Below, piece after piece: positions 1 to 64,000 of a stretch of DNA of 64,000 bases. How positions within the stretch are numbered: the first letter of the stretch is position 1; every line of letters begins with the position of its first letter. Location: NCBI RefSeq assembly GCF_964355755.1, contig NC_092680.1, positions 377,001-441,000 on the forward strand, read 5' to 3'. Under the pieces are notes generated by a model. It searched no databases. It saw only the letters and a program-made list of their open reading frames with translations, and was not told where the DNA came from. The DNA comes from Antedon mediterranea (lineage: Eukaryota; Echinodermata; Crinoidea; Comatulida; Antedonidae). The position numbers were made by a program, and so were the translations under genes.

Positions 1-16
1 TTAGTCCATGAAAGTT

Positions 17-182
17 ATAGTCAACTCTCCAAATACCAGACACCTTTGGGCTGGCCAAATATGTCTGATTTTTCCGGAAAGTCTGGTATTCTGAATGTGT
101 GTTTAAAGGTATAAATTACTTTGGGACCTTTTTGACCTCAAGAAAAGTCTGGTTTTGGGAAAGTTTCTGGTTTTCAGAGTCC
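17..182. mobile_element. MITE family A, degraded copy
   Basis: Shares its left end and core (GTCTGGTATTCTGAATGTGT; CTCAAGAAAAGTCTGGTTTT) with the better preserved element at 3459-3630. The right terminal repeat has decayed. It lies in the AP3B intron just upstream of the first visible exon. Confidence 0.7.
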
Positions 183-264
183 AATATTTAACAATGTCTG
201 TATTAACATACAGATAATCAAAGTTATATAAATTTGTATATTTTTTTTCTCTCTATTTTTAAAG

Positions 265-3200
265 ACAAAGCTACTATTCCAGTATGTTCTTAATCTTGCA
301 AAGTATGACCAGAACTATGACATCCGTGATCGTTCGAGGTTCCTCCGACATCTTATTTTTCCTGGTGAGAAAGGAGGTGCTTTAAGCAAACATGCAAAGA
401 AGATATTCTTAGCTTCCAAGCCTGCCCCTGTATTGGAATCTGTTTTTAAAGGTAACTTGTATGCATCATTTGTCATCAAAAATATAATCTAATTTTTAGG
501 ATTATTATAATAAATCAGCCACTAATTGTGTTTGTCTTCAAATGGACATGCTGATTGAAGTTATTTTTAAAATTAAATTTTGTTGCCTTGTAGATCGTGA
601 CCAGTATCAGCTTGGATCTCTTTCCCATGTAATCAACAGTAAGGCAAATGGATACATTGAGCTGCCAAATTTCCCAGATGTAGCACCAGACCCAACAGTC
701 AGAAACGTTGAGGTAAGCAAATAACAACTTATCATTTCTTGAAAATTTCAACTTCCAACAAGCTATTTTCACAACAATTGTAAGAGTTGGATACACTGAA
801 TAATTAAATGGTAATACAGATACAGATAAACTGGAAATTGCATTGCTCACTTATCACAAAAACAGATATAAAAATATTATTGAAATACTTGATATTTTAG
901 GAGGTTATAACATGGTCTAAATCAAAAGATAAGGGTAAAAAAGCCAGGAAGCCCAAGTCATTTTACTCCAGTAGTTCTGAAGATGATGATGACGAAGATG
1001 AGACTAGCTCAGGTAAGAAATATTTATACATTCTCAATTTTAAAATAGTTATACAATAAAAAGGACAATAAGTGTTTAGTCATAGAATCAAGAACAACTA
1101 AATTACTGTGGTAATTGCAGATGCAAATGGGTTTATACTAAAAATAATAATTCATTCAATATCTGGAAAACATCCACGTAACATAATAATTTGTTTTGCA
1201 CTTTTTCATTAATTTCTTTAAAATCATGTTATCAACAGATGAAGGCTCCAGTAGTGAGTCCGACTCAGAATCTGGGTCCGAATCTGGAAGTGAATCGGAT
1301 AGCGGGTCAGAAGCAAGCAGTGCTGAAAGTGAGGCAAGTAATTCATCAATGGATACTGACAGGGAATCATCAGAGAGTGAATCAGAAGTATCGGAGAGTG
1401 ACAGCAGCAGCTCAGATAGTGACAGTGATTCAAGTGTTGAAAAACAACCTGTTAAAAAGGTAGGTCATTGACCGGGGTTTTATTTCTGTGAAATTATAAA
1501 ACTACCATGCCGTGAATTACTTTAACTTTTAATAAAGTAAGTAAATTCAAGATTAACTTTATTGTCGCATACAAATATTTGTTAGTTAAAGAAGAAATAT
1601 TAAATATATACAGTATAAAACGCAACACCACCTAATATAATTTATCTTGAAAAATTTACATTATAGAGCTGACATGCAATCCTTCATAGCAAGAAATTAC
1701 TCCTTATTTATTATTTTAAAATTTAGAGTTCACCAACAAAAAGAAAAACAGCTAAAAAGGAAGCAACGCCATCAAAGAAGTCTACACCTAAGAAAAAAGA
1801 ACCTGAAATGCAACTTCTAGATTTTGGCGATGATGGTGAGTACACTTGAATATGTATCAAGCTAAAAAGTTGGATCATTATTAGATAGTACTTTTTATTT
1901 TGTTTGTTAAGTACAGCGCTTTATCTTACAGGAAAAGTTCTGTGTAGATTCTTATTTGGTTTCACACCTGGGGCACTGCCTTTTTATATGTCATTGTTTT
2001 GTATTCGTTGGATGGTGAGAATATTTCAATCGATGAAATATTGACTGCTTTATTTAACGAGGCCTCATAACAAATATTCTCCACCATCCAACTCATAAAC
2101 ATTCATTATTTGTCCTTTATTAATTCATCTCATATATTTTGATATATATTTTTGTTTTATCTCTTTATATTGATGGTACCGGGTTCAAAAAATTAAATTT
2201 AAATTTTTTGATTATGACATAAAATAAATACCTTTTGTATTTTAGTTGGCGACACTGCTGTTCCAGCTGGTGCTGCCCCTCCTGCTGCTGCCATAAATTC
2301 CGTCTTGATACCAACAATAGCTACTGATCTACAAGGCTTATCACTTAATGATAATAATTCTTCAGGCCTATCAGTGAGTATTTCTAGTATGCTGTTATGT
2401 TTTACTACCCTTCTTATCTGTTTATATTTATTATTAAAGAGTAGCTAAATACAACAAAATGTGATTTGAGATCAAAGATCAAGATTAAAAAAAATTGAAA
2501 TGGCCTCAAATCTTAAAATTTGCCAATTTTCAATACAAGTTGCCATACCAAGTTTTATGCTTCTAACCAAATTTGAAGTATTTTGGGTCTTAGGAGCTCC
2601 ACTAAACACACTTTGATACAATACAATTTTTGTAGACAACTGGTGCAATGTGCGTTCCATCCAAAACCTATGAGCTGTTGAACAGAATGAATAGTCAAGG
2701 CTTAACAGCATCTTACATGTTTAAGCGTCGTTCATCTATCTTCTCTACAACAATGGTAGCTGTGGAGATAACATTTACAAACAACAGTGATGCTCCAATA
2801 CAGTGTATCAAGATTGGTAAGTTTACTACAGAAATATTAGAATATGGATGTGTACTGCTAAGGAATCTAATGTAACAAAACATGTGTGTAAGCTTGTATG
2901 TGTTGTGATACCTTGTGCAACTAGCCCATGTTAACATGTGTGTAAGCTTGTATGTGTTGTGATACCTTGTGCAACTAGCCCATGTTAACATGTGTGTAAG
3001 CTTGTATGTGTTGTGATACCTTGTGCAACTAGCCCATGTTAACATGTGTGTAAGCTTGTATGTGTTGTGATACCTTGTGCAACTAGCCCATGTTAACATG
3101 TGTGTAAGCTTGTATGTGTTGTGATACCTTGTGCAACTAGCCCATGTTAACATGTGTGTAAGCTTGTATGTGTTGTGATACCTTGTGCAACTAGCCCATG

Positions 3201-6200
3201 TTAACATGTGTGTAAGCTTGTATGTGTTGTGATACCTTGTGCAACTAGCCCATGTTAACATGTGTGTAAGCTTGTATGTGTTGTGATACCTTGTGCAACT
3301 AGCCCATGTTAACATGTGTGTAAGCTTGTATGTGTTGTGATACCTTGTGCAACTAGCCCATGTTATTAAATGATTATATCACAAAACTGTATATTTAAAA
3401 CACCAAACAATTTGGGTAAAGTTTACTTGCAAAAAAGAAAATATATTTTTGTGTAATACAGTCAACTCTCCCAATACTGGGCTGGCCTAATATGTCTGGT
3501 TTTCCGAAAAGTCTGGTATTCTGAATGTGTTTCTAATAGCAAAAAGGAATTTTTGGAACTTTTGGGCCTCAAGAAAAGTCTGGTTTTGGGAGAGTTTCCG
3601 GTTTTCAGAGAGTATTGGGAGAGTTGACTGTAGTTAATCTAATATAATAATTACAACTTTATTTTTAGGTGAGAAAAAGTTGCAGGCAGGTATGACATTA
3701 CATGAGTTTAAAGAGATCACAAACTTAGAGTCAGGTGATTCCACCACAGTTAGTACAGGTATAGATTTCTGTGACACGATACAACCTGCAAACTTTGAAA
3801 TATGGTGAGTATCAACAATCAATCAATTATAGCGCAATCATTTGGTTGTTTTTTATTCAGATTTTGTAATGTAGTTTTTATTTATCCTATGGGTTGACCC
3901 TCAACTTGAGTCATTTGCAATTTTAAATAAAAACTACTAGGTATTTTAGTTCAATGTGGCTGTAGTGAATGTATTTTATGTGAAACATCACAAAAATAAA
4001 ATGAATCTCAATTATTATTTCTATTATTGTTATTATTTGAAATTGGCTTTTAGATTTGAATTTAAATATATTCTTTTTACTATTTAACTATTTTTTCTTT
4101 TTAATTTTGTTATATTCATACAACTTAGCATCACTGATGAGTTTGATACATGTGTGTAAGTTTTACAATAAGACTTTTTTTTTATTTCCCAAGTTTTTTA
4201 CTAACTATTTGATGGCTAACTCAACATTTTATAATTCCTTATGAATCGGTATATTTTTCCTCATTAATTAACAATGCCATTGGTTTACAGTTTGTTTATG
4301 CTATGTATTAAGCTCAGTCTACACTATCAAACCAGTGTTATGTGCCTAAATATGGTAGTGATATGCCCAAATATGGTAGTGATATGACATCATCATGTCC
4401 ATATATGGGCACATCACATAAGTTTGATAGTGTGGACAGAGCTTTACTAGTGCTATGCTACCTTACATATGAAGTATTGCCTTGTTTGTATACTCCCACA
4501 CCCAGAACAACTTGTTAACAATGATGTGTTTCCGAAACTTTTGCAAACTTCTACTTAAAGACCACTATTCCTAGTCTTAGTGATACCCATGTAAATATTG
4601 TTTTTAACTATTAGAAAACAAAGTAGTATTAAAAACAAAATCTTACCCATCCAAATGGGAAAAAATGTTATGTGGTGAAATTGTATGAGGTGTATGTAAT
4701 GGGGCTGTTGACAGTGAAAACAAATTATGGTACTTTTTTTAGGGAAATTGTCTGGTGTTCATAAATGGTATTTGATAATAATTATATTTACTGTAAAATA
4801 TCGTTTCTGTTATTGGATTATTTTGTGACTTTACTCTTTTATAGAATTGCATATCTTTATTCCCTTAATAAACGTTTTTTTCATCCAATATTAGTATTAA
4901 TATTTTCACAAGTGCAGAAGTATACTCTATTGAGTGCAATGGGGCAAAAAATTCCATGATGTGAAAGATGAAGGTTACATTTTTAGGGGGTGAAAGCTGA
5001 GTGAAAATATGACATTTCACCGAATGAACTTATTTGCCCTATTACACAAATATAAACATTATTTTAAACTGATCTAATTCTGGTTTTTTTCATGTTTTGT
5101 ATAGTAGTTGCCATTAAATAATATCATGTGACCCAATAATCATCCAATCAGTTTACAGAACTATACTTGTGTTATAAAATGTTTTAAATACTCAATTATT
5201 CAATAGCAAGTTTGGTTTTTTAACTTTTTTTCAACCTTTTTTACATTTTTATTTAGCTTAACAAAATTGTAAAGAGGTCATCTTCTTCCTAAGAATTTGT
5301 CCGTAAATTGTACATTAACCACACTACTAAAATTTGTACTTTTTTTGTTGAGAGTGAGCAGAAGGTGCTTACCATATGTAACATTTTGATAAAAACTGTA
5401 TTTTCATCAGGGGTTATAAATTTCTATATGTTCTGTACAATTTTTCATATTCTAAATTTATGCTAATTTTACATACTCGCACATAATTGTAATAATTTGA
5501 CTTTATTTCCTCTTTCAGCACGGAGTCAAGAAAATACAGCGTGAGCGTTAAATGTCCAGTCGGGGAACTCATCCAGCCTGCAATTATGAACGAAAGAGAC
5601 TTCCAAACACAACAAGGTATAACTTGTAGTTTTGTCTAAATTTCTTTAGATTTTATTTCATTTAATACAAAAATAAAAGGAGGACACATTTTGAATACAA
5701 TTTTGGAATTTGACATCAAGTAGACATATTATGCTGTAGTGAAAAACACTAGTATTACCGGTAGTTGCCTTTTCCTTGCACAGTCTGGTATCTGGCTTTG
5801 TTTTTTGCTGTTTGTGATCTTTTATACAGTACTCGATTTTATATTTATATATTTTTGGGTTTTTAAAATGAATTGTAAATATCCAATCTTATTTATTTAT
5901 ATATTGATTGCGAAAAAGAGGATGATTATTATTATTCAAATTATAATTTCAGGAAAGCTAGCTGGAATGAATGAAAACTCTGAGAAGGTTGATATTCCTG
6001 ACTCACTAAACAATCAGAAAGCAATCATGCAACGAGTCGGTGAAGTAGCCAACGTCCAAGTGGTACCACCGAGTGACCCTACCATTACCACATATCGGTT
6101 TGCTGGAAAGACCATATCGACCGGTACACCGGTGTTGGTCACTGTAAAAGCTGATGGCAATAAAAGTAAAATTACTGTAAACTGCGAGAAAATGATTATT

Positions 6201-6248
6201 GGAAATATGTTGCCTAAAGATATTAAAAAATCTATTCAAAAGCTGTGA
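265..6248 (+). CDS. AP3B1: AP-3 complex subunit beta, C-terminal half (5' part outside window)
   Basis: Large beta subunit of the AP-3 adaptor, which sorts membrane cargo from endosomes to lysosomes and related organelles. Ten exons: 265-451, 594-712, 901-1012, 1239-1459, 1727-1835, 2246-2373, 2636-2816, 3669-3804, 5519-5616, 5953-6248 (TGA). Phases agree throughout, giving 528 residues, about half of the ~1,090 residues of human AP3B1. The first exon carries the end of the trunk ([11 protein letters not shown]) and the [12 protein letters not shown] stretch. Exons 3-5 form a hinge of Ser/Asp/Glu runs followed by Lys-rich sequence. Exon 5 has LLDFGDD where human AP3B1 has a clathrin box (LLDLD). 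Exons 7-10 form the ear, with MGIDFCD-like (TGIDFCD), PVGEL and RFAGKT matches. The acidic Ser hinge fits CK2-type phosphorylation (inference). AP3B1 and AP3B2 cannot be separated here; invertebrates usually have one gene. Confidence 0.93.
2881..3364. repeat. 54-bp minisatellite, 9 essentially identical copies
   Basis: Units start at 2881, 2935, 2989, 3043, 3097, 3151, 3205, 3259 and 3313; I see no differences between full units. The array begins 64 bases after the 5' splice site of AP3B intron 7. Because 54 is divisible by 3, one minus-strand frame stays open as an 18-residue repeat; I regard that as a by-product. Confidence 0.95.
3459..3630. mobile_element. MITE family A, 172 bp with perfect 20-bp terminal inverted repeats
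   Basis: The ends are CAGTCAACTCTCCCAATACT and its exact reverse complement, flanked on both sides by TA. This is the layout of a Tc1/mariner-type non-autonomous element. There is no ORF. It sits in AP3B intron 7, after the 54-bp satellite. A degraded relative is at 17-182. Confidence 0.85.
4310..4445. mobile_element. MITE family B copy (AP3B intron 8)
   Basis: Palindromic element with ends AAGCTCAGTCTACACTATC and GATAGTGTGGACAGAGCTT. The interior has short repeats including CCAAATATGG and CCATATATGG, both perfect CArG boxes (CC, six A/T, GG). Related copies are at 9283, 10287, 35455, 35613 and 45471. Confidence 0.85.
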
Positions 6249-6482
6249 TGCTGTTAAAATATCCCCCTCCCTTTAGGACACCCCTTTTCAGGGGACACTT
6301 TCTCGTAAAATAAACGAGAGGCAATATACGTTTTAATACTAAAACCAACTCATATTCAAGGGACAGCCTAATTAAGGGGATAGTTTGTCAGGTGTCACAT
6401 TTAATAGAAGTTATACTGTATGTACAAATATTATCGTGTATAAAATATAAGATGCAATTTGATCTCTGTTATGTGTGTATAT

Positions 6483-6488
6483 AATAAA
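6483..6488 (+). promoter_or_regulatory. Polyadenylation signal of the AP3B gene
   Basis: An AATAAA hexamer lies about 235 bases after the AP3B stop codon, in AT-rich sequence. Another AATAAA occurs near 6309, so the exact cleavage site is open. Confidence 0.45.
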
Positions 6489-6938
6489 GAACTATTGTTG
6501 TTCTACAATACCTTGCTGTCTCTAATATATATCTGCATATTAAGCAAAAGAGTTCAATTTTAGTGTACACAATTAGGTAAAATATATATAATATATTAAT
6601 TTGCAAAATATATAGAGAATGGCATGTTTACAATGGTAAGGTTGTAAACATGTCAAGAGATTAGTAACACGGTGTTGTTATGAAATTATAGGAAATAAAC
6701 AAGATTATGAAGAATAATATAAAGGATTGTATTTTTGATTAAATTAATTTTCTGTTAATTGATACATCCATAGTTGTTTTAGTATCCTTGTGATAATAAA
6801 TATGATATTGGTATTGTATGAATAACTTTGTGTTTTTAATAGTGAACCTGTAAAATTACATATTTCTTAAAATTATTATTATTTATTTTTTAATAATTTA
6901 ATAATAATACACTGTATAAGTATTTCAAACTATATGTT

Positions 6939-7134
6939 CACTATATTATCATGATCTCTTATTGGCTAGCACTATATTGTTGTGATCTCTTATTGGCTGA
7001 CACTATATTATCGTGATCTCTTATTGGCTAGCACTACATTATCCTCATTTATTATTGGCTAGCACTATATTATTGTGATCTCTTATTGGCTAGCACTATA
7101 TTATCCTCATCTCTTATTGGCTAGCACTATATTA
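6939..7134. repeat. ~32-bp tandem repeat, six copies, each with an inverted CCAAT box
   Basis: Imperfect units of the type CACTATATTATCGTGATC followed by TCTTATTGGCTAG. Most copies hold TTATTGGCTAG, which reads CTAGCCAATAA on the other strand, a CCAAT core. The array ends about 490 bases before the SORD copy 1 start codon, so a promoter role is possible but unproven. Confidence 0.85.
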
Positions 7135-7621
7135 CTTGTTTGCTTATAGTAAGTTGTTGCTTGTGCTCAAATACATTGTTTTTTTTTTTTTAGCAGTTTA
7201 CGAATTTCTGCTTCTGGACAGTGCGTAGAATGTTTGTGTAAACTTATTCGTAATATATAACTATGTAACGTAATGTTGGTACTTAAAGAAAGTAGTTTAC
7301 AATAACTTATGACCAAATAGTATATGCAGTAACTTTATTGCTATGAATAAATCTTGGAAAAACCTGTTTGTGTGTGTTTCGAATATTATTTGAAGTAATC
7401 ACAATAGACACCAAACTTTTTCAGACAATAAACTTGTACAATTTATGTACTACTAGGCAACCAGCCAACTCTAATGGATAGAATGTCACATGTCAGCCTG
7501 GTAGAGAAATATTGTTGATGGCGTGCTCCTCAAAGAAAACTCGAGCGAGGGTGTTTACGTACGTGTCTGTGGTATCAGCTCAGAGAGGTAACCTAGGCCT
7601 AGCCTAGATGTTTGAAACAAA

Positions 7622-10600
7622 ATGTCTGAATGCGTAAATTTATCTGCTATTTTAAAAAAGCAAGGTGAATTAGTATTAGTAAGTCTGACAAATATTAACG
7701 TAGCTAGAAATATTACACAGATAGAAAGCTGTCCTAGCCAGGCTAGGCTAGTACTAGCTAGAGGGGGGCCTAAGCTAGGCCCGATACTAGGCCTAGTAGT
7801 TAGTAGGCCTATATAGGGGCCTAGGCCTAGTAGGCATGTTATGCGCGATTTGAACGATTTGCGCAGTTTGAAATTGCGCAAAAAAAATCCTTGCGCAATT
7901 TGAATTGAAACATGTGTTTCAAATTGCGCAAGCAACGTATTAAATTGCGCAAGTAATCTGCAAATTGCGCAAGGTTTTTCGACAGATTGTGAAATCATGC
8001 ACACCCATATTTTTATAGTAATTTCTAAGAATGATTCAAAATTAAAGATAAATATCGCATTTCCTTATTTTAGTAGTGCAAATATTGTTATAAGTTAGCA
8101 TACCGTCGAAGAACCGACGAAGGAAAACAAAGCGGTGGTGTTCCACCAGGCGGGCGCGGCGCGGGCGGCCGGCTATACTACCACTCTAGCCTAGCTAGGG
8201 TCTGGACTACTGATACTGACTAGGTTACATGGCCTAGCTTAAACTAATATTAAAAACTTAAAAAGTGAGTATTAACATTATCTTCATTGAAATGGTCTTA
8301 TTTACCCTATATAATAAAATACTAAATTTTAAACTCCTCTGCCTAGGCCTAGCCTAGCCATGTATGGGAAAATTTACAGTTCGTTTTCAAATTGCGCAAA
8401 GGTGTCATATTGCGCAAGAACTATCTTGCGCAATTTACAAATTGTGCAGCGCAATTTAAAATTGCGCAAAGATTTTCTTGCGCAATTTGAAATTGCGCAA
8501 GTTGATTGCGCAATTTGAAATTGCGCAAAAAAATCCTTGCGCAATTTTAAATTGCGCAAGAATTCTTTGCGCAATTTTAAATTGCGCAAAAAAATCCTTG
8601 CGCAATTTTAAATTGCGCAAGAATTCTTTGCGCAATTTCAAATTGCGCAAGGATTTTTTTTCGCAATTTCAAATTGCGCAAATCGTTCAAATCGCGCATA
8701 ACAGGCATACTCAGGCCTAGCTAGGCCTAGTACTATAACTAACTCTCAGAGGAGGAGGTAGGGGCGCTACTGTACTACTACAGTACTACTGCACCTAATT
8801 TGAAATGCCTATCCAATAATCTTGGGACATGAATCATTATCAATATTTGTTATTTATTATTTAATTTTATATTATTTTATAGGAGGATACACCTATTCCA
8901 AAGCCAGGAAAAAATGGTAAGTAGAAGTAGGTATTTTTAGCATATGAAACAGTTAGTACTAGTAGCATTACTTAGGCCTAGTAAGTAGTATAAATATCCA
9001 TACAATTTTTAATTTACAAAATTTGTTTCGTAACAGAGGTCCAAATTCGCATGCAGCGTGTTGGAATCTGTGGGTCAGATGTTCATTACTGGACACATGG
9101 ACGTATTGGTCACTTTATTGTTGAAGCACCAATGATCTTAGGACATGAATCAAGCGGTATTGTATCAGAAGTTGGTGAAGGGGTGCAACACTTGAAAACT
9201 GGTAAGTTTGCCCTTGTACTAGTCTAGGTCTACTAGTCTACGTCTGAATTCATTTTACACTGTGAATATTTACACCATATTTAAGCTCTGTCTACACTAT
9301 CAAAGTGATGTGCCCATATATGGACATGATGATATCATATCACTACCATATTTGGGCATATCACTATCATATTTGGGCACATCACACTTGATAATGTAGA
9401 CAGGTCTTAATGCTGAAAGAATATAGTAATTAACTTGGCTCTCTAATGTAAATCAGAGTTACTTTGCAGTACTGTAATTAACAAACTTACATCATGTACA
9501 GTATAATTGTATTTAAAGGTGACCGTGTAGCAATTGAGCCAGGAGTCCCATGTCGCATGTGTGAATTTTGCAAGAAAGGCCGATATAACCTATGCCATGA
9601 TATGGTATTCTGTGCTACACCTCCAGTAGATGGATCTCTTAGAAGGTTCTATACACACGCTTCAGACTTCTGTTATAAGTAAGTAAGCAATAATATTAAG
9701 AGTATTGCATGGATTAGCTTAACATTGAGACATTTCTATTACAGTATTACTAGCTAGCGTGAGCCTAGGGTAGTACCCTCTATGAAAACAAAACATTTTT
9801 TTTTAAATAAGGTGTATTGGCCTAAACATGACCAACATAATAATATGATTTGTTTTAGCGATGAAAACAAAAATAAAAACAATTTTGATGGTTGCCTACA
9901 TATTTGTTTCAGGTTACCTGACCATGTGTCGATGGAAGAAGGTGCGCTACTAGAACCGTTATCTGTGGCCGTTCATGCGTGTCGACGAGCCGGGGTCACC
10001 CTTGGTAATAATGTTCTTATTTGTGGAGCTGGTAAGTTCTCTACCAAAGTTGTTGCTGTTTTGTTTAATGACCTCTTACAGTATTTTGATAATTCTAAAG
10101 CAGTGTACTCTAGTTGATGTTCCAGCATCATCATGTATTTAAATAGTATTGTAAACACATTTTTAACATTGTTTGTAGGTCCTATTGGTCTAATGAGTAT
10201 GATAGTAGCAAAAGCTATGGGAGCAGCTGTAATTGCTATCACAGGTAAGCTAAACTAAATTTGCTGTTATTTCAAATCAAATCTTTAAGCTCTGTGTACA
10301 AGTTTCATGTATTAACATTCACCTTAACATCAATGTATGGTTAAGCAACAACATTTACCAAAAAATATAATAGAAAAAGCAATAATAAAATGTGATGTGC
10401 CCAAATATGGAAGTGATATGCACAAATATGGTAGTGATATACCCAAATATGATAGTGATATGACATCATCATGTCCATATATGGGCACATCACATTTTTT
10501 TGTTACATACTGTACACTTTGATAGTGTAGACTAAGCTTTAGGCTTATTCTTCTTCCGAGTGTAACGACTGCTATCCTATTGAAATTGTAGATATCGATG

Positions 10601-11740
10601 AAGGAAGACTAAACAAAGCCAAGGAACTTGGAGTGAATTACACAGTTAAAGTTGATAGTAGAGATGGCAAGGTAATGGCTGCTAAGATTGAAGAAATTAT
10701 GGGATGTCAGCCAGATGTTACAATAGAATGCAGTGGAGCGGAACCTAGTGTACAAACATCTGTATATGTAAGTATTTGAAAATAAGTCTTAGAAATATAT
10801 TGATTTCATTTTTGACGAGGTCGTCTAGAATTTAATGAATGGTATAGAGAAAATAAACAAATTGCCACCTCTAACATTTTTATTAGTAGATATATTTTTA
10901 CTTATTTTTTGTTGACCTCTGAACCTTTCAATAGGTTATTAGTAGATTGTATTTTAACTGCTGATTGAAATATGCTAATAAGGCAAAAACCTACTTAAAA
11001 TTTCTGCAAATTTTTAATAGGCGTTTAGCATGCAGTCTAGATAACACTACTAAGTGTTATCTATCAAAATCTATTAAGAATAGTGCTATATTTACTAAGA
11101 AATTTCCACAATCCTGTAATGATGTATTGGTTAAATATCTAACAACACTGTTCCTCATATTCTTCTCCAGGCAACAAAATCTGGAGGAATGGTGGTTCTA
11201 GTAGGAATGGGACCGAATGAAATGCTCTCAGCACCATTGATAAATGCTGGTGTGAGGGAGGTAGACATTAGAGGAATATTCCGCTATGCTAACTGGTAAA
11301 TTTTAAATTATTATTGTCATCATTATTATTATCATTATCATTATTATTATTTTCATCATCATCAAAATTATTATTGTCATCTTCACCATCATTATCATTA
11401 TTATGGTCATCATTTCCTCCATTAAAAGTTTAAAAAAGTTTAATAATAGTTAAGAGTAACATAGATGGCTACAATTGGTTTAAAAACAACATTTTATTTC
11501 AACCATTGTTATAATTGATGTGAAGCACTACTGACTATTTCTATCAATAATAATATTATTATTTATATTTTGAACAGTTATCCAATTGCTTTGTCAATGA
11601 TTGCATCTGGCCAGGTGAACGTTAAACCTTTGATAACTCATCATTTTGATCTGGAGAAAACAATGGATGCATTTGAGACAGCCAAGACTGGTGCTGGTGG
11701 CGCTATTAAAGTTATGATCCACTGTGGAGATGACAACTAA
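7622..11740 (+). CDS. SORD: Sorbitol dehydrogenase, tandem copy 1
   Basis: Zinc-dependent NAD+ polyol dehydrogenase of the medium-chain family, oxidising sorbitol to fructose in the cytosol. Nine exons: 7622-7678, 8883-8916, 9037-9201, 9519-9678, 9913-10031, 10179-10244, 10592-10767, 11171-11295, 11578-11740 (TAA); 354 residues, the normal family length. Catalytic zinc ligands are present: C42 in GICGSD, H67-E68 in GHE, and the Glu of LLEPLSV. The Rossmann glycine motif is CGAGPIG. The structural-zinc loop keeps four Cys (PCRMCEFC...NLC), unlike human SORD. The ATG at 7622 was chosen because the N-terminus aligns with copy 2 (NLSA.L....ELVL). Intron 1 holds foldback element 1; introns 3 and 6 hold family B MITEs. 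An intron splits exons 6/7 where copy 2 has none. Confidence 0.95.
7837..8703. mobile_element. Foldback element 1, ~867 bp, with palindromic subterminal repeats
   Basis: The ends are inverted copies: TGTTATGCGCGATTTGAACG on the left and its complement on the right. Both arms are arrays of ~22-bp near-palindromes built on TTGCGCAATTT / AAATTGCGCAA, at about 7860-7980 and 8384-8690. The centre holds a GC-rich block near 8100-8180. No transposase ORF was seen. It lies in intron 1 of SORD copy 1. The minus-strand ORF across it is repeat-derived. Confidence 0.8.
9283..9408. mobile_element. MITE family B copy (SORD copy 1 intron 3)
   Basis: Left end AAGCTCTGTCTACACTATC; right end matches its complement imperfectly. 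The interior has CCATATATGG and CCATATTTGG, two perfect CArG boxes. Confidence 0.8.
10287..10541. mobile_element. MITE family B copy, expanded (SORD copy 1 intron 6)
   Basis: Longer than its relatives because of extra AT-rich sequence after the left end. Interior repeats include CCAAATATGG and CCATATATGG; the right end is GATAGTGTAGACTAAGCTTT. Confidence 0.7.
11310..11420. repeat. Imperfect ATT/ATC trinucleotide microsatellite
   Basis: Runs of ATTATT, ATCATT and TCATCA in intron 8 of SORD copy 1. Confidence 0.85.
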
Positions 11741-11838
11741 CTTGTAAACATACATAATCTATTCATATTATCAATGCATTGTATATCATTATAAAATTAT
11801 ATTTTTTATTACTTTTTTTGTTTCATATAAAAGATTTT

Positions 11839-11844
11839 AATAAA
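11839..11844 (+). promoter_or_regulatory. Polyadenylation signal of SORD copy 1
   Basis: AATAAA 99 bases after the stop codon; a second AATAAA is at 11926-11931. Confidence 0.55.
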
Positions 11845-12479
11845 TAGTATTCCCTAAGGATGAGATAGAAAAACTAATCATTACAAATTTAAATTGGTTT
11901 TGTAAATTCCATTTTTTAATGAGCAAATAAAATTCTGGATCTAGAGGAATTTGTAAAAATTGTGGAGAGGGAAAGAGCTAGGCTAACCAATAATTAATTT
12001 AATTTTTTGTTGATCCAATAAACTGAAAGAAATACATAAACGCTCCATTGGCTCTCTCAGACTATTGGTGTTATTTACAGTCTGTTGTGACGTCACCTTG
12101 TCGATATTGTTAAGAGTATTCCAAATGTTATGCTTTCTCATTAGCTGTTGCTCCATACATTTTGCTATTGTTTGCACGGTAACCATAACAATATATTTGC
12201 TACAAAAAGTAAATTAAAAAAATAAATGGAGATGACGAGGTTTTGATATATAAAAGTAACATATCCTGTCGATGCTAATATGAAATTAATAATACTGTAC
12301 GTTAGAAATACACATTACAGTTCTGTTTTAAATAAACTACTGCAATGTAAGGTAATAACACAACAAGGAAACACTTGGCCTAGCCTATCAATATCGTGTT
12401 ATGAACATTATAAACAATATGTACTTATCGCCAACATTATACGGTTAAGGTTAACAACCTCCATCTTGTACTTCTGTCG

Positions 12480-12558
12480 CGCAACGCGTCTGGGGAAAAA
12501 CGCAACGCGTCTGGGGAAAAACGCAACGCGTCTGGGGAAAAACGCAACGCGTCTGGAA
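12480..12558. repeat. 21-bp minisatellite, ~3.7 copies
   Basis: Unit CGCAACGCGTCTGGGGAAAA plus A. It is GC-rich in AT-rich surroundings and contains ACGCGT in every unit. It creates a spurious ATRLGKN peptide repeat. Confidence 0.9.
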
Positions 12559-13221
12559 AACACGCCAAACTAAACATACAGTACACAACTATTAAATTAT
12601 TTATTTATTTTAAAATTTAAACCTTTATTACTGAGTAGGCAGAAAAGACCTACGGTCGACAGACTCTTAGCTTCGGCTACAACTCGTTTTTTTACCAATG
12701 CGCACTGGCTATTCTTTTAGGTTTTTAGTCGCGTGCAACACGACTCTACAAGTTTATAACTTCTAGAAGGGATCCATGATAATAATGACTACCAATTACT
12801 GTTTCCACTATGTTCACTTTAATATCTTTTTTCTATTTTGTATATGTTCATTCATTATTATCTGAATAAATTTGATCTGAATCTGGATCTGAATCTGAAT
12901 CTGAACAATGTCGGTCGGTTGGTCGGTAAACACTAACTTGAGCACGCGACTGCAGCCATGTATATGGCCTTGTTAAAAGATACAGGGGTTCTTAAGATAT
13001 AATAATAATGCAGCCCGCAAGCGCATTTCGTGGCCAGCGAAGAGCTAGCTAAAATAAATATAAGTAATTTTAGAAAGGGCGAGAACTACTTACGCGCTCG
13101 TGCCAATGCTCCCCAATATTATAACATCCGTGATTTAACATTACAACTTATTTGTAACGTCATTTCCGCTAATAATAGTGTATATAGTATTATACTTATA
13201 CTAATAAACCAGTATAACAAT

Positions 13222-14891
13222 ATGGCAGACACTAGAATTGCTCAGACATTTGTATTTCACTTCCTCATGTTATTATCCACCATTATTTACATTGTTGGAT
13301 TAATACACGCAGTAGCTTATTTTAAAACTGAGAATTATATGGACGGCAATTGTACGGTTTCAAAAACATTTGTTAATGAAGAACAAACTCATTGCAATTG
13401 TTGCAACACAAAAAATAGTTCGTGTATTATGATTTTTGTAAATGTTTATACCAATACTGGAACACGGTTGCTGAAACTTTACCAATCCACTAGAGACATT
13501 GGAAAACGGGTAAGTTATAATATTAATTTAGCTCTGGGGTAAAGGAGGGGTATTTAGTTGCCTTACAGTGTAAAAGCAATAGTTAATATGTTTACGAGAA
13601 GGGTAACATTTTTTAGTAAGTAAGCGGTGCTTTTTACATTTTATGAAGATGTCTAGTACATCCGAACCTAACATGATGAACGTGTGACAAAAAGGGTTCG
13701 TAGCTCATAGTTCAAAATACAAAAAAATAAATATATATTAAGAAATTCAAAAATTAATCTATATCATATCAGAACATTAGTCTTTAGAAATACATGAAAA
13801 TAGGAAATTTAGCCAATAAAAATGTCTCCCCAAACTAATATCACAATATAATAATATCACAACATTTAGCCACTTTTAAGTGGCTATATGTTGTGATATT
13901 ATTATAATTGTACTTTAAAAAGTTTGGAAGGAAGAGATAAATAAATAACAAAGTTATAATATTGTCTCTACACATTACGCCTTACATGTAATACGGGGAA
14001 GAGATGTGTTGACCATACATTTCTGAGAAATTGGTTTTTAAAGGAAGTAATTTAAAGTAATTGTACAAAACGAAAGTTCAGGCACAAAAAGAGGAAATTT
14101 GCTGATATAATTATGCTGAATTCATTGGTAGGCTATTGTTCATAAAACAACAAAAATTATTAAAACATGGCAGCAAAAATGCTGAATTGCGTTTCAATTT
14201 ACAAAATATGTATACAATTGGTTAAAATTACTTTAACAATTTTTAAAAATTCCTGCTATAGGTCATAAAAAACAAATTCAACATCAAAAAACATATATGA
14301 AGAAACAGTAAAACTTCATTAAAAGAAACAATTACAAATTATTCATTTAAAGAATATTATTATCATATTGTATAACATTTCCTCCACGTGATCAAACTGA
14401 AAACTTGATTAAATTCAGATTGGTCCTGATCGTAGCTTAGGTGAAGTTTGTAACTTTTGAGTAACAATAGTGCTTAACTAATATTAGTTCAATGAACCTG
14501 TTAATTTCCTAATAATCGTATACTCAGAAAACGCAGGTTACCGTAATAAAATAATAATCATAATGAACCATTTTTCTTTCATCTTTAGTGTTTCTTACCG
14601 CTTTGTGATGATACGCCTTCTGGTGGATACAAGAAGTATGTCAAAGATAACTATCCAATCGGGAAAAAACTTGCTTGCAGTTATGACCAATATAATAGTG
14701 AAGCTGTGCTTAAAATGAATAGACAAAACATTCATTTTCACTTGTTGTTATGGCCATCATTGTTTTGGGTGACGTTTATTGCGTTCGTATGGCTTAAATC
14801 AGACTATAGTAAAACGCGTATATTCACGCCACTTACAAAATGTTGTTGTCACTGTTGTCCAACCGAATCAGAACATGCTACAAATACGTAG
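13222..14891 (+). CDS. KCNMB-like protein (BK-channel beta subunit family), two TM segments
   Basis: Two exons, 13222-13509 and 14589-14891 (TAG), give 196 residues with phase 0 at the junction; vertebrate KCNMB proteins are roughly 190-280. A very short N-terminus leads into TM1 (about 8-33). A Cys-rich extracellular loop follows, then TM2 (about 146-165) and a short Cys-rich tail. Family matches: the NCTV glycosylation site just after TM1, a C..C..C cluster, IFVNVYTN like the VQVYVNN stretch of KCNMB4, CFLPLC like its CSYIPPC, a single Cys before the final loop helix, and LLLWPSLFWV at the start of TM2. The ATG at 13222 has A at -3 and G at +4; the frame stays open upstream without another ATG. 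By family it would tune calcium-activated potassium channels at the plasma membrane. It lies between the SORD paralogues but is unrelated to them. The family call rests on remembered vertebrate sequence. Confidence 0.72.
13848..13905. other. 58-nt near-perfect hairpin
   Basis: Arms of 28 bases with one mismatch and a 2-base loop, in the intron of the KCNMB-like gene. It could be a small palindromic insertion, a tiny MITE or a hairpin RNA precursor; nothing in the sequence decides. Confidence 0.8.
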
Positions 14892-15051
14892 AAGACAGAT
14901 TGTTCAATTTTTTTATTTTTTTTTAACCAAGCTTTAGCAGGTTGTATTTATAAGACCGCTGAGAACCATGCGTAACTTGTTTTAAACCTATGTATGCACA
15001 ACTTGCATATACAACATGTCTTACTTAGTATTATTAGACGTACGCATGCGT

Positions 15052-15220
15052 GGTTCCCACTAGCGACGCAACACAAGGACGTAACGCAACGCAAGTGAAT
15101 TGACCAATCACAAGCGATGGCTTATTCGCTTGTGATTGCTAACTGTCTATAACTTCGCTTGTCATTGGTTAAAACGCTTGCGTTGCGTTTACGTCCTTGC
15201 GTTACGTTCTAGTGGGAACC
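15052..15220. mobile_element. MITE family C copy 1
   Basis: Inverted ends GGTTCCCACTAG / CTAGTGGGAACC, with subterminal GACGTAACGCAACGCAAG and its complement. Each arm carries a CCAAT core in opposite orientation (GACCAATCAC; GTCATTGGTT). No ORF. Confidence 0.85.
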
Positions 15221-15232
15221 AAGCTTTATGCG

Positions 15233-15380
15233 TGGTTACCACTAGAGACACATCACAACAACGTAACGCAAGGTAAGTGATTTGACAATCACAAGCGATG
15301 AATTATTTGAACTGTCGCTTGTCCTTGGTCAACTCGCTTGCGTTGCGTATACGTCCTTGCGTTGCGTTCTAGTGGGAACC
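15233..15380. mobile_element. MITE family C copy 2, adjacent to copy 1
   Basis: Left end GGTTACCACTAG, right end CTAGTGGGAACC. It starts 12 bases after copy 1 in the same orientation, so the pair is a head-to-tail tandem. Confidence 0.85.
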
Positions 15381-15656
15381 AAACTTAGTTTGGCGTATTC
15401 AACGTACTCCAGCTGACAATTTGTCATTGGGAATACAACGTTGGCCAAATCGTCACGGTGTGACAGGATGAGGGATGGTAATAACTGAAATCGGGGAAAT
15501 CCCAAATATTTATAGATTTTGAATAGAAATCGAAGGGATACGAATACGCTTGGGCACAACATTTATGAGAACAGTGTATTATAGTATTCCAGCTTTAATT
15601 TTTATAGAATAATTGATAGATCGTAATAATAGTACTGTCGACGGCCTTGATAATTT

Positions 15657-16300
15657 AAGTAAGTAAGTAAGTAATATTTATTGCTTTCCAAATACAGTAC
15701 AAATAAATAAAACAGTATAATGTAAATGAAATAAAAAGAGAAACATAAAATATAAAAATACAAGACTAGACAAGAAAATAAGCATGGAAAGCAGGGGATG
15801 GCTCTTTAAGCCCAGAGGCTTGTTTCCAAAGGGGTCCCCAACATAATAAAATAATATTACAATAATAATACAAAAATATGGATCTATTATTATTTTATAC
15901 AGTATTACAAATTAATTTAATTACATGTTAGATTTATGCTGAATTCTGATAATCATTATTATTACAAAAATATCTACTATTATTTACAAGAAAAGTCAAT
16001 CATAATTTTAGGTCTATATAATTTGCATATTTGTTAATAAAAATTTCTTAAGAGTCCTTTTAAAACTATTGTGTGTAAAAATATTTTTTATTTCTATTGG
16101 TAATTTGTTCCACAGTGTGATTGCATTAAAAAAAAAAGGTCTTACTAACAGTATAGTTATTCATTGGAACAATAAAATTACAATCTTTACCTCTAGTACC
16201 ATGGTTATGATTTATCCTATTAAAATTATTTAACATAAAGTCTGGACAACTTTTTGTATATATTGTCTGTACGTGTTGTAGTGTCATTTGTTCGGCCCTT
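15657..16300 (-). mobile_element. Non-LTR retrotransposon (LINE) 3' remnant
   Basis: Read on the minus strand, the region encodes the end of a reverse-transcriptase protein: HNHGTRGKD, then LWNKLPIEIKN and FKRTLKKFLL. These correspond to the H-Y-N-T-R-G and L-W-N-x-L-P signatures common at the C-terminus of CR1/L2/Jockey-type elements. The two blocks are out of frame across a run of ten T. The 3' UTR ends in an (ACTT)n-type tail at about 15657-15675. It is truncated at its 5' end and inactive. Confidence 0.8.
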
Positions 16301-16717
16301 AAATGAAATTAAGTTAATATTTGGTGTTTGGGATGTTTATTTATTTGTTTAATATATTAAGAAATGCTAATATTATTACACTAACATGTATTTCTGAATA
16401 ATACAATGCATTTAATGATTTGTTGTATAAGTTCATTGCTTTTGTATTGTGGGTTCTAAGGATCTCCCTGATATATCATGCCTTTCATTTTTGCCAATGA
16501 TTCGTTCATTAATTCATTATTTCATTAAACTATTAGACATGTGTTTCAATTCACACTGTTTGATATAAATCTGTTATGATTGTAAATAATCCCAATACGC
16601 TGTCTGGATTGTCTATATTACGATGTGTTTATTACTTCGTTATCGTATGAGTTGAACAGTCCATTTGACACGCCCACCTGACACACCCACCCCCTGTTAA
16701 TACACATTACACCGGCC

Positions 16718-19700
16718 ATGGCAGGACAGGACGGTAATCTATCGGCGGTACTCAAGAGAAAAGATGAGCTTGTTTTGGTAAGTATTATTATTATTTATGA
16801 GACTGAATGTTAAAGATTCTAAATAAATACGAATCTGGATCTGGTAACTAGTGTACAAACGCGCCAGGCTATTACATACAGGTTACACATTATTGTGTTT
16901 TGACTCGTATTCAATCTAAGCCTCGATTTGTATCTTCTGTAAATGAACAGATTGTATATGTAAATATAGGCTACAGTAGTTGATAAACTGTATTCGCACC
17001 TGGTAGCATCGACATAAGTGCATAATATAATCTTTGACCTGTAGTCCGTAGTTGTTATTTGTTACTTGATTGCCTAAAATCATACTTTGAATAGGATTAA
17101 AAACAACCACAGAGTTTCTTTGTTAGTTCCTTATAACTAATATTACTATGCAATATTTCTTTTAGGAGAACACGCCCGTACCTAAACCTGGAAAAAATGG
17201 TAATTTGACTTTTCATCATCAAAACTCGTTATTTCAAAATGATATTAGGATAGTATATTGATGCCTTTGTATGTAAAATGAATGACTTTTAGCTTAAAAA
17301 GTCGGGGGTGGGGGGGGGGGAGTTTTTGTAAGAAATAGTTGTTGTTTAGAGATAATGTTAAGTTGCATTTTTTGTTTACTGTAATATTCTTTGCAATAGA
17401 ACCATAAATACCAATTCAATTTTAATGCCAGTTTGGTTACATCTTGTTATGTTATTCATTTTAACGCGTGCCTTTCTTCCTTAACCAGAGGTTCAGATTC
17501 GAATGCAACGTGTTGGTATCTGTGGATCTGACGTACACTACTTGAGACATGGACGATGTGGACCCTTTATCGTTGAAGCACCAATGATCCTGGGTCATGA
17601 ATCAAGTGGTATTGTTTCCGAACTTGGTGAAGGTGTAACCAATCTCAAAGTAGGTAAGTCATCAATTATCTTAGGCCATCAAATAAGCGATGTTGTTTTA
17701 GAATTTGGCGAGGGTGTGTTAAAGGACGTGGACCTGATCGTGTCGTAGCCACAGGTAAACATTTTGATCTCCGAAGTTGCTCAGCATCCTGTTGTTAGAT
17801 TGTTTTCACCCACTGAACAATCATACCATTGTATGCTACACATTACCGCAACCAGCCAATCATTGGTCATTGTAGCGATTTAAACTTCTAAACAAATATC
17901 TTTTAGGTGATCGTGTGGCCATTGAGCCTGGCGTGCCCTGCCGTGTATGCTCCTTTTGTAAAGACGGTCGTTATCATCTCTGTCCAGACGTCATCTTCTG
18001 CGCAACACCACCAGTCGATGGATCACTCAGACGCTATTACACACACGCTGCAGATTTTTGCTTCAAGTAATTACTATCAATTCATAGACAGGATAAATTA
18101 GGTGGAATGTATTAACTTAATCCTAAATTTAATTTGTATTCCATAATCTATCATAGGTCTATCAATACATCCGATTCTCGATACCTAGATTTCTCCAGTA
18201 GAAAATTATTGTATTATCTCCCCTCATCGGAAAATTATTGTATTATCTCCCCTCATCTAGGAACATTTTTATTTTGTGAATGTGCAATTTAACTGGTTTT
18301 TTTTTACTAAAATGCCAACCAGAGGTAACACAAGTTGACATTTCGGACATTTCTGGATGTACTAATGCTAACAGCATAATAGAACATTTGAACTCAATAC
18401 TGTGTTTGCTTAATTTTAGAATACCAGACCACGTAAGTCTGGACGAAGCTGCTCTTTTGGAACCACTTTCCGTCGGTGTTCATGCATGCAAACGTGCTAA
18501 CATTACTCTTGGTCACAAGGTTCTCGTCTGTGGTGCAGGTACGTAATATACCAATGTTCTCGTCTGTGGTGCAGGTACCTAATATACCAATTCTGATGTG
18601 CTTAAATCGATTGATACTACAATTTTAGTAAAAAAAACAAAACAACTTAAATTGAACATTCGCAAAATAAAAATGACAAAATCCAGGGGAGTTATGGGGA
18701 CACTCTAACAGGGAAAGAAAGAGAACAATTATCTATTTTTGTGTGCCTGTTGATGTGTGCATAATAATAGCAGATGAACTAAACTAATTTCTCCAACATG
18801 CTAATACTTTATTATCACATTTATACACAATCATTTTCCATAATTAATAATTATGATAGAAGTTTTACTTTATTTAAGTTATATATGAATGTAGGCCTAT
18901 AATGTGAATTTTAAAATTCAATAATAAAATCAGTTACCATTTCTAGGACCAATCGGACTAGTGTCAATGCTGTCGGCAAAGGCAATGGGAGCTGCAGAAG
19001 TTGTGATTACAGACCTGGACAAGAAACGGTTAGCTAAAGCAAAAGAAATCGGTGCAACATACACCGTGCAAGTTGATAGCAAAGATCCTAAGATAGTGGC
19101 CAAAAAGGTAGAGGACGCCCTTGGTGCAATGCCTGACGCTACGATCGAGTGCAGCGGAGCGGAACCAAGCATCCAACTTGCTCTCCGTGTAAGTGTTATA
19201 TTAAATATATATAATAATATTATATCCAATATTACACTTGTGTATTTTTAATGTTGTAATTCTTTAAATTCATTTTCTCGTGTACCTGTCATTTTATGAT
19301 AGTTATGGTATTTCTAAAATTAAATTTACAAAATGTATTGCTTTATTTCTATCGCCATTAATAACAAATTTCATGGAACATGAGATTAAATTCCATTCGT
19401 TTGTAAATTGCATACAGAATTCAGTATCTCAGTTATTTCCTCTGTCAAACTATTCAAAATGATTTAATGATGATATTTGAATGTTTTTGATATTTATTAT
19501 CTGTATTTTTATATTATTGTTAATTGTTTTAATTCAGCCTCGTGCTGCGACCAAATATTTGTTGAATACATTTGTTTTTCATTTAATTTCATAATGGTAT
19601 ATTTATTAAAATCATCTTCACAGAAAAACTGAATTGTGACAATTGTGTACATTATTAAAAGGTACTTAAAATATTTAATTTTTAAATGAATAAATAAACT

Positions 19701-21239
19701 ATTTCCTGGTATTAACTACTGATTATTCTATTTCAATGATGTTAAATTAATATCATGAAATTATTAATTGAAAACAATCAACATTTCTTGGCACATGTAA
19801 TTAAAAAAACAATGAGTAAATCGTAAAGTTAATGTAAAAGCCGTGCGCGTTTTAAAAATGAGCGCTAAAACGCGCACGTCTTCTTGATGTCACTACTGAC
19901 GAAATATTCAAATTAGATTTAAAATAGCAGTAAAATAAATTAATAGGTTTATTATCATTATCTTTATTATAGATATGCAAATCACTAATTCTCTGTGCAT
20001 TTTATTTGGATTTTGTTGAATCAATTTTCAAATTAGAATGCAGCTGACGACCTTTCAATACAGTTTTTAAAACTAGGTCTAGTCTGTTCAGATTTTTAAT
20101 TTTATTATTTCAGTGTCTTACGAGTATGATAAAATATGTAACAAAATGTGTTATTGTTCCGGGAATAACAAGTGCTCTCGTACATAAAATGCCAACATGA
20201 ATATAATCATTTGTTATTATTGCAAATATTATTGACGTGTATGTTGTTTACGTTTATAATATGCCTACTCAGGTGCTGATTATTTGCTTTAAAAAATATA
20301 ATAATGATAATGATGATAATTGATAATGATAATGATAACGATAACAGTAATAATAGCAATATTAATGATATATACATATTTTGGCGTCCTTAATTGAATT
20401 ACATTTTTACATACATGCATATAACTGTTATATTGCAAACTGTTTCAGCCTTCTGGATATTTGTGGCATTTTTCGTCTTCTTTGGACAATAAATACACCT
20501 GAATTATTTACAATGATAATAATGATAATAATAATAAAAATAATAATAATATTACTTTTAGTATCATTACTTTCTTTAAAACATAGGTGACCAGATCAGG
20601 AGGCGTTGTTGTCTTAGTTGGCCTAGGCCCGAATGAAATGACCACAGTCCCACTGGTAGATGCTGCGGTAAGAGAGGTTGATATTCGAGGTGTGTTCAGA
20701 TATTGTAACGAGTAAGTAAATTAGTTATTGTATTCCTAATAAAAGGATTCTGATGACCAACCTTATAACTCTGTCTACACTAGGCTAGGCTAGGCTAGGC
20801 TAGGACTATCAAAATAGATTGATCCTGTGTCTTTACATTTCTTCCTTTATTGATTTTTTTTAATTGAAAGGTATTTTATCGGGCTCTTTTTTATCGATGG
20901 CTTTTTTAGATTTTGAGTTGGTTGTGTATTCTAAATATTTTTTAGCCTATGAAAATTAAATGAAATATGCTTAACATCACAACCAATTAATTTTGTGGTA
21001 AACCTAGGTGTAAATGAACGTATAATACGTGAATTTATAATAGCCTTGGTGTTAATATTAATAATAATATGTTTACCTTTAGTTATCCTACCGCTTTGTC
21101 AATGGTTGCGTCTGGACAGGTGAATGTTAAGTCGTTGATTACTCATAACTTTGATATTAAGCAGACAGTGGAAGCATTCGAAGCAGCTCGAATGGGCAAT
21201 GGCATTAAAGTCATGATTCATTGTGGACAAGAGAAGTAG
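16718..21239 (+). CDS. SORD: Sorbitol dehydrogenase, tandem copy 2
   Basis: Same enzyme family and role as the gene at 7622. Eight exons: 16718-16777, 17166-17199, 17489-17653, 17907-18066, 18420-18538, 18947-19188, 20587-20711, 21083-21239 (TAG); 353 residues. Zinc ligands C43, H68-E69 and the EPLSV Glu are present, as is CGAGPIG. The structural-zinc loop keeps its four Cys (PCRVCSFC...HLC). Exon lengths equal copy 1 (34, 165, 160, 119, 125), except that exon 6 (242 nt) equals copy 1 exons 6+7 (66+176): one intron differs. The residue after VHY is Leu where copy 1 and human have Trp, near the substrate site. The ATG at 16718 follows CGGCC and gives [12 protein letters not shown]. Intron 3 contains a decayed SORD fragment and the exon 5 donor is duplicated. 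Both copies look functional. Confidence 0.95.
17301..17321. repeat. G-rich tract
   Basis: A run of G interrupted once by T in intron 2 of SORD copy 2. Confidence 0.8.
17664..17755 (+). pseudogene. Degenerate SORD fragment joining exon 3 tail to exon 4 head
   Basis: Within intron 3, right after the exon 3 donor, the text reads [18 protein letters not shown], matching [18 protein letters not shown] of exon 3. It then continues into CTGATCGTGTCGTAGCCA, matching the start of exon 4 (GTGATCGTGTGGCCA) without the intron between them. A TAG interrupts it, and GHE has become GHQ. It is best read as a decayed piece of a spliced or intron-free SORD copy. Confidence 0.6.
18202..18257. repeat. 28-bp direct duplication (SORD copy 2 intron 4)
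   Basis: Two adjacent copies of a unit containing AATTATTGTATTATCTCC. Confidence 0.85.
18519..18591. repeat. Tandem duplication across the SORD copy 2 exon 5 donor
   Basis: GTTCTCGTCTGTGGTGCAG plus following intron bases ending AATATACCAA occur twice, so two 5' splice sites (GTACGT at 18539 and GTACCT about 36 bases later) lie in series. Use of the second would insert an in-frame TAA, so the first is the functional one. Confidence 0.8.
20285..20370. repeat. GATAAT-type microsatellite
   Basis: Imperfect ATAATGATAATGATG repeats in SORD copy 2 intron 6; similar ATAATA runs continue at 20510-20552. Confidence 0.8.
20769..20815. mobile_element. MITE family B end fragment with CTAGG expansion
   Basis: AACTCTGTCTACACTA matches the family B terminus. 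It is interrupted by four GGCTA units before ACTATCAAA. In SORD copy 2 intron 7. Confidence 0.55.
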
Positions 21240-21296
21240 GCCTAGCAGTCAGGGTTTTTTAGAGTGTAAATGTATAATTGAAATCTCATTTTGAGC

Positions 21297-21302
21297 AATA
21301 AA
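21297..21302 (+). promoter_or_regulatory. Polyadenylation signal of SORD copy 2
   Basis: AATAAA 58 bases after the stop codon. Confidence 0.6.
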
Positions 21303-21693
21303 ATCGTACGGTCGGAACCCCTATTTTCATACATGAGCAACCTGACTATAGTCGTTGTCATGTCTTACACACATTACACGAACTACACTCAAAGCAAACG
21401 TAGTTGATCAGCTCAAGCTCGTCACATAGTGGACAGTAGAAGTGATCTATTTTAAACTCAAACATTTTAATAATAGTGTAATAATAATGTGTAAACTGTA
21501 AACGAGTATATATGAATAAAGACAAGATATTATATATTATCATCATACATCATTAGACTACTGGAGTTGTCATGGTTTTTTCATTAAGTAAAAAAAAAAC
21601 AATAGCAAAAGAAGTACAATATTTCTCAATTCAGGTAGTGTAGACGTCAGTAGAGCTTGGTTTCCAGCAGGAAAGAGTAAAAATGCACACTCT

Positions 21694-21861
21694 GGTTCCC
21701 ACTAGTGACGCAACGCAAGGACGTAACGCAACGTAAGTGGTTTGACCAATCACAAGCGATGGATTATTCGAACAGTGTCATTGGTCAACTCAGTTGCGTT
21801 GCGCGTACGTCCTTGCGTTACGCGTACGTCATTGCGTTGCGTCTCTAGTGCAGTGGGAAAC
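21694..21861. mobile_element. MITE family C copy 3
   Basis: Left end GGTTCCCACTAG, subterminal GACGCAACGCAAGGACGTAA, and a degraded right end (CAGTGGGAAAC). It includes GACCAATCAC. A broken end-like piece (AGCTTGGTTTCCAGCAG) lies 40 bases upstream. Confidence 0.8.
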
Positions 21862-23252
21862 ATGCTTAACTCATCACTTAATAACATGATATGATAATTA
21901 CCAATGTAGGCTACCAGTCGCATTGGTTTATTGTCCAGTTGACATATTCTTAGGCTTCAAATGTCAAACGCCGGTTGTCCTAAGACCGACCGCTGCTTTT
22001 AGAACATTCTCACCTGTCTCTCGCTAAGAAATTCAGAAAGTAAACCTACATGAAAATCTGTATTCACCTTTTGTTAGCTGAAATACAGATGATTATAATA
22101 ACCACCATATACGCCTGTTTGGTGTGAAAGGTTACAACACGTACAGTACGAGAAACATATCTAAACAATTAACACCTCTCCACTTTCCAATATGTTTCGT
22201 AAGACCTACCAGGTTCAAACTCTATTTTGTTCGTTACATTTTTTTAGATTAGTTGTTATGGTTTCAATAATGGGAAAAAGTGAGATGAAAGCTGCAAAGA
22301 AGGTGTGGTTGCGTCCTACAGTTTAGGCGGCAATATCTTAAAACAAAGGGGGATTCTTTTAAGAAGTCCAATACCACACCATAATTTTCACCTTCCACTT
22401 TTTTATGTAAACATTGTTACTAAGATCTTTAATTAGATTGATTATCAAGCCAAACTCCATTATTTCCTATATCGAATTTTAATGTTAAACTTTTGAATGA
22501 GATTCATTCGAGTTCTATCATTAAAATGTACGTTATAAAAATTCAACACAAGTAAGCCGCCGTGTGCATGTTGATGTAGCAACTGGCTGTGTTTGCGTCG
22601 ATCCTACACACGCTTTTCTTGTCGATGACTATTTCCGTAAAGTAGAGTTACATTAAGAATTACCGTCACATATCGTATCGTGTCTTTTGTCTCATACTTT
22701 GTCGCAAATAAATCGCATATAAAATGGCATTTAGATTGTTTTAACGATATTCAAACAATCTATAATCCAGGCATTTAAACATATTTTCAACAGTCATGAA
22801 TTTCTTAATATATTATGATTGATTGATACCATAATTTAATACCAGAGTATAATGCATAAAATGCCGAAAAAACATCTACCTGCTCATCGTCACCAGGCAT
22901 GCTAAAATTAAAAAGCACATTAAAATTATAAATAATGGTGTTAGCTGTATGTGAATAATATTATTGGATAGCTACAACTGTAATCGCAAGAAGAACGTAC
23001 AGTTGAATAGGTGGCTGCTATATCTACGTAATATAATACTGACTGCCGATAATTACCCGTCATACCATTGCGGCTGTTTAGCAGAGCTCAACAACCAATG
23101 CCAACGATTATCATAGATGCTCGCATAACCCAAGGGGAGTCCGACGCATCTAACTCATAACGCAAATTTAGCCGCATCGATTCTGTATTTTTACACAAGA
23201 CTCTTCAAGCTGAATATTGGATATAAACAAATTGATAACGGACGATTTTAAC

Positions 23253-26200
23253 ATGGGGAAGATTAAAAACTTTTGCATATGTTTTGATGATGAAAAAGAA
23301 GTGTACTATGCTGGGGATACAGTTGCTGGTCACGTGTTACTCGATCTTTCGGAACCTAAATCTCTTATGGGTAAGTAATGATTGTGACAAAATAAAATAT
23401 AGATATTCTGGCACATAGGAAACATGTAATTAGGATATATGGTACTCAATTCCATTCTTCTTCGATAAATAGACTTATAGGCCTACTGACCTTATTTTAT
23501 TCTTAAAGTATTAAATTGTTAGGTTAGTCCTGACACCACGAATTATGTGAATCACGAAATGATATGGCTCATAAATTTGACGCGTACGCACGCGTTTATT
23601 TTACACACTTTCATAAATATATCTCATTGATTGAGAGGTACAGTAATTGGATTCATGCAATATCATAATGATTCATTTAATATTAATGACCATAAAAAGA
23701 TAGGTTACATCATCTGTGCCAAATTAATTGATAGTAATTCGGATGTTTATACTGAGCCATATTTAGTGTGGAACTATGATATAAACATTCACAACAAGCA
23801 TAACATACAAACATTGACTATCGAACACCATCACTAAATATGAACAATACTGATAGCATCGGAAGAAATACCTGTAAAATACAAACATTGACTATCGAAC
23901 ACCATCACTAAATATGAACAATACTGATAGCATCGGAAGAAATACCTGTAAAATTGCACACTTTTACAACATCCTTCGACAACGTAATTCCTGGCGTTAA
24001 CAAATTAATTGTCGATTGAATACGTTTTGTATCGAACCATTACCGTAATTTACCTTTATCATTAGACGTCATAAATCACCGTTTGTCATTTAATTGCCAG
24101 TAATTCATTGAAATGTATTTAAATCGAATTCAACAAACCACAATGTGGCTAGCTTTACCGGTCAATGAATTGGAATACACATTAGCATTCTTGATATTCA
24201 GCCGATACTCGGTATCTATTTCCGAAGTATATACATCAACGTGGTAAAACATTGTTCAAATGCTATGTAATATTCTTCAATTTTCATTTCAATGTGTAAT
24301 TTTTATTTAAATTTTCTTCGTTATTAAACAGAATTATTGTACAGGGATTTTTTTTTTTAATAGCCGTCATCAAAAACGTCATCATTATTGTCGATACTGT
24401 GGTATAGGTTCGTGGTTAAAGCGTTTGTTACATAATTTTATAATATGTTGATTAACCTATATTATTTATCACTCTATGATCATAATTATATACCGTTAGT
24501 ACGGTATACTAGCACACGGGTGGCATTACGAATGGATGACACTATATTTAGAATAATGCACCGTTATTTAACATTTTGCGCCCAAATGGTGTTTCATTAG
24601 TTTTCTTGATACAAGAGAATCAGTGGACAATATATACAATATTTTATAAACGCATACACTATTCATGATCGTGAATATAGAGTATCGGATGCTATATTAC
24701 TGCTAAAAATATTAATAATATGCAATCAGGCTGTATATTATGAATAATGATGTTTTGATTTGAAGTAATAGCGGTAGCATGCAAGGTATAACGCAATTTG
24801 TGTGCTTCAATGCGCATATATAAAAATACTGATGATATTCACCTACACTATAATATAATTAGAATTGTAAAGCGCTTTTACCGTATGTTATGATATTAAC
24901 ACTCTTATATGTGTAATCCATATGTACAAATATGTATAGTTACAACGGTCATGAGTGCCATAGGTGGTCTATTATCCATGATTTGTACACGCGCGTCGTA
25001 TAGCGAGGAATTGAAATTATTACGCATAGGCCAGCTACGCATTCCAGTTTGTTTTCTATTTCTTTCTATGTTTGTTTACTTCGGCCTCCCATACATATTA
25101 CAATTGTAATTGCCATTTTTTCTTAAACAAACTATTCATTTTAGTGTTTGACTTTATGTTTGTACATCCGGGTAGAAAAACAAAAAATACATTGCCATTT
25201 CTGGTAGACACTTTTTTGCTAATGAAGTGAATTTATTTCGTCTACAAAAAAAATTAAAAAGCTAATTCAAAATTTTTGAGACAGCAAATAAGTTTGCTTA
25301 TATTATAATGAATATCGTGAATACGATTTTATTTATCAAACAGCGGTAGATATTTAAATCCAAGGCTATAGGCCACGTTCTATTTCCGTATTTAACAATA
25401 ATCTAGAAAATGAGAGTAGTGAAATTCGCCGTGACTTTCATAGTTGTGAGCTATTGAATATGTTGTTCATCATTTTGTAATTTTCTGTAGCCACGTCAGA
25501 CCATAGCCATGTCAAATCCAACCGTAACCTGGTCATTATGCAGTATCATGATACGTAACACCATAGGGGTATATTGCGTGTATCATGTTCTGCACAAACA
25601 TTTCGATACCACCTCCAAAGCAATGTAACATATTGAATTACATCTAGGCCTACATTGATAAACCTGTTTGTAACTTTGTTTTGTGGCTGTGAAACAAATT
25701 GTATGAATTTTTTTTTTATTCCAGTAGGCCCTCTTTTCGAATTATGAATAAATAAATCAGATTTGGCGTACGATACCGTGGCCTACTGTCACAATATTTT
25801 GTATAAATAATACAGTATAAGAGAGTGCTGTGTTTTTTGTCACGCATTACAAACGAGAAATGTTACGTAACAGCGTCAACTTTGGTCGTCTTTGACGTAT
25901 TAAATTAGCAACTCACTTTGAATATTAGACTATAAACGTTTCCTCAAAATATGATATTATATATGCATAGGTCGACCATGGAGGTTTCTATTTTATACCT
26001 CCATGGGTCGACCCTCCAGTAAAGCACAATGAGCCACTAAGTGACTGATAGTTCGTAATATATTTATGATGTTCATACAATAATTCAGATTCATTTATAA
26101 TCAATTATATGTATTTAGGCCTAGTATTAGAGATATTCATTTAATTATATAATACTAATTATTTCATAAGAACTATTTGACATTGACGTCTCGATCGCAC

Positions 26201-29200
26201 CGTGTCACGTGTCTAATGGTTGTATGGCGCGTGTCAGTATGCTGCCTTATTTCATGTAAATAAACAAATGGCGATTAACAGCAGTCAGTTTCGATAAAAT
26301 AAATAAGGCAGTGACTCAAATTAGTTTTAATGAATGTTGTTGAGAGAAAAGTATCTAATGATCTTGGAACTATGTAAAAGCACAAACATTTATTATTATA
26401 AAAGTGAAAAAGGCCGTATTAGTTTTTATGAAATAAAAATCGAATTAAATTGAATTAGGCCCATGGAGTTTAAAATCCGACAACAATTCCTTTGTTTCTG
26501 TCTCCTATAAACTGTACATAGCTTCAGCTATTTTAAAAATCAAATAATCTTGAGGTCGAAGTTTTGTAACATTGATAATTAAAAGTTTGAATATACTGTA
26601 TATAGAACTAGCAACACGCATGCGCTGTGTCTCCTTTCATGCCACTAAACATTCATGGAAATTATGCAGGTTTCAAATCAGAATAATGTGGATTTTGAAC
26701 GCGTTTAAGGCCACTTATAGTTTATAAAGATAATGCCATAGGCCTAATTACAGTTTAAAAAGATAATTTGAAACCAGGTGCCAGATACTCGAACGAATTA
26801 GCCTAGAATTGAGGTTATGAATTTAACTCACATTAATTTGATTTTTAACGACACAACTCATAAATTAATTACTTCTATCACTTTTGATATAATTCAACAC
26901 AGAAAGACTTTCAGAATGTAAATGTAGTCTAACTAATTCCTCCAGGTTAAAACCTAGTTCTTGGTAGATGGAAATTCGTCTTACTGTATTTAGAGTTACA
27001 TTAATTAAATGAAATATTATCTGTAAAGCAATTTGGCTTAATTCCATAGAGCGTAAACTCAAGTCCAGTTCGTCATAGCCCTGTGGGACTTCATAAAAGC
27101 TAGGTCTTTTCACACTTGGAGTTCAACTTCATTTTGATTATGTTAATTAATTACAATAATTACGTGACGTATCATGCTAAGTGTATCGTTGTTTTTATTT
27201 AATCCTAATATTTTACCAGATACTACTACCAGGGAGTTGTAAAATACAACTCCCTGCTACTTACTACTGTACCGTAACTAATCTATACTCCACCGGATTT
27301 GTCTGGTTGTGTACAAACAGGAAACGTAGGCCTACATTATTATCATAAATGTTGTAAATACTAAGAGATCCAACGAATAATTTCAGATTAAATAAAATAA
27401 AAATACAGAAACAAAAACACATTAAGAATTAATTTGAATCTCGGTATTAGTTATTTTGAAATGTAGGTAAGGTCTAGGTTAGGTATCGGATAAAACAAGT
27501 AGGTAGCCAGCATATTGTAGGCCTACTTGCTAGATTGAATTTAGGCCTAAATATAGACGTTTTTATCCAACGAATGTGTTACAGTGTAACAAAAAAAAAG
27601 TGGAAAAGATGGTGGCCAAAATTGATAAATATCCATATATTCTTCTTCCTCTGGTACCAAAATTCTCAGAACATACACGTTTGCTCATTTAATTTCAGTT
27701 TAGCTGTATCATCCCCTGTCGGATGTAGCCCTCCTCCTGCTTCTGCCAATCCTATCTGTTCTGTGCAATCCTCGCCTCCTATCCTTGCTCATCGATAAAT
27801 ATTGACCGATCGTATAGATTCAAGATTCATGTTAATTAAGTCTTAAAAATAGGCCTACATGTTGGCTCCTATAACATACTTATTTCGTTCACTCTGGGAA
27901 TCATTAAAGGGTCAAGTATGATGTGGGGATAAGTGTAACGAGACGATTTGAGTTGCTACATCTGACAAAACACATGGACGGAGATACACAGTATGGTACT
28001 CATGCATCAGCATACTCCATCAGGATAGTGTGAAAATTAGCAAGTGCCACAAAGATAGTAACTGCTGGCAACCAATGTCGTGCATAGTCTGACCAACAAA
28101 AGGTAGAGCAGTTACGGGAGCAGTACGGGTTTTTTTTCTGCGGCACAAGTACCAGTAGGCTATCTGGGCCCCCTATTTAACAATCCTCGATCCGCCCCTA
28201 TAATGTACGATCGAGTTTATATCGTCATTTATTTTACGGTTTAAAAAGATATTTTGATCGCAAATGTAAAATTGGCAGATAAAAATCCTATTATTGTAGT
28301 ATAGCATTTCACACAATTTACAGCATCCATTTTGAAAAGAAGCCCCCTCTTTAGTTTGCAAAAGTAATCTTGAAATAAGCCCACCCAAGAGTAGGCCTAC
28401 TAAAAGAAAAGAAACCCATGGGTTTCGTTTAAAGGGTTTACGGATGTTATCCTACACGTTACTCTTTAACATTGGAATTACCATGTCAACTTTCATGTAT
28501 TGTTAACTTGTTGTCTTTTCAAAATTTGTTCTTCGACATCTTGAGGACTCTGTTGAACCCACAAATGTGAAAACGCCCACAAATGTGAAAACAACCACAA
28601 ATGTGAAAACGTATCACCCACAAATGTGAAAACAACCACAAATGTGAAAACGCATCACCCACAAATGTGAAAACAACCACAATTGTAAAAACGCATCACC
28701 CACAAATGTGAAAACAGCGCCCACAAATGTGAAAAAAGAGAGATCTTGTCGCCCACAAATGTAAAAAAGAATCCAAATCAAATTTAGTGCTAGACCCAAA
28801 CAATTTTGATCGAGTTAATGTTAATGTATATACATTGTATTGAGTTGTTTCAATAATTGTGTGTTCACGATACGTCTGTTAGGGTCGTCGTTAACGCGTT
28901 GGATTATTACAATTTACTGCTCGTGCGCGCGATATTTGCATGTTAACTCGTTGGTGGTTTAATGTACGTATAGTTCAAGACGATATTTGCTGCGCGCATG
29001 CACGATACTTCCTTTCAGATCAAGGCCATGTTATATCATTGTTGCTTGTAGTTGTGTAGTTGTTAACTGGTTGACTTACTATTATGTACGTATAGTTCCA
29101 AGTTACCAACATGGTAATATTCCAACGCGTTAATGACGACCCTAACAGACGTATCGTGAACACACAATTATTGAAACAACTCAATACACATGATATAATG

Positions 29201-32200
29201 TATTACCTTGATCAAACTTGTTTGAGTCTAGCACAAAATTTGATTTGATTTTTTTTTTACATTTGTGGGCGATGGTCGTTTTCACATTTGTGGGTGCTGT
29301 TTTATTACATTTGTGGGTGATGCGTTTTCACATTTGTGGTTGTTTTCACATTTGTGGGCGTTTTCACATTTGTGGGTTCAACAGACCCCGTTGGAAATAA
29401 GTCCCACATCGGAACTTTTTTTTTTTGTCTTTTAAATTGTATAAATTTATATATCTTGTTTCATAAATGTTTTTAATGAGATGCAAATAGGTCAAATCAA
29501 ATCAGAAGAATACCGTAATACTGGAATACACCAGTGTATACTTTCTATAAACATTTTGCTCATCAATACAAAGATGGCTAATTTATCCAGTGTATGAGGG
29601 GCTCAACTTCAGCTAAAGGTAGCTTAACGATAACACAAATAAACAGATTACACTTTGATCATTCAATCGTGTTTGATTGAAGAAAGACAGGTGCAAGTGC
29701 GCGTGCGCCCGGTATGTAGATACTTTGCATATCAGCAATCGACTCCACGGAGAATAGTTGACACATGCGGCGCTCCATGGCGAAGCAAGACATAATACAC
29801 AATTTAACCAGGCTTATACTATAACATAATTGACGGGCTATTCGGTACATATTTAGAATGACAGGTCAACACATTACTTATAGATATTCATCTTCATCCA
29901 AACACATTACAGGTAGGGTCAGATGTGATGTGCAGCATCCTCCGAATTGTATGTCTATCCTCTAATATATCATCACATTTTCGATCAACTCATATATGTG
30001 CAATTTAATGTTATTAATAAGTTTAATACAGTGTAATATGTTACTATAATATTATTAATTAATTTATACATATTTCGTTTTTACACCGACGTAGGCCTAC
30101 ACTCCTAAATCCCCAATTTAATGTTACAGAATCAATGCAATCATGACATACTACTGCAATTCATTTCGCTTAACATTGCTAGCTACTTGTCACGTAGCTT
30201 GTAAATTGCATAAAAACAGTTGAAACGACGGAAATGTTGTACGTGCATTCAAGCGTCTGAAAACCTACATTATGCTGGCTATGTTCACATACTATATACA
30301 GTAATAATATTCAAACTGAATTGCTAATTTCTGTAGAAAGATCAGCACGGCGTTTACGAAGAATACAAAATTGCATAAATTGGTTTAACGGGGTAAATGG
30401 CATAACGCTATTAGAATTCATTGCTGTTTCGCTCTATGAATTGCATTATACTGCATTTCTAACGATGCAATTCTACTCGTGTCCGGGATTTAGTCATTTT
30501 AAAATAAAATACATAAATATTATCGGAGATATTCTACGATTCGAGATAAGAGATCTTCGGTATAGCCTGGTCAAAATAATAGTATAATTAATCGCAAATT
30601 TAAGCCTACATAAAGGTAAAATTAGTAATTTAAATGAAATGGTACCTATCTCTTGTAAAACTCATGAGGTAGATTTTTCTATGCACACATGACGTCACAG
30701 CAATTTACGGCGACGGCTCTACGCGGCGAGCGCGCGCGGCGAAATCGTAAATCTCGCGATTGTATTTAAATATTGAAATAATATTATCTACATACCTAAT
30801 ACGTTGTCAAAATATGCTTCTCGGTAAAGTTGTCCTTTAAAGTAAAGTAGGTCCAACTGCGAGTAGCTTTAAAACTGGCAATTACGGGAAATACTACGTA
30901 TACTCTTGATGTTATGTTAGTTCCTCACTATGATCGCAATTAGTTAGTGCAAAACATTATTTTATGAATGATTTAGTTATGAAAACATTTCAAAGTTATT
31001 TTACATAATACATCTAATAAAGTTGTCATTGAATGTGATGCGATAAATAACATAAATCTCTTTTATTGTTTATATTATTTTTATATGAAAAATTGGTGAA
31101 GAATTTACAACAAAGTTTAAAAATTAATAATAATAATACAACAATACGATGATTGTATACAAAGCTGGTGGTTTGATGGTCGTATGTTTTTTGTTAGTTT
31201 AATTGTTTTAATGTACCGGCACATTCTTTAAAATGTATCCGAGTACATATATCCGAGTATAGGAATAAACATCTTCCTGATGTAATACACACACATAAAT
31301 AATGATCATCTCTTTATATTCAAGCTATCCGAATGACATTTATCGGTAGGTCATCCGTGTCCTGGAAAGAGATAGAACCAAGAGGAAAGTCAAAAGAACT
31401 CATCTACTACGCATCAGGCGAAGAGTACTTCAATGAAATACTCACCATATTTGGAAACGGTAAGTTCTTTTTAATAAACATGATGGATACAGATCTTTAT
31501 TAAGTTGGTTTTTTAATACATAGTAGGGATCTTGGCCTATAACAATGAAATTAAGGTATGTTGAAACTAAAAAGAGTATTTTCTTTTACTGTATAATTAT
31601 TTTGTATTCCTCTTTAATTTTTTTTTGCATCCAATTGCTTATTGGTTTGGAATTGCTAGCTTAGTTAATGTTCAATGACATAGATAATTTACCAAGCCCG
31701 AGTGAAGAAAACTATGGACTTTCTCCCGGGCTCTCTCCACTCACTCCACTCCACAAATGGATTCAGTACTTTACATTACACTACGCATTACATAGGTCCC
31801 AAACTGGCATTAAACACTTTACAGAAAATGTGTTTATATACGCAACGTGATTTGACCAATCACAAACGATAGATTATTCAAATAGTCAAGTGTGATTGGT
31901 GGTCAACTCGCTTGCGTTGCGTTTACGTCCTTGCGTTGTGTCTCTGAGTGGGAACCAAGCTTTAGAGTAATGATGGAAAGTTATTGGCTAACTGTGTTTC
32001 TATTGTTAAGTTATCCTTCTTTATCTTACACAGAAATCGGAAAAAATTGCCAAGTTGAGAATAAAGAAGAAGTGCCATATCTCAATGCGGGAAGTCACAT
32101 GTTCACCTTTAAATTTAAGTTACCAACTAAACCGCTAGCGTGCTCTTTTGAAGGCGATCTAGGTAATGTTAGGTACATAGTTCGCGCCATTATTTGCCGC

Positions 32201-34303
32201 CCTTGGAAGTTTGATCACGTGACAAAACGGGCGTTCACTGTAGCTGGACCACCATTTTTTCTTGGCAGAGTTCCAAAAGCGTTAGTAAGTATTTCAAACA
32301 ATAAACAATGAAACATAAAAATGATATAATAATATCATTTAATAATAAATTCAACATGCTTGTTTTTTTCTGAATGACAGCAGTACCACTTGTTTACTCT
32401 TTCAATAATTTTATCGAATAATGGGTTAAAGTAAACCAGACCCGATTGTAATCTTGGTTCTTTTTTAAATACCAAATATTAAAGGCAATTTGCAAATAGA
32501 ATAACTAGACAATACATGTCCTTTATGACGTCACCATTAAATGAAATGATGTTAGCTAATTTAGTTATTTTTGTACAATAGACCCCATTAAGAGCTGAGG
32601 ATGAGAAAACAGTTTGTTGTTTATGTTGTGCAACTGGACCAGTATCGATCAGTGCTGCTACGGACAAACGAGCTTATCTGCCGGGAGAGTTCATCTACGT
32701 ATCGGCTGCATTAGAGAACAAAAGCAACAGGAGTATTGTAAGCCTTGAAGCAGAACTTATTCAGGTTAGAATTTGAGTTATTTTCACCATTTTCGTACAA
32801 ACAGATATTTATACATTAGAAATGAAAAAAGGGATAGAAAGAAGACAATGTGTGAAAGAAGGTCAAAATAAGTAAAAATTACTTTAAGCATTGACCACCT
32901 AACAGTCGACATGACAAGAAAACTAATAACTATATTACATTGACAAAAACAAATATTAAAAAAAAATAATAATAACATTGTGAATATGAATGCGATCATA
33001 TTATTATGCCATAATAGTTCACATCTATAATACAAGATTATTATTAACTGATATAGTTATCCTTATACGGTAGAGATAATGGTTTTTTTTTCTATATCAG
33101 TCAGTGAATTACCTAGCCCGTAGACAAGGTGTTGGAACGCCACACAAGAGGACAACATCACATGTTGTGTCAAGTATCAAAGACAACGGCTGTGAGGCAC
33201 ATAGTTCATCAATGTGGGATCGTGCAAAACTGCCAATACCTCCGCTTCCACCATGCTCGCTCGAGGGTGCAACATTTATCGATATTCGATACTTTCTAAA
33301 GGTATAACATATAACAACGGAGACCCCTGCCTGAAGTAAGAGGAGACACGCCCCTTCTCCCACCCCCCTCACCTGAACTAAGAAACTAATTTCTTCAACT
33401 TCTTCAATAAAAATAGAAATCAATCAATCAATATTCTCCTTGATATCTTGAACAATAAATCTACAAGATGTAGTGTTTTTGTAAATAATTAATATTATTA
33501 GCTTTCTGATACTTTACTGTTACTGATGATACTTTGTTTCATCTATTTAGTTTACCGTAGATGTGAATAACACGCCATTTGACATCGATCTAGTCCTTGA
33601 GTTATACATTGGCAATGTACCCATCGATGAGCCACAGAAAGCAGGGCCGTCCACCTCATATCATGGTAAAAGTCTAGTATTATCATTGCTTGTGTTGAGG
33701 TATAACTCCTCCACTTCTCCCGAGCTCTCGGACTTTGACCAAAAGTTGGAACCAAAACAAAATTATTTACCTGAAAAACTGTAATTTAAAGAATAGTCCT
33801 TGAAAACATTTTTTTTTTCTACGGAAGTGATTAACTTTATTAAAACTGCGTAATGGTCTATTCAAAGTCTTTTTTTTATTAATCTTCATGTTTTTAGGGG
33901 ACAATACCGTACATCTTTAAAGTAAAAGAACCATTGTGTCATTTGACAAGTTTACTTGTATGAAGTAGATTAATCTGGGACGGAGAAAATGATAATAGAA
34001 TATTCATTGTGTTATTGATAAAAAAAAACGCATGTCTAGTGGCTTTATAACGAGTCATTAAATGTCAACACATAAAGAAAATACAATATTTGATTTTGAT
34101 GCTTTTCAAAAATATCTAAATTTGTTATTTTAGTACATGATTCATCAATGTTCCTGACGGCTAGACAAGAGAGCAAGGAGATCAGAGACGAGGAGGACAA
34201 TGAATACACGTTTGGAACTCTTGAGTTCACTCCTAAATATATTTACTTTGGAAAAGTAAAATGTCAGTCAGATGGTGTGGAAATACAGCTTTTAGATAAA
34301 TGA
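23253..34303 (+). CDS. Alpha-arrestin (arrestin domain-containing protein, ARRDC family)
   Basis: Cytosolic adaptor with an arrestin N and an arrestin C fold; the family links membrane receptors and transporters to ubiquitin ligases and trafficking. Seven exons: 23253-23370, 31325-31459, 32034-32284, 32582-32764, 33101-33301, 33551-33665, 34134-34303 (TGA); 390 residues. Arrestin_N spans about 1-160: YYAGDTVAGHVLL, FKFKLPTKPLACSFEG, GNVRYIVRA and RPW, all matching ARRDC2/3/4. The linker CCLCCATGPVSI corresponds to CCWFCTSGPISL in ARRDC3. Arrestin_C runs to about 335 with the IPPLPPCSL match. The C-terminal tail is short and I see no PPxY motif, which the HECT-ligase-recruiting members carry. 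The 8-kb first intron contains foldback element 2. ATG 23253 has A at -3 and G at +4. Confidence 0.88.
23807..23954. repeat. ~74-bp tandem duplication
   Basis: Two adjacent copies of a unit containing CATTGACTATCGAACACCAT, in intron 1 of the alpha-arrestin gene. Confidence 0.85.
25970..26013. other. Hairpin, ~16-bp stem
   Basis: GGTCGACCATGGAGGT followed 11 bases later by ACCTCCATGGGTCGACC, with one bulged base. Confidence 0.8.
27230..27256. other. Perfect 12-bp hairpin
   Basis: CAGGGAGTTGTA, three-base loop, TACAACTCCCTG. Confidence 0.85.
28549..29385. mobile_element. Foldback element 2, ~837 bp, with subterminal CACAAATGTGAAAAC arrays
   Basis: Ends are TCTGTTGAACCCACAAATGT on the left and its complement on the right. 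The left arm repeats CCACAAATGTGAAAAC about ten times; the right arm carries the inverse (TTTTCACATTTGTGGG) six to seven times. Inward of the arrays, a second inverted block is conserved (TGTGTTCACGATACGTCTGT near 28859 and its complement near 29145). The centre has no ORF of note. No transposase. Confidence 0.85.
31841..31963. mobile_element. MITE family C copy 4 (left end lost)
   Basis: GACCAATCACAAACGAT in the left half, then CTTGCGTTGCGTTTACGTCC and the intact right end GTGGGAACCAAGCTTT. It ends about 70 bases before alpha-arrestin exon 3. Confidence 0.75.
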
Positions 34304-34493
34304 ATGCATTACACTGTTAAGACAATAATAACTTATATGAGCCCAGTAGATTGTGGACGGGCCTCCAGCCTTGTGTACACTCGGAGTGTTACAGGCTTAG
34401 AACTTAACTGTGTTGTTGCAAGATACAGGGCAGAATGGACACGGCTCATACAGTTGTAACAACTGCGAAAGCGATCAACGCCAATTATTCAAT

Positions 34494-34499
34494 AATAAA
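34494..34499 (+). promoter_or_regulatory. Polyadenylation signal of the alpha-arrestin gene
   Basis: AATAAA 191 bases after the stop codon. Confidence 0.5.
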
Positions 34500-35454
34500 T
34501 AATATAATAATGCGATATTTATATAGCGCTATTTCATAAAAATGAGAGCGCTTCAATTCTCAATATTTGATACATACAAAAATATTAAAATAACCTTAAA
34601 ACATGAGGAAATTTGAAATTATTTATGTTATAAGGTGTAGGTCGAACAGTGATATACATAAAGTGAATTACCGTATATTATATCAGGGAATTTCACTGTT
34701 CCCTGATTGTACAAATGTTTACTACTTTAAAAAGTAGTTGCAGTTTAGGCCTAATTCGCTATTGACGTAACACCATCTTACAAATTTGTACAAAGTAAGA
34801 ACCATTATGTTGTTGTGTTCACACTCAGTCAGTGCCATTCAGTTTACCTTTAACTCTAACATATTCACGTACAGTGAAGAGAAACATCCTTAAAAATTAA
34901 ACAAAACCTCCTATAAAAGTGAATACAAAAATATAGGGAAAATACATTCTTTTTTGTTCAGATTGGTGAATTTGTTAAAAGGGAAATATCACACTTTTTA
35001 AGTGTGATCGGTGAATACCACAGGTGCTTAATGGCTCTAAATGTTACATGATATCAAAGGGTACATAGAAGGCAGAAGGCAAACTGTTTATTATTATGCA
35101 ATATTATGTCGCAATCTCTATTGTTATGTAAATTAGATCTTAAAAGTAAGTCCCTTCTCTTCTATGTCTACGCATAAACTTTATTTATTCACGAAAGCAT
35201 TGATTAAGTGTATTGATTTCAGGTTTACATTATACTATTTATTATAGTATTTTTCTTGTAAACATAGGTGGTTACATAGTTTGTTAACATTAGAATATCG
35301 GTTACATTTAGTTAGTATTTTCCATTTAATGTCTTTTATGATATGATTTATTTTATCATCATTCAGCTTCCAAATATATTGGCTAAGCCTAAATCTTGTA
35401 CTGTCTCTAGCCTTTACATTACGGAATGAATTTCCAAGAGAATGCTTCACAGAA

Positions 35455-35560
35455 AGGAATGTGCCGACAAACAATCCATATTTGGGAATATCACTACCAT
35501 ATTTAGGCACATCACACTTTTTTTTTGTCAAACTAGTTTATAGGGTAGACAGAGTTTAAT
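35455..35560. mobile_element. MITE family B copy, left end degraded
   Basis: Contains CCATATTTGGGAATATCACT and ends GTCAAACTAG followed by a degraded GTAGACAGAGTTT. One perfect CArG box. Confidence 0.65.
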
Positions 35561-35612
35561 GATGTACAAACAAAACCAATACACACAATGTCAAGTATGA
35601 TTGCTATTGCTA

Positions 35613-35740
35613 AAGCTCTGTCTACACTATTAAACTTTAAGTGAAAAAAAATGTGATGTGCCCAATATGGACACGATGATGTCATATCACTACCATATTT
35701 AAGCATATCATTACCATATTTGGGCATAATTATTTAGCTC
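35613..35740. mobile_element. MITE family B copy, right end lost
   Basis: Begins AAGCTCTGTCTACACTATT and contains GTGATGTGCCC and CCATATTTGGGC. It lies about 50 bases from the preceding copy. Confidence 0.7.
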
Positions 35741-36360
35741 ATCAGAAAGCTTGATTGGTCAGTTTTAGCATGGTGAAACAGCTGTCACAATCGGAGAACT
35801 AAAGTTGTAGACGTTTTTGTATCAGGAAAAGGTTACGAATGTTAGACAATTTGGGATCATCTTACTTCAGAAATCAATGTCGACGATGTTTCATAACATT
35901 AAGATTTTTTTTTTACAAATTAAATCACATACACATGGTTATAGCGGTCTGTTGATACGGCTCTTGATTCATAAAAACATTAGAAATAGCCCGTTGAGCC
36001 TAAATAAAAGGGGTGATTTTTGTGAACAAAAAAATTGCATATGAAGGTGGTGGATGAAAGAAAGTTGATTTGTTATACGTGATCAGGACAACATTTATTA
36101 TGCATTCATTAAAAAATGAAAAAACCTTTTTGCTACAAATTTGACCCGCTTAAATGCTAGATTCAGTAGCCTAAAAAAGGGGCATTATGTCTACACGGAA
36201 CTCAACTAAACTCAACTGTGAAATCGAACTCATTCCTACTGGTTGCTGTAGTAGTGATCGAATAAGTTTGAAGTTTTCAGTTCCGGAAAAAAAAGAAATA
36301 ATACCGTTACATTTTGATGTTATTGAATGGTGTTAATGGGACTTCTATTTTAAACAGTTT

Positions 36361-36462
36361 AGTATGCCGTGCGTTGTTATGCAAATGAGTTTATACAGGT
36401 GTAGTGGGGAAGATGGTATTGTTAGTCATTCGCGGTCAACACACCACACTGTTAAATTTTGA
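36361..36462. repeat. 102-bp direct repeat, copy 1
   Basis: Shares about 90% of its bases with 37300-37401, from GTATGCCGTGC to GTTAAATTTTGA. Includes the octamer ATGCAAAT. Confidence 0.85.
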
Positions 36463-36768
36463 TTTTGTTACCGGTAATCTTTTAGATTAGAAGATTGTTC
36501 AAATCAAGTAAAGAAACAATTTTCCGCGCGGAAACCTAGCAGCTCCTCTCTTTTAGTTTGTAAAAGTAATCTCGAAAAGAACTCCATGTGGAAAAAGAAG
36601 CCCACCCAAGAGTACTAAAAACTGATTTTATGGCAGTCAAATGGAAAAATGAATGCCATACAATTTTTATTTCTGATTTTAAAAAAGGTTTACTTTTGAC
36701 ATTTTCAACCCTCTAAATATCTGTCAAAATAAATGGAAAAAATATCAATTTTCCATTAAAAAAAAATG

Positions 36769-36846
36769 TATCCGTAGAGGTTCGAACCCACCAAATCTAG
36801 AGCTGTGAGCACGCAAACCTGAGCATTACCCGTTACGCCACAACGT
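36769..36846 (-). mobile_element. tRNA-like remnant (SINE head or tRNA pseudogene)
   Basis: On the minus strand it has an A-box-like TGGCGTAACGGG and a B box GGGTTCGAACC at suitable spacing. Acceptor and anticodon stems do not close well, so I do not call a functional tRNA. Confidence 0.5.
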
Positions 36847-36943
36847 AACATGAGTGAACAGCTGATAATAGTCTATTTATACATGTATTACGCAATTCAT
36901 CATTACGTGATAAATATCGTATTAACCCTTCTAAAACCAAATT

Positions 36944-37197
36944 GATCAGTTAGCTCAGTCGCCTGAGCGTTGTGTTAACACATTATGTCGTGGGTTCGAT
37001 TCCCACGCTGGTCGTCGGTGCGAGTCACTGTGTTTGGGGTTCACAGATAATACGTCCACCACACATCATGAGGCGACAACATCAATGCATCTGGTGATGT
37101 GCTGGAAACGACCCCAAAAGGCTGTGGCAGGGCCTTTTAGTGCTGAGGCAGGGAAAGCACATTTAACATCTTTTTTTAATTAATTAATTTTTTTTTA
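36944..37197 (+). mobile_element. tRNA-derived SINE
   Basis: The 70-nt head (36944-37013) keeps a 7-pair acceptor stem (GATCAGT with GCTGGTC, some G-T), a perfect D stem (GCTC/GAGC) and a perfect T arm (GTGGG, TTCGATT, CCCAC). The anticodon arm does not form a 7-base loop. A tRNA-unrelated body of ~150 bp follows and ends in a T/AATT-rich tail. Head plus body plus tail is SINE structure, not a tRNA gene. Confidence 0.75.
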
Positions 37198-37299
37198 AAT
37201 GTATTTGATCTCGTAAAATTTAGGTTTGGCGCCCTCATTCTCTTCGTTCGTTACGTATTTAGAATGAAATTTATTCATCGCAGGAGTACGAAGCGGTTT

Positions 37300-37401
37300 G
37301 GTATGCCGTGCATTGTTATGCAAATGAGTTTATACAGGTGTAGTGGGAAAGATAGTATTGTTAGTAATTCGCGAGCAACACGCCACACTGTTAAATTTTG
37401 A
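37300..37401. repeat. 102-bp direct repeat, copy 2
   Basis: Second copy of the 36361-36462 repeat, same orientation; the octamer ATGCAAAT is conserved. Confidence 0.85.
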
Positions 37402-38269
37402 CGTTACTACATTGCTAGCGAAATATCCGATTCATGCAAGATATTGTATTATAATATAAATAAACGTTTGGTAGTTGGCGTGTGTTGCCGCACCGTCCCA
37501 GAAAAAAATATGTTAGAAATCTTAATGAAATACAAACTTAGGCCTAATTGAATAAAATATTGTCATGCATTATTTAATATAATTTTATATATCATAACTA
37601 CTGTAGCTAACATTGTACTAATTATACCAAATATCAGCTGGATAAATTACACTTCATGATAATAATGGAATATTAACCCAATCATACTTTTTGGTTAAAA
37701 ATTAATATACAACATATAATAAGATGGTACATTGTTAGATGATAAATGTAATACCTGTAGTGTGTATTTTTTATTCGTAAATTTCCTTGTTTTGTGTTAA
37801 GTTAAGACCCCCATTCTTTGAATCATCGGAGAAGCCTACTATAGTATTAAATAGCTCGCAGTACAATATAAAAAGACACAAAAGGACAGAATCGTATTTC
37901 GATATTGTAATAACAAGATAATAATAATTATCTAGTAATTACGAGATGATGGCTGACTTTTTTTATTTTATTTGATTTGGTTGGCAGCTGAATACTGATC
38001 GTTTCTCTTCTGTGTAAAAAAAGTAAAAAGAGGCGTTCAAATTAATTATTTCTGCCTTCCCGTAGCCCGCCCTCTTTAGTTTGTAAATCACACAATCTTA
38101 TCGTCGGCTTGTTGCATCACCAAATTTGTCATTACTCATAATTTATTTTTAGTTTAGAACATCCTAATGGTATTTAAGTAATTGTAATTTGGGTCTCATG
38201 GTTGCCAGTATTTTTTGGTATTGTTGAGGTAAGATCCGTTTCGAATAAATGGCTAGAAGAAGAAGACCT

Positions 38270-38510
38270 AGGACTAGCTACTACTAGCCTAGCTAGGCCT
38301 AGCTAGCTAGGCTCACCACCAGCCTCTTTTTGCGGTGCGCGCCCCTCTTGCACTAGCCTACTCATTTAGAGTGGTGTGCGATAGGCCTAGCGATATAGAG
38401 GCTAGCCTAGGCTACCGTCGTATTGCAGTGCCAGTGGGCCAGGCCTAGCTAGACTAGACGATCGGGGATCACGTAGGATCGAGCCCATTCTTGTAAGACG
38501 ATCGGGCCCA
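38270..38510 (+). promoter_or_regulatory. Candidate HMGCR promoter / 5' noncoding exon region
   Basis: A GC- and CG-rich island with many CCTAGG/GGCCTAG palindromes, about 550-790 bases before the acceptor (39050-39051) of the exon that holds the HMGCR ATG. That acceptor implies an upstream noncoding exon. TTGCGGTG at 38330-38337 matches 7 of 8 bases of the mammalian reductase sterol-response octamer GTGCGGTG. This is position plus weak motif only. Confidence 0.3.
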
Positions 38511-39061
38511 ACAAGGTTCTAATATTATTTAATAATATGATACCGAGATCTGACTATATTTATTAATACCATCATGATGATTAAATTAAAATTAAACAGT
38601 GCGCACGTTACTTTCTAGTAGGTCTAGCCGAGGCCTACTACAATACAGTTAGGCCTAGTACTATGCTCGCAATGCCATTGACGCAGTGTTTTTCTACACT
38701 TTTTAGATCATTATTCTGAAAATAAATTTATTATGAAAATATTATTTTGAGTGAATATATTTAACTATTTTTTATAAGATCAAGTATTTATCAATATCAA
38801 GATCAAGTTATTGCCATTTCACTCAACCAAACATGCAGTCCGTGGCATAAGCTTGTACTTTTTAATGAAACTTACACAGAGGGTACGCGATAACCAGAGA
38901 TGGTGTTTGTACGTTATAAATAAGGGATCTTCAGAATTTATTGTAGAGATCATTTCTTTGATGTTGTGTCAGTTTGCTAGTTATTGCCTTTTATTTTTCT
39001 AATGATACTAAATGTTTTACTAAATACTAAAAATATTTTGTTTTTCTTTAGACAATAAAAA

Positions 39062-42000
39062 ATGGATGTGATAGAGACTTATGGATTATTATGTGCATCT
39101 CATTCATTTGAAGTGATCATAACTACCTTGACTCTTGCTATTTACCTGTTGTCTGTAAACCTAGGCCTTGAAATCACACCACCATGCAGCTCAAGCATTC
39201 CTTGCTTTAATGCAACAAAGGTAAAAACCAGATATTGTAACCCTGAAATAATTGTAGCCCACCCCTATTGTGTCCTGTTGCCCAATACCGTAAAATCTCA
39301 AAAAGAAGCCTATCTGGGGGAAAAAGCCCCTGCCCCCTCCAACCCTCTGTTGGCAAAAGTGATCTCGTATCTAGAAGCCCATCTTGAAAACAAGCCCACC
39401 CAAGAGTCCTAATAAGAAGTCCATGAGCTTCTTATCGAGGTTTTACAGTATTGTGTTGATGGACAGTAAGCGGAAAAGCAAACAAAACAGCTATCCCCTA
39501 TCAGTAGTAAACGCACATGTACTGGAAAGCTCTTCTTAAGTTGTAGTACTGTATTTTGCATACTCCATACTTCTAAAAATGATTAGCAATATGAAACCTT
39601 AAGTTTGAAATTAAAGTTTAATGCTCGCGAAAGTCTCTCATTTTACAGTAATACCAACACCAATCAAATCATGATAATGTTAAGTACAATTATTTTTTTT
39701 CGCTAGGATGAGGCAGTTTTTGGTGATATATTGATGACCTTTGCAAGGTCACTAGCTGTTTGTTACATTTACTTCCAGTTTCGAAACTTAAAAAAGAGAC
39801 ATTCCAAGTATGTCATTGGTAAGTTTTATAGATACATACCTTTCTCAATAACTACATTCTTATGCCTTAGAATTCCAAGTGCTCTATCGTTTTTCTAGAT
39901 TAGTTTTCTAGATGTTCAAGTGAAACAGCTAGCAACTACTGTATTATTTTTAATTTTCAATAACTGCAATGACAGTAAAGTTAAAGATTATAATTATTTA
40001 ATTGTTTTTTTTCGTTATAGGTGTTGCAGCTCTCTTTACTGGCTTGTGTGCGTTTATATTTGCCAGTGTTGCTGTACACGTCTTTAACAAAGATCTTGTA
40101 AATATTCCGTAAGTATACATTGAATTTGCCAAATTTGAATTGAAATATTTGATTTATACTGGGTGACCTCTGGGTGACCTCTTCAGTCAAAGACTGATCT
40201 CCCAGAGGCCCCAGTTGTGACCAGTGGCTGTGATGTACTAGTACATCAGGATAACCCCTACTTGTCTCAAAAGATGTACTAGGTTCTTTAAAATGAGATG
40301 AATGTGTACACATTATACAGTTATTATTATCTGAGAAGACTCAATGTGTAAAAAACTTGTTGCTTCTCATGTATGTCATATTTGTAGCTTAAAAATAAAA
40401 AGAGTATGAAAATTGTGCTTTGGATAATTTTATTTTTTATTTTCAGAGATGTTTTACCAGTTTTTCTTTTAATGGTTGATCTTTCCAAATCAAGTCAGTT
40501 GACCAGTTTTGCCGTTGCAGCAGATAATGAGGTGAACAATCTTAAAATTTGTCCAAAATATCCAAACTTATTGAATCATCAAGCTATTTCGATTAAGCCG
40601 TGGGCTATGCTCACGCTAAGATTAATTGTACACACATACAATACACTGACATTAAAATCATCTTTATATTAACTCTTTAAATTGATTTAAAAATATTATA
40701 TTTGCAAATGTTTTTGTGTAATACAAAAGAGCTTATAAGCACAACTGTACACAAACAGCTTTTTAACAATATTTTTTTTATTTTTTGGTTTCAGGTAAAA
40801 CTTGCAGAGAGCATAGCTCATGGTCTGAAAACAATGGCACCATCAGTGACTTTAGATGCAGTTGTCATGGCCTTGGCTTTTTCTCTAGGTTCACAGTCGG
40901 GTAAGATGGAGTACATAATATTTATTATTCTGTGGCTTGCTCAAGTAATTGGAATGAAAAGAAGGTGCATTAAACTTTTGGTTTTTCAGGTGTACATCAG
41001 TTGGAGTTGATGTGTTCCTTTGCATTCATTGCTATTATAACCAACTATGTTGTCTTCATGACTGTCTTCCCAGCATGCCTTTCACTTGTACTTGAGGTTA
41101 GTATAACTGGATTGAACATGTCATTAGAAAAGAAAATGAAGATCCTACAAAAATACGTACTTTCTACACAGAATAAAAAACGAAATGGAAGATACCATCA
41201 GTATTTGATTTATTTAATTTTTATGTGAATCATATTTTAAAAGGGTGATCCATCCAGCAATTGGTGATCATTTGGGACCCTCAGAACAGATACAATTTCA
41301 CAATATAAAACAATAGCAGTAAAGAAAAAAAAAAGTCTATACATAAATAAATTACATGAGAATTAAAAATGTGAATAAGAAAATTTGGAATATAGTAAAC
41401 AACTGATATGTTAAATTACTGATAAAGTTGTGCAAACAAGTCAAATTGGTAGATGCAACTACATCAGGGCCAGCTTCACTAGAAGAGTCCCGACATAGTA
41501 TATTACTAACTGTCAAATTGGTAGATGCAACTACATCAGGGCCAGCTTCACTAGAAGAGTCCTGACATAGTATATTACTGACTGTCAAATTGGTAGATGC
41601 AACTACATCAGGGCCAGCGCACTAGAAGAGTCCCGACATAGTATATTACTGACTGTCAAATTGGTAGATGCAACTACATCAGGGCCAGCTTCACAAGAAG
41701 AGTCCTGACCTAATATATTACTTAATTTATTTTTGTCAAACTAGTTTGATAGTGTAGACTGAGCTTTACTTTTTGTTTTCAATCACTAGCTTTGTAATCA
41801 TGGGGTAAGTGGATATCCTGTATGGAAACAAGGCAAATCATCAGAGTCATTAGAAGAACAGCAACCAAGTACAGCTAATCCTGTACTACAGAAGGTCAAA
41901 CTAGTTATGGTGAGTACATCACCTTACCTGGTAAGCTAATCCTGTACTACAGAAGTTTAACTAGTTACGGTTAGTACATCACCTTACCTGGTACAGCTAA

Positions 42001-45000
42001 TCCTGTACTACAGAAGGTTAAACTAGTTAGGTGAGTACATCGCTTTACCTGGTACAGCTAATCCTGTACTACAGAAGGTTAAACTAGTTATGGTGAGTAC
42101 ATCACCTTACCTGGTACAGCTATTCCTGTACTACAGAAGGTTAAACTAGTTATGGTGAGTACATCACCTTACCTGGTACAGCTAATCCTGTACTACAGAA
42201 GGTCAAACTAGTTATGGTGAGTACATCACCTTACCTGGTACAGCTATTCCTGTACTACAGAAGGTTAAACTAGTTATGGTGAGTACATCACCTTACCTGG
42301 TACAGCTAATCCTGTACTACAGAAGGTCAAACTAGTTATGGTGAGCACATCACCTTACCTGGTACAGCTAATCCTGTACTACAGAAGGTCAAACTAGTTA
42401 TGGTGAGTACATCACCTTACCTGGTACAGCTAATCCTGTACTACATAAGGTCAAACTAGTTATGGTGAGTACATCACCTTACCTGGTACAGCTAATCCTG
42501 TACTACAGAAGGTCAAACTAGTTATGGTGAGTACATCACCTTACCTGGTACAGCTATTCCTGTACTACAGAAGGTTAAACTAGTTATTGTGAGTACATCA
42601 CCTTACCTGGTACAGCTAATCCTGTACTACAGAAGGTCAAACTAGTTATGGTGAGTACATCACCTTACCTGGTAAGCTAATCCTGTACTACAGAAGGTTA
42701 AACTAGTTATGGTGAGTACATCACCTTACCTGGTACAGCTAATCTGTACTACAGAAGGTCAAACTAGTTATGGTGAGTACATCACCTCACCTGGCACAGC
42801 TAATCCTGTACTACAGAAGGTTAAACTAGTTATGGTGAGTACATCACCTTACCTGGTACAGCTAATCCTGTACTACAGAAGGTTAAACTAGTTATGGTGA
42901 GTACATCACCTTACCTGGTACAGCTAATCCTGTACTACATAAGGTCAAACTAGTTATGGTGAGTACATCACCTTACCTGGTACAGCTAATCCTGTACTAC
43001 AAAAGCTCAAACTAGTTATGGTGAGTACATCACCTTACCTGGTACAGCTATTCCTGTACTACAGAAGGTTAAACTAGTTATGGTGAGTACATCACCTTAC
43101 CTGGTACAGCTAATCCTGTACTACATAAGGTCAAACTAGTTATGGTGAGTACATCACCTTACCTGGTAAGCTAATCCTGTACTACAGAAGGTTAAACTAG
43201 TTATGGTGAGTACATCATCTTACCTGGTACAGCTAATCTGTACTACAGAAGGTCAAACTAGTTATGGTGAGTACATCACCTTACCTGGCACAGCTAATCC
43301 TGTACTACAGAAGGTTAAACTAGTTATGGTGAGTACATCACCTTACCTGGTACAGCTAATCCTGTACTACAGAAGGTTAAACTAGTTATGGTGAGTACAT
43401 CACCTTACCTGGTACAGCTAATCCTGTACTACAGAAGGTTAAACTAGTTATGGTGAGTACATCACCTTACCTGGTACAGCTAATCCTGTACTACAGAAGG
43501 TTAAACTAGTTATGGTGAGTACATCACCTTACCTGGTAAGCTAATCCTGTACTACAGAAGGTTAAACTAGTTATGGTGAGTACATCACCTTACCTGGTAA
43601 GCTAATCCTGTACTACAGAAGGTTAAACTAGTTATGGTGAGTACATCACCTTACCTGGTACAGCTAATCCTGTACTACAGAAGGTCAAACTAGTTATGGT
43701 GAGTACATCACTTTACCTGGTACAGCTAATCCTGTACTACAGAAGGTTAAACTAGTTATGGTGAGTACATCACCTTACCTGGTACAGCTAATCCTGTACT
43801 ACAGAAGGTCAAACTAGTTATGGTGAGTACATCACCTTACCTGGTACAGCTAATACTGTTGTTACACAAAGAAAATAATAATTTCTAAATTCTTGTTCTT
43901 CCCTCTTTATGAAATGACAAATGAATAACAAATAAGTTAAAATGAATTTTTATTTATTTAAATTAGTCTTTTGGGCTTGTGGTTGTACATGCACATCGCT
44001 TCACATCTGATGATGTCATAGAAGATAGAAACAACCAGACATTGCTGGTGCCTTCTGGTGATGACACTGTTGAAATGACGCATCAAATACCTTTATGGCA
44101 ATTGTATATTATGAGGTAATATTTTATAAATACTGTAAATTACTGTATCCTATAATCTCTTTCTTCAAGTCTCCTTTCGTCTACCGCCCTGATCTGTAAA
44201 GTCTCTAATGTTCAACCAAGTACTGTCCAACACATACATTTGTTTTATTTCATAGGGCTGTTACTGTTAATGTGGAACAAGTATTTACCTGTGTGTTAGC
44301 TCTAGTTCTCATGGCTAAGTTCTTCTATATTGATGTGGCTGATAAAAAACGCACCAGGTTCACCAGTTATAATAGTGGTAAGAATTTAATTATTTAATTT
44401 AAAGATGTATTGTCCCCCAAAATCATGAAAAATGAAGATTAGTAAAAAAAGACTTTGAATAGTCCATTTCGCAGTTTTTTAAGTAATCACTTCCGTAGAA
44501 AAAAACACTTAAAAAAAAAATGATTCTTATGAATTAAATGAATACCATTTCCTAAAACTATATTCAATATTATACTAAATTTACATTTACAATATGCATT
44601 TCTTTCAGAACACTCTAACTGTGATCTTTATGACGGTATTGACCTATCGTCATTGCTACACAAACACAAAGATTTAACAGACATATCAACACAAACAACA
44701 CCAAAAAGGAAAAGGATGTTTAGAATTGGTAGTGTGACATCTGAGAACTCATCTAGTAGTGAAGCAGAGCAGTCTGAAGAGGATGAACACAGTGCATGTC
44801 TTCCCAAGCAGCCGAGGTCATTAGAGGAATGTCTGAAAATCCTGAATAATCCAGATGTAAGTTAATTGTTTCTAAAAAATGTATTGTTACTTCTGTTACT
44901 CTCTCTTTTTTTTGTATTACTCTTTCCATGATTTGTTTCCATATTTTTCTGTTTTGGGCAGGATGGTTTGTTATTGTTAGTCTACATTTTTCCCTTTTAA

Positions 45001-48000
45001 ATCTTTCTTTATTTGGTCTTCCATTGCATATATAATTTATTCAGAAATGCTACATATGCCTAGATGAAATTAATGTCCAACTCTTCGTCAATTTACAAGA
45101 GGTCCGTTTGGTTGTACCCTAATGAACTAAATAAAATTTGTGTTGGTTAAAGGAATAAAGAATTAAAAGTGTGCCACTTTTGAGTGTGTTTAGTTATTTT
45201 AGTTTTTTTAATTAAATTTGATTAGAATGTTCCAGATGAACTCAGTAACGAAGAGATAAAACAGCTTGTTCTGGCAAAGCACATTCAATCTTACAAAATG
45301 GAAGATATTTTGCAAGACCATGAACGAGGAGTGTTCATCCGTAGGGATATTCTGACAGACAAACTAAGCGATCATCTCTCATTGGAGCATCTTCCATTCA
45401 AAGGATATAACTATTCATTAGTGAGTACTACTTCCATCTTATTTATATAGAAGGCTCCCTTCATAATATTAAGCTCTGTCTACACTATCAAACTTTATGT
45501 AACAAAAATCATATTTAGAAATATCACTACCATATATTTGGGCACACTTTTTTGTCAAACTAGTTTGATAATGTAGATAGAGCTTAATTTTGTGTTTGCT
45601 TTTAACAGAATGCAAGTTATGTTCAAACAGCCTTACGTCTGAGGTACAGGCACGTCAAACATAAAATTATATGGATGTGTATGTTACTTCCGATGTGCGT
45701 CCACACGATTATTTTTTTGTTTTATTTTGATAAAATTTTAAATTGAAATAAATATTCTTTTATTGTTGTCAGGTACATGGAGCATGCTGTGAAAATGTAA
45801 TTGGTTATGTCCCCTTACCTGTCGGCATTGCTGGACCAATCACAGTAGATGGTAAACAGTATATGGTTCCTATGGCAACCACTGAAGGCACGCTTGTAGC
45901 TAGTACAAACCGAGGGTGTAGAGCCTTAAAGGTAAGATAAATATACTGATTTTTCTTGTTATTTACTCATATTTACCTTTGGAAGTTAATTTACTATTGC
46001 ATAGCGGAACATCAAATGATGTACAGTTAACATACTGGTTGTGATCGCTTCTACAATTGGCACTAGGCAGGGTTTTGCAGATGAAAACAGCTTTTTTCAA
46101 TCTAAGGCCTGCCTAGTTCTTTGTCAAAGCTGAAACTAAGGTAATAATACTGATTTTTCTTGTTATTTACTCATATTTACCTTTGGAAGTTACTTTACTA
46201 TTGCATAGCGGAACATCAAATGATGTACAGTTAACATACTGGTTGTGATCGCTTCCACAATTGGCACTAGGCAGGGTTTTGCAGATGAAAACAGCTTTTG
46301 TTATGTTTTATCTTAGGAGTCTGGAGGTGTGACTACTGTAGTGTATAGAGATGGCATGACGAGAGCACCAGTATTACAGCTTCCCTCCATACAACATGTT
46401 GCGTAAGTCATTATCATTTTAACAAGTCAACACCACCAAGAGACTGTAAAAGCGTTGTATCAATCTCACGCTTTACAAGCTAATCAGTGTTCAGATTCTG
46501 GCATTCCCCACACTAGTTTTTAGATTGAATAAATGTGTGAATGCCTTCTAGGCCTAAGTAGACAGGATTGCAGTCCCTATGTTTTAATACAAGGTGCATT
46601 ATATTTGTTTAAAAAATAATGATAATTAGTTGATACTGTAGTTTGTAGCCTAGTTTTGTATTTGGTAGGTCTTGGCCTTATTCCAATTTTTTTTAAACCT
46701 AGTAAATTGTTAATTATTTATTAGACATTATTTTTGTATTTAACAGCAAAGTTAAGAAATGGATAGACAATTGTGACAATTTCCAACAACTGAAGCAAGC
46801 GTTTGATTCAAGCAGTCGTTTTGCCAAGCTAACATCAATCCAGCCGTCAATAGCTGGACGCAACATATACCTGCGATTTGTATCCACTACTGGTGATGCT
46901 ATGGGTATGAATATGGTCTCTAAGGTACTGCTTTACTTTAGTTGTCTGCATTTCACAAACAAATTAATCTTTACACAGGAATGAAAATTTGTAAAATCTT
47001 GTTTAAAAGTTAGTTCCAGAACCTAAGAAATATAAATAGTAATTATCTTTTATTACAAAGATCACCTATAATTTGTCAAAGTGACGTGATAGTTATATAT
47101 TATTATATGATATTTTATGAATGTCCAGATGCTTTATATTCAAGTGTGTACTAATAGTATTTTATATTCAGGGAACAGAGAAATCATTGAAATTACTACA
47201 AGAGAATTTTCCTGAGCTAGAAGTCCTCAGCCTTAGTGGCAATCTGTGCACTGATAAGAAACCTGCAGCTGTTAACTGGATTGAGGGAAGAGGAAAATCT
47301 GTTACTTGTGAAGCTATTATTCCAGGAGATGTTGTCAAAAAGGTACATTTAATACACTTACTTTTCGAAAACATCCAGATAACCAACATTTACTTAAAAC
47401 TAGGTATTCAAATGCAAGCACACAGCAGATGAGTATCATTTTTGAATAACAAAATTTGAATAAGGGAGCCTGTATTATGAGACATCAACGCAATGTTTTG
47501 TAGTTAGGAATATTCCATTATTCTTTAAATCTTACAGTTTTCTCTAAATTTAAAACTGGACTGTCAAGCAATAAAAAGCCGTTTTTTCTGGGAACCAGAC
47601 TTAATTCTGATTAATGTTACTAAACATTTGTTTAATCCAGATATTTTTTTAGCAAAAAAACCTAAAGCATGTTTTATTCTTATGATAGATTCTGAAAACA
47701 TCTACATCAGCACTTGTGGATCTTAACACCAAAAAGAACCTGATAGGATCAGCCCTTGCTGGCACTCTTGGTGGTTGTAATGCACATGCTGCTAATGTTG
47801 TAACTGCTATCTTTGTAGCAACAGGACAGGTAATGTTAAATGTTTTATAGTTAAAATTTAACATAATTTAGCAGGTGATAGCAGTCTGCATAAATTGAAC
47901 ATCCAACAAGATTCATTAAAGAAAATAATAAAGAAATAAACCAATTGTACACATTTGATCAACTTGGTGGACTTTTTATGGCAAATAACATGCATGCAAT

Positions 48001-49378
48001 ATGTGATAATGTTTAGTTTATGGAACCCAACTAATATTAATTTAAGCTCTTTAAAAAAACTGATGATAAATATTTGAAAGGTAATTAGGGGTGGTACTTT
48101 AACATTAATAACAATTCAAATATTGTGGTTGGATGGCTTTTATTCTCACTTCCGTATCTACTACACATTATTCCGCTAGTACTCCCTCCATGGTCTCTCT
48201 CTTTTGGACGTTATGTCTTGCAGGAGGGTTACAGTACCTGTCAAATAGGGACCAACTATACTGTATAGAATTGAATAAATAATATACAATTTTGTTTATA
48301 AACACTACAGGATGTTGCTCAAAACATCGCAAGTTCCAACTGTTTAACAATGATGGAGAGTACAGGTAAGAATGGAGAAGATTTGTACATGAGCTGTACC
48401 ATGCCATCAATTGAAGTGGGTACAATTGGAGGAGGTACTGTACTACCAGCCCAACAGGCATGTCTTCAGGTGAGTCAGTGCGCACATTGTATAGCATTAA
48501 ATGATTGCTTGCTTTGATATCAAGTACATCTTTTTACTAAATCTAAAGACGTGGTTCGTGCTTTAAGATAGAATTGTTTTGATATTTGTTTTTTTGTTGA
48601 TGTTTTAACTTTGTATGGGACAAGCACCATTATTTCCACTTGTTGTATGGAGAAAATAAAGTTATCTTATCTTTTCAGTTTACAAATAATTCTAATGATC
48701 TATTCTTTCAGATGCTAGGTGTGAAAGGGCCATGTATAATTAAGCCAGGCCGCAATGCCTCTAAGCTGGCTAGCATTGTGTGTAGTACAGTGCTAGCTGG
48801 TGAGCTCTCACTCATGTCAGCACTAGCAGCAGGCCATCTTGTCAAAAGTCATATGAAACATAATAGGTATGAATGACATTTGTCATTTATCTGTCAATAT
48901 ATAATGTAATGGAGCTGTAGCTTGGTGGTTTGTGTGCTTGCCCTTTAATCTCAAGAACTAGGGTTCAATCCTGACCTGGTGCTAGGGTTCAATCCTGACC
49001 TGGTGCCAGGGTTGTAACTCTTTCAACTCCACTCCCTAAGCCTCAAATTAGACTTAGTTTATAAGCATGATAAATTATGAAATAGTTTATCCATCCTGTA
49101 ATTGGCGAGTTACTTGCTGTTGGATACGTATGAAATAAAATTGTTAAAAAAATTGCCAAAAATTGTGTCATCAAATAATACAAAAAGCAACAGTGTTTGT
49201 TAATAAATAATCTAATTTTTTTCCAAAATATTTTTTAATTTTTAGATCATCACAAAATATTACTAGTGGTAACGAAACAACAGATAATTTAAATCTGGCA
49301 AATAATGTGAAAACAGAAATAATTATGACTGGCACAAACCAAGAGGAGAAGATAGAAAATGAGGGTGGTGTTAGGTGA
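39062..49378 (+). CDS. HMGCR: HMG-CoA reductase, complete
   Basis: ER membrane enzyme that makes mevalonate from HMG-CoA with NADPH, the committed step to sterols and isoprenoids. Nineteen coding exons: 39062-39220, 39707-39818, 40021-40108, 40447-40531, 40795-40900, 40990-41096, 41790-41909, 43967-44115, 44256-44377, 44609-44856, 45226-45420, 45773-45931, 46317-46402, 46747-46924, 47172-47342, 47689-47829, 48311-48469, 48712-48866, 49246-49378. 890 residues (human 888). The N-terminal half is membrane-spanning with the sterol-sensing domain and Insig-binding YIYF (73-76). Residues 380-470 are a poorly conserved linker. The catalytic domain has [13 protein letters not shown]535 (MATTEG), K667 (DKK), D743 (GQDVAQN) and H842 (KSHMKHN). 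S848 aligns with the AMPK-site Ser872 of human. The exon begins at 39052 after a UTR intron acceptor. Intron 7 is a splice-junction minisatellite. Confidence 0.98.
39286..39450. mobile_element. MITE family D copy (HMGCR intron 1)
   Basis: Ends TACCGTAAAATCTC and GAGGTTTTACAGTA are imperfect inverted repeats, with subterminal AAAGAAGCC and GAGCTTCTT. The core shares AAGCCCACCCAAGAGT with fragments at 28323-28395 and 36545-36612. Confidence 0.75.
41440..41724. repeat. 72-bp minisatellite, 4 copies (HMGCR intron 6)
   Basis: Units start at 41440, 41512, 41584 and 41654 with GTCAAATTGGTAGATGCAAC. The third copy has a 2-base deletion. Confidence 0.92.
41731..41768. mobile_element. MITE family B right-end fragment
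   Basis: GTTTGATAGTGTAGACTGAG plus CTTT, just before HMGCR exon 7. Confidence 0.65.
41869..43858. repeat. 62-bp minisatellite, ~32 copies, made of the HMGCR exon 7 / intron 7 junction
   Basis: Each unit is the last 41 bases of HMGCR exon 7 (GTACAGCTAATCCTG... CTAGTTATG) plus the first 21 bases of intron 7 (GTGAGTACATCACCTTACCT, G). The first unit is the real exon end (41869-41909). Copies differ at a few positions (GGTC/GGTT, CAGCTAAT/CAGCTATT, CAGAAGG/CATAAGG); some are 61 bp and create CTGGTAAGC. Nearly every unit keeps the donor ATG|GTGAGT, and the minus strand of each reads CCAGGTAAGG. The array fills almost all of intron 7 (41910-43966). Confidence 0.97.
45471..45585. mobile_element. 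MITE family B copy (HMGCR intron 11)
   Basis: AAGCTCTGTCTACACTATC at the left and GATAATGTAGATAGAGCTT at the right. No perfect CArG box remains in this copy. Confidence 0.85.
45940..46302. repeat. ~155-bp direct duplication (HMGCR intron 12)
   Basis: TACTGATTTTTCTTGTTATT through GCAGATGAAAACAGCTTTT occurs at about 45948-46096 and again at about 46149-46299 with few differences. Confidence 0.85.
48911..49152 (+). mobile_element. tRNA-derived SINE (HMGCR intron 18)
   Basis: The head has an A-box-like TAGCTTGGTGG and B box GGGTTCAATCC. The B-box segment CTAGGGTTCAATCCTGACCT is tandemly repeated. A ~150-bp tRNA-unrelated body and A-rich tail follow. Different head and body from the SINE at 36944. 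Confidence 0.65.
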
Positions 49379-51547
49379 TGTTGTACCACTCACTAACCAG
49401 AAGAAGATCACTTATATCGTTGAATGCAATTGTCAATTCCATGTGATACGAAATCAACCAATCAAATAGCAAGGATATGTGACAATGACAATATTATTTT
49501 ATGTGATTTGTGCAATTACTCATTATTTTTAGAAAGATATTCCTAACAAACCAGCAAGAAATTACTGAAATAAGTAATGTATGAACGGTTAAAAAGTTCT
49601 GTGAGACGGTTTAAGGCCGACTTGGATTGAATTCATGTAGCTTCATACCATTTTTTAACTCTTCACTTTTTTCAAGATTTTTAATTACCAATACCTTTGA
49701 TACTGTATAACAGTAGTATTATTGATTTTAAATTAAAGGTGCTCTTAGTTTGTTTGGTAATTTATATCTTGTGTTTCAAATCTGATATAAAATAATTAGA
49801 CGAATAAAATGCTTGTATACAAATAAAAATTATGAAGCAGTTTTTATAATGTTGTCTGTAATTTACGGTTACATAAAGCAGAAAAATTCATTTTTGTTCA
49901 ACGGTGAGTGAGCAAGCACATAGGACAAGTTACGACTGTTCTAATATTTTCATCTTTCACTTATTTTAATATTATTTAATTATCGTGTTAAATCCAATAC
50001 AGTTTAGCAACAACTGCTTTTGAGAATTGAATTTGGGACTTTTATGTAAGGTCTAGTCCATGCCAGCTTATATAATATACAGTATACACAGTATACATAT
50101 AGTGTAGCATAGGTGAAATTACAGGACCCGTGGAATGCGCTATAGGTTTTTGTTAATTAGTATAACATAATGTATTGTATATGGTACATTTTTCAGTTCC
50201 TAAAAAAAAAATATAATTGTTATCCCCTTAGACGTATATTTTTTCTTTTTTCATAGCTGCTTTCAATAGTAATATAATATATAGGCCTTTCGCCAAGCAA
50301 TTTTATTTAAGCTCCTCCCCCTCCTCCTGCTTATGTTAATGATGTAGTCTGTACGATATGATTATGAGCAATCTGAGGGTTTCCATTTCATTATACTGTA
50401 TATCATATTTTAAAATCATCGATGAGCTAAAATTTAGAATTATTAATTCGAATAGCCTACGACGTGCGACAGGAAAAATAAAAATATTAATATAGGCCTA
50501 GTCGTCGATCATTATTATTTGCAATGTTCGGATGATGTTGACAATTTTGAGAAATGGAACAATCTATTTAATTTAAGGTTATTCAGAACGAACCGCGGCC
50601 TGAGTGATCTGTATTTATTCAAAACTCTACATATTTTTGTTCATAAGAATATTATAATTACTATTATATGAAAACAGAACTATAAAGTTAAAAAATAGTT
50701 TTAGATTTAGAAGATTGTTTGATTGTAATTAATGTTAAGCCTAACCCTTTTATACATATTGGAAGTGTCCGAAGCTATCGATTGATACAGGTTGTTTTGA
50801 TCGTCTGTGTGTGGTGGTATGTGACGTACTGCAGCAGCATCAACAATTCAACTTACTAGAGGCTAGAGACAGCAGCAATATTCGTGAAATCTGCTGTACA
50901 GATGACGTTGGCTGCATTCAAAAAGCATTGTAGTTCACAAAAATAATAATATTGCGTTGGATATTTATGTGGGAATATCATAGAGTGCTGAATCATCGGC
51001 ATTTGAGGTTTACGAACGACTTTTTAAACAAACCATCTGTCATCCTGCCGTCTAAAATAATGCTCTTTTCTCATGTGATGTGGTGACGGGAAGAGCAGGG
51101 TAAACCGGAAGAAGCACACACTGAACAACTGTGCTCCGTGGCTGTGTGTTAGGCCTAGTGTGTGGTGGAGAGAATACGCTAAAGCCGGCCATTTCATATT
51201 TACTTACTATAACGAAATACGTGTGTTTTGTAGGATTTCGTGTATTGTATAGCGAGGTTACTGTTACGTAACATATTACTACTAACACTAACAGATACAT
51301 ATCGACAAGTGAGCGTTGTTGTGTTGGGGGTGGTGGTGTGTTTTCTGTGTTTATTTTTATAGGCTCGCTCTCATCTCATCCCACATGTTGACAAAATGGA
51401 GTTTATCCTACTAGGCTAGGCCTAGCCTAGCCTGTGCTACTGCTAGCAGACTTACTTTGAACTTCTGCCTTACCCAGGTTTACCTGTCTGATTTATATTT
51501 GATGTTCATCTAGCCTAGGCCTACTATTATCTAGGATAGAAGTCATC
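49379..51547. other. HMGCR 3' UTR and spacer to the insulin-type receptor
   Basis: AT-rich HMGCR 3' UTR to about 49850, then unrecognised spacer. The last ~700 bases are less AT-rich and contain AGGCCTAG clusters near 51405-51430; they are the presumed receptor promoter and 5' UTR. Confidence 0.5.
49803..49808 (+). promoter_or_regulatory. Polyadenylation signal of HMGCR
   Basis: AATAAA about 425 bases after the stop; another at 49822-49827. Confidence 0.5.
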
Positions 51548-54500
51548 ATGATTTATATAATCTTGAAAAATAGACCATCATGGCTAATGTTATTTATATT
51601 TTTGATGACAACAATGATGATAAGTTTGGAATGTCATGCACAACAAGGAAGAGCACCTTCAGAAATTAATAGAACGAGAGATGAAGTTGGTAAGAAAACA
51701 TGCTACTAGTACTACTACTAGGCCTACACTTGTTCGTATTTAGTAAAGTATTTATAAAGTTATCTTGTATTGTATGTAATTGTCTGATCTCATCTTCAGA
51801 TCTTTTTTTTATTGTATTATTGGTTATCCACACTTAATGAGAATTGTGATTGTATTTTTTTCAATTTTTTTTTTTCCAACCATATTCTTGCTTATTTCTA
51901 TGTCAATTTCGTTCGTCATCTTTCTCTGACTTTATTAACATTTTGTATACCTGTACATACACAGTTGTGCACCTGACTTTTTTTAATGATATCAAGATTT
52001 CGCAGCGTGACTTGTGTGCGATTTTATGAAATTCTATTATGATGAATAATTCTGCGCAGGGAAGCGTAACCAACAGAAATAACATAGCGCGACGAGCATA
52101 TTTTTGGAGGTCAAGGTACCTAAGATTAAGAATTGAAGTTCCTTACTTAATGATACGGACAGTCTTGTGGACAAACTTTTTTACTTTACAATATTCTTAA
52201 AAGATTAGCTTGCATCAATGTATGGTTTAAAATGTGACAAATTTATGTGATCGCCTAAAATCCAATGGAAAAAAGATGAAGGTAAAACACAGGGTATTAG
52301 CATAGGCACCGCAATAAAACGGTGTCTACAGTGTGCTTATTCTTTAACACACTGTCTTTTTTATAAAATAGGTTTGATCGTTTTGTAGACATAAAATAAT
52401 TTTTACTGTTTTGTTTGATAGTAAATTTTAAAATTAGCAGATTTTGTGATTGAATTCCAATTAATATTCCCAATTTATTCTGTATGTTGATTTGAATGTT
52501 TTTGAACTAAATATTTAAGAGCCAAAAATAAGCAAGAATGTTCGGCTTGTTTTCCAAACATTGCAGCTATACCAAAATATTATTTGACCTTTGTGTGCAG
52601 TGGGGGATCTGGGGTCATGTATTGAACTCACACCACTCAAGTGATCTATATCCAATTGTAAACAAGTTCAGAGTATACAGTACTTACAGGAGTGATTGCA
52701 AATTTACTGTTGTCAGAATTAATAAACAGTTTCCAACTGTGAAGTTAAGTTAACCAAAAAATACTATAAAGAGGAGTATTTAATACTTTTATGAAGTAAA
52801 TACAGGCTGCAGTTGATAAAATAATAAATAATAAAATGTGTGAAAAAACAAGGTCGTATTTCTGTTGCAACATGGTAACAGTAACACCTAATAATATTGG
52901 AGTGTATTTTGCCCCACCTTTACCAAGTTAACTAATTTCTAACTAAAATACAGAAGATGCTCCAAGTTGATCAGTACATCAATTTGTCATTTTGGTTGGT
53001 GGTCATGACAAATGATGACTGAATTATTCCAAAGTTTTGAATAATTTATGGGCATGTTGGAAGTTATATAAATAAATTATGAGGTTATTGTAGGAGTGTT
53101 GTGGTGCTCTTGGATAGTGGGTAATGTTTGTGAGGTGTGTCATGTGGTGCCTTTCAAGGTTTAAAGTAGGATAGGAATGTGGGCAATAATACCAGACAAT
53201 GCTGCCTCTCATGTTTATAGAGCAGAAGATGGAAACATCACTCGATCGGGAAGAATTGTCCGATTATGAATCTGAAAGGTAATCAATAGAATCAGGATAG
53301 GAAGCAGATATACTCATATATATTACAACCAATTTATTGAAGCACAATTTAGTGTTAAATTACAGTATTATATTTTTATAGTTATAGGTATTTATTCAGT
53401 ATCTAAATTTAGAATTTATTTGCGTACAGTAGTATGTGTTTGCAATTATTTAAGAGCTGATTTTCATATATTTAATGAAATTGATATTTAAATTGGGTTC
53501 TTTTATTAGCATTTGCTTCTTAAATTTTGAAATTTTCATCACACAAAGAAAATAAAAAAAGTTGTCATTGTCATCTATCTTGTGAAAAAAAAACTTTTGC
53601 GATTAATTTTGACCAATCATTGAATTTGTGTGTGTTGGTGTGTGTTTTATATGCTCCTTTATTCACACACGTGTGGGATGTTTTCGATATTCACCGTCAC
53701 AAACATATCATTATCAACACATTACGTCTTAAAATCTTTGAATAACTTTGACAGGAAGTGTTTAAAGCACAATACAGGAAACATTGAATTGATTATTGTC
53801 ATTTACCTTGCCGTATTCAGTCTTGAATTATTATCCCAATACCACAAAAAAAAAAAAAAGCAAATCGGTTACTGTAATAAATTTGTTAAATCCGGTTGAT
53901 TTTGTTAGGTCCTTTTTGCCATCCAATGGAGTCAAACTACTTTCACCAATTTGGTGAAGAGGACATTTTTTGGGTCAAATTGATCCCTTAATCGCTGCCA
54001 GCGACTTCGCGAACAAGCGTGAGCCTACTCTACAATAGTTGTACTACTTACTTATCATCAATAATGGCAATACATTTAAATATTCTAATGAGAAGACTTG
54101 GACTGAATTTGTAGTGTTAGTATTTTGAACAACAGCAGCTGCTGACTTATAAATCATAGTGATAGTGATCAGTGATACTGCTTGTTGTAGAAATAAAGTA
54201 TCCAAAATATTGTCACTTAAAAGTAGACCACTCAATACTTATATTAATTGATAATAAAGTACTGTGTTTTTATTTCATATTTTCCCATATTATTTTATTC
54301 AAGTAATACTCAGTTGAAATTGAAAAGCCTCAAACAAAGGGTTTGTTGTTGGTCAATAGACAATGATACATGTTTATGTGTATTTTGTTGTGATTGTGTG
54401 AACTTTTTTAGATATTCAGTCCACAAAATCTGTACAGAAAAGATGTAAATAAAGAAACAAAGATTTATACAATAACAATAGGCTGCCACTAGATAAAACA

Positions 54501-56489
54501 AAAGTATCCTGCTAGAGTTATTAATGCCACACATAACAGATGTGTAACAATAATATGTGGCCTAGTTCAGAACCAAAAATATGTATGCCGCTTTATTCAT
54601 AATGCGCCATAAGTCAGAACATACATACAGTACAGTACCCTTAGTTTTAAAAAGTGTATAAAAAGCCAAGACAAAACAGTTTGAATATTGATTTGGATAA
54701 AGCAATCAATATTCCTTGAGTGTATTCAACACAACACATCTCCCACTGTTAGAGCAGCAGCAGCATGTCAACATAAAGGGATTTCATTCAACTCAAGATA
54801 TTCTGGATTAACAAACATCTGTTTTAAGGATTAGCCTAGATGAATATTGATAAGAAAGGCTAAAATGCCAACTGTTTTAAAATTAAGTACATGGCCTTAA
54901 TTAGCACTCGGTATTAAATATTAATGTGCACATTAAATTGAAGAACATCTTTTTTTCTTTAATTGTTTATTTTTATGTGTATTGTATTGTAAGAAGTATT
55001 CAATATTTTCTTCAATCAATCCTTTTGAAACCGCCATATACCATGGAGTAATTAACTAATTATTAGTCCATGGATTATACTAAAAAAGTTTGTGTGTTAC
55101 AGATGGACACACAAATTTTTATTTATTTAGCAATTTTAAATAATAAGAGGGCCTACATAAATTTGTGTTTCTGTATGTTGTTAATCAGATGGTTAAATGC
55201 ATTTTTTTTGGAATTGTGTACTGTTTTACAGGATCATATAAAAACTGTTCCAGAAAGACCTTTTTAGCATGTGTAGTTGGTAAAGTAGTGTGAAGTACTG
55301 ATTGGGAAAGGGCCTAAAAGGGGGACAACCCATCCCTCTTAGACATTTAAGAAGAAAAGTACACTAGACTTTGTTGTCAGTAGGTTATTCTTTCCTGGTT
55401 TGTTATACCACTAATCTTCATTGTCTGGTATTGTTCCTTCCACAAAATCAAACAGACTCTTGTGGTTAATGACTTATTACAGCTGTATTTACCCATTTGT
55501 TAGTTGTGCTGTACTTTTTATAATCATGCAGTTTTCATGAAATAAATATAAAGAATTATAAAAATGTATTGTAATGCGCTTTATAATAGTATCGTTTCAA
55601 AGTACTGACTTTTCAATGAGAGAAAACTTTAGTAAGACAATTCGAGACACTTGCTATATGTTACAGTGGATACGGAGCTCAAAATGATGCTCTTGCCTTC
55701 AATACAGTATGTATTGTACAGTAGTGATAGTGTAGTGATTTTTGTAAACATTTTAAACTTTTTACAATTTTACATATTTTTATAACTTGTCTTATTTGTG
55801 CTATCCCCTTTTTTATTGCTTGTCATTTACATTGTGTGCTGAATTGTTCAACCTTTGACTGCCTTCAGTTTGTGTTTTTATATGAATAAATATACCTGAA
55901 TATATTATAAATACAAATTAAATTAGTACTACCTGTTTTATTTCAGCATGTACGTCCATAAATGTGAGGAATGATATATCGTATTTGGCTCGGTTTATCA
56001 ATTGTACTGTAGTTGAAGGCTATGTGCAGATTGTACTCATGGAAGATAATAGAGAGGAAGATGTTGACATCTACACACTTCCAAATCTCATTGAAATTAC
56101 CGATTACCTGTTATTGTATCGAGTGACAAAATTAAAAACACTTTCTAAACTGTTTCCTAACCTGGCAGTTATCAACGGACAGAATTTACTGTATCATTAC
56201 TCTTTGATTATTTTTGATATGTTTGATTTGGAAGAGGTTGGACTACAGAGTTTAGTAAATATAAAACGTGGTGCCGTACGTATAGAAAAGAACCCAGTAC
56301 TTTGTTACATTGACACGATTGAGTGGAGTCTGATCAGCGAGGAACACAAGGAGAACAGCTTTTTTGGCTTCAACAAAGACCAAGGATTATGTTTTAATAA
56401 CTGTCCAGATCCAGCTGGAACATGTTCAAGGACGTTGGCTAATGGACAGACCAAGCAACTCTGCTGGAATGATGAAAGTTGTCAGAAAG
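51548..56489 (+). CDS. INSR: Insulin/IGF-type receptor, first two coding exons (3' part outside window or beyond long intron)
   Basis: Receptor tyrosine kinase ectodomain start. Exon 51548-51689 encodes 47 residues: positively charged KNR, hydrophobic WLMLFIFLMTTMMISL, then ECHA|QQG, a good signal peptide with probable cleavage after A31. Exon 55947-56489 joins in phase 1 and encodes the L1 ligand-binding domain: C-T-S-I-N-VRND, NCTVVEGYVQIVLM, ITDYLLLYRV, LFPNLAVINGQ, RGAVRIEKN, LCYIDTIEWS, ending LCWNDESCQK. Each block matches human INSR/IGF1R (ITDYLLLFRV, LFPNL.VIRG, RGSVRIEKN, LCYLATIDWS, HCQK). The exon stops where human exon 2 stops. The Cys-rich domain, fibronectin domains and kinase are not found downstream; human intron 2 is also long. 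Ligands would be insulin/IGF-like peptides; invertebrates usually have one such receptor. Confidence 0.9.
51690..55946 (+). other. Insulin-type receptor intron 1
   Basis: AT-rich, with no recognised gene or repeat family. An orphan exon-like segment at 53221-53278 has splice sites on both sides but the wrong phase to be a cassette exon. Confidence 0.65.
53221..53278 (+). other. Exon-like segment of unknown status
   Basis: Preceded by TTTATAG and followed by GTAATC; contains an ORF starting METSLDREELSDYESE. Its 58 bases would shift frame between receptor exons 1 and 2, so it is not a simple cassette exon. It could be an unused or regulatory exon, or chance. Confidence 0.25.
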
Positions 56490-57338
56490 GTAGGCATCTT
56501 TTAATTCCAAACTTATGAATGAAAAAGGTTTATAGCAAATAACTTGATTTCGCAAGGAACTTCATTGCACAATGCATGATGGGAAGCGTTTGGGTGGGAA
56601 ATGTCATGACACGCACACACAAACAACAAATCACGTCCATATGTCCAAAATCCTTCCCACCATGCATCGCAAAAGCTCTATTTGCGATACCTTATGAAGG
56701 AATATGCTGCGTCCTCGGCATTTATTATTCAGATGCATTTTTGTACAGTAAAAATGTGTTTTTTGTACATTACTGTACATCCTCAACAATTAAACATCAA
56801 ACGCATGAAAGTCAATCAAAATAACAAGCATTCACAAATTAATAATGCAATATTGGTTTTTAAACATTGAAACCAAATTTAAATACATCAAATTATTCAT
56901 ACAGTATCATTTAGTATTAAATTATATACCTTTCAATTTCATATAATAAAAAATATTTTGTTTAAATAATATAAAAAATCTAACTTGAATCAGTAGTGCA
57001 TGATGTTCTAAGAATAAAAGTAAATTTTGTTCGAAAAAAAATGTTACAATTCACAGATGTCAAGATTTACAGTTTTTTTTTGACATTTATTATAAGATAA
57101 TAAATAAATTTGACATTCAAACATTAGTTTTGTTATGTATGTGATTTAAGTGTTTTCCAAGAACAAGAGAACCCTGATGTCACACAGTAATCACTCTGTT
57201 CTTGGTATTCTTTGATTCTGATTCTAGAAACAAGCCAACAAGGCATGCAGTTGTGTTTCAAAGCCAGGTTCATAAATTATGAAGGGAGAATAAAACTGGG
57301 TCAAAGTTCAAATCCTTATCTTTTACTGTATAATTTAA

Positions 57339-57707
57339 CATTACACAGTTAATTTTAAATACTCATCTTTACTGATTGATTCGACATTACACAGTTAATT
57401 TTAAATACTCATCTTTACTGATTGATTCGACATTACACAGTTAATTTTAAATACTCATCTTTACTGATTGATTCGACATTACACAGTTAATTTTAAATAC
57501 TCATCTTTACTGATTGATTCGACATTACACAGTTAATTTTAAATCCTCATCTTTACTGATTGATTCGACATTACACAGTTAATTTTAAATCCTCATCTTT
57601 ACTGATTGATTCGACATTACACAGTTAATTTTAAATTCTCGTCTTTTACTGTATGATTCAACATAGTTAATTAAAATCCTCATCTTTTACTGTATGATTC
57701 AACACAC
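57339..57707. repeat. 46-bp minisatellite, ~7 good copies plus degenerate ones
   Basis: Unit begins CATTACACAGTTAATTTTAA and ends TTTACTGATTGATTCGA. The last copies, after 57630, diverge. Confidence 0.93.
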
Positions 57708-58438
57708 AGATTATTAACTTACATTTTTTACCGTTTAAAGATGAAAAAATATTGCAATAAGCGTATGTTATTTAAATTTTACATAAAATGCAGTTTTACA
57801 TTAAATCGACAAAACATAGGGAATATGGCTTTAAAACTTTAAATATGGTCACATACCCTTTATAAACTATCATCAAGTATACTAACTTTAAATATGGTGA
57901 CTACGATTTAGGCAAAACGGCACCTAAAAAATGAGAAAAGGGTACTGTATATTAACCATAAATATCAATTAATTTGGTAATAATACCATGAAACATGGTC
58001 ATGCACCCTACAGTTGATAAACTCTAATATCAATAATGTTGGTGTGTATCATGCTTATCCCATGTGGTGTCTCACCATATTGGCAAAAATGACGCCAAAA
58101 ACAGTAATTAATACTTCGAAAACGAAGGAAAATGAAACACAGTGAGATCATTCATAACTGAAGAAATATGGGGATTTACCTTTACAGTAGAAGACCACTG
58201 ATTATGATTAATAAAACCAATCAACAAAATCATCTTGATTCTAATGAATAAGTCTGAAATATCATTGTTTTATTAATTAAATACCTTATCTTAGTCTTAT
58301 TTACATCAGGGAGTTAAAAAAACACTGATATTTTATACACCGGTGCAACTTAATAATAATATTTATTGGTTATTCTCCTTTAAAATGGAGGAACACTCTC
58401 GTAACAAGAGGTTTGACCCATAAACTGTTTACAAAACA

Positions 58439-59250
58439 TATTCATAGAGTATATACTGTGTATGGTTATTCTCAGCACATTCATAGAGTAGTTACAATAT
58501 ATCTATACTGTGTATGGTTATTCTCAGCATATTCATAGAGTAGTTACAATATATCTATACTGTGTATGGTTATTCTCAGCACATTCATAGAGTAGTTACA
58601 ATATATCTATACTGGGTATGGTTATTCTCAGCATATTCATAGAGTAGTTACAATATATCTATACTGGGTATGGTTATTCTCAGCACATTCATAGAGTAGT
58701 TACAATATATCTATACTGTGTATGGTTATTCTCAGCACATTCATAGAGTAGTTACAATATATCTATACTGTGTATGGTTATTCTCAGCATATTCATAGAG
58801 TAGTTACAATATATCTATACTGTGTATGGTTATTCTCAGCACATTCATAGAGTAGTTACAATATATCTATACTGTGTATGGTTATTCTCAGCATATTCAT
58901 AGAGTAGTTACAATATCTATACTGTGTATGGTTATTCTCAGCATATTCATAGAGTAGTTACAATATCTATACTGTGTATGGTTATTCTCAGCACATTCAT
59001 AGAGTAGTTACAATATATCTATACTGTGTATGGTTATTCTCAGCACATTCATAGAGTAGTTACAATATATCTATACTGTGTATGGTTATTCTCAGCACAT
59101 TCATAGAGTAGTTACAATATATCTATACTGTGTATGGTTATTCTCAGCACATTCATAGAGTAGTTACAATCTATACTGTGTATGGTTATTCTCAGCACAT
59201 TCATAGAGTAGTTACAATATATCTACAGTATACTGTGTATGGTTATTCTC
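58439..59250. repeat. 52-bp minisatellite, ~15-16 copies
   Basis: Unit TACTGTGTATGGTTATTCTC, then AGCACATTCATAGAGTAGTT, then ACAATATATCTA. CACATTC and CATATTC variants alternate over part of the array, and a GGG variant occurs twice. Confidence 0.95.
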
Positions 59251-59825
59251 GCATTATTTATTCAAACATTATTTGAACAGTTTACTGTATTGCTTACATC
59301 AGACACAGTCCCTGTATGATATTTCCTTGTTTTGTCATCTGCATTGTACTGACCTGGATCGGATTCTTTTGAAACTAAAGTGTTGGTGTAATTTACGGGA
59401 TTTTTTTTCCTCCCATCTTTATTTTAAGTGCTTTAGGACAATATGTTGATTGTTGAAAGCACTATATAAATTTGACAATTAGTAACATTTAACATTACAT
59501 TGAAATACTGTAGAAAAACACAACGTTTTCTTTGTCAGCTCCCCATTGTCACCAGGATGATGTTTGTTTTGTGTGCCATTGACCATGGTCTGGTTCTGGG
59601 TCAGTTCATAGTAGGAGGTGTGACATATTTATTTGTCCTCAAAGGAACCTATATTCATGAAAATCTAAAATAATGTTGTACACAAATTTTGATTTGCAAT
59701 TGCATTCATTGCTAATCAAAATTAATATTGATTGGCACAACCATATTTTTGCATAGCAATTTTTTATAAAGGGCCCATAAAAAAAATTATTTTTTTATCA
59801 CCATATTCACAGCTCAAACTAATAA

Positions 59826-59842
59826 TGGGGGGGGGGGGGGGC
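59826..59842. repeat. Poly-G tract
   Basis: About 17 consecutive G, in AT-rich DNA. Confidence 0.9.
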
Positions 59843-62800
59843 CTAAGTAACAATAGTGCCTCCAGGTGTAGACAAGGAATTTCTGTTTGTTTACCGCAAA
59901 CTTTGAATGAAACATTTTTAATGTTCAGGTGTTTATTAACATACTTTAGGCAAATTTAGCCTAGAGGTGTAACAAGCCGCCCTTTTCCCAATTACCCGGA
60001 TCTGCCCAATACAAAATTATTCCCTGGAAGTGCTGTCTCTAGATGTTATCTAATATGTATTTGGCCATTTAACATGACAGATAGCAGACTGTAAAATATC
60101 CATCTACATACCACAATTAAGAAACATTTATGGCTGTACAACAATTTTTCAATAATAACAATAATTCATTTATTGTACAGTGTTTTTTTTTTTACAATCT
60201 TGTGAAACTGTTAATTAAAACCAACATAAAATTCTAATACTAATTCAATGTCAAATAATCATCCACTGAAAATCCTAGCATTTTGTATTTGTAGCTTAAA
60301 TATTATTAATCAATTTTATTTTTATTTTTTAAAATAATAGAATAATTCAATCTTTTCTAGCAAGAATTTACTGGAGAAATTTGAAAATCAATTGACATTT
60401 TGAGTAAAAAGCAATAAAATAAGCAAAGTACAGTAACTATAGCAACCAGTATTATAAATAACATGTTACATCGTCAACCTCATTTTGTTCTTTGTCTTCA
60501 AATAGTAATTTGTATTATAATACAGTATATTGAGCAAACTATTTAAATGAGCTTGTTTTTCCGACCAATATTGATTTTGCATCAGTGAGTTCAGCAGTGT
60601 TGTTGTTTGTAATACTGTTCACATACCACTATATCATTGTCAGTTTTCACATCAAGGATTCACTGATACTGTTTGTTGCTGTGAAGAAATGTCAACTAAA
60701 GCCTAGTTCACATTTTATTTATAGTTCAGTAATATTGTACAATAAAAAATATTTATAAACATTTTCTTGAAAAATGTTACAAAGATGGACCATTGTCATT
60801 TTGTTACTTTCAAATCCCAATAAAAAACAACTTGTAAATTTCTGAAAGAGAAATTTTTCTGATACAGGTTTGATATGATTTTAATACGATTGTCATTTTA
60901 AAAAAAGGTGCGTCCAGAGTAAATAAAATAAAACTTAGAGGAGAAAAAAAAGGATTTTTAAACAATTATTACAAGAAAACTAAATTACGTACAACATATA
61001 AAAAATAACATCAACAAAAGTAATACAGGATTTAAAAAGCAAAAAACTAATCATTTTCAATTCATTGTTGATTTCCCTTCTCTTCCATGCTCGTTTGGTG
61101 AAACCTTTACAAAATCTATCGAATGCAACTTCAATATTATTTATTATCAACATCACGGCATACATACAGTACTGTACATGTAGGTATTCAGAATACAAAA
61201 TTATATTCCCACAAAACGTCTAGCAATAAAACAGCTCGCACTGTTTTTAAGACTTTGTTTTTGAAAACAAGTGTGTGATTTATTTCCACAGTCTATTTCT
61301 TTTTTTATTTCTTTGTTGATAATAAATCTTGAACTTTTTTAATTGCAAAGAAATATATGTTAATGTTTTATGCCATCTAACTCCAAAAGAAGTTAAACTT
61401 AAAATTCTATGAGGGCCTTCATTAATGTAAGATTGTGGTATTGATAAACTGCAAGCCATTGTACTATACAGTATACAGTAAATAGGAGTTTGTGACATGT
61501 TTAATGGAGGAATATTTTATTGGATGAAAAATTTACTCTATTTTCAATGTCTCCGCCTTATTAAAAATTGAGCAGTTATTTTTTAACTCATGACATACTC
61601 TCCCTCTTCCCATCTGAGCCGTGATGTAATACACTGTAGAGATAGATGCCAAGCATAGCTAGGTGAATCACTTCATAACACATATGACATGACACTGTGA
61701 AACTTAATCTGGTTGTTTGTGAAAACAGGAGCAGAAATGCTTATGATTTCATTGGTTGGATAGCAATTCATTCCCAGAACTAGAATGCTTAGAATATTCT
61801 AAATATGTCATCTTTATAATAATCTCTTCATAATATTAATGCATATAAGGTTTGTATTGTGCTATCAAAGGGAACAATGATTGACAAATAAGAAGTAATT
61901 CCGGATATACTTATTTTAATAGCAATGTGTCAAAACAATGCTTCTAAAAAAATAATATATCTCTCGTGGAATAACGATTAAAACATGATTTTTGTAGCCA
62001 CGAAGCTGGAATGTTGGGAACGTTAGTGCCGCCGTGCGAAAAATTGTGTGCGTAATGAAGAAAAAATTGATTTTTTAGACATGATTAGAACTTTTTTTTT
62101 TGCAACATGCTATTTTTACTACGTAGAATGTTGACCCTTCACATTTAAAGTGCGGATAATGAAACCCTTTATAGTTAAGACTGCTTGGGGTAAGTAGTTA
62201 GGTCATAAGGGTTAAAAGTGTCCACACAACTTGAAAAACTCAATATTTTAAACTGATTGTTGACTAAATACTTTATGGAAAAACTCAGGAATCAATGTTG
62301 ATTAAAATTAAGTGGAGAAACGGTACGTGTTACGCATACAGTAGGCTTCAGTAGGATTGTATGTTAAGCCAATTGCTAGTGCGCAACACTCACTGCTTAC
62401 TACAGTTACATATTCACTAATGAAGAAAAAAAAATGTTTTTTATTCTTGATACAATCCACTTTTAATCTTAGAATTAACAACATGATGAACTATTCAAAA
62501 TTAAAAGTTAATCAGGGCAAGTAAAAAAAAAAACATAGTAAAGTCTACTGAAGAAAAATTGACTTAAATAATGTTCATATATTTTCAACTATAGTATGTA
62601 AGTCATATATATAATTTCCTGAATGATCGTGAAATCAAAATAGTACTGGGTTTAGTCTATAGCGTTATTGTTCTGCTCCCGACACTAGTCATCCATTCTT
62701 GGAAGAACTGATGAAAAAAGTCTATCTGGTGATGACATGACTATACTTCAGCGTTAGTTTGATACGAGATTGAAATGTTTAAAATGTAAACCACTTTTAT

Positions 62801-63308
62801 TCAATCAAACAAAAGGTAATCCATATCCAATCCAAACACATAAATTTGTTAAATTGTTTATTAGTGAGTATGTTTGATACCTGAAATACTATTTATGAAA
62901 ATTCAATCCTAAAAATTAACAGATTAGTAATAGTAATAGTAGTAGGTGGTAAGGGAGAGGTTTGTTATTGATATGAGTTCAGACCGCTCACTGAGGCGTA
63001 CATTTTTGTATTGAGTTTTGTTTGCATTTGAAATTGAATTTGATTCTGACATTATGAGGAATGCCATGTTGACTAAACATAGTGAAAGTAAAAATTGTAA
63101 TGTTTTTTTTATGAAAATTATCCCATTGGGATCGTATACAAACAATAAATTAACAGAGTGTGATGCTTGCACAAAGTTTCTTCTGTCATGTTGTAAAATG
63201 CGATCCGATTAGACCTAGGCCACAGACTTTGTACTTGGAGGATGTGTTTGAGTTTGTTAGTTCTTAAAAAGATGAACCAAAAACACCTAATCAAATCCAT
63301 AAAAAGGA

Positions 63309-64000
63309 CTTACAGTATGTGTATGCTTACCTTATGTGTGTGCCTACCTTATGTGTGTGCTTACCTTATGTGTATGCTTACCTTATGTGTGTGCTTACCT
63401 TATGTGTGTGCCTACCTTATGTGTGTGCCTACCTTATGTGTGTGCCTACCTTATGTGTGTGCTTACCTTATGTGTGTGCTTACCTTATGTGTGTGCTTAC
63501 CTTATGTGTGTGCTTACCTTATGTGTGTGCTTACCTTATGTGTGTGCTTACCTTATGTGTGTGCCTACCTTATGTGTGTGCCTACCTTATGTGTGTGCTT
63601 ACCTTATGTGTGTGCTTACCTTATGTGTGTGCTTACCTTATGTGTGTGCTTACCTTATGTGTGTGCTTACCTTATGTGTGTGCTTACCTTATGTGTGTGC
63701 TTACCTTATGTGTGTGCTTACCTTATGTGTGTGCTTACCTTATGTGTGTGCTTACCTTATGTGTGTGCTTACCTTATGTGTGTGCTTACCTTATGTGTGT
63801 GCTTACCTTATGTCTGTGCTTACCTTATGTGTGTGCTTACCTTATGTGTGTGCTTACCTTATGTGTGTGCTTACCTTATGTGTGTGCTTACCTTATGTGT
63901 GTGCTTACCTTATGTGTGTGCTTACCTTATGTGTGTGCTTACCTTATGTGTGTGCCTACCTTATGTGTGTGCCTACCTTATGTGTGTGCCTACCTTATGT
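63309..64000. repeat. 17-bp minisatellite, ~40 copies, running off the window end
   Basis: Unit CTTACCTTATGTGTGTG, with a CCTACC variant at both ends of the array. On the minus strand each unit reads AAGGTAAGC, a near-consensus 5' splice site. Confidence 0.97.

What the first reader, a model, noticed from the sequence alone, without database searches (positions are those of the whole stretch)
41869..43858. HMGCR splice junction amplified ~32-fold into a minisatellite
Seen: the 62-bp unit is exactly the last 41 bases of HMGCR exon 7 plus the first 21 bases of intron 7, repeated head to tail so that almost the whole intron is copies of its own 5' splice site. Nearly all copies keep ATG|GTGAGT. 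Reading on from exon 7 meets TAG inside the second copy before its donor, so any donor but the first gives a premature stop. The array is therefore about 31 decoy donors, each leading to a nonsense transcript, in the gene for the rate-limiting sterol enzyme. Inference: copy number could tune reductase mRNA through U1 competition or nonsense-mediated decay. It is also a coding-sequence-born satellite, a rare origin.
Basis: partly seen in the sequence, partly recalled or inferred. Interest (0 to 1): 0.88.

Follow-up and report, generated by a model that had tools for sequence, protein, structure and literature searches.

The report
Minisatellite made from HMGCR splice junction
In an AT-rich animal genome, the end of one HMG-CoA reductase exon and the start of the next intron have been copied head to tail 32 times; this is a known kind of harmless-looking repeat (called a mirage in lancelets) that recurs in other genes of the same genome, and nothing here suggests it is a regulatory switch.

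Summary
Window 41869-43859 holds 32 full copies and one partial copy of a 62-bp unit: the last 41 bases of a conserved HMGCR exon plus the first 21 bases of its intron. The array fills 95% of the 2,057-bp intron. Splicing from the first donor to exon 8 (starts at 43967) rebuilds human-like HMGCR without a gap.

The regulatory reading is not supported. The donor 9-mer is intact in 28 of 32 copies; the neutral rate for the rest of the unit predicts 27.8. The two copies next to the real donor are the most decayed. Read-through meets TAA at 41937 (not TAG), so retention isoforms do carry a stop, but an 18-nt in-frame micro-exon path avoids any stop.

Such arrays are already described in amphioxus as mirages, with normal splicing reported. 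This genome is not Branchiostoma (30-38% GC against about 42%). I found the same architecture in DHX8, DNAH1, EHHADH and a rabaptin-like gene, and a two-copy precursor in a sorbitol dehydrogenase gene of the same window. Best reading: a neutral, slippage-born junction minisatellite, a new member of a known kind, apparently in a new lineage. No RNA, long-read or relatives' data were available.

The parts
41790..41909 (+).
   Evidence: the acceptor position at 41789/41790 is inferred from the sequence
41869..41930 (+). Copy 1 of the unit: 41 exon bases and 21 intron bases; contains the functional donor ATG|GTGAGT at 41909/41910
41931..43843 (+). Copies 2-32 of the junction unit; 27 of them keep ATG|GTGAGT; copies 2 (5 changes) and 3 (3 changes) are the most diverged
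43844..43859 (+). Partial 33rd copy, 15 of 16 bases matching the start of the unit
41937..41939 (+). First in-frame stop (TAA) met by read-through from the exon
43860..43966 (+). Remaining unique intron with the acceptor ...TTAAATTAG
43967..44115 (+). HMGCR exon 8 ([11 protein letters not shown]...)
   Evidence: the 3' end is inferred from the GT at 44116
18516..18591 (+). Two-copy, 36-bp duplication of an exon-intron junction in the second sorbitol dehydrogenase gene (GTTCTCGTCTGTGGTGCAG|GTACGTAATATAC); related structure in the same window

Best explanation
A mirage-type minisatellite: a tandem duplication that happened to span an exon-intron junction and then grew by slippage or unequal exchange. 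Shown: the unit is the junction; the exon part is the conserved original; the copies are nearly homogeneous inside and diverged at the 5' edge; the donor is no better conserved than the rest; other genes in the genome carry the same architecture. Inferred: the founding duplication went through short flanking homology (GTACAGCTAATnCTGT at both ends, 15/16); the spliceosome keeps using the first donor because it is the one nearest the upstream acceptor (exon definition); the extra copies are removed with the intron and are close to neutral.
For: Unit identity and copy table. Gap-free protein across first donor and acceptor. Donor 9-mer intact in 28 of 32 copies against 27.8 expected, and 38 of 54 nine-base windows are at least as intact as the donor window. 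Copies 2 and 3, next to the real donor, carry the most changes (5 and 3), while copy 1, which is coding, has none at scored sites. The unit occurs nowhere else in the genome search. The same architecture in DHX8, DNAH1, EHHADH, a rabaptin-like gene, and a two-copy precursor in SORD. Donor-containing arrays are not clearly more numerous than arrays of the same motif read backwards: 523 vs 457 matches for GGTGAGT, 1451 vs 2510 for GGTAAGT. Published mirages in amphioxus: same structure, unit sizes 10-72 bp in Adh3, normal mRNA.
Against: No RNA data, so use of the first donor is not shown. The neutrality test has low power with 32 related copies. The control that arrays with a scrambled motif do not sit on exon edges (0 of 8 against 4 of 24) is not statistically significant.
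Confidence: 0.85

Rival explanations
1. Regulatory decoys: inner donors compete for U1 or produce nonsense transcripts, and copy number tunes HMGCR mRNA.
For: 27 extra donors are identical to the real one over nine bases, and all retention products meet a stop at 41937.
Against: Donor sequence is no better kept than the rest of the unit. The same structure occurs in unrelated genes. Amphioxus mirages are reported not to interfere with regular splicing.
Confidence: 0.06
2. In-frame micro-exons: the unit carries CTACAG|AAGGTYAAACTAGTTATG|GTGAGT, an 18-nt cassette in phase 0 that would insert KVKLVM repeats before a membrane helix.
For: 25 intact in-frame cassettes (26 with one KVKLVI); inserting them keeps the frame open. 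CTAAT resembles a branch site (by eye).
Against: There is no pyrimidine tract, 18-nt exons are poorly recognised, and there is no RNA evidence.
Confidence: 0.03
3. Assembly artefact: the array is collapsed or expanded by the assembler.
For: Tandem arrays are prone to this; no reads could be inspected.
Against: Copies carry individual and block-shared variants (the ordered run of deletion at unit position 4, deletion at position 12, C at position 2 occurs in copies 14-16 and again in 22-24). Several other genes show the same architecture. Exact copy number remains uncertain.
Confidence: 0.03
4. Intron birth by duplication of an AGGT-bearing exon segment (Rogers model): the intron itself was created by the repeat.
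For: Almost the whole intron is array, and mirages have been proposed as a route to new introns.
Against: The donor in use is ATG|GTGAGT, not AG|GT. The acceptor lies in unique sequence outside the array, and the last 107 intron bases are not array. Intron presence in relatives could not be tested.
Confidence: 0.03

Closest known systems
Mirages: tandem repeats spanning exon-intron boundaries in amphioxus Adh3, globin BflGb6 and BflGb9, troponin C, presenilin region, PGBD5 (PMC3087553, PMC3902484; original Canestro et al. 2002 could not be read)
   Same: Minisatellite unit built from an exon end plus adjacent intron with the splice signal; tens of bp per unit (Adh3 10-72 bp); homogenised interior with diverged edge; coding protein preserved by use of the authentic site.
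   Different: Here in a 33% GC genome that is not Branchiostoma; 32 copies filling 95% of the intron; 5' junction only in the cases found. Length polymorphism and mRNA not tested here.
[quoted passage not shown] ATP2A1, potato RdRp; PMC4974935)
   Same: Tandem duplication of gene segments that carry splice signals.
   Different: No new intron is shown; the donor in use is not an AGGT; the acceptor is outside the duplication.
Ordinary intronic minisatellites
   Same: Slippage-type array with high identity; the same window has several others.
   Different: Founding unit includes coding exon sequence and the functional splice donor.

Membership tests
Mirage minisatellite | Tandem repeat spans an exon-intron boundary | tested here: met
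   41 exon + 21 intron bases in copy 1
Mirage minisatellite | Repeat copies carry the splice signal | tested here: met
   GT donor in all 32 copies, ATG|GTGAGT in 28
Mirage minisatellite | Authentic exon kept, coding sequence intact | tested here: met
   Gap-free alignment to HMGCR across the splice
Mirage minisatellite | Interior homogenised, edges excluded from homogenisation | tested here: met
   Most changes in copies 2 and 3 and in the partial last copy
Mirage minisatellite | Length instability between haplotypes | not testable with these tools
   One assembly only
Mirage minisatellite | Normal mRNA splicing despite the copies | not testable with these tools
   No RNA data
Rogers-type intron gain | Duplicated exonic AGGT supplies both GT and AG of the new intron | tested here: not met
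   Donor ATG|GTGAGT; acceptor AAATTAG in unique sequence
Rogers-type intron gain | Intron absent from relatives | not testable with these tools
   No eukaryote relatives held
Regulatory decoy donors | Donor motif conserved beyond the rest of the unit | tested here: not met
   28 intact against 27.8 expected; the test has low power

The most novel reading that the evidence does not exclude
Junction minisatellites are a widespread, recurrent class in a non-cephalochordate animal genome. In each such gene, tens of identical 5' splice sites compete and one is always chosen, with HMGCR copy number mildly affecting splicing efficiency or mRNA level.
Probability: 0.08. Interest if true: 0.75.

Novelty: new member of a known kind. 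Interest (0 to 1): 0.42.

Why it matters
If the class holds up, it is a natural experiment in 5' splice-site choice: up to 32 near-identical donors in one intron, in essential genes including the splicing helicase DHX8. It also extends mirages, reported from amphioxus in the papers I could search, to another lineage, and shows stages from two copies (SORD) to 32 (HMGCR). That is useful for models of minisatellite birth and intron growth.

Tried and rejected
- The 72-bp array in the preceding HMGCR intron (41440-41722) as a second junction array: no significant match to the exon or elsewhere in the window.
- The 54-bp array at 2879-3365: it starts about 63 bp past a likely donor, not across it.
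- The 17-bp array at 63316-64000, which runs on past the window end: the minus strand reads AG|GTAAGC, but no exon was recognised at its edge.
- L042 (48-bp unit, 16 aa, open frame throughout): probably a coding repeat, not counted. L056 and L065: ambiguous, not counted.
- Tunicate marker GH6: no hit, uninformative because no control rang.
- Period-8 higher-order structure over the whole array: not supported; only a local block is shared.

Full report
WHAT IS THERE. Tandem Repeats Finder reports 41869-43859, period 62, 32.3 copies, 96% match. A wrap-around alignment gives 32 full copies and a partial one. Copy 1 is the last 41 bases of a coding exon (41869-41909) plus 21 intron bases. The exon is the original: its peptide [11 protein letters not shown] matches NPVTQRVKMIM of the solved HMGCR membrane domain, and joining 41909 to 43967 continues [10 protein letters not shown] against SLGLVLVHAH without a gap (E 1.2e-16; join checked). 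Downstream exons match the HMGCR catalytic domain. The array takes up 1,950 of 2,057 intron bases, and the unit was found nowhere else in the genome.

CONSEQUENCES FOR SPLICING. All 32 copies have a GT at the donor position; 28 keep ATG|GTGAGT. If sequence is retained up to any later donor, the frame stops at TAA 41937 in copy 2 (that run used an acceptor one base too early, which does not affect stops inside the array; corrected). There is one exception: CTACAG|AAGGTYAAACTAGTTATG|GTGAGT in 25 copies would form an 18-nt, in-frame cassette adding KVKLVM. It is poorly suited to splicing and is offered only as a caveat.

IS IT KEPT FOR A PURPOSE? Per-cell divergence outside the common C/T variant at unit position 29 is 1.5%. 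That predicts 27.8 intact donor 9-mers in 32 copies; 28 are seen, and 38 of 54 windows are as intact or better. The exon part of the unit varies more than the intron part (0.90 against 0.33 changed copies per position), but much of this is the single site at position 29. The copies nearest the true donor are the most decayed (5 and 3 changes), as expected for an array whose edge escapes homogenisation. The test is weak because copies share ancestry, but it gives no support to selection on decoys. A run of three rare variants is shared by copies 14-16 and 22-24, which indicates growth by blocks.

HOW IT BEGAN (inference). The sequence after the last full copy begins GTACAGCTAATACTGT, 15 of 16 identical to the start of the unit. 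This is either a truncated copy or a short direct repeat through which the first duplication occurred.

NOT UNIQUE IN THIS GENOME. A genome pattern search for three spaced GGTGAGT or GGTAAGT gave arrays, of which 24 were fetched and read at their 5' edge. Four begin on a coding exon and continue through its donor. DHX8: MQIHLTEPPG|DILMFLTGQ, 37-bp unit, joined peptide E 6.7e-58. DNAH1: NDGQINM|DEWRFLLSGG, 23-bp unit, E 7.7e-36. EHHADH: DIDII...GYGWPRH, 21-bp unit, E 2.4e-25; the two-residue gap in that alignment arises from my guessed join, and a join at AAG|GATTTACGGG would close it (sequence). A rabaptin-like gene: 17-bp unit, Rab5-bind E 2.9e-8, just over the cut-off, with the best stretch in the downstream exon. 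In the same window, a sorbitol dehydrogenase gene has its junction duplicated once (18516-18591). Eight arrays of the reversed motif showed no exon at their edges, but 4 of 24 against 0 of 8 is not significant, and the reading was by eye. Donor-motif matches are not clearly in excess of the backward control (523 vs 457; 1451 vs 2510). Ten random 8-kb pieces carry 2.3% tandem repeat, and the window 10%. The simplest view is that this genome makes many minisatellites and those that begin on a junction are tolerated.

COMPARISON WITH WHAT IS KNOWN. Tandem repeats spanning exon-intron boundaries are described in amphioxus as mirages, with Adh3 units of 10-72 bp, homogenised interiors, length instability and RT-PCR evidence that regular splicing continues (PMC3087553; PMC3902484). 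The original 2002 paper was not held. The structure here meets every defining feature I could test. The genome is not Branchiostoma: 30-38% GC in random samples and 354 Mb in 18 contigs, against about 42% GC and 468 Mb in 19 chromosomes for B. lanceolatum (PMC11907188). The species was not identified, and I cannot exclude another cephalochordate. Full-text searches found no mirage report outside amphioxus, but most subscription papers are not held.

VERDICT. Observation confirmed, regulatory reading unsupported, origin reading correct but not unprecedented. The interest lies in the recurrence of the class in a new lineage and in the splice-site choice problem that it makes testable.

Noticed in passing
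window 18516-18591: A second sorbitol dehydrogenase gene has its exon-intron junction duplicated once (36 bp); the second donor has changed from GTACGT to GTACCT. A likely early stage of the same process.
   Followed up: yes
window 63316-64000 and L009 2316-3523: 17-bp unit, 71 copies; the minus strand reads AG|GTAAGCACACACATA, a strong donor-like sequence repeated 71 times; no exon recognised at its edge.
   Followed up: partly
window 2879-3365: Nine 54-bp copies with 100% identity in an intron of an AP-3 beta-like gene, so very recent or under conversion.
   Followed up: partly
window 41440-41722: A separate 72-bp, 3.9-copy array in the preceding HMGCR intron, unrelated in sequence to the exon.
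   Followed up: partly
G000 C3 about 19.6-25.1 Mb: More than 15 near-equal myosin head exon matches spread over about 5.5 Mb of one contig, suggesting a large expansion of myosin heavy chain genes.
   Followed up: no
L042 and L061 (C1:23494000-23500600): A 48-bp array reading openly as a 16-aa repeat (VSTLSHLHRHDAVSGL) downstream of a coding-like stretch; probably a coding repeat whose unit contains GGTGAGT.
   Followed up: partly
window 13009-13542: ORF with a weak match to the calcium-activated potassium channel beta subunit (Pfam CaKB, E 0.0016, below cut-off).
   Followed up: no
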